This document shows positions 1-46,411 of a stretch of 46,411 bases of DNA, one piece after another. The DNA lies in the NCBI GenBank assembly GCA_016744085.1, contig JADGFE010000004.1, forward strand, positions 1 to 46,411. The letters run 5' to 3'. Origin of the DNA: Kiritimatiellales bacterium. Its GTDB lineage: Bacteria; Verrucomicrobiota; Kiritimatiellia; Kiritimatiellales; Pontiellaceae. Numbering within the stretch: position 1 is the stretch's first letter; each line of letters begins with the position of its first letter. The notes under the pieces are model-generated. The model worked only from the letters and a program-made list of their open reading frames with translations, was not told the DNA's origin and made no database searches. A program made the position numbers and the translations under genes.

Positions 1-1
1 C

Positions 2-307
2 GAGAGTACAAAAACAAACCGAGAGGGAATTGTCTACGAAAATCGGTTTTTCATACCCGCATTGCCTAAAGGGCCTGTAGATGAAAAGACCATGGATTAT
101 CTCACTCGTTTGAGATTCTTGATTCAGGAGATGGATTGTCTCGCAGATGAAGCAGGTGTGAAAACACTCGGTGCAGGCCTTAGATATTTAAGGTTTGTGT
201 CTGAATTTAGGGGCTTGCGCTATATGACTGCTTGGGGTACTTTCCAACGCTTTAAACCGCACGGCAACACACCGCCAATGGTTGCAAATCACGATATAAG
301 CTTGTAA
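2..307 (+). CDS. C-terminal part of a hypothetical protein, cut by the window edge
   Basis: The reading frame is open from base 2 to a TAA stop. The listed start at a TTG is only an internal codon, because in-frame codons continue back to the window edge, so the true start lies outside. About 101 residues are visible, a mix of charged helical segments and a tail rich in aromatics (SEFRGLRYMTAWGTFQRF). I do not recognise the family and see no catalytic motif, signal peptide or membrane segment. The gene ends 57 bases before the next start, on the same strand. Confidence 0.5.
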   Translation, partial: ESTKTNREGIVYENRFFIPALPKGPVDEKTMDYLTRLRFLIQEMDCLADEAGVKTLGAGLRYLRFVSEFRGLRYMTAWGTFQRFKPHGNTPPMVANHDISL

Positions 308-364
308 CTGGAACGACGGTGTATGTGCATGGAAAAATGAAAATACAACATAAAGGAAAATAAT

Positions 365-946
365 ATGGGTTTATTCAACCTGTTCAAATCAGCCAAAACA
401 GTGCTGGTCGTCGACGCCGTATCTCTCAATGAATCTATGGGAATGAAAGGCAAAGTTCCGCCGCGTAACCAGCTGCAGATGCTCCGTCGGTTGTCGCGTT
501 TTTCACAACGTGAAAAAATTGAAATCATTGCAGTACTGTCTGGATCTCCATTGAATAAAGCACCGGCAGGAAAGAAGTTTGAAGGAATTGTTGTGCTCTA
601 TAGCAAGTCTGTTGATCAGCATGCCAAGTTCATCGCAAGCACGGTTTCTGGTAAAGGATCCGGTGCGGTTCTTGTTTCTGGAAATGCTGCTACGGAAAAA
701 TTTGCCGGACGCACAACCAAGAAAATGCGGATTAGTACGTTCCGTAAAGCCTTTGATGTAGGTGGGGATAATGAGGGGTCTGATCGTGGAGATGCTAATC
801 GCGGTCGCAATAACAACCGTCCTCCACGCCGCCGGCCAGCCAAGCAACAGAATAATAACAAAGGTAACGAGCCGAAGAAAGAGCGCCCGCCTAAGCAAGC
901 TTCTGAATCCGATGCCATTAATGAATTGATCGACCTCGTCGATTAG
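365..946 (+). CDS. NYN/PIN-like domain protein with a basic, Asn/Arg-rich tail
   Basis: 193 residues; the ATG follows a good Shine-Dalgarno (AAAGGAAAAT). Residues about 10-130 alternate hydrophobic beta strands and helices, starting TVLVVDAVSLNES. This resembles the first strand and acidic residue of NYN/YacP-like PIN-fold nucleases (family knowledge, matched by eye). Residues about 135-180 are low complexity, rich in Asn, Arg, Lys and Pro (NRGRNNNRPPRRRPAKQQNN), as expected of a disordered RNA-binding tail. The protein ends with a short acidic segment. RNA binding or processing is an inference. It lies 8 bases upstream of a HAD phosphatase gene on the same strand and may be cotranscribed with it. 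The full set of NYN acidic residues is not clear, so nuclease activity is uncertain. Confidence 0.6.
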   Translation: MGLFNLFKSAKTVLVVDAVSLNESMGMKGKVPPRNQLQMLRRLSRFSQREKIEIIAVLSGSPLNKAPAGKKFEGIVVLYSKSVDQHAKFIASTVSGKGSGAVLVSGNAATEKFAGRTTKKMRISTFRKAFDVGGDNEGSDRGDANRGRNNNRPPRRRPAKQQNNNKGNEPKKERPPKQASESDAINELIDLVD

Positions 947-954
947 GTTGCTGC

Positions 955-1620
955 ATGACGGCTCCAAGCCGCTATATATTTTGCGACATTGATGGCACGT
1001 TGCTGCATGCCAAGGGTTCTGGAAGTGCTTCTTTTGGTGAAGCCTTTCAGAAGGCCTATGGTGTGAAGGTTGATTTGGGGCACATCAGTTTTGCAGGTGC
1101 TACGGATCTTCGTGTGGTTGAGCAATTGGTTCGTGAAAATAATTTAACGTTTGATCCGATTCGTACTGCTCGTTTTTTTGAACTGCTTCCTCAGTATCTG
1201 GATCAGAATATGACCCGCTTCCCTCCTATTGTATTTCATGGAGTCAGGGAGTTTCTAGAGCGTGTTTCCCGGAATTGGGCGTTAGGATTGGTCTCTGGAA
1301 ATATTCGGGAATGTGCTTATCTAAAATTGAAGCACGGCAGTTTGGATCAGTACTTTACTCGTGTAGGCGGGTTTGGTGACGACGATGGAAATCGTAATCG
1401 CATGGCAGCTCTGGCTCTGGAGCGGGCGGGCAATCCCGTAGAAGCGTTTTTATTGGGTGATACACCATCAGATATTGAGGCCGCTAAGGTTAACGGGATG
1501 GTTTCTGTTGCGGTATGCAATGGTCAATTCGATCGAGCAACACTTGAGGCTGAGTCTCCTGATTTGATTGTGGATTCGTTTGAAGACGCTGAACATTTAT
1601 TTCAGGCACTCAACGTATGA
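955..1620 (+). CDS. HAD-superfamily phosphatase, phosphoglycolate phosphatase-like
   Basis: 221 residues, the usual length for a Gph-type HAD hydrolase. Motif I is FCDIDGTLL (nucleophile D11, acid/base D13). A helical cap follows at about 20-90. Motif II is LVSGN at about 120, and motif III/IV is FLLGDTPSDIEAA at about 165-175. It should hydrolyse small phosphate esters in the cytoplasm. 2-Phosphoglycolate is the family's classic substrate but cannot be read from sequence. The gene starts 8 bases after the NYN-like gene. Its stop overlaps the start of the SrkA-like kinase by 4 bases (ATGA), which implies translational coupling and an operon. Confidence 0.85.
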   Translation: MTAPSRYIFCDIDGTLLHAKGSGSASFGEAFQKAYGVKVDLGHISFAGATDLRVVEQLVRENNLTFDPIRTARFFELLPQYLDQNMTRFPPIVFHGVREFLERVSRNWALGLVSGNIRECAYLKLKHGSLDQYFTRVGGFGDDDGNRNRMAALALERAGNPVEAFLLGDTPSDIEAAKVNGMVSVAVCNGQFDRATLEAESPDLIVDSFEDAEHLFQALNV

Positions 1621-2615
1621 GTACAAGTTTTGATAATCTAACCCCCGACCGCATTCTCGATGCTATTGAGTTGGGCATGGGCTGTGCCCTCACAGGATTG
1701 ACGTCACCGCTTCCAAGTTACATTAACCGGGTTTACGAACTTCAATCGCTGGAAGGGGAGCGTCTAATAGCAAAGTTCTATCGCCCGGGGCGTTGGAATA
1801 AGGCAACGCTACAGGATGAACATGACTTTGTGCTCGATTGCGCGGCAGAAGAAATTCCGGTAGTCGCTCCGCTACAATTGGCCTCCGGAGGAACGATTGG
1901 AGACTATGAAGGAATACTCTATTCGGTATTTCCGAAACGGTCGGGTCGCGAAATGGAGCTGCATACAGATGAAGATTGGCGCAGGCTAGGTAGTCTTGTT
2001 GGGCGGATTCATCTGGCGGGAACCAAAAGGAATGCGGATAACCGATTACAGATGCATCCTGAAACCACGACGATACCTGAAATAGGAACCCTGCTGAATG
2101 GAGACTTTATGTCTGCGCATCAGGCCGCCCGTTTCAAGGAGGTAACCTCCCGAATTACCGATATTGCCTTGCGTGAATTTGAAGATGTTGAATTGCAACG
2201 TATTCATGGGGATTGTCATCGGGCAAATGTTCTCGAGCGGTCTGATGAAGGGCTTATGGTGATTGATTTTGATGACATGGTAATGGGGCCAGCTGTTCAG
2301 GATGTTTGGTTGCTGCTTCCCGGGCATGCAAATGATACGCGCCATGAGATTGATTTAATTATCGATGGCTATGAACAGTTCATGGATTTTAATGATCGGC
2401 AGCTTCGTCTGATTGAAATCCTGCGTGCAATGCGTATTATTTATTTTCTGTCTTGGTGTAGCACGCAGGTGGATGATTTCAAGTTTCAGAATAACTTTCC
2501 CGATTGGGGGAGCGATAGGTTTTGGCAACAGGAGGTTTCGGATCTGGAACACCAGTACCATGCCATTCTTAATGATGAACGTTTGAATGGAACGTCTGGA
2601 AATTATTGGCAGTAA
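1617..2615 (+). CDS. srkA: SrkA/YihE-type aminoglycoside-phosphotransferase-fold protein kinase
   Basis: 332 residues, matching the stress response kinase A family (about 328 in E. coli). The N-terminal lobe has the SPLPSYINRVYELQ glycine-poor loop and a candidate ATP-binding lysine in LIAKFYRPGRW. The catalytic loop is HGDCHRANVL (Brenner HGDxHxxN) and the metal-binding motif is VIDFDDM, both around residues 198-220. YihE-type kinases phosphorylate Ser/Thr and counter stress-induced death in enterobacteria (family knowledge); the partner here is unknown. Start overlaps the upstream HAD gene (ATGA), so the two are probably made together. Confidence 0.85.
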   Translation: MSTSFDNLTPDRILDAIELGMGCALTGLTSPLPSYINRVYELQSLEGERLIAKFYRPGRWNKATLQDEHDFVLDCAAEEIPVVAPLQLASGGTIGDYEGILYSVFPKRSGREMELHTDEDWRRLGSLVGRIHLAGTKRNADNRLQMHPETTTIPEIGTLLNGDFMSAHQAARFKEVTSRITDIALREFEDVELQRIHGDCHRANVLERSDEGLMVIDFDDMVMGPAVQDVWLLLPGHANDTRHEIDLIIDGYEQFMDFNDRQLRLIEILRAMRIIYFLSWCSTQVDDFKFQNNFPDWGSDRFWQQEVSDLEHQYHAILNDERLNGTSGNYWQ

Positions 2616-2661
2616 AAATATAGGTAGAAAAATATCACGAATCACAAATCATGGATTAAAA

Positions 2662-3351
2662 ATGAGTATTAGTAGAACAGTTAACATTTCTTGCCCTTCC
2701 TGTGGTACACAGCAGGACGTGCAGTTGTATGATGCGATCAATGTGGAGGCGGAGCCTGAGTTGAAGGATGCGTTAATGCTGAATCAACTGAATCGGGTAG
2801 AATGTTCCGATTGTGATCTGAGCTTCCGTGTCGACCTGCCACTGCTCTACAACGACCCAGCAAACAATGTTTTGATTCACTGGGTTCCGGAAACAGAAGA
2901 AGCTTCCCGAGAAGAGATTCTTGAGGAATTCGACCGCTCCATGGAGCAGATGAACGAAATGATGCCTGCCGATGCCGAAATGCCGAAAGTCCGGTTGGTG
3001 ACATCACGCGTTGAATTGGTGGAACTTATATTTCTGATTGAAGCGGAGTTGAACCATCGGGTGGTTGAATACATTAAATACAGCATCTATACGCGGAATA
3101 TGGAATCAACGAATCCTCAGAAATTCCGCCTGCTGCTGAATGTTCAGGATTCTACCGATGAAGAGTTCTGCTTTGTGAAGCAGGACGTAGAAAGTCAGCA
3201 ACTGGGCGAGATACTCCGCTACGGACGCACGTCTTATGATTCCATGTGTGAACTGCATGAAGAAAACCCGGAAGAGTTTCTTGATATGTTTCCGGGGCCT
3301 TGCATCAGCGCCCGGAATGTATTAATCGAAGACGAAGAGCTCGATCGGTAG
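2662..3351 (+). CDS. CpXC-domain protein
   Basis: 229 residues from the ATG at 2662. The longer track ORF from 2587 overlaps srkA and lacks the domain start, so I chose the internal ATG, which places the domain at the N-terminus. The Cys motif is CPSCGTQQDVQLYDAINVE followed by VECSDCDLSF, two CxxC pairs about 40 residues apart, probably binding zinc. LPLLYNDPANNVLIHWVPE follows, typical of CpXC (PF14353) proteins. The rest (about 90-229) is acidic and helical, ending DELDR-like. Function of the family is unknown. It lies 46 bases after srkA and is followed by a hairpin serving the opposite strand. Confidence 0.8.
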   Translation: MSISRTVNISCPSCGTQQDVQLYDAINVEAEPELKDALMLNQLNRVECSDCDLSFRVDLPLLYNDPANNVLIHWVPETEEASREEILEEFDRSMEQMNEMMPADAEMPKVRLVTSRVELVELIFLIEAELNHRVVEYIKYSIYTRNMESTNPQKFRLLLNVQDSTDEEFCFVKQDVESQQLGEILRYGRTSYDSMCELHEENPEEFLDMFPGPCISARNVLIEDEELDR

Positions 3352-3356
3352 GATAC

Positions 3357-3382
3357 AAAAAAAGCTCCGCAGAACGGAGCTT
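3357..3382 (-). terminator. Rho-independent terminator of the TPR gene
   Basis: An 8-bp perfect stem, AAGCTCCG / CGGAGCTT with loop CAGAA, is preceded on the plus strand by seven A residues. Read on the minus strand, this is a hairpin followed by a U-run, just past the TPR gene's stop at 3406. On the plus strand no T-run follows, so it serves the CpXC gene only weakly if at all. Confidence 0.8.
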
Positions 3383-3405
3383 GTCGCGTTATAAGAAAGA
3401 ACGCC

Positions 3406-4416
3406 CTATTTTAGTTTGCTCTGAACCACGCTTAGGTTGGACTCGGCAGTTTGCGACCAACCGCTGTTCGGGTAGAAGGTAATAATGTCTTCGTAGATCA
3501 GTTTTGCTTCAGCAAATAGTTCCAGCGTTTCCAGGCATCGGGCTTTTTGAATCAGAGCAACCGGCGCAAGGTGTGTATCTTTATGGGTCTCCGCAAATTC
3601 TCCATAGTGAATGTGTGCTTCGCTGAGTTTTCCTTCAGCTTCCTCGCAGGTAATCTTATTAAACGCCGCCTGCATTGCCATTTCATGTTTGGGATAATCC
3701 CGGATGAAATCAGAATACAAGGCATTGGCTTCAGCAACATTGCCGGAGTTAAAGTTTTCCTGCGCGAGCCCCATAAGAGCCAGTGGTGCAGATGGAGTGG
3801 ATTCATACTCGTCGAGGATTTGCTGGAATTCTGACGCTGTGCGTGCGCGGATCAATGCGGAGTCGGCTTGTGCATCTTTCTTGAGACGATTCGCCCGCAT
3901 AAGGCCACTGACCAGAAAAATAGCACAGATGCCAAGAACAACAACGGCGGTTGGTTTGGCGTACTTCTTAAAAAACTTGAGTACTTCTGTGACTTCAGAT
4001 TGCTCAAGCGCCTGTTGCTTCAGCAGCTCTTCATGCCGACGCTTTTCTTCTTCGTTCCGCTCCGTATGCGGCTCGTGTTCTTTTTTCTTCTTTTTACCTG
4101 TTTTGACAGAGGGAGCTGTTTTTGCCGGCTTTTTCACAGGTTGGGCTTTGGAAGCGGGTTTTGGAGCGACAACAGGTTTTGGCTCAGGGGCAGAAACGGG
4201 TTCCGGCTCTTTAGCAGGTTCCGAAATAGGCTCAGGTTCTGGAGTGGGCTCGGACTCAGGAATCGGATCGGATTCAGCAACGGGTTCTGTTTTAGCAACT
4301 TTTTCAACCGGCTGCTCTTCCGTCTTTTTTCCTTTGTTAATGCTGTTGAGCAACTCTTCGTGACTGCTCAAAAAATCCTGTTGTTCCTGTGGGTCATCTT
4401 TTTTTTCTTCGCTCAT
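3406..4416 (-). CDS. TPR-containing membrane protein with a Pro/Glu-rich N-terminal region
   Basis: 336 residues. Residues about 30-115 are a repetitive acidic/proline stretch (EPEPISEPAKEPEPVSAPEP), then a lysine-rich, probably cytoplasmic segment (KTGKKKKKEHE). One membrane helix lies at about 155-175 (AVVVLGICAIFLVSGLM). The C-terminal third holds tandem TPR-like helices (LALMGLAQENFNSGNVAEANALY and similar), probably facing the periplasm. The architecture resembles YfgM/Tol-Pal-associated TPR proteins, but the long Pro/Glu stretch is not in YfgM. A role as an envelope scaffold is inferred. It is monocistronic, followed by its own terminator. Confidence 0.7.
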   Translation of the reverse strand: MSEEKKDDPQEQQDFLSSHEELLNSINKGKKTEEQPVEKVAKTEPVAESDPIPESEPTPEPEPISEPAKEPEPVSAPEPKPVVAPKPASKAQPVKKPAKTAPSVKTGKKKKKEHEPHTERNEEEKRRHEELLKQQALEQSEVTEVLKFFKKYAKPTAVVVLGICAIFLVSGLMRANRLKKDAQADSALIRARTASEFQQILDEYESTPSAPLALMGLAQENFNSGNVAEANALYSDFIRDYPKHEMAMQAAFNKITCEEAEGKLSEAHIHYGEFAETHKDTHLAPVALIQKARCLETLELFAEAKLIYEDIITFYPNSGWSQTAESNLSVVQSKLK

Positions 4417-4481
4417 ACTCTATCCGTCCTCACCTATGGTCTATATATCAAGAAAGTATTGTGTCGGTTTGCGGGTTGAAT

Positions 4482-4994
4482 TCAAGGATTGTTTGACTGG
4501 TACAGATCAATAATTTCCAGAGCGGTTGGTTCCGCAGTAGGGCGTCCGTTGGTATCAATTTTATGTGTGATGGCTTCATACAGCGGTTTTCGGCTCTCTA
4601 GAAGTTCAATAATCTTGGCTTCTTTATCTCCGGCCAATAGGGGGCGGGCATCGTCATGCCTAACCCGGTCGAGTACGGTTTCTGCGTCAGCCAGAAGGCA
4701 GACTACCAGTCCGTTTTTCTCAAAATTCTTAATATTATCAGGGTTAAGGACAATGCCACCGCCCGTGGAAATAATCTGTCCGCTTCCAGTCGCGAGTTCT
4801 TGTGCAATGGAGCGTTCCAGTGCGCGGAAGGCTGGTTCGCCATCGTCAGCGAAAATATCGTTAATTGATTTTCCGACCCGTTCCACGATCAGGCTGTCCA
4901 TGTCCAGTAGGGGCATGCCGGTTTTATCAGCAATCAGTTTTCCTACGGTGGTTTTTCCGGTTCCCATGAATCCGACGAGTACAATATTACGCAT
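4482..4994 (-). CDS. aroK: Shikimate kinase
   Basis: 170 residues, the normal size. P-loop GFMGTGKTT is at residues 8-16, followed by the shikimate-binding LLDMDSLI (D32-D34 region). The FRALE segment, the GGG of STGGGIVL, and the lid arginine region RHDDARPLL are present. The enzyme phosphorylates shikimate using ATP, the fifth step of chorismate synthesis, in the cytoplasm. Chorismate is also the substrate of MqnA in this window. SD GGGAGGA stands about 9 bases before the ATG. It is downstream of a terminator closing the small basic protein gene, so it should have its own promoter within about 30 bases. Confidence 0.95.
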   Translation of the reverse strand: MRNIVLVGFMGTGKTTVGKLIADKTGMPLLDMDSLIVERVGKSINDIFADDGEPAFRALERSIAQELATGSGQIISTGGGIVLNPDNIKNFEKNGLVVCLLADAETVLDRVRHDDARPLLAGDKEAKIIELLESRKPLYEAITHKIDTNGRPTAEPTALEIIDLYQSNNP

Positions 4995-5024
4995 TTTTAT
5001 TTCCTCCCTAATATCCAGAAACAG

Positions 5025-5053
5025 AAAAAACGCTCCAATAAGGAACGTTTTTT
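5025..5053. terminator. Hairpin terminator between aroK and the small basic protein gene
   Basis: A 12-bp stem with one mismatch, AAAAAACGCTCC / GGAACGTTTTTT, loop AATAA. The stem is flanked by A and T tracts on both sides, so it could work in either direction. It sits just after the stop of the small basic protein gene (5076, minus strand) and before aroK. Confidence 0.75.
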
Positions 5054-5075
5054 CAAATTCAGCTTAATGTATGAA

Positions 5076-5258
5076 TTATGCAGCGTGTTCGCGAAGTGCT
5101 GCGCGGATCTGCTGGACATTCATGTGCACAAGCTGCTCTTCGGTAATACCGACGCTGATAAGGCGTTTCTTCTGTTCCATCAAGCGACGACGTTTGAAAC
5201 GGGCCTTTTTCACTGGGCGGCGCAGTGGCTTTTTGCGCATTGCTCTTCTAATTCTCAT
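5076..5258 (-). CDS. Small, strongly basic 60-residue protein of unknown function
   Basis: 60 residues, with roughly a third Arg+Lys concentrated in the first 32 residues (KKPLRRPVKKARFKRRRLM). An amphipathic C-terminal half follows (GITEEQLVHMNVQQIRAALR). The ATG has a clear SD (AAGAGG, 6-base spacer), and a strong hairpin terminator lies 23 bases past the stop. A real, separately transcribed gene is therefore likely. Size and composition suggest a ribosome- or nucleic-acid-associated protein, but it does not look like bL36, bS18, bS21 or another ribosomal protein I know. The role is unassigned. Confidence 0.65.
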   Translation of the reverse strand: MRIRRAMRKKPLRRPVKKARFKRRRLMEQKKRLISVGITEEQLVHMNVQQIRAALREHAA

Positions 5259-5379
5259 GGGAAACCTCTTCCAATTCGTTGGTTAAAAAATCAGTGACGG
5301 AACCTACACGCCAGCAACTAGGCACGCAACCCTTATTTCCGGGAAAATTACCTGAAAAAATAAGGGATTTTAGCCGTTC

Positions 5380-5871
5380 CTAGGGATAATCCAAGTCTGC
5401 CAGTTCACATTCCACAACGGGGACGTCATTCCAGTTAGCAGTAGGGAGCCTAATTGTGGCAATAGAGCAAGTTGGCATATTCGTGATGTGTTCGCCGGTT
5501 AACTGGCCCGCTAGCCAGCTCATCGAAGGGTTATGGCCAATTAGCATGGCCGAAGAGCACGTGTTTTCCAGGTTCTGCACAATCTCCAGCAGAGTGCTAG
5601 TTGCTGCTTCGTACATGGATTTCTTAAATAGTACCTCTTCCTTCGGAACATTCACATAGGGGGAAAGCGTTTCAAAGGTCTGCACTGCGCGCCAGGCCGA
5701 GCTGCAGATGATGCTTTCCGGCCGAATGTTCTTGTCCCGAAGTCGTTTGCCCATTTCATCGGCTTCGCGCCTGCCGCGTTCAGAAAGCACGCGGTCATAA
5801 TCCGTCTGACTGGAATCCTGCCAACCTGAATTGGCGTGGCGGACGAGATAAAGAATTTTGGAATCATTCAT
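5380..5871 (-). CDS. sixA: SixA-type phosphohistidine phosphatase
   Basis: 163 residues, typical for SixA. The histidine phosphatase signature LVRHANSG (H10-H12 region, RHG variant RHA) is at the N-terminus. SSAWRAVQT supplies the second arginine, and LIGHNPSMSWLA the second catalytic histidine near residue 110. SixA removes phosphate from phosphohistidine in phosphorelay (HPt) domains or NPr in E. coli; the partner here is unknown. The start lies inside the end of cdd (8-base overlap), with SD GAGGG, so it is coupled to cdd. Confidence 0.85.
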   Translation of the reverse strand: MNDSKILYLVRHANSGWQDSSQTDYDRVLSERGRREADEMGKRLRDKNIRPESIICSSAWRAVQTFETLSPYVNVPKEEVLFKKSMYEAATSTLLEIVQNLENTCSSAMLIGHNPSMSWLAGQLTGEHITNMPTCSIATIRLPTANWNDVPVVECELADLDYP

Positions 5872-6259
5872 GGGAACCCTCTAAATCAAAGCTGTTAGGC
5901 AAAAGGTCGCCGAGTGTTGTGGTGGCATATTCGTCGTCATTGGCCACATAAACTGGAAAATCTGGTCCGCAAAATTCCACCATTACCTGCCGGCATGCGC
6001 CGCAGGGAAATGGGGCAGCAGAACCGGATGCGACGATGGCGATGGCCTGAAATTCTTTTTTACCTGCCGCGATGGCGGAAAAAATGGCAGTACGTTCTGC
6101 GCAGTTAGTCAGCCCGAAAGATGCATTCTCCACATTACATCCACTGAAAATAGTTCTGTCGGCACATAACAGGGCAGCGCCAACCTGATATGTTGAATAG
6201 GGGGCGTGAGCGTTTTTTAATGCCTGCGTGGCAATCTCAATCAGTTCTTCGGGTTTCAT
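5864..6259 (-). CDS. cdd: Cytidine deaminase
   Basis: 131 residues from the ATG at 6259, the standard length of the tetrameric small form. Zinc motif one is NCAERTAIFSA (Cys ligand, catalytic Glu) and motif two is PCGACRQVM (two Cys ligands). It deaminates cytidine and deoxycytidine to uridine and deoxyuridine in pyrimidine salvage. The track's longer start (6313) adds 18 residues unlike the family. It also reads across the inverted repeat of the inserted GxxExxY cassette. The ATG at 6259 has an SD (AAAGGT) just outside that repeat and is preferred. It should originally have followed the purine nucleoside phosphorylase gene directly, in a salvage operon. Confidence 0.92.
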   Translation of the reverse strand: MKPEELIEIATQALKNAHAPYSTYQVGAALLCADRTIFSGCNVENASFGLTNCAERTAIFSAIAAGKKEFQAIAIVASGSAAPFPCGACRQVMVEFCGPDFPVYVANDDEYATTTLGDLLPNSFDLEGSHE

Positions 6260-6272
6260 AGTAGACCTTTCT

Positions 6273-6301
6273 TTGACAGAAAAATTTGGGACAGAAATAT
6301 T
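6273..6301 (+). repeat. Left arm of the inverted repeat flanking the GxxExxY gene
   Basis: 29 bases starting TTGACAGAAAAATTTGGG. They match the reverse complement of 7106-7133 at 26 positions, with one inserted G and two mismatches. It lies between the cdd Shine-Dalgarno and the end of the GxxExxY gene. Confidence 0.85.
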
Positions 6302-6313
6302 CTGATTCTCCAT

Positions 6314-7090
6314 CTATCTAATCGTTTTGAAGGTTAGTTCATTTGGGGAAATATTTATCCATTGAATGGCGTTCAGCGTTGTACTGTTCTTAAATTTTCG
6401 AAGATTTTTATGATACTGTTCCGATATGGTTTCAAACGTTGTAACCACTATGGCCGTTTTAGAATCGCCCAGCTCCATAGTTTGATTAGAAATGTTTTTC
6501 TTGTTGAGTCGGACGGCTATGCGGCCTTCTTTTGTGCCGCAAAAATGGTAAATTGCTTCTCGGTAGAGGGCGATATCCAATCCGCTTCCCCAGTCTTTCA
6601 GCATATCAGCGATTAAAGCTTGTTTTCGTTGGCCAAAACCTTCTGTTTCATTCCATTCTGAGGCATCTGTGTTGAATCTAATTCTATCTGCAGGCGTGAG
6701 AGATGTGTTAATGAATTCGTGCTCAACACGTTCAGTTCTCAAGTTGACGAGTTTGCCATGCTGCACCTCTGCAAGAAGAAGGTAGTTCAGTAATTGACTA
6801 CGGTGTCTAGCATTCAGGGCATTTGCCGTTTTTAGCTCAAAGACGGCTCCTTTAGCTATGAGGAGATCCATGAAATAGGTTTTTTTAAAATCTCTAAAAG
6901 AAACGTGTGTCGGAACTTCACTTTGCGCTGTACCCAATTTCTCAGTTAGGGCGTTTTTGTATACTTTTTCATCGAATAGCCGTCCTAAAGTTTTATGAGT
7001 GGAGAAAACTTCCGCCATTACATCGTATGCAATTCGAGAAAACTCCTGTTGGGAAAGTTGAACTAATTCAGATTCAATTGAAATAGGCAT
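6314..7090 (-). CDS. GxxExxY-family protein, PD-(D/E)XK nuclease-like
   Basis: 258 residues. The family motif appears as GRLFDEKVYKNAL near residue 38 (usual form GPGLLESVYEEAL). The nuclease core is seen as MDLLIAKGAVFELKTANAL at about 75-93, supplying D and ExK. HRSQLLNYLLLAEVQHGKLVNL then completes the PDDEXK_3 (PF13366) pattern. Classic GxxExxY proteins are about 125-140 residues; this one has an extra C-terminal domain (about 130-258) that I do not recognise. No function is established for the family. There is no clear SD before the ATG. It is flanked by inverted repeats (see cassette) and is bounded by punA-like and cdd genes. Confidence 0.75.
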   Translation of the reverse strand: MPISIESELVQLSQQEFSRIAYDVMAEVFSTHKTLGRLFDEKVYKNALTEKLGTAQSEVPTHVSFRDFKKTYFMDLLIAKGAVFELKTANALNARHRSQLLNYLLLAEVQHGKLVNLRTERVEHEFINTSLTPADRIRFNTDASEWNETEGFGQRKQALIADMLKDWGSGLDIALYREAIYHFCGTKEGRIAVRLNKKNISNQTMELGDSKTAIVVTTFETISEQYHKNLRKFKNSTTLNAIQWINISPNELTFKTIR

Positions 7091-7105
7091 ACGTTTTAGT
7101 TTTTT

Positions 7106-7133
7106 AAAATTTCTGTCCCTAATTTTTTGTCAA
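7106..7133 (-). repeat. Right arm of the inverted repeat flanking the GxxExxY gene
   Basis: 28 bases reading TTGACAAAAAATTAGGG on the minus strand. Pairs with 6273-6301. Contains the TGA stop of the purine nucleoside phosphorylase gene. Confidence 0.85.
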
Positions 7134-7957
7134 TTCCCCGAGCGAGCCAGGTCTTTCAGGAAGTTGGTGATGGTTTTCTTCATTCTCGGCATGGTCGCCG
7201 CAGCAGTTTCGTTGACATCCTCGTGGGTGAGCTTGGTTGGGCTGATTCCTGCGGCCCAATTGCAGACGCAGGAAAGTCCGGCCACCTGCATTCCCAATGC
7301 GTTGGCAATGATGGCTTCAGGTACGGTTGACATACCAACGGCGTCGGCGCCCATCACTTTGAACTGATTAATTTCAGCCGGAGTTTCAAAAGTGGGGCCC
7401 ATGGTTGCAACATAAACACCGGTTGAATCTGCGCCTGCAGCCAGCAGTTTCTTGCGAAGTGGTTTGTCATAAACTTCCGACTGATCCGGAAAGCGCGTGC
7501 CGAGTTTTTCGTTGTAAGGCCCAATCAACGGGTTGGAACCGAGCATATTAATGTGATCGTCAATGACCATCAAGGATCCGGGAGGCAGGTCGGACCGGAT
7601 GCCGCCGGAGGCATTCGTGAGTAAAACGGCGTCGGCTCCCATGCTATGTAATAAGTAGATAGGCAGAATGACAGGTGTCCATCCTTCTCCTTCATACCAA
7701 TGGCGACGGCCCTGAAAGATAAAAACTTCCATGCCGTTGATTTCCGTGACCAGCAGTTTTCCTGCATGGCCCATCACGCCGGTTGATCCGAATCCGGGAA
7801 TATCGGTATAGGAAATCTCCGTTCCCTGAAACCCCTGAACCGCTTCCGTCCATCCTGAACCAAGGATTACACCGCATCGGGGCTTTGCATTTGGGAGCAA
7901 TTTTTGAAGTTGCTCTGAGGCGGCATCGAGTGTGAAAGGATCGATTTGTAGATTCAT
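7130..7957 (-). CDS. punA: Purine-nucleoside phosphorylase, trimeric class I type
   Basis: 275 residues from the ATG at 7957; the track's TTG start at 7993 adds 12 residues outside the family. Motifs are RCGVILGSGW (phosphate-binding), FQGRRHWYEG, LLTNASGGI with the substrate Asn/Ser region, and VYVATMGPTFETPAEI. VGMSTVPEAIIAN is the signature near residue 210-220. It cleaves purine (deoxy)nucleosides with phosphate to base and (deoxy)ribose-1-phosphate. Its stop lies in the right inverted repeat of the GxxExxY cassette. Downstream cdd and sixA complete a salvage operon. Confidence 0.93.
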   Translation of the reverse strand: MNLQIDPFTLDAASEQLQKLLPNAKPRCGVILGSGWTEAVQGFQGTEISYTDIPGFGSTGVMGHAGKLLVTEINGMEVFIFQGRRHWYEGEGWTPVILPIYLLHSMGADAVLLTNASGGIRSDLPPGSLMVIDDHINMLGSNPLIGPYNEKLGTRFPDQSEVYDKPLRKKLLAAGADSTGVYVATMGPTFETPAEINQFKVMGADAVGMSTVPEAIIANALGMQVAGLSCVCNWAAGISPTKLTHEDVNETAAATMPRMKKTITNFLKDLARSGN

Positions 7958-8068
7958 AGAGGTAACTTTACGGAGGTAGCGGGTTTTAATCAATCATGAG
8001 ATTAAGTTTGAAACAGGCATAACATATGCACCAATGTTCCTGATTGAGTTTTTCTAAGGTTTTAATTG

Positions 8069-9772
8069 ATGCTGAAGAAGCTATTCCCATTTTTAAACTG
8101 GCAGCTGTCAGGAGAAGGACTGCGATCTGATCTGATCGCAGGCTTAACGGTTGCACTTGTATTGATACCGCAGTCTATGGCTTATGCCGAGTTGGCAGGT
8201 CTGCCGGTTTGGATGGGTTTATATGCCGCTTTTCTACCGGTCATTATTGGTGGTTTATGGGGCTCTTCTGATCATTTGCAAACCGGTCCCGGTGCAACCA
8301 TGGCGCTGATTATTTCTTCTGCCTTACTCCCGCTTGCCGCGGTTGGATCTGCTGAATACGCCTCCTTGGCAATTCAGTTGGGATTTCTTGTAGGTATTAT
8401 TTGGGCTTTGCTGGCGTTGTTCCGGTTGGGCTTTGTGATCAATTTTTTGTCTCGTCCGGTTATTGAAGGGTTTATCAACGCCGGCGGTATATTAATTGCA
8501 TTTTCACAGATCATTAAAATACTGGGCGTCCCGATGGAACGGTCAGGACAGATCTTCTACGACCTTGTCACCCTTCTACGTAATCCAAGCGACATCAATG
8601 TGCTCAGTTTAGTCGTTGGAGGCATTTCTCTGGCCCTACTTTTGCTGGGAAGACGATTTTTCCCAAAAATCTCTATGGCTTTGCTGATCGTCGTTGCTTC
8701 AGCGGCAGCAGTCTATTTTTTAGGCTGGCATGATCCCGCTCGTGTAGCTGCACCGCTGGCGATCGTGGGAGAAATTCCCGCCGGTCTTCCAAGGCCGATC
8801 TGGCCGGTTCCAAATGTAGAGAATTTATTTTTACTCTTACCGGGTGCGGTCACCTTTGCCTTTGTCGGCTTCATGGAAACATGCTCTGTGGCTCGTGGTA
8901 TTGCAGCGAGAAGTCATCAGAAGTTGAATGTAAATCAAGAGGCTGTCGGACAATCGCTGGCCTCGTTTGCCGCGGCATTTTCGGGCGGGCAACCAATCAA
9001 TGGTTCTTTTTCCCGTTCAGCATTAAACTTTGCCAGTGGGGCAAAGAGTGGATTGGCAACAGTTTTTACCGGAATTTTTGTTGCGGTATTTCTGCTCGTT
9101 TGCACGCCCGCTTTTTACTATCTGCCAAAAACTGTTCTGGCTACGATCATTATCGCGGCGGTGATTAAGCTGATGAACTTCAGGAAGCTAGCTTCGTTCT
9201 ATAGAATTAATCGAGGCGATGGGTCAGCTGCCTGGATCACCTTCGGGGCAACACTCGTGTTTGCTCCTGAATTGGAGAAAGGCATTCTGCTGGGGGCATC
9301 GGCCTCCATTCTGTATCACCTTTTCCGAATGATGCGCCCGAATGTGGTAACCCTCGGCCGTCATCCGGACGGGGCGTTGAGGGATGCTCATCTGCATAAT
9401 CTGGAAATTGACTATCTGCCGCTAGCCATACGTTTGGATGGACGGCTGTTTTTTGCCAACGCAACATACTTTGAAGATCAAGTGCATGAAGCGGTGGAGC
9501 GTGCACCGGATGTGCGCTATGTGGCCATTATCTGCGACGGTATTAACGCGATAGATGCTTCCGGTGCAGAAATGCTCAAGGAATTGCACGGGCAACTAAA
9601 GCACCGGGATGTTCAACTCATGTTCGTCGGCGTTAAAAATCTGATGCTTTCGATCGTTCGAACCAGTGGTCTGGAGGACCTTGTGGGTGCTGAAAACTTT
9701 TTCGGTACCTATGAAAATGCCAAGGAAGCTGTCGTTGGACGCCTTTCATCCACCGATCATTATTCCATTTAA
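8069..9772 (+). CDS. SulP-family anion transporter with STAS domain
   Basis: 567 residues from the ATG at 8069; the track adds a preceding TTG. The SulP signature appears as GLTVALVLIPQSMAYAELAGLPVWMGLYAAF at about 25-55. About 10-12 hydrophobic helices run to residue 415. A cytoplasmic STAS domain follows at about 445-560 (INAIDASGAEMLKEL). Substrate is an anion such as sulfate, bicarbonate or chloride; sequence alone does not decide. The cysJIH operon elsewhere in the window makes sulfate plausible, but the two are 22 kb apart. It converges on, and overlaps by 4 bases, the M20 peptidase gene. Confidence 0.92.
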   Translation: MLKKLFPFLNWQLSGEGLRSDLIAGLTVALVLIPQSMAYAELAGLPVWMGLYAAFLPVIIGGLWGSSDHLQTGPGATMALIISSALLPLAAVGSAEYASLAIQLGFLVGIIWALLALFRLGFVINFLSRPVIEGFINAGGILIAFSQIIKILGVPMERSGQIFYDLVTLLRNPSDINVLSLVVGGISLALLLLGRRFFPKISMALLIVVASAAAVYFLGWHDPARVAAPLAIVGEIPAGLPRPIWPVPNVENLFLLLPGAVTFAFVGFMETCSVARGIAARSHQKLNVNQEAVGQSLASFAAAFSGGQPINGSFSRSALNFASGAKSGLATVFTGIFVAVFLLVCTPAFYYLPKTVLATIIIAAVIKLMNFRKLASFYRINRGDGSAAWITFGATLVFAPELEKGILLGASASILYHLFRMMRPNVVTLGRHPDGALRDAHLHNLEIDYLPLAIRLDGRLFFANATYFEDQVHEAVERAPDVRYVAIICDGINAIDASGAEMLKELHGQLKHRDVQLMFVGVKNLMLSIVRTSGLEDLVGAENFFGTYENAKEAVVGRLSSTDHYSI

Positions 9773-10941
9773 TCGCACGACAGTTGGGTGATTTTCAGCA
9801 GGACCTTACAGGCCGTTAGGTATTCCTTAATGTTCACATATTCCTCAACCTGATGGAATTTGTGTGATCCGGTTCCAAGCGTAACCGTTGGCAGGCCTTT
9901 CTCGTTAAAGTTGTTAGCATCGAGGCCGGCGTCCATCACCAGCGGGTTCGGTTTCAGTCCAATGGACTCGACCGCCTTGCTGGCAATTTTAACGCACGCT
10001 TCCGTCTTTTTAAGGCGGAAGGCATTGTAGTCAGAAATGGTCGTGAATTTGACCTTCCCGCATTTCCCTTTGTCGTTCGTGACGCTCTTCTCGGCCCTCT
10101 CAAAGCTGTCCTTATAAACCTTAACGATTTGTTTAAGAAAGGCCGGACTATGGCTCCGGCACTCGCCGGTCATGATGCAAACATCCATTACCTGGTTGTT
10201 AGATTCACCACCATTCACGGAACCTAGGTTAGAGGTGCCGAGCCGGTTGCCCTTAATGACTTTTCCGAAGTAACCTTTTTCGGAAATAAGAGCCATAGCC
10301 TTCGATCCAATCAAGCCGGCAGAAATACCTTTATGCGGTTCAAGACCTGCATGGGTAGAAACACCTTTGATATGTGCCTCCCAGCGAACAGCACTCATGG
10401 CGCCAATCACCAGCTCGTTCGGAAACTGTCCGTCGAGATTAAATCCCATCGTCGGATTGCCCAGATCCTTGAAGCGCACCACGCGAGAACCATGCAGTCC
10501 ATTTTCTTCCGCAATCGGAAAAAGAAACGTAATCGGAGGATGGGGGAGTTTATTTTTTAGAATCGTTTCACAGAGTGTTACCATCGCCGCACAGCCGGAA
10601 CGATCGTCGCCACCCAGTCCCGTGTTGCCCTTGGCGACAACCCGGTTTCCTTTGATCATCGGAACCGCACCCTTGCAAAGCGGAACCGTATCCATATGTG
10701 CTGAAAACATGATCCGTGGTGACGCCTTCATTGTGCCGGGCAATTGAACAATTAGATTGCCGATTTCAAAACCTTCGCCCAAACGCTTATGTGCATCATC
10801 GGTTTTAATCCACGCCTTTTTACATCCGGCGGCGAGCATGTTTTTCGTGATAGCTGCCACCACTTGCGATTCCTGCCCTGTCGGCCCTTCGATAGCCAGC
10901 AGCTCCATCAGGTGAGTCATGGCGCGGTCTTTATCGATCAT
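9769..10941 (-). CDS. M20-family metallopeptidase, peptidase T-like
   Basis: 390 residues from the ATG at 10941, chosen because it has SD AAAGGA and begins at the family's N-terminus (MIDKDRAMTHLMELL). Upstream in-frame residues look unlike protein. Zinc and catalytic motifs are SAHMDTVP, GGDDRSGCAA, AEENGLHGS and LDGQFPN, with the late histidine in LGTGSHKFHQVEEY. The dimerisation domain interrupts at about 170-290 (THAGLEPHKG). It should be a cytoplasmic di-zinc exopeptidase for small peptides, resembling the PepT-like group; exact substrate unknown. No signal peptide. Confidence 0.87.
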   Translation of the reverse strand: MIDKDRAMTHLMELLAIEGPTGQESQVVAAITKNMLAAGCKKAWIKTDDAHKRLGEGFEIGNLIVQLPGTMKASPRIMFSAHMDTVPLCKGAVPMIKGNRVVAKGNTGLGGDDRSGCAAMVTLCETILKNKLPHPPITFLFPIAEENGLHGSRVVRFKDLGNPTMGFNLDGQFPNELVIGAMSAVRWEAHIKGVSTHAGLEPHKGISAGLIGSKAMALISEKGYFGKVIKGNRLGTSNLGSVNGGESNNQVMDVCIMTGECRSHSPAFLKQIVKVYKDSFERAEKSVTNDKGKCGKVKFTTISDYNAFRLKKTEACVKIASKAVESIGLKPNPLVMDAGLDANNFNEKGLPTVTLGTGSHKFHQVEEYVNIKEYLTACKVLLKITQLSCD

Positions 10942-11046
10942 AATAGTCCTTTGTTTTTGCATAGAATGAATCCTACCCATGTACACCAACGGGTCTACTA
11001 AAAAGAGAAACGTTACGTACAAATTCCTTAACCATTTCCTGCCCAT

Positions 11047-11344
11047 AATTTCATCGTTCAGCAGCGGAGTAAGGCGCGAAGAGAGACTTAAAGTATTAAA
11101 CCCCGCAGCCTTTATTATATCGTTGGTGATATGGAAAAGCGTCCAAAATGCGCAATATAGGGATAAAATATATCATATACGATATGGATGGGACGGGACA
11201 TTCCTGCGCCGGTAGGTTCAAGAAGAAGCCTTTTTGGGCCGCCGTGGCTTTAGCGAGGGAGTAGGGCGAGTGTGTCTCGGACGGTGCAGGATTTTATACT
11301 AAAGCGTGGACTGGATATGTTTTTCATTAAAGGCGTAAGCCGTG
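11047..11344. other. Intergenic, nothing recognised
   Basis: 298 bases between the peptidase start region and the phosphorylase remnant. AT-rich with several short TATATC/GATATG near-repeats around 11110-11190. No gene, tRNA or clear terminator seen; promoters for the peptidase probably lie in the first 100 bases. Confidence 0.4.
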
Positions 11345-11878
11345 CTACGAGATCATTTCTAAAATGAGTGGTGGCGGTTTTGCGGGATGGCTTGAGATAT
11401 CGAATGCGTTTTTTAATTGCGGAAGCATTTGTGCGATATTTTCATGCCCGTTCGAATGGATGGTGCATAGGGATTCGCCCATCTCAACTTTCTCGCCGAT
11501 TTTCTTAAGGTTCGAAATGCCAACGGCGTGGTCGATGGAGTCGGTGGTTTTTGCGCGGCCGGCTCCGAGCAGGAGAGCGACGCGGCCGATGGCTTCGGGA
11601 TCGCATTTGGAAATGAATCCTGAAGAGGGAGTGGGGAGCGGGATTTGTTTTTTGGCGACGGATAAGTCGGCGTCGATATTGCCGCTGTGGCAGGCGACCA
11701 TTTGTTTGAATTGTTGAAGGGCTGAACCATCGTGAAGTTTTGCTTCGATTCCGGGATCGTCGATCCTGACTACAGCGAGCATGCGGGATGCGAGCTCCAT
11801 GCCATCCCTTTTCTTTTCAATTATCCATTGTGGCAACCTGAATGCAGGATAGTGCGAGGGTTGTTTTATGTCACACAA
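11345..11878 (-). pseudogene. C-terminal remnant of a pyrimidine-nucleoside phosphorylase
   Basis: The 177-residue frame matches the end of thymidine/pyrimidine-nucleoside phosphorylases from about residue 26 on: GMELASRML, then ALQQFKQMV. It ends with the whole C-terminal lipoyl-like domain (GRVALLLGAGRAKTTDSIDH, VGISNLKKIGEKVEMGESL, TIHSN). Full enzymes are about 430 residues. The N-terminal helical domain and the phosphate-binding half of the catalytic domain are missing, so no phosphorylase activity is possible. The first 25 residues (MCDIKQPSHY...) are unrelated read-through. It would have belonged with punA and cdd in nucleoside salvage. An independent PYNP_C-domain protein is a less likely alternative. 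Confidence 0.7.
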
Positions 11879-11923
11879 TTATATAACCTTTTCAGTTGTA
11901 TGTAATGTGCGGAGATACTGCTG

Positions 11924-14900
11924 ATGGGTAAGAAGAGGCTATTTTGGGTCGTGATGCTGCTTTGTTGTGTGGAGGGAGCGTGGGCGCAGGCGCCGGGGAG
12001 GTTGAAACGGGTTCGCGTGGGGATTTTTCAGGTGGAGCCGCTGAACTATATCGATCAGGACGGCAAGGCGCAGGGGATTAATCCAGACCTGCTGCGTGAA
12101 ATAGCGCTTCAGCGAGGTCATTGGTGGCCGGAGTTTGTGCCGGTGACGTGGGCGGAGGGTCTTGAACTGTTGGAAAATGAGGAGCTGGAGTTGATGGTTT
12201 CGGTTACCTATACGCCGGAGCGGACAAAGTTTCTGGATTTCTCCAAAACATCGGTGCTGGAATTACGCAGCCAGGTGTTCATGCGGCCGGGAGCGAATGT
12301 TGATCGTTTTCTGGATTTTAAAGGTTTTCGCGTGGGGATCATGAAGGAAGGGATTCATGGAAAAAACTTCATTAATTTAGCGGATGCATACGGGATTGAT
12401 TATGAGGTGATTGAGTATGATTCGCACCGGGATATTTTCCGGGCTTTGGAGCTCAACGAAATTGAGGCAGGGGTTGCGCCCAGCCATGTTGGGTTGCGGC
12501 AATCGCATTATTATAACGTGGAAGGAACGAAGGTTCAGTTCGCTCCTGCGCGTATTCATTTTGCGACGAAAAAAGGATGCAATGAGGACGTGCTTGCCGA
12601 TATTGATGTGGTTCTTACGGAATGGCAGGAGGACCAGAATTCATATTATTACTGGAGGCTTGATCATTGGTTTGGCGCTGAAGATCGATGGGGGCGCACA
12701 GTTCCGCTTTGGTTGAAGATTGCGGCCGGAATTTCGGTTGTCACGGGATTTTTGTTTTTGATTCTCATTTGGTTGTTTAAGCGGCAGGTACGGTTGCGAA
12801 CACATGAACTTAGTACTAGCGAAGAGCGGTATCGAATGATTGTGGAGAATCAAACGGATCTGGTTGTTAAGGTGGATGTAAAAGCACGCTTTTTATATGT
12901 GAGCCCATCGTATTGCGAGGTGTTTGGTAAAACCGAAAAAGAACTGTTAGGGAACGCTTTTCTTCCTTTGGTACACGAAGAGGATCGTGCTTCTACCGAG
13001 AGTGAATTTGCAAAAATATTTAAACCGCCACATGTCGCCTATATGGAACAGCGAGCGATGACCCAAAAGGGCTGGCGATGGTTTTATTGGCAAGACTCCG
13101 CTCTTCTTGATGAACAAGGAAACGTTACTGAAATTATTGGCGTTGGTCGGGATATCACTGCCCGAAAAGAGGCGGAGTTGGCCTATCGGGAAAGCAACGA
13201 GCGGTTGCATCTGGCAACACAGGCTGCGCAGATTGGAATCTGGGAATATGACATCGCCAATGATCAGCTGATTTGGGATGAGCAAATGTTTAAACTTTAT
13301 GATGTTGATAAGGCATCGTTCTCCGGAATTTTGGATGACTGGCGAAATACCCTGCATCCAGAGGATGTGCCTTCAGCCAGCCAGCGATTTGCCGAAGCTA
13401 TGGACAGTGGTGAGATATTGGATACTGAATTTCGGGTGATTTGGTCGGATGAATCTATTCATTTTATTCGTTCTTTAGCGATGATTGATAGGGATCTGAA
13501 AGGGAATCCCAAGCGGGCTATTGGAACAAACTGGGATGTTACGCGCAACAAGCGGATGATTTCAGCAGTGCAGGAAAGTGAGCAGAATTATCGACAGCTT
13601 TTTGAAAATATGACCACCGGATTCTTCCTGTTTGAGGTGGTATTTGATTTGTCCGATAAACCAGTGAATTACAAAATTGTTCAGGCCAATTCTGCTGCGG
13701 AAGATATTACCGGAGCAAAGCGTGAGAATATGGTGGGCAATTTATTCACTGAAGTTTTTCAGCCGATGGAATCGTATTGGATGGATATTTTATCGAAGGT
13801 TGTGGTTACCGGAAAACCTTCCTCATATGAAAATCGTGCTGAAGCAGTGGATCGGGTTCTTTCCACCTGGATATTTGTTCCGAAGCCGGGGTATGTAGGC
13901 GTGGTGTTTTCCGATAATACGGCACACCGTACTGCTGAGGATGCCGTGCTGCGAGCGCAGCAACAGCTGCAACATATTTTTGATAATACAAAAGATATCA
14001 TCTTTCAGATCGATCTGCAGGGGAACTATATTTATGTGAACTCCGCGGCTGAGGAATTAACGGGTTATCCGGTGGATGAGCTGATCGGGATGAATATGAT
14101 GGATCTGATTGTTCCGAAGTTTCATGTGCTGACGGAGGAGTGGTTGAAACGACGGATCGATGGGGATCCGGAAATGGGTAATTTTTCATTTGAAATTCTA
14201 CATCGCGAGGGTCATCGCATATGGCTGGAACTGGCTGCGAATGGCGTATTCGATTCGCAAGGGAGACTGGAAGCTGTTCAGGGAGTCGCACGCGACATTA
14301 CGGAGCGTAAAGAGGCCGAGCAGGCATTGACAGAATCGCGACGTTTTCTACGAACGGTCATTGATGCGATTCCTTCGCGTGTTTTCTGGAAAGATCTGAA
14401 GTCAAATTATCTGGGGTGTAATATATCTTTTGCTGAGGATGCCGGTTTTAATGAACCGGATAAATTGGTTGGGAAAAGTGATTACGATTTAAGCTGGTCG
14501 AAAGAAGATGCCGATGAATTTCGAAACGATGATTATGAGGTGGTCAGCAGCGGAGTGCCTCGGCTGAATATTCAGGAGCGTACAATAGATCCAAGTGGCA
14601 GTATCAATTGGCTTAATACCAGCAAGGTGCCGATGCGTGACAGTGCCGGAACGGTTATTGGGTTATTGGGAACCTATGAGAATGTTACGGAGCAAAAGTT
14701 GCTGCAGGAAGACCGTCTTCGTTTAACGGCAGCTATCAATCAATCGGCAGAAGCGATCGTTGTAATGGATATAGAGGGCGTCATTCAATACGTAAACCCT
14801 GCCTTCGAAACCATCACTGGTCATGCCAAGGCGAAGGCGATTGGCGAAAACCTGTCTATCATTAATAATGGTATGCAGGACGATGGTTTTTTCTCTTCTA

Positions 14901-16240
14901 TCTGGAAAACCCTCCGGGTGGGGAATACATGGCGGGGCCGTATTGTTAATAAGACCGAAGACGGCGGGCGTAGTACGTTTGACACGGTGATATCGCCGGT
15001 GCGGGATGAAAATAAAGCGATCGTTAATTATGTGGTGACGATTCATGATATTACTCAGGAATTGGAAATGGAAATCAATCTGCGGCAGGCTCAGAAAATG
15101 GATGCCGTTGGGCGTCTTGCTGGTGGCGTGGCGCACGATTTTAATAATATTTTGCAATCGATTCTTGGTTTCAGCGGGATTCTTTCTGCCGAGCTGGAGA
15201 GTGGGACCTCTCAGTATAATGATGTCGAAGAAATTCGAAAAGCCGCTCGTCGAGCGGGTGACCTGACCCGGCAATTACTGATCTTGAGCCGGAAGCAGCA
15301 TGTTGAGTATTCGGTTCAGCATATGAATGAAATTGTTAAAATGAATGAAGGCATGATGCGCCGCCTGCTGGGTGAGCGTATTGAATTTAAGTTTGAGTTG
15401 AGTGAGCCGCTTAGGCCGGTTCATGCAGATCGAAGCCAGATCGAGCAGATTTTGCTAAACCTGTTTATTAATGCGCGGGATGCTATGCCGGATGGCGGCT
15501 GCTTGTCGGTGCGGACCCATGATCTGGGGGATGAAATCACCGATGGCCTTGATACCAACTTTCAGAATGCCGGAGGCTATATTTGCCTGACGATTTCGGA
15601 TACTGGGTGTGGAATTCGAAAAGAGGTTCAGGCTCATATGTTTGAACCCTTTTACACGACGAAGCAGGTGGGTAAAGGTACCGGACTGGGACTGTCGGTG
15701 GTATATGGGATTATTCAACAGCACGCGGGTAGGATTGATGTTTCAAGTCATGTGGGTGAAGGCTCTGAGTTTAAAATCTATTTGCCGGCTCTTGATGAGG
15801 ATGACGCTGCTCTGAAAAACACCGAGATTCCGCGTGAGTCTGCGGAATCTCCGGAAGGGCATGGTGAAAAAATTCTTGTGGTGGAGGATGATACGGTACT
15901 GCGGGAGCTGAGCGAACGTATGCTGGGTGATGCGGGATATTCTGTTGTGTCAGCTGATGGGGCGGAGTGTGCTTTGGAGCTGTTTAAAGAGGGCGGTTCC
16001 AGCATACAACTTTTGTATGCTGATGTGATCCTCCCGGATGGTAATGGTGTTGAGCTCGCTGAGCAACTGCGAGAAATGCATGCTGATTTAGCGGTGCTGT
16101 TGTGTAGTGGTTACTCGCAGGATGAAGAGACGCATGCGACGATAAGTACACATGGATTCCACTATCTTGAAAAACCGGTTGCCACCATTCAGCTCTTACA
16201 AACCATTCGGGAAATGCTTGATGAAAAGCATCGGGTATAG
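11924..16240 (+). CDS. Hybrid sensor histidine kinase with periplasmic SBP3 domain and multiple PAS domains
   Basis: 1438 residues; SD CGGAGA. A signal peptide (1-21, cut near AWA-QA) precedes a bacterial solute-binding domain family 3 (about 28-245, VRVGIFQVEPLNYIDQDGKA...). One membrane helix is at about 265-287. About six PAS domains follow (roughly 300-415, 425-545, 553-675, 690-800, 805-930, 935-1050). Several end in the PAC-like DITARKEAE / DITERKEAE. HisKA has the phosphoacceptor H1071 in GGVAHDFNNIL. The HATPase has NARDAM, DTGCGI and GTGLGLSVVYG. A receiver domain (about 1315-1435) has phosphoacceptor D1367 in YADVILPDGNG. It should sense an amino-acid-like or other small ligand in the periplasm. 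A stand-alone receiver gene follows 33 bases downstream. Confidence 0.92.
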   Translation: MGKKRLFWVVMLLCCVEGAWAQAPGRLKRVRVGIFQVEPLNYIDQDGKAQGINPDLLREIALQRGHWWPEFVPVTWAEGLELLENEELELMVSVTYTPERTKFLDFSKTSVLELRSQVFMRPGANVDRFLDFKGFRVGIMKEGIHGKNFINLADAYGIDYEVIEYDSHRDIFRALELNEIEAGVAPSHVGLRQSHYYNVEGTKVQFAPARIHFATKKGCNEDVLADIDVVLTEWQEDQNSYYYWRLDHWFGAEDRWGRTVPLWLKIAAGISVVTGFLFLILIWLFKRQVRLRTHELSTSEERYRMIVENQTDLVVKVDVKARFLYVSPSYCEVFGKTEKELLGNAFLPLVHEEDRASTESEFAKIFKPPHVAYMEQRAMTQKGWRWFYWQDSALLDEQGNVTEIIGVGRDITARKEAELAYRESNERLHLATQAAQIGIWEYDIANDQLIWDEQMFKLYDVDKASFSGILDDWRNTLHPEDVPSASQRFAEAMDSGEILDTEFRVIWSDESIHFIRSLAMIDRDLKGNPKRAIGTNWDVTRNKRMISAVQESEQNYRQLFENMTTGFFLFEVVFDLSDKPVNYKIVQANSAAEDITGAKRENMVGNLFTEVFQPMESYWMDILSKVVVTGKPSSYENRAEAVDRVLSTWIFVPKPGYVGVVFSDNTAHRTAEDAVLRAQQQLQHIFDNTKDIIFQIDLQGNYIYVNSAAEELTGYPVDELIGMNMMDLIVPKFHVLTEEWLKRRIDGDPEMGNFSFEILHREGHRIWLELAANGVFDSQGRLEAVQGVARDITERKEAEQALTESRRFLRTVIDAIPSRVFWKDLKSNYLGCNISFAEDAGFNEPDKLVGKSDYDLSWSKEDADEFRNDDYEVVSSGVPRLNIQERTIDPSGSINWLNTSKVPMRDSAGTVIGLLGTYENVTEQKLLQEDRLRLTAAINQSAEAIVVMDIEGVIQYVNPAFETITGHAKAKAIGENLSIINNGMQDDGFFSSIWKTLRVGNTWRGRIVNKTEDGGRSTFDTVISPVRDENKAIVNYVVTIHDITQELEMEINLRQAQKMDAVGRLAGGVAHDFNNILQSILGFSGILSAELESGTSQYNDVEEIRKAARRAGDLTRQLLILSRKQHVEYSVQHMNEIVKMNEGMMRRLLGERIEFKFELSEPLRPVHADRSQIEQILLNLFINARDAMPDGGCLSVRTHDLGDEITDGLDTNFQNAGGYICLTISDTGCGIRKEVQAHMFEPFYTTKQVGKGTGLGLSVVYGIIQQHAGRIDVSSHVGEGSEFKIYLPALDEDDAALKNTEIPRESAESPEGHGEKILVVEDDTVLRELSERMLGDAGYSVVSADGAECALELFKEGGSSIQLLYADVILPDGNGVELAEQLREMHADLAVLLCSGYSQDEETHATISTHGFHYLEKPVATIQLLQTIREMLDEKHRV

Positions 16241-16273
16241 TCCACTAAACACTTATTTATTACGGAGAAATAC

Positions 16274-16639
16274 ATGTCGCGTATTCTGATTATTGATGAT
16301 GACGAAACAATCCTTAGTGTGTTCAAGCGATTTTTATCCAGCAAAGGGTATGAAGTAAACGTGGCGACCGATGGTCGTATCGGATTGCGTGATATTGAAA
16401 AACTTCCGGTTGACTTGGTGATTACTGATATCATGATGCCCGAGACCGATGGGCTGGAAGTGGTTATGTCCATTCGGGGGAAAGGCGCAAATACCCCGGT
16501 CATTGCCATGTCGGGCGGCACGCATGCCATGCCCATGGATTTTCTGCCCATGGCAAAAAAGTTCGGCGCCTGTAAGGTGCTCTATAAGCCGATTGAAATG
16601 GAAGACTTGCTCGCGGCTGTAGAAGAGGCGCTGGCTTAA
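16274..16639 (+). CDS. Single-domain response regulator (CheY-like receiver)
   Basis: 121 residues, one receiver domain and no output domain. Acidic pocket is IIDDDET (D8-D10), phosphoacceptor D52 in VITDIMMPETDG, Ser80 in AMSGG, and Lys105 in LYKPIE. SD CGGAGAAA. Located 33 bases after the hybrid kinase, so it is probably its partner in a phosphorelay. Since the kinase already has a receiver, a separate HPt protein may link the two (inference). The downstream target is unknown. Confidence 0.9.
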   Translation: MSRILIIDDDETILSVFKRFLSSKGYEVNVATDGRIGLRDIEKLPVDLVITDIMMPETDGLEVVMSIRGKGANTPVIAMSGGTHAMPMDFLPMAKKFGACKVLYKPIEMEDLLAAVEEALA

Positions 16640-16686
16640 GCATAAATCCCGTTGCTGTTATTACGTCAGCTCGGCACAGACCCCCC

Positions 16687-18141
16687 TTATTTGCCGAAAA
16701 TAAACGGCACTTTAATAAAGGCAATCTTTCTGCCAATCTTATCGACTTCCGCCTTGCGCGCCGCTTCAAGCGCTTCCTCTTTAAGGGCCATATCTCCGTC
16801 GCTCGCCTTGATTGCCGCTTCTACTACGCGGAACCGGGTGGTCTTGACGATTTCAGCCATTTCAAAAAGGCCGAGCAAAAGCTGAGCGCCATAGCCCCGA
16901 CCAATTACATCATAACCAGGCCGCCCAAAACCATGATCGGACTGCGGCGCATGGTCTGGCCGAAAGACACCCTGCCAGCCTAAATCGACCAGCGTATGCA
17001 CAACCTTGGCCAGCTCTTCACGATGCTCAGCATGGTGTCCTTCTCGGAAATTTTTACCGTCGGTCTCAATGGGGCGTAGGTGAATGTGCGGGAAAACATC
17101 TTCCATCGACATACCTTTTATTTGGCCATATTCCGCAATCTCCCGGATTACGGCTGTGATGTCGCGGTTGCTCTCATTGGCCATCAGCGAACCGATGCAC
17201 ATGTTGACTCCACAGCCGTGGTCGAGCAGGAATTTATAGCCTGCTGATCCGCCCACCGCGCGTGGGGTGCCGAGAAAGGGTGAAAACGCCGGGTCGTCAG
17301 CGTGGCAGCAAAGGCGTACGCCCGCTGTTTGGGCCACGGGAACAACGGCATTGAGAAAATAGGTAATATGCTCCTGAAGCACCTCTAGGGACATGTCTTC
17401 ATATTTAGCAACAGCGGAACGAAAGTCGGCGAGCGTAAAGCCCTCCTGGGCTCCGGGCAGACCTGCGGTAATCATATTGATCAGGCTTTGCTGGTGTTCA
17501 GTATTGTTATCGAGATATTTATCCCAATACAGCTGAGCCTCTTCGATTTCCGCAGCTGAAAAAGAATTATCATCGATATATTCCTGAACGGTGTCATGTC
17601 GTTTGAGCAGAAAAATATCAAATGCAGCGAAAGCTGCATGGGTATACTTCAGCGTTTTCGAGCCGTCGGGCAGGGTGGTAATGCTCGTTCGGGTCCAATC
17701 GGCCACCAGCATAAAGTTTCCGACCACGTTAATCACGCCTAAGCGGCCTAAGTTCCGCAGGCTTTGTTTATACTTTTGAATGTGCTCTTCGCGGTCCGGG
17801 CTTCCGTTTTTGATATCTTCGGTAAAAACGAGACTTTCGGCAGTATCCCAGACGAGTCCAGTGCGCTCGTTGTTAATCTTGTGCCACTGAAACAGTTTCA
17901 TACCTTCAAGGTCAGTAGGGGCGTTGGAGCAGGGTTTAAACTCAACTTCAATCTTACGTTTGGCCACTTCGGCTTCGGTCCATATTTCTCCGGCAGGAAT
18001 GTGGTGCAGAGCCGTAATAATGTTAGTAACCCCCGGTGTTTGTTGAATATTCCGTATAGATACTACGTCTTCTGGCCCAAACCAGCGCATTCCTGCGCGT
18101 ACTCGTTCCCGATTCCAGTTTAGATTGAAAATTTCGCTCAT
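16687..18141 (-). CDS. uxuA: Mannonate dehydratase
   Basis: 484 residues, longer than the roughly 360-400 of E. coli-type UxuA. It carries GMRWFGPEDVVSIRNIQQ and TNIITALHHIPAGEIWT near the start. VVGNFMLVADWTRTS, AGLPGAQEGFTLADFR and the metal-binding GVRLCCHADDPAFSPFLGTPRAVG follow. The HLR and FRPDHAPQSDHGFGRPGYDV motifs complete the fold. It dehydrates D-mannonate to 2-keto-3-deoxy-D-gluconate. It is transcribed away from kdgK-gnd1-larA-gnd2-uxaC, and both directions share a 362-base control region. The extra length is spread over loops rather than being an added domain as far as I can see. Confidence 0.92.
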   Translation of the reverse strand: MSEIFNLNWNRERVRAGMRWFGPEDVVSIRNIQQTPGVTNIITALHHIPAGEIWTEAEVAKRKIEVEFKPCSNAPTDLEGMKLFQWHKINNERTGLVWDTAESLVFTEDIKNGSPDREEHIQKYKQSLRNLGRLGVINVVGNFMLVADWTRTSITTLPDGSKTLKYTHAAFAAFDIFLLKRHDTVQEYIDDNSFSAAEIEEAQLYWDKYLDNNTEHQQSLINMITAGLPGAQEGFTLADFRSAVAKYEDMSLEVLQEHITYFLNAVVPVAQTAGVRLCCHADDPAFSPFLGTPRAVGGSAGYKFLLDHGCGVNMCIGSLMANESNRDITAVIREIAEYGQIKGMSMEDVFPHIHLRPIETDGKNFREGHHAEHREELAKVVHTLVDLGWQGVFRPDHAPQSDHGFGRPGYDVIGRGYGAQLLLGLFEMAEIVKTTRFRVVEAAIKASDGDMALKEEALEAARKAEVDKIGRKIAFIKVPFIFGK

Positions 18142-18211
18142 ATTTCGCCCCGTTAGTTAAATCGAAGACAATATCAGGACACGCGCGCTAAAAGGCAATA
18201 TATTTCCTTGC

Positions 18212-18239
18212 ATTAAAGTAGATTTAGACGTTATCTCAA
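18212..18239 (-). promoter_or_regulatory. Candidate sigma-70-type promoter of uxuA
   Basis: On the minus strand, -35 TTGAGA and -10 TTTAAT are separated by 16 bases, about 70 bases before the uxuA ATG. Matched by eye only. Confidence 0.3.
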
Positions 18240-18281
18240 ACCATTGAGGCGCTGTTTAGGATGCTTGCGAGCTAGTGTATA

Positions 18282-18309
18282 TTGAATGCTGAATAAAGGC
18301 TGTTAATAA
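18282..18309 (+). promoter_or_regulatory. Candidate sigma-70-type promoter of the kdgK operon
   Basis: -35 TTGAAT and -10 TAATAA with a 16-base spacer, about 195 bases before kdgK. This would leave a long leader containing the TTTGGAG/CTCCAAA hairpin. Matched by eye only. Confidence 0.3.
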
Positions 18310-18503
18310 CCTGTTCACAATAGCTAATCATTTGGAGGAGAGTGAAATAAGACTCCAAAATGGAAAGAACGGGTTGAAAACGTGTATTTTTCGCGATTTT
18401 AAGCCGTAACTAGATGCCTCAAAGCGTAATCTTTTAGGAGAGATCGGATGAGACCACGGAGCTCATAGGTAATAAAATTGTAGACCTCAGTATTGGAGAA
18501 AAA

Positions 18504-19577
18504 ATGACAGAACCAGCACAAAAAAAATATGCTCTACTTGTTGCAACCAGTATGGGAGTTCGGCTGACACCGGTTGATTCACAACCCTTTCACAGCAGCG
18601 ACACCTTTAAGATGCAGGCCACCAGCGCGGAAAGTAATGTAGCGTCTGTTTCATCCTATCTGGGTATGCCGGTTAAGGTGTTAACCTCCTTCGTTAAGGG
18701 CAGCCCCGTTTCGCACTTCATTAAAGACAACCTGAAAAGTCGGCGGATGGACTTTGAAGGGCCGGAGCTTGATCAGGATAATCCGTGGGGCTACCGCCAT
18801 CAGATCAATATGGCTGACAGCGGCTGGGGATCCCGTGGGCCACGTGTACAAAATGACCGGGCCGGTGAAGTGGGCCGCGAACTATGTGCTGAAGATTTTG
18901 ATCTGGAACGAATTTTCGGAGAAGAGGGCGTTCGTATTGTGCATCTTTCCGGGTTGGTTGCGGCGCTTTCGCCAAAGACCTGCAAGCTCTGCCTGGATAT
19001 TGCCCGTATCGCCAAAGAAAACGATTCGCTGATTTCATTCGACCTGAATCACCGCGCCAGTTTCTGGAAGGGTCGCGAGGATGAGCTGGCCAAGGCCTTT
19101 TCAGAAATTGCTTCACGTAGCGATATCCTGATCGGTAATGAAGAAGATTTTCAACTATGTCTGGGTATCAAGGGTCCCGAAGCCGGTGGTTCCGGGTTGG
19201 ATGATAAGATCGACGGCTTTAAGGAAATGATTGGTAGAGTTCAGGCGGCGTATCCGAACGCGAGCTATTTTGGCACCACGCTTCGGGAAGTGCTCTCTGC
19301 CAACAGCCACATGTGGGGCGCGTTGGTCACAGACGGTAAAGACTGGGAAATCATTAAACCCCGCGAAATCGGCGTATTGGATCGTATCGGCGGTGGCGAT
19401 GGTTTTGTTGGCGGACTACTTTACGGCATTCTTAAAGGGTGGGATGTGAAGAAGAGCGCTCGATTTGGCTGGGCAAGCGGTGCACTTGCGGCAACCATGC
19501 TGACAGATTATGCTCAGCCTGCTGACGAAGATCAGCTCTGGAGTATTTGGGAAGGGAACGCACGGGTTAAACGTTAA
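18504..19577 (+). CDS. kdgK: PfkB-family sugar kinase, probable 2-keto-3-deoxygluconate kinase
   Basis: 357 residues; SD GGAG. PfkB features are N-terminal AESNVASVSSYLG, the central strand VRIVHLSGL and SFDLNHRASFW, and NEEDFQLCLG. The ATP-binding signature IGGGDGFVGGLLYG holds the catalytic aspartate near residue 295. In the KDG pathway it would phosphorylate 2-keto-3-deoxygluconate made by UxuA to KDPG. Substrate is inferred from the operon; PfkB kinases vary. First gene of a five-gene operon, 14 bases before gnd1. Confidence 0.82.
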   Translation: MTEPAQKKYALLVATSMGVRLTPVDSQPFHSSDTFKMQATSAESNVASVSSYLGMPVKVLTSFVKGSPVSHFIKDNLKSRRMDFEGPELDQDNPWGYRHQINMADSGWGSRGPRVQNDRAGEVGRELCAEDFDLERIFGEEGVRIVHLSGLVAALSPKTCKLCLDIARIAKENDSLISFDLNHRASFWKGREDELAKAFSEIASRSDILIGNEEDFQLCLGIKGPEAGGSGLDDKIDGFKEMIGRVQAAYPNASYFGTTLREVLSANSHMWGALVTDGKDWEIIKPREIGVLDRIGGGDGFVGGLLYGILKGWDVKKSARFGWASGALAATMLTDYAQPADEDQLWSIWEGNARVKR

Positions 19578-19591
19578 GCGGGAGTTAAAAG

Positions 19592-21043
19592 ATGTCGAAG
19601 GCAGATATTGGATTGATTGGATTGGCGGTGATGGGGGAAAACCTCGTCCTGAACATGGAAAGCAAAGGATTCACGGTCGGGGTTTTTAACCGCACGGTGG
19701 AGAAGGTTGATAAATTTATTTCGGGCCGTGGTGCCGGCAAAAACTTTATCGGTTGCCATAGCATTAAAGAATTATGCGAAAACCTGGAACGTCCGCGCAA
19801 GGTTATGATGCTGGTTAAGGCCGGCCAGGCCGTTGACGACTTTATTGAAAAAATCATCCCGTATCTCGAAGAAGGCGATATTATTATTGATGGTGGTAAT
19901 AGCCATTTTCCTGACACCATCCGCCGAACAAAATATATTGAGAGTAAAGGCTTCCTGTATATCGGCACCGGCGTATCCGGTGGCGAAGAAGGCGCACTGC
20001 TTGGCCCATCGATCATGCCGGGCGGATCTAGTGCAGCTTGGGATTCGGTAAAACCGATTTTCCAGAAGATCTCTGCTCAGACGGATGCCGGTGAACCTTG
20101 CTGCGAATGGGTTGGTGAAGACGGTGCCGGTCATTTTGTAAAAATGGTGCACAACGGTATTGAGTATGGCGACATGCAGATGATCTGCGAAACCTATCAA
20201 ATGATGAAAGAGGGTATCGGCCTTTCAAACGAAGAGATGCACGCAGTCTTTACGGAATGGAATGAATCCGAACTTGATTCCTACCTCATTGAAATTACGC
20301 GCGATATTCTGGGCTATAAAACCGAAGACGGTGAAGCGGTTATCGATCAGATTCTTGATACGGCGGGTCAGAAGGGCACCGGAAAATGGACCGCGGTTTC
20401 GGCATTGGATTGTGGCCAGCCATTAACGCTTATCGGAGAAGCAGTATTTGCTCGTTGTCTTTCGGCTCTGAAAGATGAGCGCGTTGAAGCATCGAAAGTT
20501 TTATCGGGTCCTGCGGTTTCTTTTGAGGGTGATAAAACTGCATTGATCGATGATTTGAAACAGGCACTCTATGCTTCAAAAATTGTTTCCTATGCGCAGG
20601 GCTATCAGCTGATGCGTGCTGCTGCCGAAGAGAATGGCTGGAAATTGAATAATGGTGAAATCGCGCTGATGTGGCGCGGCGGATGTATCATTCGTTCGGC
20701 ATTCCTCGGTAATATTAAAGAAGCGTTTGATACGAATCCGGACCTCGTTAACCTACTGCTCGATCCATTCTTCAAGGATGCGGTTGAAAATGCCCAAGCG
20801 GCATGGCGTCGGGTGATTGTGAAATCGGTCGAACTGGGAATTCCAATGCCGGCCATCGGAGCTGCGTTGGCCTATTTTGATGGTTATCGTGCTGCACGAC
20901 TTCCTGCCAACCTGCTACAGGCTCAGCGCGACTACTTTGGTGCGCACACCTACGAACGCCTGGATAAACCCCGTGGCGAATTTTTCCACACCAACTGGAC
21001 CGGCCGTGGCGGCGATACTGCAGCCACGACGTATATCGTATAA
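19592..21043 (+). CDS. gnd: 6-phosphogluconate dehydrogenase, NADP-type motif
   Basis: 483 residues, a full-length enzyme. The Rossmann motif IGLAVMGENLVLNM is followed by VFNRT (N33-R34-T35), the trio that binds the 2'-phosphate of NADP in classical enzymes. Catalytic HFVKMVHNGIEYGDMQ (Lys, Asn, Tyr), the substrate lysine in QKGTGKWT, and the C-terminal GEFFHT histidine are all present. It oxidises and decarboxylates 6-phosphogluconate to ribulose-5-phosphate. It overlaps the larA-like gene by one base (TAATG). A second copy, gnd2, lies beyond that gene. Confidence 0.93.
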   Translation: MSKADIGLIGLAVMGENLVLNMESKGFTVGVFNRTVEKVDKFISGRGAGKNFIGCHSIKELCENLERPRKVMMLVKAGQAVDDFIEKIIPYLEEGDIIIDGGNSHFPDTIRRTKYIESKGFLYIGTGVSGGEEGALLGPSIMPGGSSAAWDSVKPIFQKISAQTDAGEPCCEWVGEDGAGHFVKMVHNGIEYGDMQMICETYQMMKEGIGLSNEEMHAVFTEWNESELDSYLIEITRDILGYKTEDGEAVIDQILDTAGQKGTGKWTAVSALDCGQPLTLIGEAVFARCLSALKDERVEASKVLSGPAVSFEGDKTALIDDLKQALYASKIVSYAQGYQLMRAAAEENGWKLNNGEIALMWRGGCIIRSAFLGNIKEAFDTNPDLVNLLLDPFFKDAVENAQAAWRRVIVKSVELGIPMPAIGAALAYFDGYRAARLPANLLQAQRDYFGAHTYERLDKPRGEFFHTNWTGRGGDTAATTYIV

Positions 21044-22323
21044 TGATCAGTCAATTCGGAGAACAGGTTTCCATTCAGCCCGACGAACTTCGCGCGCTAG
21101 TTTTTCAAACTCTGGAAAATGCGGGAGAACTGAAGCGTGTGCTTATTTTACCGCCGGATCATACCCGCTTAAATTCCATGGCAGGACCGATCACGGCAAT
21201 GGTCTATGAAAAGCTGACCGCTCAGGGTGTGCAGGTTGATATTCTGCCGACGCTCGGAACGCATAATCCGATGACCGAAGCGCAACTGCGCATGATGTTC
21301 GGAGAAGCGATTCCGCTTGATGCATTCAAGGTGCATGATTGGCGCAATGAGGTGGTACAAAAAGGATTGATCGATGGCGAAATGCTCTCTGAACTTTCCG
21401 GAGGAAAGGTTAATTATACGGTCGGTGTTGAAGTCAATAAGATGCTGTTTAATGACTATGATCTGATTTTATCCATTGGTCAGGTGGTGCCGCACGAAGT
21501 GGTCGGCATGGCCAACTACACCAAGAACATCGTCGTTGGTGCCGGAGGTTCGGACATCATTAATAAGTCGCATTTTCTTGGCGCGGTTGCCGGTATTGAA
21601 AACCTATTGGGCCAAACCGATTCTCCGGTGCGTCGCCTGTTTAATCATGCGGTTGAGACCTATCTGAGCGATCTTTCGATCACGTATATGCTGACGGTGA
21701 TGGAGCAGGATTACGATACGCGCGAAATGCACATGCGCGGTTTTTATGCTGGCGAAGAAGTCGGCGTTTTCGAGGAGGCCTGCAAACTAGCGCGCGCGGT
21801 AAATATCACGTTGCTGGATCGCGAACCAAAAAAAGTGGTCGTCTATCTGGATCCTCACGAATTTCAAAGTACATGGCTTGGCAATAAATCTGTTTATCGG
21901 ACGCGTATGGCCATTGCCGATGAAGGCGAACTGATTGTTCTCGCCCCCGCGCTCAAGGAGTTCGGCGAAGATCCAACCATTGATAAGTTAATTCGAAAGT
22001 TTGGCTATTGCGGTACGCCGGCCACGCTTAAATATGTGGAAGAAGATGAAGAGCTTCGCAATAATCTTGGCGCAGCTGCGCATCTGATTCATGGTTCTTC
22101 GGAAGGTCGATTCAGAATTACTTATTGTCCGGGTGACGGCGTTACGCTTGATGAAGTTCGATCAGTTGGTTTTGAGGCGGCGCCTTATGAAGAAATGGCT
22201 GGTCGATATAACCCAGAAATATTGAAGGACGGTTTCAATACCATGCCTGATGGTGAGGAAATATTTTATATCAGCAATCCCGCGCTGGGATTGTGGGCCT
22301 TTAAAGAAAAGTTTGCGCAGTAA
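21043..22323 (+). CDS. LarA-family nickel-pincer enzyme, probable gluconate 2-epimerase
   Basis: 426 residues. LarA signatures are PPDHTRLNS (39-47), GTHNPMT (H74), VPHEVVGMANYTKNIVVG (H151, K161) and INKSHF (H177). In lactate racemase of L. plantarum the equivalent H174, K184 and H200 bind nickel and the NPN cofactor; the 10- and 16-residue spacings match exactly. The superfamily includes malate, phenyllactate and hydroxyglutarate racemases and D-gluconate 2-epimerases (established). Lying between two gnd genes in an operon facing uxuA, it most likely interconverts gluconate and mannonate (inference). Cofactor genes larB, larC and larE are not in the window. Confidence 0.8.
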   Translation: MISQFGEQVSIQPDELRALVFQTLENAGELKRVLILPPDHTRLNSMAGPITAMVYEKLTAQGVQVDILPTLGTHNPMTEAQLRMMFGEAIPLDAFKVHDWRNEVVQKGLIDGEMLSELSGGKVNYTVGVEVNKMLFNDYDLILSIGQVVPHEVVGMANYTKNIVVGAGGSDIINKSHFLGAVAGIENLLGQTDSPVRRLFNHAVETYLSDLSITYMLTVMEQDYDTREMHMRGFYAGEEVGVFEEACKLARAVNITLLDREPKKVVVYLDPHEFQSTWLGNKSVYRTRMAIADEGELIVLAPALKEFGEDPTIDKLIRKFGYCGTPATLKYVEEDEELRNNLGAAAHLIHGSSEGRFRITYCPGDGVTLDEVRSVGFEAAPYEEMAGRYNPEILKDGFNTMPDGEEIFYISNPALGLWAFKEKFAQ

Positions 22324-22338
22324 GAAGGAGTATTAGAT

Positions 22339-23739
22339 ATGACAAATATTGGAATGATTGGTTTGGGGGTAATGGGGTCAAACCTTGCGCGTAACATGGT
22401 CTCAAAAGGATTTGCAGTTTCGTGTTATGATTGGGACGAATCGTTGCGGACTGATTTTGCAACAAAATTTATTGATGGCTTCGAGCACGCTGGCAGTCTT
22501 AAGGACTTTGTCGAATCTATTGAGCGGCCGCGAAAGATCATGATTATGATCAAGGCCGGTTCCCCGGTTGATTCCGTGCTGGGAGAACTGACACCGCTTC
22601 TTGAACTGGGTGATGTGGTTATTGATGGCGGCAACTCCCAGTGGGAGGACACCGATCGTCGTATCCAATTTTGCGAGGAGCAGGGATTGTTATTCGTCGG
22701 GTGTGGTGTTTCCGGCGGAGAAGAAGGTGCGCTTAACGGGCCGGCCCTGATGCCCGGTGGATCTGCCGGTGCTTGGGAGCTGATTAAACCCATCTTTGAG
22801 GCCATAGCTGCGAAAACCTCTAAGGGTGCGGTCTGTGTCAACTGGATTGGGCAGGGTGGATCCGGCCATTTTGTAAAAATGGTTCACAACGGTATTGAAT
22901 ACGGCGATATGCAGATGATTTGCGAAACGTATCAGGTCATGCGCAATGGTCTTGATATGTCGAACATTGCGATGTCGGAAGTCTTCGGCCGCTGGAATCG
23001 GGGAAAGCTCGACTCCTATCTCATTGAAATTACCCGCGATATTTTGGCCTATGAAGATGAAAGCGGCACGTGCCCGGTGGACTATATTCTCGACGCGGCA
23101 GGTCAGAAGGGCACCGGAAAGTGGACGCTGATCGCTGCTCTTGATGCAGGCGAACCGTTGCCGCTGATTGGCGAAGCTGTATTTGCACGCTGCCTCTCTG
23201 CGTTGAAAGATGATCGGGTAAAAGCCTCCAAAGTGCTGATTGGCCCTAAAATAAAAATTGATGTTGCGCAGGAAGATTTTGTCGCAGAAGTAAAAGAGGC
23301 GCTGTACGGATCTAAAATTATTTCCTATGCGCAGGGGTTCCAGTTGATTCAGCAGGTTTCGCAAGAACGTGGTTGGAAAATTGATTTGGCAGGATTGGCT
23401 CAACTCTGGCGTGGTGGCTGTATTATTCGCTCAACGCTGTTGCGCGTCATTAAAGAGGCATTTGAGCGCGATCCAGCGTTATCCAATTTGTTGCTGGATC
23501 CTTTGATTTCTGAATCGGTTGGCGAAGCACAGGTACACTGGCGTGATGCCGTTGCCCGCATGACTCGTGCAGGGATTGCTTCTCCCGCAATGAGCTCGGC
23601 CTTGTCCTACTACGATGGATTCCGCACAGCGAAAGGCTCTGCAAATCTCTTGCAGGCGCAACGCGATTATTTTGGCGCGCATACCTACGAACGAACCGAT
23701 AAACCGCGCGGTGAGTTTTTTCACACGCAGTGGTTCTAA
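22339..23739 (+). CDS. Second 6-phosphogluconate dehydrogenase, NAD-type motif
   Basis: 466 residues; SD AAGGAG. Same fold and catalytic motifs as gnd1 (HFVKMVHNGIEYGDMQM, QKGTGKWT, FGAHTYE, GEFFHT). After the second Rossmann strand it has CYDWDESL (D31, D33) instead of NRT. An acidic residue there selects NAD over NADP in this superfamily, so NAD-dependence is predicted. The substrate residues are kept, so 6-phosphogluconate remains the likely substrate, though an epimer such as 6-phosphomannonate cannot be excluded. Tandem duplication followed by divergence is the simplest history. Confidence 0.9.
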   Translation: MTNIGMIGLGVMGSNLARNMVSKGFAVSCYDWDESLRTDFATKFIDGFEHAGSLKDFVESIERPRKIMIMIKAGSPVDSVLGELTPLLELGDVVIDGGNSQWEDTDRRIQFCEEQGLLFVGCGVSGGEEGALNGPALMPGGSAGAWELIKPIFEAIAAKTSKGAVCVNWIGQGGSGHFVKMVHNGIEYGDMQMICETYQVMRNGLDMSNIAMSEVFGRWNRGKLDSYLIEITRDILAYEDESGTCPVDYILDAAGQKGTGKWTLIAALDAGEPLPLIGEAVFARCLSALKDDRVKASKVLIGPKIKIDVAQEDFVAEVKEALYGSKIISYAQGFQLIQQVSQERGWKIDLAGLAQLWRGGCIIRSTLLRVIKEAFERDPALSNLLLDPLISESVGEAQVHWRDAVARMTRAGIASPAMSSALSYYDGFRTAKGSANLLQAQRDYFGAHTYERTDKPRGEFFHTQWF

Positions 23740-23756
23740 GCTTCAGGAGAGGAGAG

Positions 23757-25163
23757 ATGAAAATTTTTATGGATGCCGATTTCCTGCTGCAAACGAAAAC
23801 AGCAATCAAGCTTTATCATGAGCATGCAGCCAACATGCCGATCTATGATTACCATTGTCATCTTCCGCCGCAAGAAATTGCGGAGGATAAGCAATACGAC
23901 AATCTTGGTGAAATCTGGTTGGGAGGCGATCACTATAAATGGCGGGGCATGCGCACCAATGGCGTTGATGAAAAATATTGCACTGGCGATGCTGTCTGGC
24001 GCGAAAAATTCCAGAAATGGGCGGAAACGGTACCGCAAACACTGCGCAATCCGCTCTATCATTGGACGCATCTGGAACTGCAGGGATACTTTGATATCGA
24101 TACCTTACTCAGTCCGGAAACCGCCGATGAAATCTACGACGAGTGCACGGAAAAGCTGCGCACACCGGAATATTCAGCACGCAACTTGATGCGTAAAATG
24201 AATGTAAAGCTGGTCTGCACAACAGATGATCCGATCGACGACCTTAAGTGGCATAAACAGATTGCGGCTGATGGATTTGAAATCAAGGTTCTGCCCACGT
24301 TTCGCCCGGATAAGGCTGCCAATCTCGCTGATCCTGAAGCCTATCAACTTTACGTCCAATCATTGGAAAAGGCGGCTGATACCGTCGTGAACAGTTTTTC
24401 GTCATTGGTTGCAGCCGTGGATAAGCGCCATGCTTATTTCCATTCGGTGGGTTGCCGCCTATCCGATCACGGTGTTGCGTATGTGCCTGATGTCGAAGCC
24501 GCGCCATCCGAATTGGATGCTATTTTTAATAAAGTCATGGCTGGGAATACCATTTCGGTAGAGGAGCAGGATGCATTTCTTGCCGCATTCCTTTATGAAG
24601 CTGGAAAGATGAATCATTCCCGAGGTTGGGCACAGCAGTTTCATGTGGGCGTGTTCCGGAATAACAACAGTCGTTTGTTTAATGCGCTAGGTCCGGATAC
24701 TGGGTTCGACTCGATTGCGGACTATCGCCAGGGGCCGGGGTTTGTTCGTCTGCTGGATCGTCTTGATTCTTCGAACCAACTGGCAAAAAGTATCCTATAT
24801 AATATAAATCCATCGGATAACGAACTATTTGCGACCATGATTGGAAACTATCAGGACGGCTCCATTCCCGGAAAAATCCAGTTTGGGTCTGGTTGGTGGT
24901 TCCTTGATCAGAAAGACGGCATGGAAAAGCAGATGAATGCGCTATCAAATCTAGGGTTGCTAAGTCGATTTGTCGGAATGTTGACGGACTCGCGCAGTTT
25001 CCTGTCGTATCCCCGTCACGAATATTTCCGCCGTATTCTCTGTAACTTAATCGGAAACGATGTCGAAAACGGCGAAATTCCAGCTGATATGGAGCTGTTG
25101 GGTATGATGGTTGAAAATATCTGCTACAACAATGCTGTCGAATATTTTGGTATTGAGGTTTAG
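23757..25163 (+). CDS. uxaC: Glucuronate (uronate) isomerase
   Basis: 468 residues from the ATG at 23757, which has SD AGGAGAGG; the track's earlier start adds nine residues in the gnd2 stop region. Amidohydrolase-fold motif IYDYHCHLPP is near residue 27-36, with NPLYHWTHLELQGYF, CTTDDPIDDLKWH and the late SGWWFLDQKDGMEKQMNALSNLGL and LTDSRSFLSYPRHEYFRR typical of UxaC. It converts glucuronate to fructuronate, or galacturonate to tagaturonate. Last gene of the operon; a fructuronate reductase (uxuB) is absent from the window. Confidence 0.95.
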   Translation: MKIFMDADFLLQTKTAIKLYHEHAANMPIYDYHCHLPPQEIAEDKQYDNLGEIWLGGDHYKWRGMRTNGVDEKYCTGDAVWREKFQKWAETVPQTLRNPLYHWTHLELQGYFDIDTLLSPETADEIYDECTEKLRTPEYSARNLMRKMNVKLVCTTDDPIDDLKWHKQIAADGFEIKVLPTFRPDKAANLADPEAYQLYVQSLEKAADTVVNSFSSLVAAVDKRHAYFHSVGCRLSDHGVAYVPDVEAAPSELDAIFNKVMAGNTISVEEQDAFLAAFLYEAGKMNHSRGWAQQFHVGVFRNNNSRLFNALGPDTGFDSIADYRQGPGFVRLLDRLDSSNQLAKSILYNINPSDNELFATMIGNYQDGSIPGKIQFGSGWWFLDQKDGMEKQMNALSNLGLLSRFVGMLTDSRSFLSYPRHEYFRRILCNLIGNDVENGEIPADMELLGMMVENICYNNAVEYFGIEV

Positions 25164-25228
25164 CCACAGAATAACACGGATCAACTCGGAATTTCTGAAT
25201 CAGTGTTCTTCCGTGTTTGTCCGTGGCT
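25162..25228. repeat. Inverted pair of CACGGA-type dispersed repeat units
   Basis: AGCCACAGAATAACACGGA (25162-25180) faces AGCCACGGACAAACACGGA on the other strand (25210-25228), 16 of 19 bases matching. The repeat starts at the uxaC stop and runs into the last codons of the PGPGW gene. Such CACGGAT/AACACGG phrases are widely dispersed in planctomycete-like and related genomes (general knowledge). A relative appears near 25533. Confidence 0.55.
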
Positions 25229-25508
25229 GTGTTTCATTATTGGTTGTCTTATCGCGATTAAATTTTGCCTTCAGCTGTTCATCTTTACGGTGTACATAGT
25301 CGGCGGTTTTGGGGAAGCGGAGTTCTAGCCAGCGCTTGATTCGTCCGAATAGCGGGATCTCGTCAGCCAGTAGGTAAACTCCGATCAGCAAGCTTAGAAT
25401 GCCTTGCCCGGGCGTAATTAGCATGATTAGGCCTGCGAGGATGCAGAACCAGCCTGTCAGATGCTTTAGCACCAACTTCGTATGCTTATTCCATATAAGC
25501 CATTTCAT
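25200..25508 (-). CDS. Small membrane protein of the PGPGW type
   Basis: 102 residues with two hydrophobic segments separated by LITPGQGILSLLIGVYLLADEIPLFG, a match to the PGPGW putative transmembrane family (PF09656) with PGQG in place of PGPG. A basic cytoplasmic tail follows (RIKRWLELRFPKTADYVHRK). The last ~12 residues (TNNETQPRTNTEEH) are encoded by the dispersed repeat at 25162-25228 and are probably an accretion. Function of the family is unknown. It is a single gene convergent with uxaC. Confidence 0.75.
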   Translation of the reverse strand: MKWLIWNKHTKLVLKHLTGWFCILAGLIMLITPGQGILSLLIGVYLLADEIPLFGRIKRWLELRFPKTADYVHRKDEQLKAKFNRDKTTNNETQPRTNTEEH

Positions 25509-25588
25509 GCGTTTGCCTTTAAAAAGAAAAAACCACGGATTGGTGAAAAGTGTGACCTAACCTAGTGGTTCCAAGTGCCACACTTCCT

Positions 25589-25626
25589 CACTGGGTCCGC
25601 CGAAGGGGGGCGGCGGAGCGCCAGTG
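25589..25626. repeat. GC-rich hairpin downstream of the ABC-F gene
   Basis: CACTGG + TCCGCCG pairs with CGGCGGA + CCAGTG around an AAGGGGGG loop, 13 paired bases with small internal bulges. It lies 17 bases past the stop of the ABC-F gene on the minus strand. No T-run follows, so it may be a repeat unit or an mRNA 3' end stabiliser rather than a classical terminator. Confidence 0.5.
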
Positions 25627-25642
25627 ATTCCGTGATTTGGTG

Positions 25643-27406
25643 TCATAGACTCTCTAACTCTTCCCAGCGTTCAAAACTTTTTTCCAATTCGTGCGGAATG
25701 GCCTCCGCACGTTCCGTGGCGGCGGCAATTTCTTCTTTCGCCTTTTGATAAAAAGTCGGATCAGCCATCGTTGCATGCAAGGTTTCCTGCTCGGCTTCCA
25801 ACTTTTCAATCTGCCGGGGTAGTTTTTTGAGTTCTTCCCGCTCTTTATTCGACAGCTTACGTTTTGGTTGAGATTTTTCAGCGGTAGAGGGTTGTTCCTT
25901 TTGCCTCGTGCCTAATGCCTCTTGCCTCTGATTTAACCAGTCATCATAACCGCCGAGATATTCATTTACTTGACCATTTCCTTCGAAAACAAAGGTGCTG
26001 GTAACCACATTATTCAAAAAAGAGCGATCATGGCTGACGAGCAACAAGGTGCCGCTATAGGCCGCCAGTAAATCCTCCAGTAGTTCGAGGGTCTCCACAT
26101 CCAGATCGTTGGTCGGTTCGTCCAGCACAAGCACATTGGATGCTTTGGTGAATAGTTTGGCCAGAAGCAGGCGGTTGCGCTCTCCGCCTGACAGCACAGC
26201 AACTTTCTGGCGGGCGCGGTCGGGGGTGAATAGAAAATCCTGCAAATAGCCCAGCACATGCTTTTTGCTGTCGCCAATCATAATCATTTCTTCGGCGCAG
26301 ACATTTTCAGCCACAGACTTGGTTTCATCGAGCGTTTCCCGATGCTGATCAAAATAGGCCACTTCCAATTTGGTACCATGATCCACGGTTCCGGTTTGTG
26401 GATCCAGTTTGCCCAGAATCAATTTGATCAGTGTTGATTTTCCGCACCCGTTCGGTCCGATAATACCGATCTTATCGCCACGCATGATTTCAGCATCCAG
26501 ATTTTTAACAATCGGAAGGTCGCCGTAATCATAGGAGATATTTTTGACGGTTATTACCTTGCGCCCGGAGAGTCCGGAGTTTGAAAGGGTCATATTGACA
26601 GAGCCGGTTCGCTCGCGACGTTCGCCGCGTTCGCCGCGCATCTTTTCCAATGCGCGTACGCGACCTTCGTTACGCGTGCGGCGGGCTTTGATGCCTTTGC
26701 GGATCCAAACTTCTTCCTTGGCCAGCTTCTTATCGAATTGGGCCCACTGTTCGGCTTCGCCATCCAAGAGCGCCTGCTTGCGTTCCAGATAGGTATCGTA
26801 GTCGCATGCCCAGGAATGAAGGTTTCCGCGGTCGAGTTCAACAATGCGGGTGGCGAGGTTGCGTAGAAAGGCACGGTCATGGGTCACAAAAACTAACGTG
26901 CCTTTATAACGGCGTAAAAAGGTTTCCAACCATTGGATCGATTCAATATCGAGATGGTTGGTAGGCTCATCGAGCACAAGAATTTCCGGTTCACAAACAA
27001 GAGCTTGTGCCAGTAGCACCCGACGTTTCTGACCACCGGATAATTCATCGAACTTCCATTCATTTTCCAGTCCGACCATAGAAATGGTTTTGTCGACAGC
27101 CTGATGTGAGGTCCAGTCATCATGAGGATTTTCCAGTCCTTCAAAAACCAGATCTTCAACCGTGCCGGATAACTCGCTTGGAACATTCTGGCGCAGACGG
27201 CGGATCTTAATGCCCGGCTGCCGGATGATTTTCCCTTCGTCGGTCTCGATGGAGCCGTTGATGATTTTCAGCAGGGTCGATTTTCCTTCGCCATTTCGTC
27301 CGACCAGACAGATCCGCTCGCTCCGTTCGATTTGCAGCGTTGCATCATTCAGAAGCTGAGGGCCACCGAATGCCTTATATAAATTCTGTAAACTTAAAAG
27401 TGCCAT
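25643..27406 (-). CDS. uup: ABC-F ATPase, Uup-like
   Basis: 587 residues from ATG 27406 (MALLSLQNLYKAFGGPQLL), the conserved N-terminus; the track adds ten residues. There are two ABC domains. The first has GRNGEGKST and LSGGQKRRVLLAQAL, LDEPTNHLD. The second has GPNGCGKST, LSGGERNRLLLAKLF, LDEPTNDLD. A linker (about 250-300, rich in Lys/Arg) is followed by a C-terminal coiled coil (about 515-587, REELKKLPRQIEKLEAEQETL), the Uup hallmark. No membrane segments. ABC-F proteins act on the ribosome or on branched DNA intermediates (Uup); the C-terminal coiled coil favours Uup. The intergenic segment downstream holds a hairpin and repeat-like DNA. Confidence 0.93.
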   Translation of the reverse strand: MALLSLQNLYKAFGGPQLLNDATLQIERSERICLVGRNGEGKSTLLKIINGSIETDEGKIIRQPGIKIRRLRQNVPSELSGTVEDLVFEGLENPHDDWTSHQAVDKTISMVGLENEWKFDELSGGQKRRVLLAQALVCEPEILVLDEPTNHLDIESIQWLETFLRRYKGTLVFVTHDRAFLRNLATRIVELDRGNLHSWACDYDTYLERKQALLDGEAEQWAQFDKKLAKEEVWIRKGIKARRTRNEGRVRALEKMRGERGERRERTGSVNMTLSNSGLSGRKVITVKNISYDYGDLPIVKNLDAEIMRGDKIGIIGPNGCGKSTLIKLILGKLDPQTGTVDHGTKLEVAYFDQHRETLDETKSVAENVCAEEMIMIGDSKKHVLGYLQDFLFTPDRARQKVAVLSGGERNRLLLAKLFTKASNVLVLDEPTNDLDVETLELLEDLLAAYSGTLLLVSHDRSFLNNVVTSTFVFEGNGQVNEYLGGYDDWLNQRQEALGTRQKEQPSTAEKSQPKRKLSNKEREELKKLPRQIEKLEAEQETLHATMADPTFYQKAKEEIAAATERAEAIPHELEKSFERWEELESL

Positions 27407-27425
27407 GGTTTTATTCCGAAGTTGA

Positions 27426-27566
27426 GAACGGCGCATTCTCCAGATTTTGCAGGAATTGGAAAGGAATAACGGCGCCGATCACACCTTAGCCGCCACCAAT
27501 GGATACATTCCCCTCGACTATGCCATCGAACTCGACAACGAAGCCGCAGTGAAACTATTGAAGTAA
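27426..27566 (+). pseudogene. Ankyrin-repeat gene remnant
   Basis: An in-frame stretch too short for the track, ending at TAA 27564. It encodes NNGADHTLAATNGYIPLDYA and then IELDNEAAVKLLK, which fits the end of one ankyrin repeat (NGAD...) and most of the next (NGY.PL.YA.E..N..AVKLL). No start codon or upstream continuation survives; an in-frame TGA precedes it at 27423. It probably is the 3' end of a deleted ankyrin-repeat gene. Confidence 0.55.
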
Positions 27567-27592
27567 GTCCTTTAAATAGGTATGGTTTGGGT

Positions 27593-29170
27593 ATGAAACC
27601 CGAACATAACGTGGCTCTGCGACAACGTAGCCTCTTGGGAAATGGTCGGTCGGCCGCGGTCTATCGCATGACCACGGAACACGGCGATACGGCACGTAAG
27701 ATTTTCACCGGAAGTATGGCCGCGGGCATAGCGCAGCTTATTTTTTACGGGGCTCCATTGGATTATCGGTGGAATGAAGCGGCGGTTCAATCGGCCTATT
27801 ACCGAAGAAAAGTTCTCCGACTTTTACTGAAGTGTTGGTTTGGCGATTCGTTGCGCATTGCCGATGCCTATGGCTGGGGGAGGGATGAAGATGAAGAGGC
27901 CTTGTATTTGGATACGGAATTTAGCCCGGGATACCTGATCCCGTTTTTCTCTCCTTTCTTGTTTCAGCGAAACTCAGAATTTGACCTTCTGCGTAAATGC
28001 CTGATGCCAAAACTTCAGGAGCATCTTTTGGAGGCTGGTTTGGTTGGAACGGTCTGGCAGGCGGGTTATGGACAACCCTGTGCGTTTCCCAATTTTCTCT
28101 GTATACGAAATCAGGAAGAAGGCGAAGGGCTAACGTGGGTTTGGATTGATGCAGAGTCCGGGGTGCCTGCGATCGTCAGTTATAACCTCCGGGCCTTGTT
28201 GACGTTTTATATTCCACAGGCCATTAAACGGGGTCGTGTGTTGTTTGATGATCTGGATCCAGATCAACTGGGTAGCTATATGCAGGAAAATAAAAACCTG
28301 CTCAGAGATGCGCTGACTCCGGATGAGTGGGGGATGCTGAATAAATATGCTGATGCTTTAATTGAAGCGCACGCACGATGGTCTGAGGAAACCCGGTTGA
28401 CCCGTTCGGTTGGATATTATTTTTTCCGGGGAACGATTAATGATGAGCAACGTGATTTTTATCTGGATCATAAAGTTCGCTGGTACGGATTTCTGGTTCG
28501 CTATCTGTCAAAGCGGTTGCCTCGAAAGATTCGCGATTTAATATCGTTGGTTAAAGAACGATGTCATCCGCTTGAATGGTTCCGAATGTTGGCAAGGGGT
28601 TTGATATCTCCGGCTTACCGACTTGACCTCAGTCGCAAAGTGGTGATGCGTGGTATCGATCTTTGGGGTAGTAAAAATCGTATTTCCTCTGAACAAAAGG
28701 AAGAGCTGGTTACAGAGCTTCATGACAGTAAAAAAAGTATGTGGCTGGCAGACTTCGGTGTACATCTCGCCATCAAACCGCTCGGATATCTATTGCGCTT
28801 TACCCTAATCCCTGCATTGGTTCACTTCAATTTAATATCTGTTGGCGTGGCTGGCGTTCTTTTTATTTTTATGGGTAATTTACTCAGAACGAGCTATACG
28901 ATTTGTCGGGCAGTAGAATGCCTGTTTAAGCGACAGCCGATCCCCTGGATTGCTTTGTTGCTCTCGTCTGTCCCAAGTATTGGGGTGCTGGCCTTTCCGT
29001 GTCAGATGTTCCATAGCGCCCGGAAAGGCCATTTGATTTCCCAGATGATTATTTATGAAAGTTGCTCGCTCTCGGTTATTGGACTGCCGATCTGGGGCGG
29101 AAGGGATAATGGATGGGAACATTGGGCGAACCAGTTTGCCCACCGCTTAATCTGGACCTTATGGGGATAA
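27593..29170 (+). CDS. Kinase-like membrane protein of unknown function
   Basis: 525 residues from ATG 27593 (the track begins two codons earlier with TTG). Residues about 5-45 (LLGNGRSAAVYRM...ARKIF) resemble the glycine loop and beta-3 lysine region of a kinase fold. EDEEALYLDTEFSPGYLIPF and VGTVWQAGYGQPCAFPNFL follow, but I see no clear HGD/DFG catalytic loop. The C-terminal third has hydrophobic helices (VGVAGVLFIFMGNLL, IPWIALLLSSVPSIGVLAFP), so it is membrane-bound. Probably a degenerate kinase fused to a membrane domain. No recognised family name; no operon partner. Confidence 0.6.
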   Translation: MKPEHNVALRQRSLLGNGRSAAVYRMTTEHGDTARKIFTGSMAAGIAQLIFYGAPLDYRWNEAAVQSAYYRRKVLRLLLKCWFGDSLRIADAYGWGRDEDEEALYLDTEFSPGYLIPFFSPFLFQRNSEFDLLRKCLMPKLQEHLLEAGLVGTVWQAGYGQPCAFPNFLCIRNQEEGEGLTWVWIDAESGVPAIVSYNLRALLTFYIPQAIKRGRVLFDDLDPDQLGSYMQENKNLLRDALTPDEWGMLNKYADALIEAHARWSEETRLTRSVGYYFFRGTINDEQRDFYLDHKVRWYGFLVRYLSKRLPRKIRDLISLVKERCHPLEWFRMLARGLISPAYRLDLSRKVVMRGIDLWGSKNRISSEQKEELVTELHDSKKSMWLADFGVHLAIKPLGYLLRFTLIPALVHFNLISVGVAGVLFIFMGNLLRTSYTICRAVECLFKRQPIPWIALLLSSVPSIGVLAFPCQMFHSARKGHLISQMIIYESCSLSVIGLPIWGGRDNGWEHWANQFAHRLIWTLWG

Positions 29171-29177
29171 ACGCCGG

Positions 29178-29804
29178 TTATATTTCGTCCAACTGAAACG
29201 CTTCTTTTCGGCAGAGTCCGACGGCGACTTCCCGGGCAACATAGGAAATCAATTTCATCTTTTTCTTAAAGTATTTTTTGACGGGGCCGATCTTTCGAGC
29301 AGAAAAGCGTGTAAGCATGTTATGGGGATAGGCATGCATGCTGACGGCATAAATAATACCGGACTGGCCGGCATCGATAATCTGTAAATGAATGATGACA
29401 TCGTATTGGCCGAAAAATCGTTTTCCAGAAGCCAGAATAACGTAATTGAAGGAGCTTTCATCGGTTTGTTTGCGATAAAGCTCGGTGAGGTCTGCTCGGT
29501 GACCTTTTTCATTAATATAATAATAGGTGTTGGGAGCGGTTTGGATTACCGGGAAATCGACATTTCCATTTTTAGAAATGGATCGACCAAACTCGTCCTG
29601 AGCCAACTTTAGTAGTGTTGATTTGGAAAGGACTTTGCAGGCCGTTTCGAAAGGAATGTCGAGCACTTCACTGGTCCCGAGTCGGATACATTTCTTTTGT
29701 AAAAGCTCTTTGGGGCTGCTGTCTTCCAGCAGGTCGGAAAGATCAATCGAATACGCAGATGCGGAGAAGAAAATGATGATGAGTTGTAACGTAATCCTTT
29801 TCAT
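29178..29804 (-). CDS. Secreted hypothetical protein
   Basis: 208 residues. An N-terminal signal peptide is visible (KRITLQLIIIFFSASAYS, about 1-19), cut before IDLSDL. The rest mixes beta strands and helices with several Lys-rich segments and ends FQLDEI. No lipobox cysteine at the cleavage site and no domain I recognise. Converges tail-to-tail with the kinase-like membrane protein (8 bases apart). A periplasmic or outer-membrane-associated role is all that can be said. Confidence 0.65.
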   Translation of the reverse strand: MKRITLQLIIIFFSASAYSIDLSDLLEDSSPKELLQKKCIRLGTSEVLDIPFETACKVLSKSTLLKLAQDEFGRSISKNGNVDFPVIQTAPNTYYYINEKGHRADLTELYRKQTDESSFNYVILASGKRFFGQYDVIIHLQIIDAGQSGIIYAVSMHAYPHNMLTRFSARKIGPVKKYFKKKMKLISYVAREVAVGLCRKEAFQLDEI

Positions 29805-30082
29805 AGGGGTGCGTATTAGAAGGCAGATGCGGACTCCAATTCAATGCCAATCGTGCTTAATATCTTTTTCTGAACGATCTGTTTTTTTCTAAAAATCGAT
29901 TAAGGCTTTCTGTGAATTCAGCTTATTGGTTCAGAATGCCGGTCGGTTTATCGTTTCAGATTCTGGAAGAGGAACCTTTTTTACTCGTCCGTATATCGTT
30001 TATACTACCCGCCGTTCCTTTACTGGTTGCCGGTCCGGTTGGGTTTGTAGAAATCAGAATAAGATTGGCATGGAGAATAAAA

Positions 30083-31543
30083 ATGAATCAACCAGCACCA
30101 GTATTGCATAAAGGATCCGTTCCCCTGATCCTGTTCGGTGTTCCTATTCATAATCTCACGTTTACATCGACGCTCAATTGGCTTGATGATCTGATCGAAA
30201 GAGAGCGCTCGAAACAGGTGGCAACCGCCAATCTCGATTTTCATCGTATGGCGGCAGAGGATCCTGAAATGCAACGGATTCTATTCGATGCGGACATCGT
30301 GATGGCTGATGGACATCCGATCGTTAAATTATCATCATTTTTCGGCCCCCGCCTGAAAGACCGTGTAACCGGAAGTGATATTACGCCTATGCTGGCAGAA
30401 CATGCCGCCAAGAAAGGCCATCGGCTCTTCTTCCTGGGAGCAGCTCCGGGTGTTGCCCAAAAAGCCGCCGATATTCTGACGGAAAGGCATCCTGGACTTA
30501 AAGTCGTCGGTTGCTATTCCCCGGAAAAGGCAGATGTTTTCAGCATGAATAATGATGAGATTATTCAGTTGTTGGAAGCTACTAGACCTGATGTCCTGCT
30601 GGTTGCATTTGGTGCTCCCAAGCAGGAAAAATGGATTCAGATGCATCGTGGAGAATGGAAGATTCCTGTATCTATGGGCATAGGGGCTTCATTCGATTTT
30701 ATTACAGGCGCTCAGATTCGATCGCCGGTGTGGATGCAAAAGCTGGGTCTTGAATGGCTCGGCCGGGTGCTGGCAAATCCGAAACGGTTGATTGGTCGTT
30801 ATCTGCAGGATAGCGTTTTTCTGTTAACGGCAATGTGCCGGCTGATCGCCATTCGGATAGAACCGCGTGGGGCATTGTCAAAACCTATAGATCAGATGCT
30901 AGAGCTCGCTGAACTAAATTCGGTTTATGCCGAACTAAACTCAGTAGACACGCTTGAAGCGGCGGAAGTAGCCGCTGCCCGCATTCTCGAACTTTCTTCC
31001 GGTAACAATATTGTGGTCAGGCCTGATTCGACAAAATGGTTAAACAGTGCAGAACTCGGCGTGCTGGCATTTCTTGCCCGTTCCTGCAGGCAGCAGAACA
31101 AGAGCCTTTTGGTTTATCCGTCTTCTCGTCGGGTTGAAAAACTTTTGTACGCACAGGGATTGCAACGTTGTTTCGTGATCGTAAAATCTAAGAAAGATGT
31201 TGTCGTGCAACTGAAGTCCCGTAACGCCGAATCAGTGAGCGGAACCGTAATTCGTGATGAGAATAATAAGCTGATCATTTCACTTCCCGCAGGACTTACA
31301 GCTTCCAACAAATCTATGGTATCCGATTTAGTGTTTGACGAGTGGAATGATACGGCCAGCGAGTGCCCGTCAGGGGTTGAAATTAATGCATCATCTATGT
31401 GTTTTATTGACTGTGCTGGACTTTCTATGTTGGTGTCTGTGATAGCTCGAGCTAAGGAAGACAGTATTCCTTTGAGTTGCTCGGCATTTCAAACAGACGT
31501 TGAGCAGATTATCATGGAGAACCAGTTGGATTGGTTGCTGTAG
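30083..31543 (+). CDS. WecG/TagA-type glycosyltransferase fused to two STAS domains
   Basis: 487 residues from ATG 30083, chosen for its SD (GGAG, 8-base spacing) and because the 57 residues upstream in the track ORF look non-coding. Residues about 12-240 are a WecG/TagA/CpsF glycosyltransferase: TANLDFHRMAAEDPEMQ, DIVMADGHPIVKLS, RVTGSDITPML, LFFLGAAPGVAQKAA, VAFGAPKQEKWI and GIGASFDFITG. These enzymes add a sugar to lipid-linked intermediates of polysaccharide. Two STAS-like domains follow (about 285-370, WLNSAELGVLAFLARSC; about 386-487, MCFIDCAGLSMLVSVIARAK). STAS domains bind nucleotides or switch proteins. The fusion is uncommon as far as I know. Confidence 0.82.
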   Translation: MNQPAPVLHKGSVPLILFGVPIHNLTFTSTLNWLDDLIERERSKQVATANLDFHRMAAEDPEMQRILFDADIVMADGHPIVKLSSFFGPRLKDRVTGSDITPMLAEHAAKKGHRLFFLGAAPGVAQKAADILTERHPGLKVVGCYSPEKADVFSMNNDEIIQLLEATRPDVLLVAFGAPKQEKWIQMHRGEWKIPVSMGIGASFDFITGAQIRSPVWMQKLGLEWLGRVLANPKRLIGRYLQDSVFLLTAMCRLIAIRIEPRGALSKPIDQMLELAELNSVYAELNSVDTLEAAEVAAARILELSSGNNIVVRPDSTKWLNSAELGVLAFLARSCRQQNKSLLVYPSSRRVEKLLYAQGLQRCFVIVKSKKDVVVQLKSRNAESVSGTVIRDENNKLIISLPAGLTASNKSMVSDLVFDEWNDTASECPSGVEINASSMCFIDCAGLSMLVSVIARAKEDSIPLSCSAFQTDVEQIIMENQLDWLL

Positions 31544-31580
31544 TTTTAAGCGAAATTACAGATCGCTGACTGAACAAACG

Positions 31581-32303
31581 CTAGATGCCGCCACCCTGCT
31601 TATAGTTCAGATGCAGACCGCATTCTTTATGTTCGGGACTTTCCCACCACCAACGGCCGGAACGTTCGTCCTCACCTTCTTTACAAGGTCGTGTGCAACA
31701 GGCACATCCGATGGAAAGATAACCTTCGTCATAGAGCCGGTTGTGGGGAACACCATGTTCTTCCACATAAAACCAGAGGTCTGCCTGCGACCAGTTCAGC
31801 AGGGGGTTGATTTTAATCAATCCTTTATGAACAGGATCCTGTTCGACAAAATTTAATTCTTGCCGGCTTTCACTCTGGTCCGACCGACGACCCGTAATCC
31901 ATGCCGTATAACCATCCAGAGCACGACCTAAAGGCTCAACTTTCCGAATACCGCAGCATTCTTTCCGGTTTTCGACGCCTTCCTTGAAAGAGAACATGCC
32001 TTTTTCGGTTTCCAACTGCTGAACGGCAAGGTGTTGCGGGAAAACCCACTCCACATTGATTCCGTATTTTTGGCGGATGGATTCCGCGCACTCATAGGTT
32101 TCTTCCGGTAGACGACCCGTATCGATTGAGAATACACGAACCGGCTTGTTAACCTGATGCAGCATATCAAGCAATACGAGTCCGCCTAACTGAAAACTGG
32201 TTGCCATGCAGATATCATCGCCAAAGTGGTCGATGGATCTAGAGAGGACTTCCAGCGAATCTTTAGGGCCTATGCCGTCAAATAATTTAACAAGTTTGGT
32301 CAT
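31581..32303 (-). CDS. cysH: Assimilatory APS/PAPS reductase with 4Fe-4S-type cysteines
   Basis: 240 residues. PAPS-reductase fold motif ATSFQLGGLVLLDML and SIDTGRLPEETY are the adenylyl-sulfate-binding region. CC in KECCGIRKVEPL and the CACCTRPC pair give the iron-sulfur cysteines of the APS reductase type. The catalytic cysteine lies in KECGLHLNY near the C-terminus. It reduces adenylyl sulfate to sulfite with thioredoxin. Last gene of cysJ-cysI-cysH (9 bases after cysI), with no strong SD of its own. The CC...CxxC pattern favours APS over PAPS as substrate (family rule). Confidence 0.92.
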   Translation of the reverse strand: MTKLVKLFDGIGPKDSLEVLSRSIDHFGDDICMATSFQLGGLVLLDMLHQVNKPVRVFSIDTGRLPEETYECAESIRQKYGINVEWVFPQHLAVQQLETEKGMFSFKEGVENRKECCGIRKVEPLGRALDGYTAWITGRRSDQSESRQELNFVEQDPVHKGLIKINPLLNWSQADLWFYVEEHGVPHNRLYDEGYLSIGCACCTRPCKEGEDERSGRWWWESPEHKECGLHLNYKQGGGI

Positions 32304-32311
32304 GATGGGTC

Positions 32312-34033
32312 TTATGATTCTTTAGCGAGGAGTTCCTCTGAATCTGAATTAAAGTCGCGGCCGTCATAGATGGCTGGAACGATATGCTGTCGTACAACAT
32401 AATCGCCGAAGGTTTCGCCTTCTGTACGCTCTTTGGCATAGGCTGCAATTATGGGATCGAGCTCTTCCAGAATCTGCTCTTCACCGATGTTTTCGCGATA
32501 CAGTTTAACCAAGCGTGTTCCTCTGCCATCACCGCCGAGATAGAGATTATATTTTCCCGGTGCCTTACCAACGAATGCAATCTCTGCAAGGAATGGTCGT
32601 GCACAACCGTTTGGGCAACCCGTCATACGAATCACGATGGGCTGTTCAGATAGGCCATTCTTATCAATGATGGTTTCGAGTTTTGTGATGAGATCCGGCA
32701 GATAACGTTCCGCTTCAGCCATGGCCAAGGCACAGGTTGGAAATGCAACGCAGGCCATACTATTTTGGCGCAGTACACTCACATCGCGCAGCAAGCCATA
32801 TTCGCGGGCCAACTTTTCGATCTCGTCTTTTTTCTTGGCATCCACTTGGGCCAGTATCAGATTCTGTGTTGCTGTCATCCGGAAATCGCCACCGTGAACG
32901 TCGGCAATTTTCAGCAGGCCGGTCATCATTTGCGGTTTGCCGGGTAGGTTGGAAATACGACCGTGCTCAATGTAGAGGGTCAGGTTCCAGGTGCCATCAG
33001 CGTTTTCGACCCAACCATAGCGGTCGGAGTGCATCGTGAATTCATAGGGCTTAGATGCCGCGAAAGTAACGCCGGAACGCTCTTCTACATGATTCTTGAA
33101 ATCTTCAAGGCCCATGTCGTCGATGGTATATTTCAAACGGGCGTGTTTACGATCAGTACGGTCGCCGAAATCGCGCTGCGTAGTCACAATGGCTTCGGCT
33201 ACTTTGCAGGCATCTTCCGGTTTAATGAACCCAAAGTCCTTCGCAATTTGCGGATAGGTATGCGCTTCACCATGGGTGCTGCCCATACCGCCGCCGGCCA
33301 GCACGTCATAACCGGTCAGCTTCCCGTCGACAATGATGGCCACAAAGCTCAGATCATTACCGTTCACATCCACATCATTGTGAGGCGGAATCGCTACGGC
33401 GATTTTAAATTTACGGGGGAGATAGGTGTCGCCGTAGATCGGCTCCTTTTCTTCCTCATAGTTCGTAATCTTTTCTTCGTCGAGCCAGATTTCATGATAG
33501 GCACGGGTGCTGGGCAACAGATGCTGACTGATGGCTACGGCATCGTCATAAATTTCTTTGTGCAGTGCGGACTCAAGCGGGTTGGTGTTGCACAGCACGT
33601 TTCGGTTAACATCGCCGCAGGCGGCGATGGAATCGATCATGGCTTTATTAATGCCCTGAATCAGCGGCTTAACATTGTGCTTCAAAATACCGTGATACTG
33701 GAAGGTCTGGCGGGTGGTCAAACGGATGCTCCCGCCGGAAAAGTCGCGGGCAACCTGATCAATGGCTTTCCACTGTTTTGCTTTAATCACACCGCCAGGA
33801 ACGCGGGCGCGCAGCATAAAGCTGTGCAATGGTTCGAGCTTCTGATGCCGGCGTTCGTCGCGAATATCACGGTCGTCCTGCTGGTAGAATCCGTGGAATT
33901 TACTCAGTTGGGTATCTGGGGCATATAAGGCCCCCGTAACCGGATTGGCAAGGCCTTCTTCAATGCGCCCGCGCAGATGACGACTACCTGCTTTAATGTG
34001 TTCGACTTCTGTCAGTTCTTTTTCTTCGCTCAT
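32312..34033 (-). CDS. cysI: Sulfite reductase hemoprotein beta subunit
   Basis: 573 residues, as in E. coli CysI. N-terminal FHGFYQQDDRDIRDERR, then MLRARVPGGVIKAKQW and TTRQTFQYHGILK. Siroheme/4Fe-4S ligands are near CGDVNRNVLCNTNPLES, ACVAFPTCALAMAEAERYLPD and MTGCPNGCARPF (Cys-x5-Cys, Cys-x3-Cys). It performs six-electron reduction of sulfite to sulfide, fed by CysJ. SD AAGGAGA lies in the 11-base gap after cysJ. A 321-residue open frame on the plus strand across it is only a shadow. Confidence 0.96.
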   Translation of the reverse strand: MSEEKELTEVEHIKAGSRHLRGRIEEGLANPVTGALYAPDTQLSKFHGFYQQDDRDIRDERRHQKLEPLHSFMLRARVPGGVIKAKQWKAIDQVARDFSGGSIRLTTRQTFQYHGILKHNVKPLIQGINKAMIDSIAACGDVNRNVLCNTNPLESALHKEIYDDAVAISQHLLPSTRAYHEIWLDEEKITNYEEEKEPIYGDTYLPRKFKIAVAIPPHNDVDVNGNDLSFVAIIVDGKLTGYDVLAGGGMGSTHGEAHTYPQIAKDFGFIKPEDACKVAEAIVTTQRDFGDRTDRKHARLKYTIDDMGLEDFKNHVEERSGVTFAASKPYEFTMHSDRYGWVENADGTWNLTLYIEHGRISNLPGKPQMMTGLLKIADVHGGDFRMTATQNLILAQVDAKKKDEIEKLAREYGLLRDVSVLRQNSMACVAFPTCALAMAEAERYLPDLITKLETIIDKNGLSEQPIVIRMTGCPNGCARPFLAEIAFVGKAPGKYNLYLGGDGRGTRLVKLYRENIGEEQILEELDPIIAAYAKERTEGETFGDYVVRQHIVPAIYDGRDFNSDSEELLAKES

Positions 34034-34044
34034 GGGAAATCTCC

Positions 34045-35856
34045 TTAATATACGTCTTTCTGGTAGCGTCCGTCTTTACGGAGCTGGACGAGGAATTGTT
34101 CGGCTTCTTCTTCGTTGAACCCGCCGTTGGACTGAACAACATCCAATAAGGCCAGGTGAACGTCATGTGCCATTCGGCCTTCGTCACCACAGATATAAAT
34201 GTGGGCGCCACGCTGAATCCAATCCCACAGCTCGGCAGAGCGTTCTGCAATACGGTGCTGTACATAGATTTTATTTTCCTGATCGCGCGAGAAGGCGAGA
34301 TCGATGCGTGATAGGGCGCCGCTTTCGAGGAAATCCTGCCATTCAATCTGGTAGAGGAAATCTTCCGTAAAATGCGGATTGCCAAAGAAGAGCCAATTTT
34401 CGCCGGAAGCTTCCGTTGCAGCACGTTCCTGTACAAAAGCACGGAACGGGGCAATGCCGGTGCCGGGGCCCACCATGATGATTGGTGTATTCGGATCCTG
34501 CGGTAAGCGGAAGTTGTCGTTGGATTCAACATAAACCGAAACTTCTTCACCCTCATTCAAGCGGTGCCCAAGATAACCGGATGCGCCACCCAGATGATAA
34601 TGACCGTGTGCATCGTATTCGACAACACCGAGAGTCAGATGTACTTCTTCTTCCACTTCAGCCTGACTGGAGGCAATCGAGTAGAGGCGCGGTGTAAGTT
34701 TGCGAAGTAGCCCAATGAAATCTTGCGGATCGATTTTGGCCGGGTTCTGGCGAACCACATCAATGATTTGGCGATCCTCAATATAGGCGTTCAGGCTTTC
34801 GGTTTCTGCGGAAAATTTACGTAACTCGTCGCTATTGGCCAGCTCTGCATAGTCCGTAACGAACGATGGATGGAGGAGGGTTAGTTCGTAAACTTCAACC
34901 AATGCATCATGAACACTCCGCGGGTCATCGCTCACATGGATAATACTTTCCGCATCGATCTGAAGCAGGGCGAGCAGGTCGGTAACGAGTTCCTCATCAT
35001 TCTTGAACCACACACCAAGAGAGTCGCCGGGTTCGTAGGTCAATCCGGAATCTTCCAGGCTGATTTCAATGTGACGAATATCTTTTTCGGAGTCGTTTCC
35101 TGTAATTTTCTGACACGTCAGCAACGGAGTCTTTAGCGGTTTTTTACGACTATAATGTGCCGAGCTGGCTGGAGCTGCTCCGCCGAAACCAACTGCCGGT
35201 GCCACGGCTGGAGCGCCGCCTTTAGGAATGATGGCTTTCATGGCTTCTACCGCTTTCGGTATCCACGCTTCCGCACCGTCATCAAAATCAACATCGAGTT
35301 CGACACGATCCATTACCCGTGTTCCGCCAAGTTCTTCCAATCGCGCATCAAAATCGCGACCGGTTTTGCAATAGAATTGATAGCTGCTATCGCCGAGGGC
35401 CAGAATGGAATAGTTAAAGTCCTTCAGCTTAGGCGCCTTGTTGGAGGCAAGGTATTCTACAATATTCAACGCGTCATCAGGTGGAGCGCCTTCGCCTTGC
35501 GTGCTGACGATTAGGCAGATATATTTAAGTTTTTTTAGATTTTTCTCTTTAAACTTACCGAGCGAAATCAGGTCGGTTGCAATGCCGGCTTCAAGGGCTG
35601 CTTCATTAAGTTCTTCAGCAACAGAACGGCAATGACCAGTCTGAGAACCATATATAATAGAAAGCACATTGTCCGAATTACCGGTCGCTCCTCCCTCAGG
35701 AAACGCCTGCCCGCCTAAGCCACCGCTGAGGCCCGTGAAGTAGCCGCCAAGCCACGCGAGATGGGCGGGCGTCAGTGTTTGGGCCACTTGGCTCAATTGC
35801 GTCAGAAGTTGGGGATCGAGCCCTGCCGGTGCTCCATTGGTAGGTTGTGTTGACAT
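34045..35856 (-). CDS. cysJ: Sulfite reductase NADPH flavoprotein alpha subunit
   Basis: 603 residues, as usual for CysJ. Flavodoxin domain (about 65-210): IIYGSQTGHCRSVAEELN, VSTQGEGAPPDDA, LGDSSYQFYCKTG. FAD-binding domain: TPRLYSIASSQ, LGGASGYLG. NADPH domain: IMVGPGTGIAPFRAFVQER, IYICGDEGRMAHDV, with the C-terminal YQKDVY. It carries electrons from NADPH through FAD and FMN to CysI. First gene of the operon. The N-terminal 60 residues (GAPAGLDPQLLTQLSQVAQ, LTPAHLAWLGGYFTGLSG) match the family's short leader. Confidence 0.96.
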   Translation of the reverse strand: MSTQPTNGAPAGLDPQLLTQLSQVAQTLTPAHLAWLGGYFTGLSGGLGGQAFPEGGATGNSDNVLSIIYGSQTGHCRSVAEELNEAALEAGIATDLISLGKFKEKNLKKLKYICLIVSTQGEGAPPDDALNIVEYLASNKAPKLKDFNYSILALGDSSYQFYCKTGRDFDARLEELGGTRVMDRVELDVDFDDGAEAWIPKAVEAMKAIIPKGGAPAVAPAVGFGGAAPASSAHYSRKKPLKTPLLTCQKITGNDSEKDIRHIEISLEDSGLTYEPGDSLGVWFKNDEELVTDLLALLQIDAESIIHVSDDPRSVHDALVEVYELTLLHPSFVTDYAELANSDELRKFSAETESLNAYIEDRQIIDVVRQNPAKIDPQDFIGLLRKLTPRLYSIASSQAEVEEEVHLTLGVVEYDAHGHYHLGGASGYLGHRLNEGEEVSVYVESNDNFRLPQDPNTPIIMVGPGTGIAPFRAFVQERAATEASGENWLFFGNPHFTEDFLYQIEWQDFLESGALSRIDLAFSRDQENKIYVQHRIAERSAELWDWIQRGAHIYICGDEGRMAHDVHLALLDVVQSNGGFNEEEAEQFLVQLRKDGRYQKDVY

Positions 35857-35943
35857 TTTTCTCTAAATCCTTGTTTCTATATGCCCTGAACGAGTCTATT
35901 AACAGGCGCGTTCGTTTGTTTGTTTTTGAAATTGATGGGGCGG

Positions 35944-35971
35944 ATAATAGCTGGAATGATGATCGTTTCAA
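35944..35971 (-). promoter_or_regulatory. Candidate promoter of cysJIH
   Basis: On the minus strand, -35 TTGAAA and -10 TATTAT with a 16-base spacer, about 88 bases before the cysJ ATG. An inverted repeat AATGAT...ATCATT surrounds the -35 element and might be an operator. Found by eye. Confidence 0.4.
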
Positions 35972-36033
35972 TCATTAAATTAAAAAACTGTACGTGATAT
36001 ACATGTTTTAAATACCTACAAAGGTGTGCATAA

Positions 36034-36822
36034 ATGCAAGACAGCTCTATTTCCATTGCTTATTCTCCCTGCCCAAACGATACGTTTATCTTTAATCAAT
36101 TGGCGCAACAGGCTGGTGTTAAAACGTATCTGCATGACGTTGAGACGCTGAATAATTTTGCATTCGAGGATAAATACGACATCACAAAGCTCTCTTTTCA
36201 TGCGTGGATCCTGCTGAAAGACCGCTATGAATTGCTCAATGTGGGCTCCGCGTTGGGGCGAGGGTGCGGCCCGTTGGTGATTTCCAAGGATGAGAATTCG
36301 CTGAATGCGGACTCCGTAATTGCGGTGCCGGGCGAATATACCACCGCCCATCTTTTGCTCCGACTTTGGAGCCCGCAGCTTCATAACCGCATATTCATGC
36401 CGTTCGATCAGATTATGGATGCGGTGGAAAATGGAGAGGCGGATGCAGGTGTAATTATTCACGAAGGTCGCTTTGTTTATCAAGATCGAGGATTTAAATG
36501 CCTGCAGGATCTGGGTGAATGGTGGGAGAGCACCACCGGACAACCGATTCCTTTGGGTTGTATTGCGGCCCGTAAATCACTTGGCGCCGCTCGCATCAGT
36601 GAAATTGAGGATGCATTGAAAAAATCAATTCTGTTGGCATTCGATGATCCTGAATCCGCAACTGAATACATTAAGGCGCATGCTCAAGAGCTGGACGATG
36701 CCGTAACGAGTGAACACATTAAAACTTACGTAAATGATTTTACCCTCGACCTCGGCGATGAAGGCCGCACGGCGATTGCCAAATTAGAGGAAATGGCGAA
36801 AGCCACTGGAGTGATCCAATGA
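36034..36822 (+). CDS. mqnD: 1,4-Dihydroxy-6-naphthoate synthase
   Basis: 262 residues; SD AAGGTG. The signature YSPCPNDTFIF at residues 9-19 identifies MqnD. Then DVETLNNFAF, ITKLSFHAW, GCGPLVISK and the gate region PGEYTTAHLLLRLW; IIHEGRF and PIPLGCIAARK are also typical. It acts late in the futalosine menaquinone pathway, converting cyclic dehypoxanthine futalosine to 1,4-dihydroxy-6-naphthoate. First gene of a tight operon: its stop overlaps the next start (ATGA). Confidence 0.93.
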   Translation: MQDSSISIAYSPCPNDTFIFNQLAQQAGVKTYLHDVETLNNFAFEDKYDITKLSFHAWILLKDRYELLNVGSALGRGCGPLVISKDENSLNADSVIAVPGEYTTAHLLLRLWSPQLHNRIFMPFDQIMDAVENGEADAGVIIHEGRFVYQDRGFKCLQDLGEWWESTTGQPIPLGCIAARKSLGAARISEIEDALKKSILLAFDDPESATEYIKAHAQELDDAVTSEHIKTYVNDFTLDLGDEGRTAIAKLEEMAKATGVIQ

Positions 36823-38210
36823 TTGGAGTTTTATTCGCTACCCAAATGGAAGCACAACCGTTTCTGGACCGAGGTGTTCCGGAAGGGGTGATTGTGGAAA
36901 TCTCGGAAGAGATGGGGTTGGAAGCCGCGCGCATTGCCACCGAAAAGTTGGTGAAAGAGCATGGTTGTACGACAATCATTAATGCCGGAGTTTGCGGTGC
37001 CCTAAACAACCGTCTTGAACGAGGCGCAGTCTATAGAGTCTCGATGGTTAGCATTGAAGAGTTGAAAGCAGCGGTGAATGTTGGCATCGGAATTGGATTA
37101 AAGCGGCTGGTTAGTGTGGAAGAACCGGTGTTTGATCCACAACGGAAGAAGGAACTTTCCAAATTTGGTGAACTGGTGGATATGGAGGGATATGCGATTG
37201 CCCGGGTTTGCGAAGAATTTGAAATACCCTGCATTATGCTCAAAGGGGTAACTGACTTTGGCGACGTAAATGGAAAAGACGATATCCAGAAGCACATTGC
37301 TCCGGTGTCGGAGACGGTTGCCGATGCAATTTTTCAGTGCCTCGAGAAACCGGAATCCAACGATTCCGATGAGAAAACTGGCTTTTGGCAAAAAATCCAT
37401 TCGTTTACTAAAGTGGAGCATACCATTTTCAGCCTGCCGCTTTTATTTGCCGGTGCGTGGATCGGGGCAGGGGGGATGCCTTCGTGGCGCATTCTCCTAT
37501 TAGTGGCTCTTGCTGGATTGGGTGCTAGAACGTTTGGCATGGCCATTAACCGTATTCTTGATCGAAATATTGATGCCAAAAATCCGCGCACTAAAAACAG
37601 AGAACTGGCTTCTGGAACATTGTCCATGGCGCAAGGCTACGGCGTAGCTGGCACTGGTATTGTCATTTATTTTATCGCATGCGCTTTGCTGGGGCCGTTG
37701 GTGCTGAAGCTTTCGCTGTTCCCTTTGGTTCCGCTGGCGGTGTATTCGCTGCTCAAACGGTTTACACCCTTATGTCACTATGGCATTGGGGTAGCGCTTG
37801 GTGTAGCCCCCCTTGCTGCATTTATTGCCGTAACCAACAGTCTGTCCTTTCCCGTTGAGCTGGTGCTACTGTCGCTCTTTACCTTTTTCTGGATTAGCGG
37901 ATTCGATATTATCTATGCCTTGCTGGATATTGATTTTGACCGGGCTAATAACGTGCGGAGCATCCCGGCAACGCTCGGAGCAAAAGGGGCTCAGCTGGTC
38001 GCGGCGATTACCCACCTAATTTCTTTTGCCGTACTCGTGATGCTATGGATTCCGACGGATTCCATTTTTGCAACGCTGGCTATGCTGGTTTCGGCTGGAG
38101 CATTTGGTGCGGCTTACTTGCAAAGTATTCCTATTCCGGTTAGGTTTTTCCCAATCTCTGCTATTGCTGGAATCGCCGGCGCATTGGTAGTACTATTTGG
38201 AGTCGGATGA
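36819..38210 (+). CDS. Fused futalosine hydrolase (MqnB) and UbiA-family prenyltransferase (MqnP)
   Basis: 463 residues. Residues about 1-185 are a nucleoside hydrolase of the MTA/SAH nucleosidase type: MIGVLFATQMEAQPFL, IINAGVCGALNNRL, LVDMEGYAIARVCEE and ITDFGDVN-like LKGVTDFGDVN with the catalytic Asp. A short acidic linker (about 186-195) leads to a UbiA prenyltransferase: GFWQKIHSFTKVEHTIFSLPLLF, MAINRILDRNIDAKNPRTKN (DxxxD), FDIIYALLDIDFDRANNV (second acidic motif), and about eight helices. MqnB removes hypoxanthine from aminodeoxyfutalosine or futalosine. MqnP prenylates dihydroxynaphthoate. Joining them in one chain is unusual. Its stop overlaps ubiX. Confidence 0.88.
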   Translation: MIGVLFATQMEAQPFLDRGVPEGVIVEISEEMGLEAARIATEKLVKEHGCTTIINAGVCGALNNRLERGAVYRVSMVSIEELKAAVNVGIGIGLKRLVSVEEPVFDPQRKKELSKFGELVDMEGYAIARVCEEFEIPCIMLKGVTDFGDVNGKDDIQKHIAPVSETVADAIFQCLEKPESNDSDEKTGFWQKIHSFTKVEHTIFSLPLLFAGAWIGAGGMPSWRILLLVALAGLGARTFGMAINRILDRNIDAKNPRTKNRELASGTLSMAQGYGVAGTGIVIYFIACALLGPLVLKLSLFPLVPLAVYSLLKRFTPLCHYGIGVALGVAPLAAFIAVTNSLSFPVELVLLSLFTFFWISGFDIIYALLDIDFDRANNVRSIPATLGAKGAQLVAAITHLISFAVLVMLWIPTDSIFATLAMLVSAGAFGAAYLQSIPIPVRFFPISAIAGIAGALVVLFGVG

Positions 38211-38770
38211 TGAATCTGGTTGTGGCAATAACGGGCGCCTCGGGTGCCTTGGCAGCAAAGCTGTTGATGGAAAAGTCAAAGTGGCCGGTAACGCTGGTTT
38301 CGAGCAAGATGGGTCGTGTGGTCTATGAGCAGGAGGTCGGCCCTTTCTCCGAGTTGGAAACGTTGGCAGACAAGGTTTGGAAAGACGGCGACCTGACGGC
38401 AACCATTGCTTCAGGATCTGTACCGACCGCTGGAATGATTATTATGCCTTGTTCGGCCAATACACTGGGGAAAGTTGCAGCAGGCATCGCAGATTCTCTT
38501 GTGACACGCGCGGCGCATTGCCAATTGAAAGAGGGCCGCAAAGTCGTGCTGTGTATTCGCGAAGCTCCCTGGACCTTGCTGAATGCACAAAATGCGGTAA
38601 GCATTGCGGCGGCAGGCGGAACGATCATGCCGATGTCACCTCCCTATTATATGTCGAAGGGCCGCGATCCCAATACGGTATCGATGGCCGAAATGCTGGG
38701 GTTCTTTGTTGATCATGTGCTGTCGATTTTCGGACAGGAAGCTCCGCAGACTTGGGAAGATATCCGATGA
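38207..38770 (+). CDS. ubiX: UbiX-like flavin prenyltransferase
   Basis: 187 residues, typical UbiX length; start may be 38207 or the next ATG 38210. VVAITGASGALAAKLLME is the FMN-binding loop, and GMIIMPCSANTLGKVAAGIADSLVTRAAH with VLCIREAPWTLLNAQN are the phosphate and prenyl sites. It prenylates FMN to the cofactor used by UbiD-type decarboxylases. In the futalosine pathway a UbiD-like enzyme (MqnL) decarboxylates the prenylated naphthoate. That enzyme is not in the window. It overlaps the fusion gene upstream and ubiE downstream. Confidence 0.92.
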   Translation: MMNLVVAITGASGALAAKLLMEKSKWPVTLVSSKMGRVVYEQEVGPFSELETLADKVWKDGDLTATIASGSVPTAGMIIMPCSANTLGKVAAGIADSLVTRAAHCQLKEGRKVVLCIREAPWTLLNAQNAVSIAAAGGTIMPMSPPYYMSKGRDPNTVSMAEMLGFFVDHVLSIFGQEAPQTWEDIR

Positions 38771-39480
38771 GTGAATCCGAGCGCGATACCCTGATTTCCG
38801 CGGAAGAAAATCGTGATATGTTTGATCGCATTGCCAAAAATTACGATGTGGCAAACCGGGCCATTTCAATGGGAATGGATAAAGGCTGGCGGCGTAAGAC
38901 TATTGGGCTTCTGAAGCCGTTCCGTGCAGGGCGCTATCTCGACATTGGTACCGGTACCGGTGATCTTGTTTTTGAGATTCTCGACCAATCCGGAAATGTG
39001 TTGATCGATGGAATTGATCCGGCAGAACAAATGCTGGAAATTGCCCGGGATAAAGCGGAAAAACGTCAGGTTGGCGACACGGTTTCCTTTCTGGTTGCCG
39101 ACGCACTGGATTTGCCGATGGAAAGCGATACCTATGATGGTATTGTTTCCGGGTTTTGTTTTCGGAATATTGAGCGTCGGCAAAAAGCTTTGGCTGAAAT
39201 GATGCGTGTTTTAAAGCCGGGCGGCATGCTGGTGATTCTTGAGGCCACGTATCCGGCCAATGCACTGGTTCGCTTGGGGTATAAGTTATACCGTCCACTT
39301 GTTCCGCTGATCGGTAAGCTATTAGGTGGCGGGTCGGCCTATAAATATTTAATGGATTCAATTGAAGATTTTCCCCGCCCTGAAACAGTGACGGATATGT
39401 TCGGTGCCGCCGGTTTTTCCGGCGTTCAATACAAGTCTCTTACATTCGGGACCGTGTGCATATTTTCGGGAAAGAAATAG
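38767..39480 (+). CDS. ubiE: Demethylmenaquinone/ubiquinone C-methyltransferase
   Basis: 237 residues from ATG 38767 (the track's start is inside ubiX). UbiE motif FDRIAKNYDVANRAISMGMDKGWRR, SAM motif I YLDIGTGTGDLVFE, DGIDPAEQML, then VSGFCFRNIERRQKALAEMMRVLKPGG. It adds the methyl group to the quinone ring in the last step of menaquinone synthesis. Overlaps ubiX by 4 bases (ATGA), so it is translationally coupled. In a futalosine-pathway organism the product is menaquinone. Confidence 0.94.
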   Translation: MSESERDTLISAEENRDMFDRIAKNYDVANRAISMGMDKGWRRKTIGLLKPFRAGRYLDIGTGTGDLVFEILDQSGNVLIDGIDPAEQMLEIARDKAEKRQVGDTVSFLVADALDLPMESDTYDGIVSGFCFRNIERRQKALAEMMRVLKPGGMLVILEATYPANALVRLGYKLYRPLVPLIGKLLGGGSAYKYLMDSIEDFPRPETVTDMFGAAGFSGVQYKSLTFGTVCIFSGKK

Positions 39481-39486
39481 ACGACC

Positions 39487-40269
39487 ATGAAAGATGAATT
39501 TATTTTTGCAGGTGCTCCCTATAGTAATTCGGCCCCACTGGTCGATAAGCTTATTGAAGTAGATACCCGTGTCCGGGTGATGAACGATCATCCGGCAAAT
39601 TTGGCGCGTGATCTGAATGAGGGAAAGGCGGATGTGGCGCTAATTCCTGTGGCTCACCTGTTTAACCATCCTGAGCTGACGATGCTCAAAGGTTTGGGCG
39701 TTGCGGCTGATGGGCCTGTAAAAAGTGTGCTTCTGAAATGTAATAAGCCGATGGGGAAGATTAAAACGATTTGTCGTGATCCTGCATCGGCCACATCCAA
39801 TGCGTTAGCCGAGATCCTGATGCGGAAGTATTTTAAACAGAACATTGAAATGTGTGATTTCAAAGCGGTCGACAAGCCCGATGCGACTGTGGTAATCGGG
39901 GACCGTGCTCTGTGTGCTGATCCGGCCCCGGCCGGTGACATTGATTTGGCTGAGGCCTGGCAAAAGTGGACCAAGTTGCCTTTTGTGTTTGCTGTATGGG
40001 CTGTGAGAAAAGATTTTGAGCATATTGATGAGGTTACAAAAATAGCGCATAAGGCCTATCAACAAGGGTTTTTGGCCACAGAAGATATTGCCGCGCGCTT
40101 TTCCGAACAGCTGGGTGGGACCTATCTATTTTGGCTGGATTACCTCGATAATTCAATTTACTACAAGCTGGATGCAAGAGATCTGGAAGGAATGAATCGA
40201 TTCCAAAAACTGCTTAGGGGAATGGATGATTTCAAGATACCGGGAAGAAACGTGGCCTTTACTTCGTAA
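39487..40269 (+). CDS. mqnA: Chorismate dehydratase
   Basis: 260 residues. MqnA-type fold (same superfamily as MqnD): FAGAPYSNSAPLVDKL, DVALIPVAHLFNHPEL, ICRDPASATSNALAEIL and WTKLPFVFAVWAVRK, the last a strong MqnA marker. It dehydrates chorismate to 3-enolpyruvylbenzoate, the first step of the futalosine pathway. The chorismate comes from the shikimate pathway (aroK is at 4.5-5.0 kb). Starts 6 bases after ubiE. mqnC and mqnE, needed between this step and MqnB, are absent here. Confidence 0.9.
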   Translation: MKDEFIFAGAPYSNSAPLVDKLIEVDTRVRVMNDHPANLARDLNEGKADVALIPVAHLFNHPELTMLKGLGVAADGPVKSVLLKCNKPMGKIKTICRDPASATSNALAEILMRKYFKQNIEMCDFKAVDKPDATVVIGDRALCADPAPAGDIDLAEAWQKWTKLPFVFAVWAVRKDFEHIDEVTKIAHKAYQQGFLATEDIAARFSEQLGGTYLFWLDYLDNSIYYKLDARDLEGMNRFQKLLRGMDDFKIPGRNVAFTS

Positions 40270-40340
40270 AGAACCACGTCCTACACCACTGGATTGATCA
40301 ATTGGAGTTTGGTGAAAAAAGCAGCGGTGTAGCAACAGTG

Positions 40341-41193
40341 TTAAACAACAACCAAAAAATCAGGGTTTTTTACGGCTGAATTCGCTGCAATGAGAAGCTT
40401 TCTCATAACGGCTGTTAATACGACTTTTTTAGGGCGATGATTGACTTCAACCAAGCGGGTGTAGAACTCCTTCATAGCGGGATTGTGCTGGATTGCCGCT
40501 ATCCCTGTTGTAGGGAGCCAAGCCCGCAAGAGCCGTCGCTCTCTGTCGAGAAATCGTACCAATCTCTGGAAGATGGGCAAGCAACGTTGCGGAGCAAACT
40601 TTTCCAAGCCCCGTGATGCGTTCGATGCATTGAGCCTTTTTCTTCATGTCGGCATCTTCTCGAATCGTTTTCGCGATCTTCTTCTCAATGGACTTAATTT
40701 CCCGCTCTATCCATCGCAGATGCTTTTGCACCATCTTGCGGAGGATTGAATCGCCCGCTGTTTCAAGACGATTGGTTTTGGCGGTGCGCATTTCCGTGAG
40801 CTGTTGGCGGCGGTCGACAAGGGCGGTAAGGGAACGCTGCTGTTTGGACGGTTTTTCGGCGGGCTCAGGATGCGTGTTGTCCGCAAAGGCGGTTATGACG
40901 CGCGCATCAATGGCATCCGTCTTTGCCAGCTGGCCAATGCCGATGGCATAGTGCCTGACCCGGGCGGGGTTAACGATGCTGGCGGCACCGCCTGCCGCCA
41001 TGATCATCCAGGCAGGCAGTCGTTCGTATCCCCCGGTGGATTCGAACACAAAATGAACCTTCCCGGCACGGGCCATAAGCGACCGGGAGCCTTTGACGGT
41101 GTTTTCAAAGCGCACCGTTTTTCCGTTAATCAATGCATCCAAATGCTTCTTGGCAACATCCACCCCACAATATACTTTTCCTTCGTGTTTCAT
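40341..41193 (-). pseudogene. IS110-family transposase, frameshifted with an internal deletion
   Basis: The first frame (40447-41193) has the RuvC-like DEDD region: YCGVDVAKKHLDA, FESTGGYERLPAW and KTDAIDARVITAF. The helix-hairpin part IERITGLGKVCSATLLAHLP and the C-terminal LAGLAPYNRDSG follow. After NRDSG the reading continues in another frame as IAAIQHNPAMKEFYTRL and KVVLTAVMRKLLIAANSAV (part of 40341-40607), the usual C-terminus. About 25 residues normally lying between are missing, so the element has lost DNA and frame. SD AAGAAGGAG precedes the ATG. IS110 recombinases act with a bridge RNA; this copy should be inactive. Confidence 0.85.
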
Positions 41194-41385
41194 GTTGACT
41201 CCTTCTTGTTAATGCGAGCTCGCTTCCGCGGCTCATGCAACAGTTCGAGTTTAACATGGCAACCACCCGGCGGATCTTGTCTACACCACGTTCTGCCCAC
41301 GGGCGAACTAGGACGTGCTCGATCTCACCTGGGCGGGAACCGCTCTCCGTCTGCCAACGGGGAGCGGCACTCCAATCCGATTCAC
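41194..41385 (-). other. Non-coding IS110 upstream region, possible relic of a bridge RNA
   Basis: This is the segment upstream of the IS110 transposase on its coding strand. It contains a stem CCGCTCTCCGT / ACGGGGAGCGG (41340-41367, loop CTGCCA, 11 pairs with one G-T). IS110-group elements carry their bridge RNA in the left end before the transposase (established). That this stem is such a relic is inference. Confidence 0.35.
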
Positions 41386-41440
41386 GGAAAAAAGGATTTA
41401 TCCGACGGATAAAGAGTCCATTCTCTAAATCCTTTTTCCC
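41386..41440. repeat. Nested inverted repeat (long AT-rich stem)
   Basis: GGAAAAAAGGATTTA (41386-41400) faces TAAATCCTTTTTCC (41426-41439), giving about 13 paired bases. Inside it TTTATCCG A CGGATAAA (41397-41413) is a perfect 8-bp palindrome, and AGAGTCCATTCTCT forms another small hairpin. It could act as a bidirectional terminator or mark an element end. Confidence 0.55.
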
Positions 41441-41518
41441 TACCTGCTTTGAATTCGGTGGGGGTAATATACAAGGACGTGCCTCTCCGCGAAGCGGAGG
41501 GCGCGTTTCCGGCAGGTA
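41441..41518. repeat. Inverted repeat TACCTGC...GCAGGTA around a CTCCGC/GCGGAG hairpin
   Basis: TACCTGC (41441-41447) faces GCAGGTA (41512-41518). Between them CTCCGC GAA GCGGAG (41485-41499) is a perfect 6-bp hairpin. Directly continues the previous nested repeat. No gene lies within. Confidence 0.5.
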
Positions 41519-41695
41519 AATGGGGTTTCAAGATTTTCCGAACCCCTTAGCTCGTCCAAAAAGGTATAAACCGTCCCGTCCCTACTAATAGGGCTAGGCA
41601 CGGAGCACGTATTTTGAACGTAATGGCTTATTTTTTTAACTTGATTCAGTATCTATCCATGTCTAAATTTCGGCCTTTGTAGCTGGGGTGTAGCC
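41519..41695. other. Non-coding leader region before the PEP-CTERM gene
   Basis: 177 bases with a stem GGGGTT / AACCCC (about 41525-41548) and the GGCACGG element. In-frame codons upstream of the signal peptide end at a TGA (41642). No other gene recognised. Confidence 0.4.
41597..41610 (+). promoter_or_regulatory. Possible sigma-54-like promoter element of the PEP-CTERM gene
   Basis: GGCACGG lies 10 bases before GT, giving GG-N10-GT where sigma-54 sites have GG-N10-GC; about 86 bases before the CDS. PEP-CTERM genes in some bacteria are sigma-54/PrsR-controlled (established elsewhere). The poor -12 element makes this tentative. Confidence 0.25.
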
Positions 41696-42991
41696 ATTAA
41701 CCGTATATTTATACTTATTATTTCACTGATGCTAAGTACGTATTTCGTGCGTGCGGCAACGGATATTGGGAATAACTCCAATAATGAATCCGTAACCGTT
41801 GATGGTGGGTTATGGAGTACAGAACTGCTTCGTATTGGGTATAATTTCGGCTACGAAAACAGCCTTAATATCATAAATGGCGGACAGGTAAACAGCAGTG
41901 TCGTGCATATCGGCGATCTAGAAGGGTATGAAAATTCGGCGACGGTCTCCGGAATTGGTTCCGTATGGAATGTCGCCAATACCCTTTCAGTAGGACGTAA
42001 CCGAGGCCGCGATAACCAACTTACGATTGACGATTATGCTGTTGTAAATGCCGGAAATAGCTTTGTCGGTGGATTGAACCGCAGTAGCGACCATAATACG
42101 GCTATGGTCGGCAGCGGCGCTGTGTGGAATACCGGAGCTAATCTTTATGTTGGGATCGGTGGCGTTTATAATAAACTCTCTATCCTGAACGGAGGGCGGG
42201 TAAACAGTGAACTTGCCTATATCGGATATACCTACGGCGGGTATATTGCCAATGGTAATAGTGTGTTGGTTTCCGGAGTAGGATCAACTTGGGTTAGTTC
42301 TGACACGATTTCATTCGGTAGTATGGCAAGCTCCATGACGATATCTAGCGGGGCAGTAGTGGTTGCAAATGCGGGGATTTCAATGGGAGACCCTAGTAAT
42401 GCGCTAAATCTTAAAAGCGGTGGAAAACTTGAAGTTGGAGCGGCTTTTGATGCCTCGCAACCCGGGTTTCATTTCGAAGCCGGTAGTACGTTGGTGGTTG
42501 AGGGGCAGCTGACTGGCCTTTCAGAAGTGGAATTTGATCATAGACTTGAGGCGGTCAGTGTTCTGGGTAATTTTCTGGTTAACGGCGTGCTGGCTCTGGG
42601 AAACAGTCCTGCGGACAGCACAATTAACGGTTCGCTTACCATGGGTTCCAATGGTGTGCTTGAGATGGAGCTTGGTGGCTATGTTGCTGGCGTGGATTCG
42701 GATCGACTCACCGTCGTCGACATCAGTATTTTGGACGGAACGTTGGATGTTTCCTTTATCAATGATTTGACGGTCCAGAATGGCGATTCATTCCACCTTT
42801 TCGATTGGCAGGACTGGGTGGACGGCACGTTCTCAGACATTGATACTCCTGTATTGGGAGGAGGGTTGTCTTGGGATACGTCTGAGTTATACACGACAGG
42901 TAATTTGAACGTTATTCCTGAGCCGGCTGTACTGTCATTGCTTTTGATTGCGGGAACCTTCGGATTTATCTATCGACGACTAAACAGTTAG
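41696..42991 (+). CDS. Secreted beta-helix protein with a PEP-CTERM sorting signal
   Basis: About 432 residues if read from ATT 41696. The track starts at an internal ATG (41729), but codons before it complete a signal peptide: INRIFILIISLMLSTYFVRA then ATDIG. No ATG, GTG or TTG begins that segment in frame; an ATT start is the simplest reading. Repeated blocks follow (GYNFGYENSLNIINGGQVNS, YVGIGGVYNKLSILNGGRVNS), autotransporter-like beta-helix turns. The end VIPEPAVLSLLLIAGTFGFIYRRL is the PEP motif, helix and basic tail cut by exosortase. It is probably an exported, matrix or surface protein. No exosortase here. Confidence 0.8.
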   Translation: MNRIFILIISLMLSTYFVRAATDIGNNSNNESVTVDGGLWSTELLRIGYNFGYENSLNIINGGQVNSSVVHIGDLEGYENSATVSGIGSVWNVANTLSVGRNRGRDNQLTIDDYAVVNAGNSFVGGLNRSSDHNTAMVGSGAVWNTGANLYVGIGGVYNKLSILNGGRVNSELAYIGYTYGGYIANGNSVLVSGVGSTWVSSDTISFGSMASSMTISSGAVVVANAGISMGDPSNALNLKSGGKLEVGAAFDASQPGFHFEAGSTLVVEGQLTGLSEVEFDHRLEAVSVLGNFLVNGVLALGNSPADSTINGSLTMGSNGVLEMELGGYVAGVDSDRLTVVDISILDGTLDVSFINDLTVQNGDSFHLFDWQDWVDGTFSDIDTPVLGGGLSWDTSELYTTGNLNVIPEPAVLSLLLIAGTFGFIYRRLNS

Positions 42992-43098
42992 GCGTTATTC
43001 GAAGTGGGAAAAATCCTTGGCCGCTAAAAGATCTCCATAGCGATCGATATATCTGGCAACCTTCTCAAAATGATCGGTAAAATCGGTAAACTCGTTTT

Positions 43099-43965
43099 CT
43101 AAATATCCGGCCAGTCATCCTGAGCGATCAGCTTCTTTTTCCAAAGAATGACGCCGGCGCCGATAATCATCAGGGCAGAATAAAGCTGACCTTTGGTGAG
43201 CCACCCAAAGTAAATTGTGTTATCGGGTTCCCGGAAAAATTCCATGCTGATTCGGGCGAGGGCGTAGAGAATTAGATAGCTTGCGCTGAGGGCACCTGAT
43301 TGTTTTCCCCATTTGGTATTTCGCAACAGCATCATGATGCCAAAAACAAGGAGCCCTTCGGTAAAGGCCTGATAAAGTTGGGAAGGATGACGGGCTTCCA
43401 AGCGGCCAGTTTCCACCAGCGCTTCAATTTCTGGTTGACTGTAGTGCCCATAGTGCATGCCCAGTTGCTGCGGAAATATTACAGCCCATTTAACATCGGA
43501 AACCCGGCCCCACAGTTCACCGTTAATAAAGTTAGCCAACCGCCCGAACGCTAAACCAAGCGACGTTGTTGCCGCCATCTGATCTGTCAGATTCCAGAAC
43601 GAATGCTTATGTTTTCGCGCATACCAGAGTATGCACAGGATTACCCCGACAAAGCCGCCGTGGCTGGCCATTCCGCCTTCCCAGACACGAAAGGCATACA
43701 TGGGATCACTGAGAAATGTGCCAAAGCCGTACAGCAGCACGTAGCCCAGACGACCGCCGATAAAGACGCCAAAAAAAGCGAGCAGCACCACGAAATTACT
43801 CACCTCTTTCTCCGGGACATCAAACTCACCGCGCCTAGACCAATGGCGCAAAAGAAAAATCGAAGCAACAAACCCAAGCAAGTAGGAAAGGCCGTACCAG
43901 CGAATAGCCAGCGGCCCGCCGATTTCGAAGACGATAGGATTAATGTTGTGAATGTAGTGCGTCAT
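43099..43965 (-). CDS. lgt: Prolipoprotein diacylglyceryl transferase
   Basis: 288 residues with about seven membrane helices. N-terminal IRWYGLSYLLGF, GGRLGYVLLYG, the catalytic WEGGMASHGGFVG segment and GRLANFINGELWGR are the Lgt signature. HPSQLYQAFTEG and RISMEFFREPD follow. It moves diacylglycerol from phosphatidylglycerol to the lipobox cysteine of prolipoproteins in the inner membrane. It stands alone, convergent with the PEP-CTERM gene. Its stop is followed by an overlapping small frame (see rejected items). Confidence 0.96.
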   Translation of the reverse strand: MTHYIHNINPIVFEIGGPLAIRWYGLSYLLGFVASIFLLRHWSRRGEFDVPEKEVSNFVVLLAFFGVFIGGRLGYVLLYGFGTFLSDPMYAFRVWEGGMASHGGFVGVILCILWYARKHKHSFWNLTDQMAATTSLGLAFGRLANFINGELWGRVSDVKWAVIFPQQLGMHYGHYSQPEIEALVETGRLEARHPSQLYQAFTEGLLVFGIMMLLRNTKWGKQSGALSASYLILYALARISMEFFREPDNTIYFGWLTKGQLYSALMIIGAGVILWKKKLIAQDDWPDI

Positions 43966-44048
43966 TCCGGCGAACTATAGTTTCCGTCAGCTGGAAAGCA
44001 AGTTGCGATGCAAAAGAGCGTTACATTGTAGCGATCTGAAACGAGCTG

Positions 44049-44642
44049 TTAATTTTCTGGCAGATGCTCAAGATCCTTGTGACGACCGGAGGCCGGTTTA
44101 TTGATTCGTAAATCAGCCCGAGTAATCAACTTGAGTGTAATGCCATCAAAAACAGTTGTTTTCGCTCGTGAATAACATGCATTGAATTCAACCCCATCAA
44201 TTTCGTTAAGCACTTCGATTCGAACAGGTGCTAGAGCAACTAACGGTTGAGATGTCGTAGATGCGACGTCCCCGTCGCATTCTCTGTGCGGAGGCAAGCG
44301 ACGAGGACGTAGGTGGGCTTCGCCTCGCTACGCGTCTACGAAAATAATTCATCACGGCATTGCAATCGTGAAATGCTCTAGACCCATTCGTACGATATTG
44401 CCTGGTTGGGTAAAGAGGTTGGGAGTTATTTATGGGGACACCATTCCGAAATCGTGGAATACAGTTACCAGCTTTGAGGCGGTGTTGGCATTGATGGAAA
44501 CCCAAATATTAATATCTGCCGTGGTTCTCGGATAACCATGAAACCTCGCTGCATAACCGCCGATGAGAAGATATTCAACCTCGTAGTCGTTGAGCAACTT
44601 CAAGAACTCTTTGAAGTCGTCCGGAAGCATTTGATTTTCCAT
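44049..44642 (-). pseudogene. Nucleotidyltransferase-like gene, broken by a stop and a MITE insertion
   Basis: The N-terminal part from ATG 44642 reads DFKEFLKLLNDYEVEYLLIG and GGYAARFHGYPRTTADINIW, the pattern of MNT-type nucleotidyltransferases (normally T.DIDIW; here DIN, losing one catalytic Asp). An in-frame TAA (44430) follows VSP; then PGNIVRMGL continues in the same frame. A 145-bp element interrupts it, after which APVRIEVLNEIDGVEFNACY and ITRADLRINKPASGRHKDL complete the C-terminus. Removing the element restores PGNIVRMGLAPVRIEV exactly. So the gene has at least two independent disabling lesions. Confidence 0.8.
44234..44378. mobile_element. 145-bp MITE-like element with TA (CTAG) target duplication
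   Basis: Ends are GAGCAACTAACGGTTG and GAGCATTTCACGATTG on opposite strands, 11 of 16 matching, including all first five. TA at 44232-44233 and 44379-44380 flanks it within CTAG on both sides. Removal restores the interrupted gene. Internal hairpin TGCGACG TCCC CGTCGCA (44262-44279) and TCGTAGA/TCTACGA arms. No protein. TA duplication inside CTAG suits an IS630/Tc1-type source; a CTAG duplication (IS5-type) is the alternative. Confidence 0.8.
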
Positions 44643-45114
44643 ATGCAGCCTGTCGATTGATTTGAATGAGACGGTCTTCGGGGGGGGGGCGGGAATGCCA
44701 GTACGCATCATCAGATGAATCGTGCAGTGACCTTGCGGTCAGCATGGTTCGGTATTTATACAACCTGCTTGTATGAAAACGATTCTTCCAGTTGTCCAAG
44801 GTTTGGGAGCCCTTATTGATCGCTATAAAAGGGGGAAGGGTTGCGCTCCGCATGAGACGTAGGGCCGAAGCTAAAGATTTTTACCGGCACTTTCCGCCTG
44901 GAGATACAGCGTCCGCAGAGCGCACGTATTTAATTATCCGCGAATCGTCGATGGATAAAAAGAGCGCTTTAATAGGGTGGATTATCTCGTGTATCTTCGG
45001 GAAATAGACCTGTAGCCATCATGCACTCGGTAAAGGCAGTCCGCTTTGGGCTCTTAGCATAAAGTCTTTTAACTTTTCGAGCGGCCAACTATAAACTCTA
45101 AACCGCGCGCAGCG
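44643..45114. other. Gene-poor region with a poly-G tract and only doubtful frames
   Basis: 472 bases. A run of ten G occurs at 44680-44689. A 29-codon frame from 44773 (MKTILPVVQGLGALIDRYKR) and the end of the 44792 frame (MDKKSALIGWIISCIFGK) look weakly protein-like but lack Shine-Dalgarno sequences. They may be scraps of a decayed gene. A hairpin GCGCAG CGCTA CTGCGC (45107-45123) overlaps the stop of the next gene. Confidence 0.4.
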
Positions 45115-46026
45115 CTACTGCGCTTTGCGCATTGCTTCAATCTGAATTTCCAGTTCCGGCGTCAGCCACATATTCTGGGTGATCGAAAACTGCCCATGAT
45201 TGGAAAGCACGCCCTTTGCCGTCTGATAATCCCGCGTAATATAGGTGGTCAGCATAAGGACATAATTATCGCCTTTTCCTGAAATTTGTACCGCCGGATT
45301 CTTCAGTCCTTCTTTTTCCAGTTCAGCAATCAGGGCCGCTTTCGTGGTTTCAGCATCCTTCCCGGAAGGCTTGATGATAATTAGATGCGGGCGACTGGAA
45401 GGCAGGTCCAGAAATTGGTCCGCATTCAGCGGCTGGTTTCCGGTAAACTCCTCATAGATTTCATAAATTGCAATATCATCGCCTTTTGCAAGTTTGGCAT
45501 CAAGAATCTCTGTCACCTGCGGCTGATAGTTAGCAAGGGAGATTATGATTCGATCATGCAAAGCCGGGTTGCGCTCCTGGGCTGCAATGTCAATCAGCTG
45601 CTCTGCAATCTTAGGGGTCTTATGTTTTGTTTGGGTTAGGCCGTAATAAACGGCGTTAAATCGCACATCTCCCGAGTCATCGGTCGCAAGGCCTTGAAGC
45701 AGTTGAAGCGCTTCTGGATGTGGTATTTCTTTATCGGCTACAAAATATTGGCCCAATATCCGCGCGGTCATACTTCTGAGTAGAGAATCCTTATCTTTCG
45801 CACATACGGAAAGTCCTGGTAGATAGCTTTCGTCAACGGGATTTCTGATATTCCCCTGCGTTATCATGGCTAACGAATGCATCTTTAGCTGAGAGGGTCC
45901 TGTTTTTAACATTTCCTGAACAGATATTGTAGCTGGTTGGGTGGGGGCATTTGTTGGTGTTAATGTTTCGGCCATTGCAGAAATGGAAAATGCGATGAGG
46001 GCGGTAAATATGGTTTGTTTAATCAT
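45115..46026 (-). CDS. Secreted protein with HEAT-like helical repeats
   Basis: 303 residues; SD AGGAGA before the ATG. Signal peptide IKQTIFTALIAFSISAMA (about 1-19), then a Thr/Pro-rich spacer (TLTPTNAPTQPAT). Residues about 35-190 contain alpha-helical pairs with LLRSMTARILGQYF, GDVRFNAVYYGL and DRIIISLANYQPQV, typical of HEAT/armadillo repeats. The C-terminal part (about 215-303) has a beta-alpha character (GDNYVLMLTTYITRDY) and no recognised domain. Probably periplasmic and protein-binding. No operon partner; the stop lies in a small GC hairpin. Confidence 0.65.
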   Translation of the reverse strand: MIKQTIFTALIAFSISAMAETLTPTNAPTQPATISVQEMLKTGPSQLKMHSLAMITQGNIRNPVDESYLPGLSVCAKDKDSLLRSMTARILGQYFVADKEIPHPEALQLLQGLATDDSGDVRFNAVYYGLTQTKHKTPKIAEQLIDIAAQERNPALHDRIIISLANYQPQVTEILDAKLAKGDDIAIYEIYEEFTGNQPLNADQFLDLPSSRPHLIIIKPSGKDAETTKAALIAELEKEGLKNPAVQISGKGDNYVLMLTTYITRDYQTAKGVLSNHGQFSITQNMWLTPELEIQIEAMRKAQ

Positions 46027-46057
46027 GGGGTTCTCCTAGTTCTAAGAACGAATAAGA

Positions 46058-46086
46058 TAGATAGTATAGTCATCAAAAACAAGCAA
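46058..46086 (-). promoter_or_regulatory. Candidate promoter of the HEAT-like protein gene
   Basis: On the minus strand, -35 TTGCTT and -10 TATCTA with a 17-base spacer, about 32 bases before the ATG. Found by eye. Confidence 0.35.
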
Positions 46087-46411
46087 CGAATGAAATGCTT
46101 AAGCTTACATGAATTTAACTTGGGTATTTTGGGGTTCTGTGCCTTTCTCTTTGGTGGGTTTGGGTTCGTAATAGGGTAGGAAATGAAATGGGTTCAGTTC
46201 CCCCTGTTGCAAGCATCGGTGAATGTTGTTTATTGTTTGGAGCAAAAAACAATGAGCTGATTTGATGTTTTATCTGCGTCTTTCTGTGTTATCTGCGGGC
46301 TGAGCAGGAAAAATGGTAGACTGTAAATTAAAATGCCCAGTTTGGAAATCGAGTGCCCCATGCCAGACACGAAGTGAGGCTGGAGCCCGCGACGGCAGCG
46401 AAGCGGCAATG
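46087..46411. other. Intergenic end of the window, repeat-like DNA
   Basis: About 325 bases without a recognised gene. Contains ATTGTTT...AAACAAT (46232-46253), a TATCTGCG phrase repeated twice in 46260-46305 (TTTATCTGCGTCTTTCTGTG, then TTATCTGCGGG). Such TCTGCG/CTGTGTT phrases are dispersed in many planctomycete-like genomes. The last 60 bases are GC-rich and cut by the window edge. Confidence 0.4.

Follow-up and report, generated by a model that had tools for sequence, protein, structure and literature searches.

Several systems are known in which a single gene is bounded by repeats. The 23S rRNA intervening sequences (IVS) carry a small S23p (four-helix-bundle) ORF between terminal inverted repeats of 28 bp in an element of 428 nt, are sporadically distributed and have long been suspected to be selfish (PMC4990558). 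In REPIN/RAYT systems, the gene of an HUH tyrosine transposase is flanked by arms that are imperfect palindromes, usually tagged with GTAG or CGTC, and gene-less paired arms in inverted orientation are found elsewhere (PMC3116915). Insertion sequences have one gene between terminal inverted repeats, together with non-autonomous gene-less derivatives (MITEs) and occupied and empty sites, whereas free-standing homing endonuclease genes show occupied, empty and remnant alleles at one site in related species. The window analysed here is a stretch of 46,411 nucleotides from a Kiritimatiellales bacterium (Pontiellaceae; assembly GCA_016744085.1, contig JADGFE010000004.1, positions 1 to 46,411), in which a GxxExxY gene, belonging to a widespread family (TIGR04256/PF13366, PDDEXK_3) for which no function appears to have been assigned, lies between two inverted arms in a nucleoside-salvage operon. 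The initial annotation took this unit for a small mobile cassette, perhaps mobilised in trans or by homing, and the mobile-cassette reading is supported, although the unit may be moved by its own enzyme, in trans or by homing.

The arms at 6273-6301 and 7106-7133 are real. Gapped alignment of 6273-6301 with the reverse complement of 7106-7133 gives 26 identities over 29 columns with one 1-nt gap and two mismatches, while only 17 of 29 positions match without the gap. The score of 22 compares with a 99.9th percentile of 16 for 3000 spaced windows of the same sequence and a maximum of 18 in 5000 shuffles, and the pair ranks first among inverted pairs of the window at up to 1200 bp spacing. The left (gene-upstream) arm (7106-7133, minus strand), TTGACAAAAAATTAGGGACAGAAATTTT, consists of two tandem units, GACAAAAAATT (7121-7131) and GACAGAAATTT (7107-7117), and contains the stop codon (7130-7132) of punA (purine-nucleoside phosphorylase; 7130-7957, minus strand). 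The right (gene-downstream) arm, TTGACAGAAAAATTTGGGACAGAAATATT on the plus strand (6273-6301), has inverted units at 6275-6285 and 6290-6300 and ends about 13 nt before the ATG (6257-6259) of cdd (cytidine deaminase; 5864-6259, minus strand), with an AAAGG-like Shine-Dalgarno sequence between them, so that both neighbours are intact. ORF calling extends cdd to an ATG at 6313, immediately after the GxxExxY stop codon (TAG-ATG) and in frame through the right arm, but the start supported by homology is 6259, and the upstream ATG is absent in G017, a same-genus genome. The right arm also contains a TTGACA-17-AATATT promoter-like match on the plus strand, antisense to the gene, although such matches are no more frequent than in shuffles. 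Only the 258-aa GxxExxY gene (6314-7090, minus strand) lies between the arms, and the G+C content of the cassette is 39% against 48% for the window.

The encoded protein matches PF13366 (71.9 bits, cut-off 22; 7.7e-20) and TIGR04256 (65.6 bits, cut-off 35; 4.8e-18), and no other domain was found in it by profile search. It is a fusion of an intact PD-(D/E)XK domain (domain 1; 6719-7036, minus strand), with catalytic E41, D75, E85-x-K87 and Q99, and a degenerate second GxxExxY copy (domain 2; approximately 6323-6613, minus strand). The E, D, E-x-K and Q positions are near-invariant across 92 single-domain proteins and 33 domain-1 copies, whereas in 32 domain-2 copies they are lost while structural G, Y and N are largely kept. 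A domain-1 tree places two-domain proteins in two separate clades, although long-branch effects call for caution. An AlphaFold model of a single-domain member (pLDDT 89) is closest to 4ic1 (SSO0001, apparently a Cas4) with modest statistics (E 0.03, probability 0.99), followed by other PD-(D/E)XK nucleases, while the full two-domain model is poor (pLDDT 59) and no relative was found by sequence in the PDB copy searched.

The arm-gene-arm layout is not confined to this locus. An inverted-arm score of at least 14 is found for 83.6% of 122 GxxExxY genes in 28 same-genus genomes, against 1.1% of 92 control ORFs from the same loci and 3.0% of arms paired across cassettes. The proportion is 93% of 28 genes elsewhere in the phylum, and 74% of 74 (85% at score 12) in named genomes from many bacterial phyla and from archaea (Methanothrix, Methanophagales), against 2.0% of 304 controls. 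In these named genomes, most left arms read the CRCNRAG unit in gene orientation (62 against 6). The architecture recurs around other GxxExxY genes, but as a unit sequence particular to each cassette and not as the same 29-mer. Each arm of the window's cassette is two tandem GACAGAAAWAT-like units. In the genus, most two-domain genes show two units per arm with a spacing peak of 15 bp and a second group near 18 bp, while single-domain genes show arrays of period 8-10 with a peak at 9, such as AACCACGAAGGACACGAAGGACACGAAG. At least 7 of 8 bases match between the units of one arm in 88% of two-domain arms, against 27% across cassettes and 5% for shuffles. Arm similarity tracks protein identity (Mantel r 0.52 and 0.81; 0 of 2000 permutations), although linked descent alone would also produce such a correlation.

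The punA-cdd site itself is variable in the genus. In 13 loci of same-genus relatives punA is joined directly to cdd, two genomes (G017 and G001) carry 71% and 47% identical relatives of the cassette there, and two more (G022 and G009) keep decayed remnants. From the window and G017 to G001, the units change from GACAG to GGCAG together in both arms. A PunA tree is too poorly resolved to decide gain against loss. Similarly, the rnfE-rnfA junction is 5-9 nt in 17 genomes but holds a full cassette in G013 and a gene-less hairpin in G007, and the nadC-coaX junction is tight or overlapping in several genomes but holds a full cassette in G005 and mostly gene-less arms of at least four other unit classes in other species. 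No target duplication was recognisable at these three sites, where the flanks have diverged. Of 261 cassette pairs with at least 60% protein identity, 130 have no flank homology over 400 bp or more on both sides, whereas 108 share flanks, indicating that many cassettes are vertically inherited at their site, and no recent identical full copies at two sites were seen. The window's arm pattern occurs in only three of the 28 genomes, precisely those with the punA-cdd cassette, including four gene-less sites (two paired and two solo) with a backward control of 0, which look like derivatives rather than random occurrences. In G001, solo arms of this unit class (L361, L364) lie beside arms of a different class, as if one junction had received two elements. 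A gene-less inward hairpin of the CACRRAG class is found in 15 of 28 genomes, also with a backward control of 0. In G005, however, many of these are near-identical copies, in three families whose CACAGAG hairpin sits inside larger repeats with outer ends like TATACCAAATTAAACTGATT and ...AATTGGGTAT, and they are not counted as evidence of movement.

Most likely, the unit is a small selfish DNA element that is mobile over evolutionary time, a view held here with reasonable but not high confidence. The encoded PD-(D/E)XK nuclease, with a predicted fold closest to Cas4, is proposed to bind the iterated units in its own two inverted arms and to cut DNA there or at a target, so that the unit is copied or moved, mostly into short junctions between co-transcribed genes, where it is transcribed from the host operon. 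The active-plus-dead two-domain form would be a fused pseudo-dimer reading units about 15 or 18 bp apart, while the single-domain form would read units about 9 bp apart, and deletion of the gene would leave paired arms. That the nuclease recognises the arms, as the arms tracking the protein and the period following domain number suggest, and that its cutting drives movement, are inferences. Short gene-less hairpins could be deletion relics rather than moved copies. The cassette gene runs with both neighbours in 75 genus loci and against both in none (37 to 0 by site cluster), and the left arm starts a median of 1 nt after the upstream stop codon, although neighbours were called as the longest ORF and not as annotated genes. 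Elsewhere the bias is weaker (29:4 and 13:1). Such orientation is not expected of a purely DNA-level transposon unless selection for transcription explains it, and it suggests dependence on host transcription.

Among the alternatives, an RNA-level intervening element survives best, though it is unlikely. In this view, the arms pair in the operon mRNA into a stem of about 28 bp that is cut by RNase III, so that the cassette is removed from the message and tolerated, as would fit the orientation bias, the placement next to the upstream stop codon and the resemblance to IVS elements in size and terminal repeats. Four-helix-bundle (23S IVP family, PF05635) genes in the same genus (L219-L248) also often have inverted arms of iterated units of about 7-8 bp (AGGCACTAGGCAATAGGC, GTTTGGAGTTTGGAG), 63% of 30 scoring at least 14, and a parallel element class may exist. 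However, differences between paired arms, an indirect test of RNA pairing, show no excess of G-U-compatible changes (87:84, p 0.88 in the genus; 71:77, p 0.68 in other taxa), which favours DNA recognition, and no Rfam match was found. An RNA stem also does not explain why units within one arm agree or why their period follows protein architecture. It is less likely still that another enzyme, such as a Y1 (RAYT-type) transposase, moves both full and gene-less units with GxxExxY as cargo. The window's genome has seven Y1_Tnp loci, and gene-less paired arms exist, some of them in G005 within larger multicopy repeats, but the RAYT gene whose flanks were read (L046, C283) is bounded by a different repeat, GGGGTCAGTCCTC, with GGGGTCAGTCCTCGGATTTAAG repeats in opposite orientations on its two sides. 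Moreover, the arms co-diverge with GxxExxY, and the window's arm pattern is confined to genomes holding that cassette. Equally doubtful is a resident regulatory or addiction gene whose arms are operators for autoregulation or for tuning the neighbours, with little or no present mobility. Vertical inheritance at many sites, the promoter-like match in the right arm and the conserved catalytic residues would be compatible with it, but the same arms bound the gene on both sides, similar units sit at unrelated loci, most punA-cdd sites in the genus are empty, and gene-less paired arms and different unit classes occur at one junction. The unit is not phage cargo, since 0 matches were found in phages, 1 in viral contigs and 8 records in plasmids.

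A broader reading is tentative. The cassettes might represent a largely unnoticed, cross-domain class of minimal mobile element in which a PD-(D/E)XK nuclease of about 120 aa is the only enzyme and recognises iterated units in its own inverted arms, with a fused active-plus-dead form for wider unit spacing, gene-less derivatives and a parallel class built on four-helix-bundle (IVP) proteins, and the 23S IVS would then be one special case. This touches on the old puzzle of what the S23p gene does in the IVS. Most sampled GxxExxY genes sit between arms whose unit sequence and spacing follow the protein, which gives a substrate hypothesis for the family and a way to find such cassettes and their gene-less relics between operon genes. 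No description of such an element was found in the literature, subscription papers not being covered by the search.

Compared with the 23S rRNA IVS, the ORF here encodes a predicted PD-(D/E)XK nuclease rather than S23p, the site is a junction in a protein-coding operon rather than rRNA, the arms are tandem units, and there is no sign of selection for RNA pairing. Compared with Cas4/RecB-like nucleases, including solo Cas4, the single-domain protein is much shorter, has the GxxExxY motif and is bounded by its own arms. Homing endonuclease genes share the site states seen at punA-cdd (3 full, 2 remnant and 13 empty), but the present unit is bounded by inverted arms and recurs at many unrelated sites. 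As in insertion sequences, one gene lies between terminal inverted repeats, with gene-less derivatives and occupied and empty sites, but no DDE, HUH, serine or tyrosine recombinase is present, the arms are made of iterated units, and the cassettes are mostly co-directional in operons. As in REPIN/RAYT systems, gene-less inverted doublets are present, but the enzyme is not an HUH tyrosine transposase, many different unit sequences occur per genome, and the arms are not palindromic REPs, with a single-arm self-complementarity of 4.2 against 21.0 between arms and with GTAG and CGTC tags in only 2 of 98 arms each.
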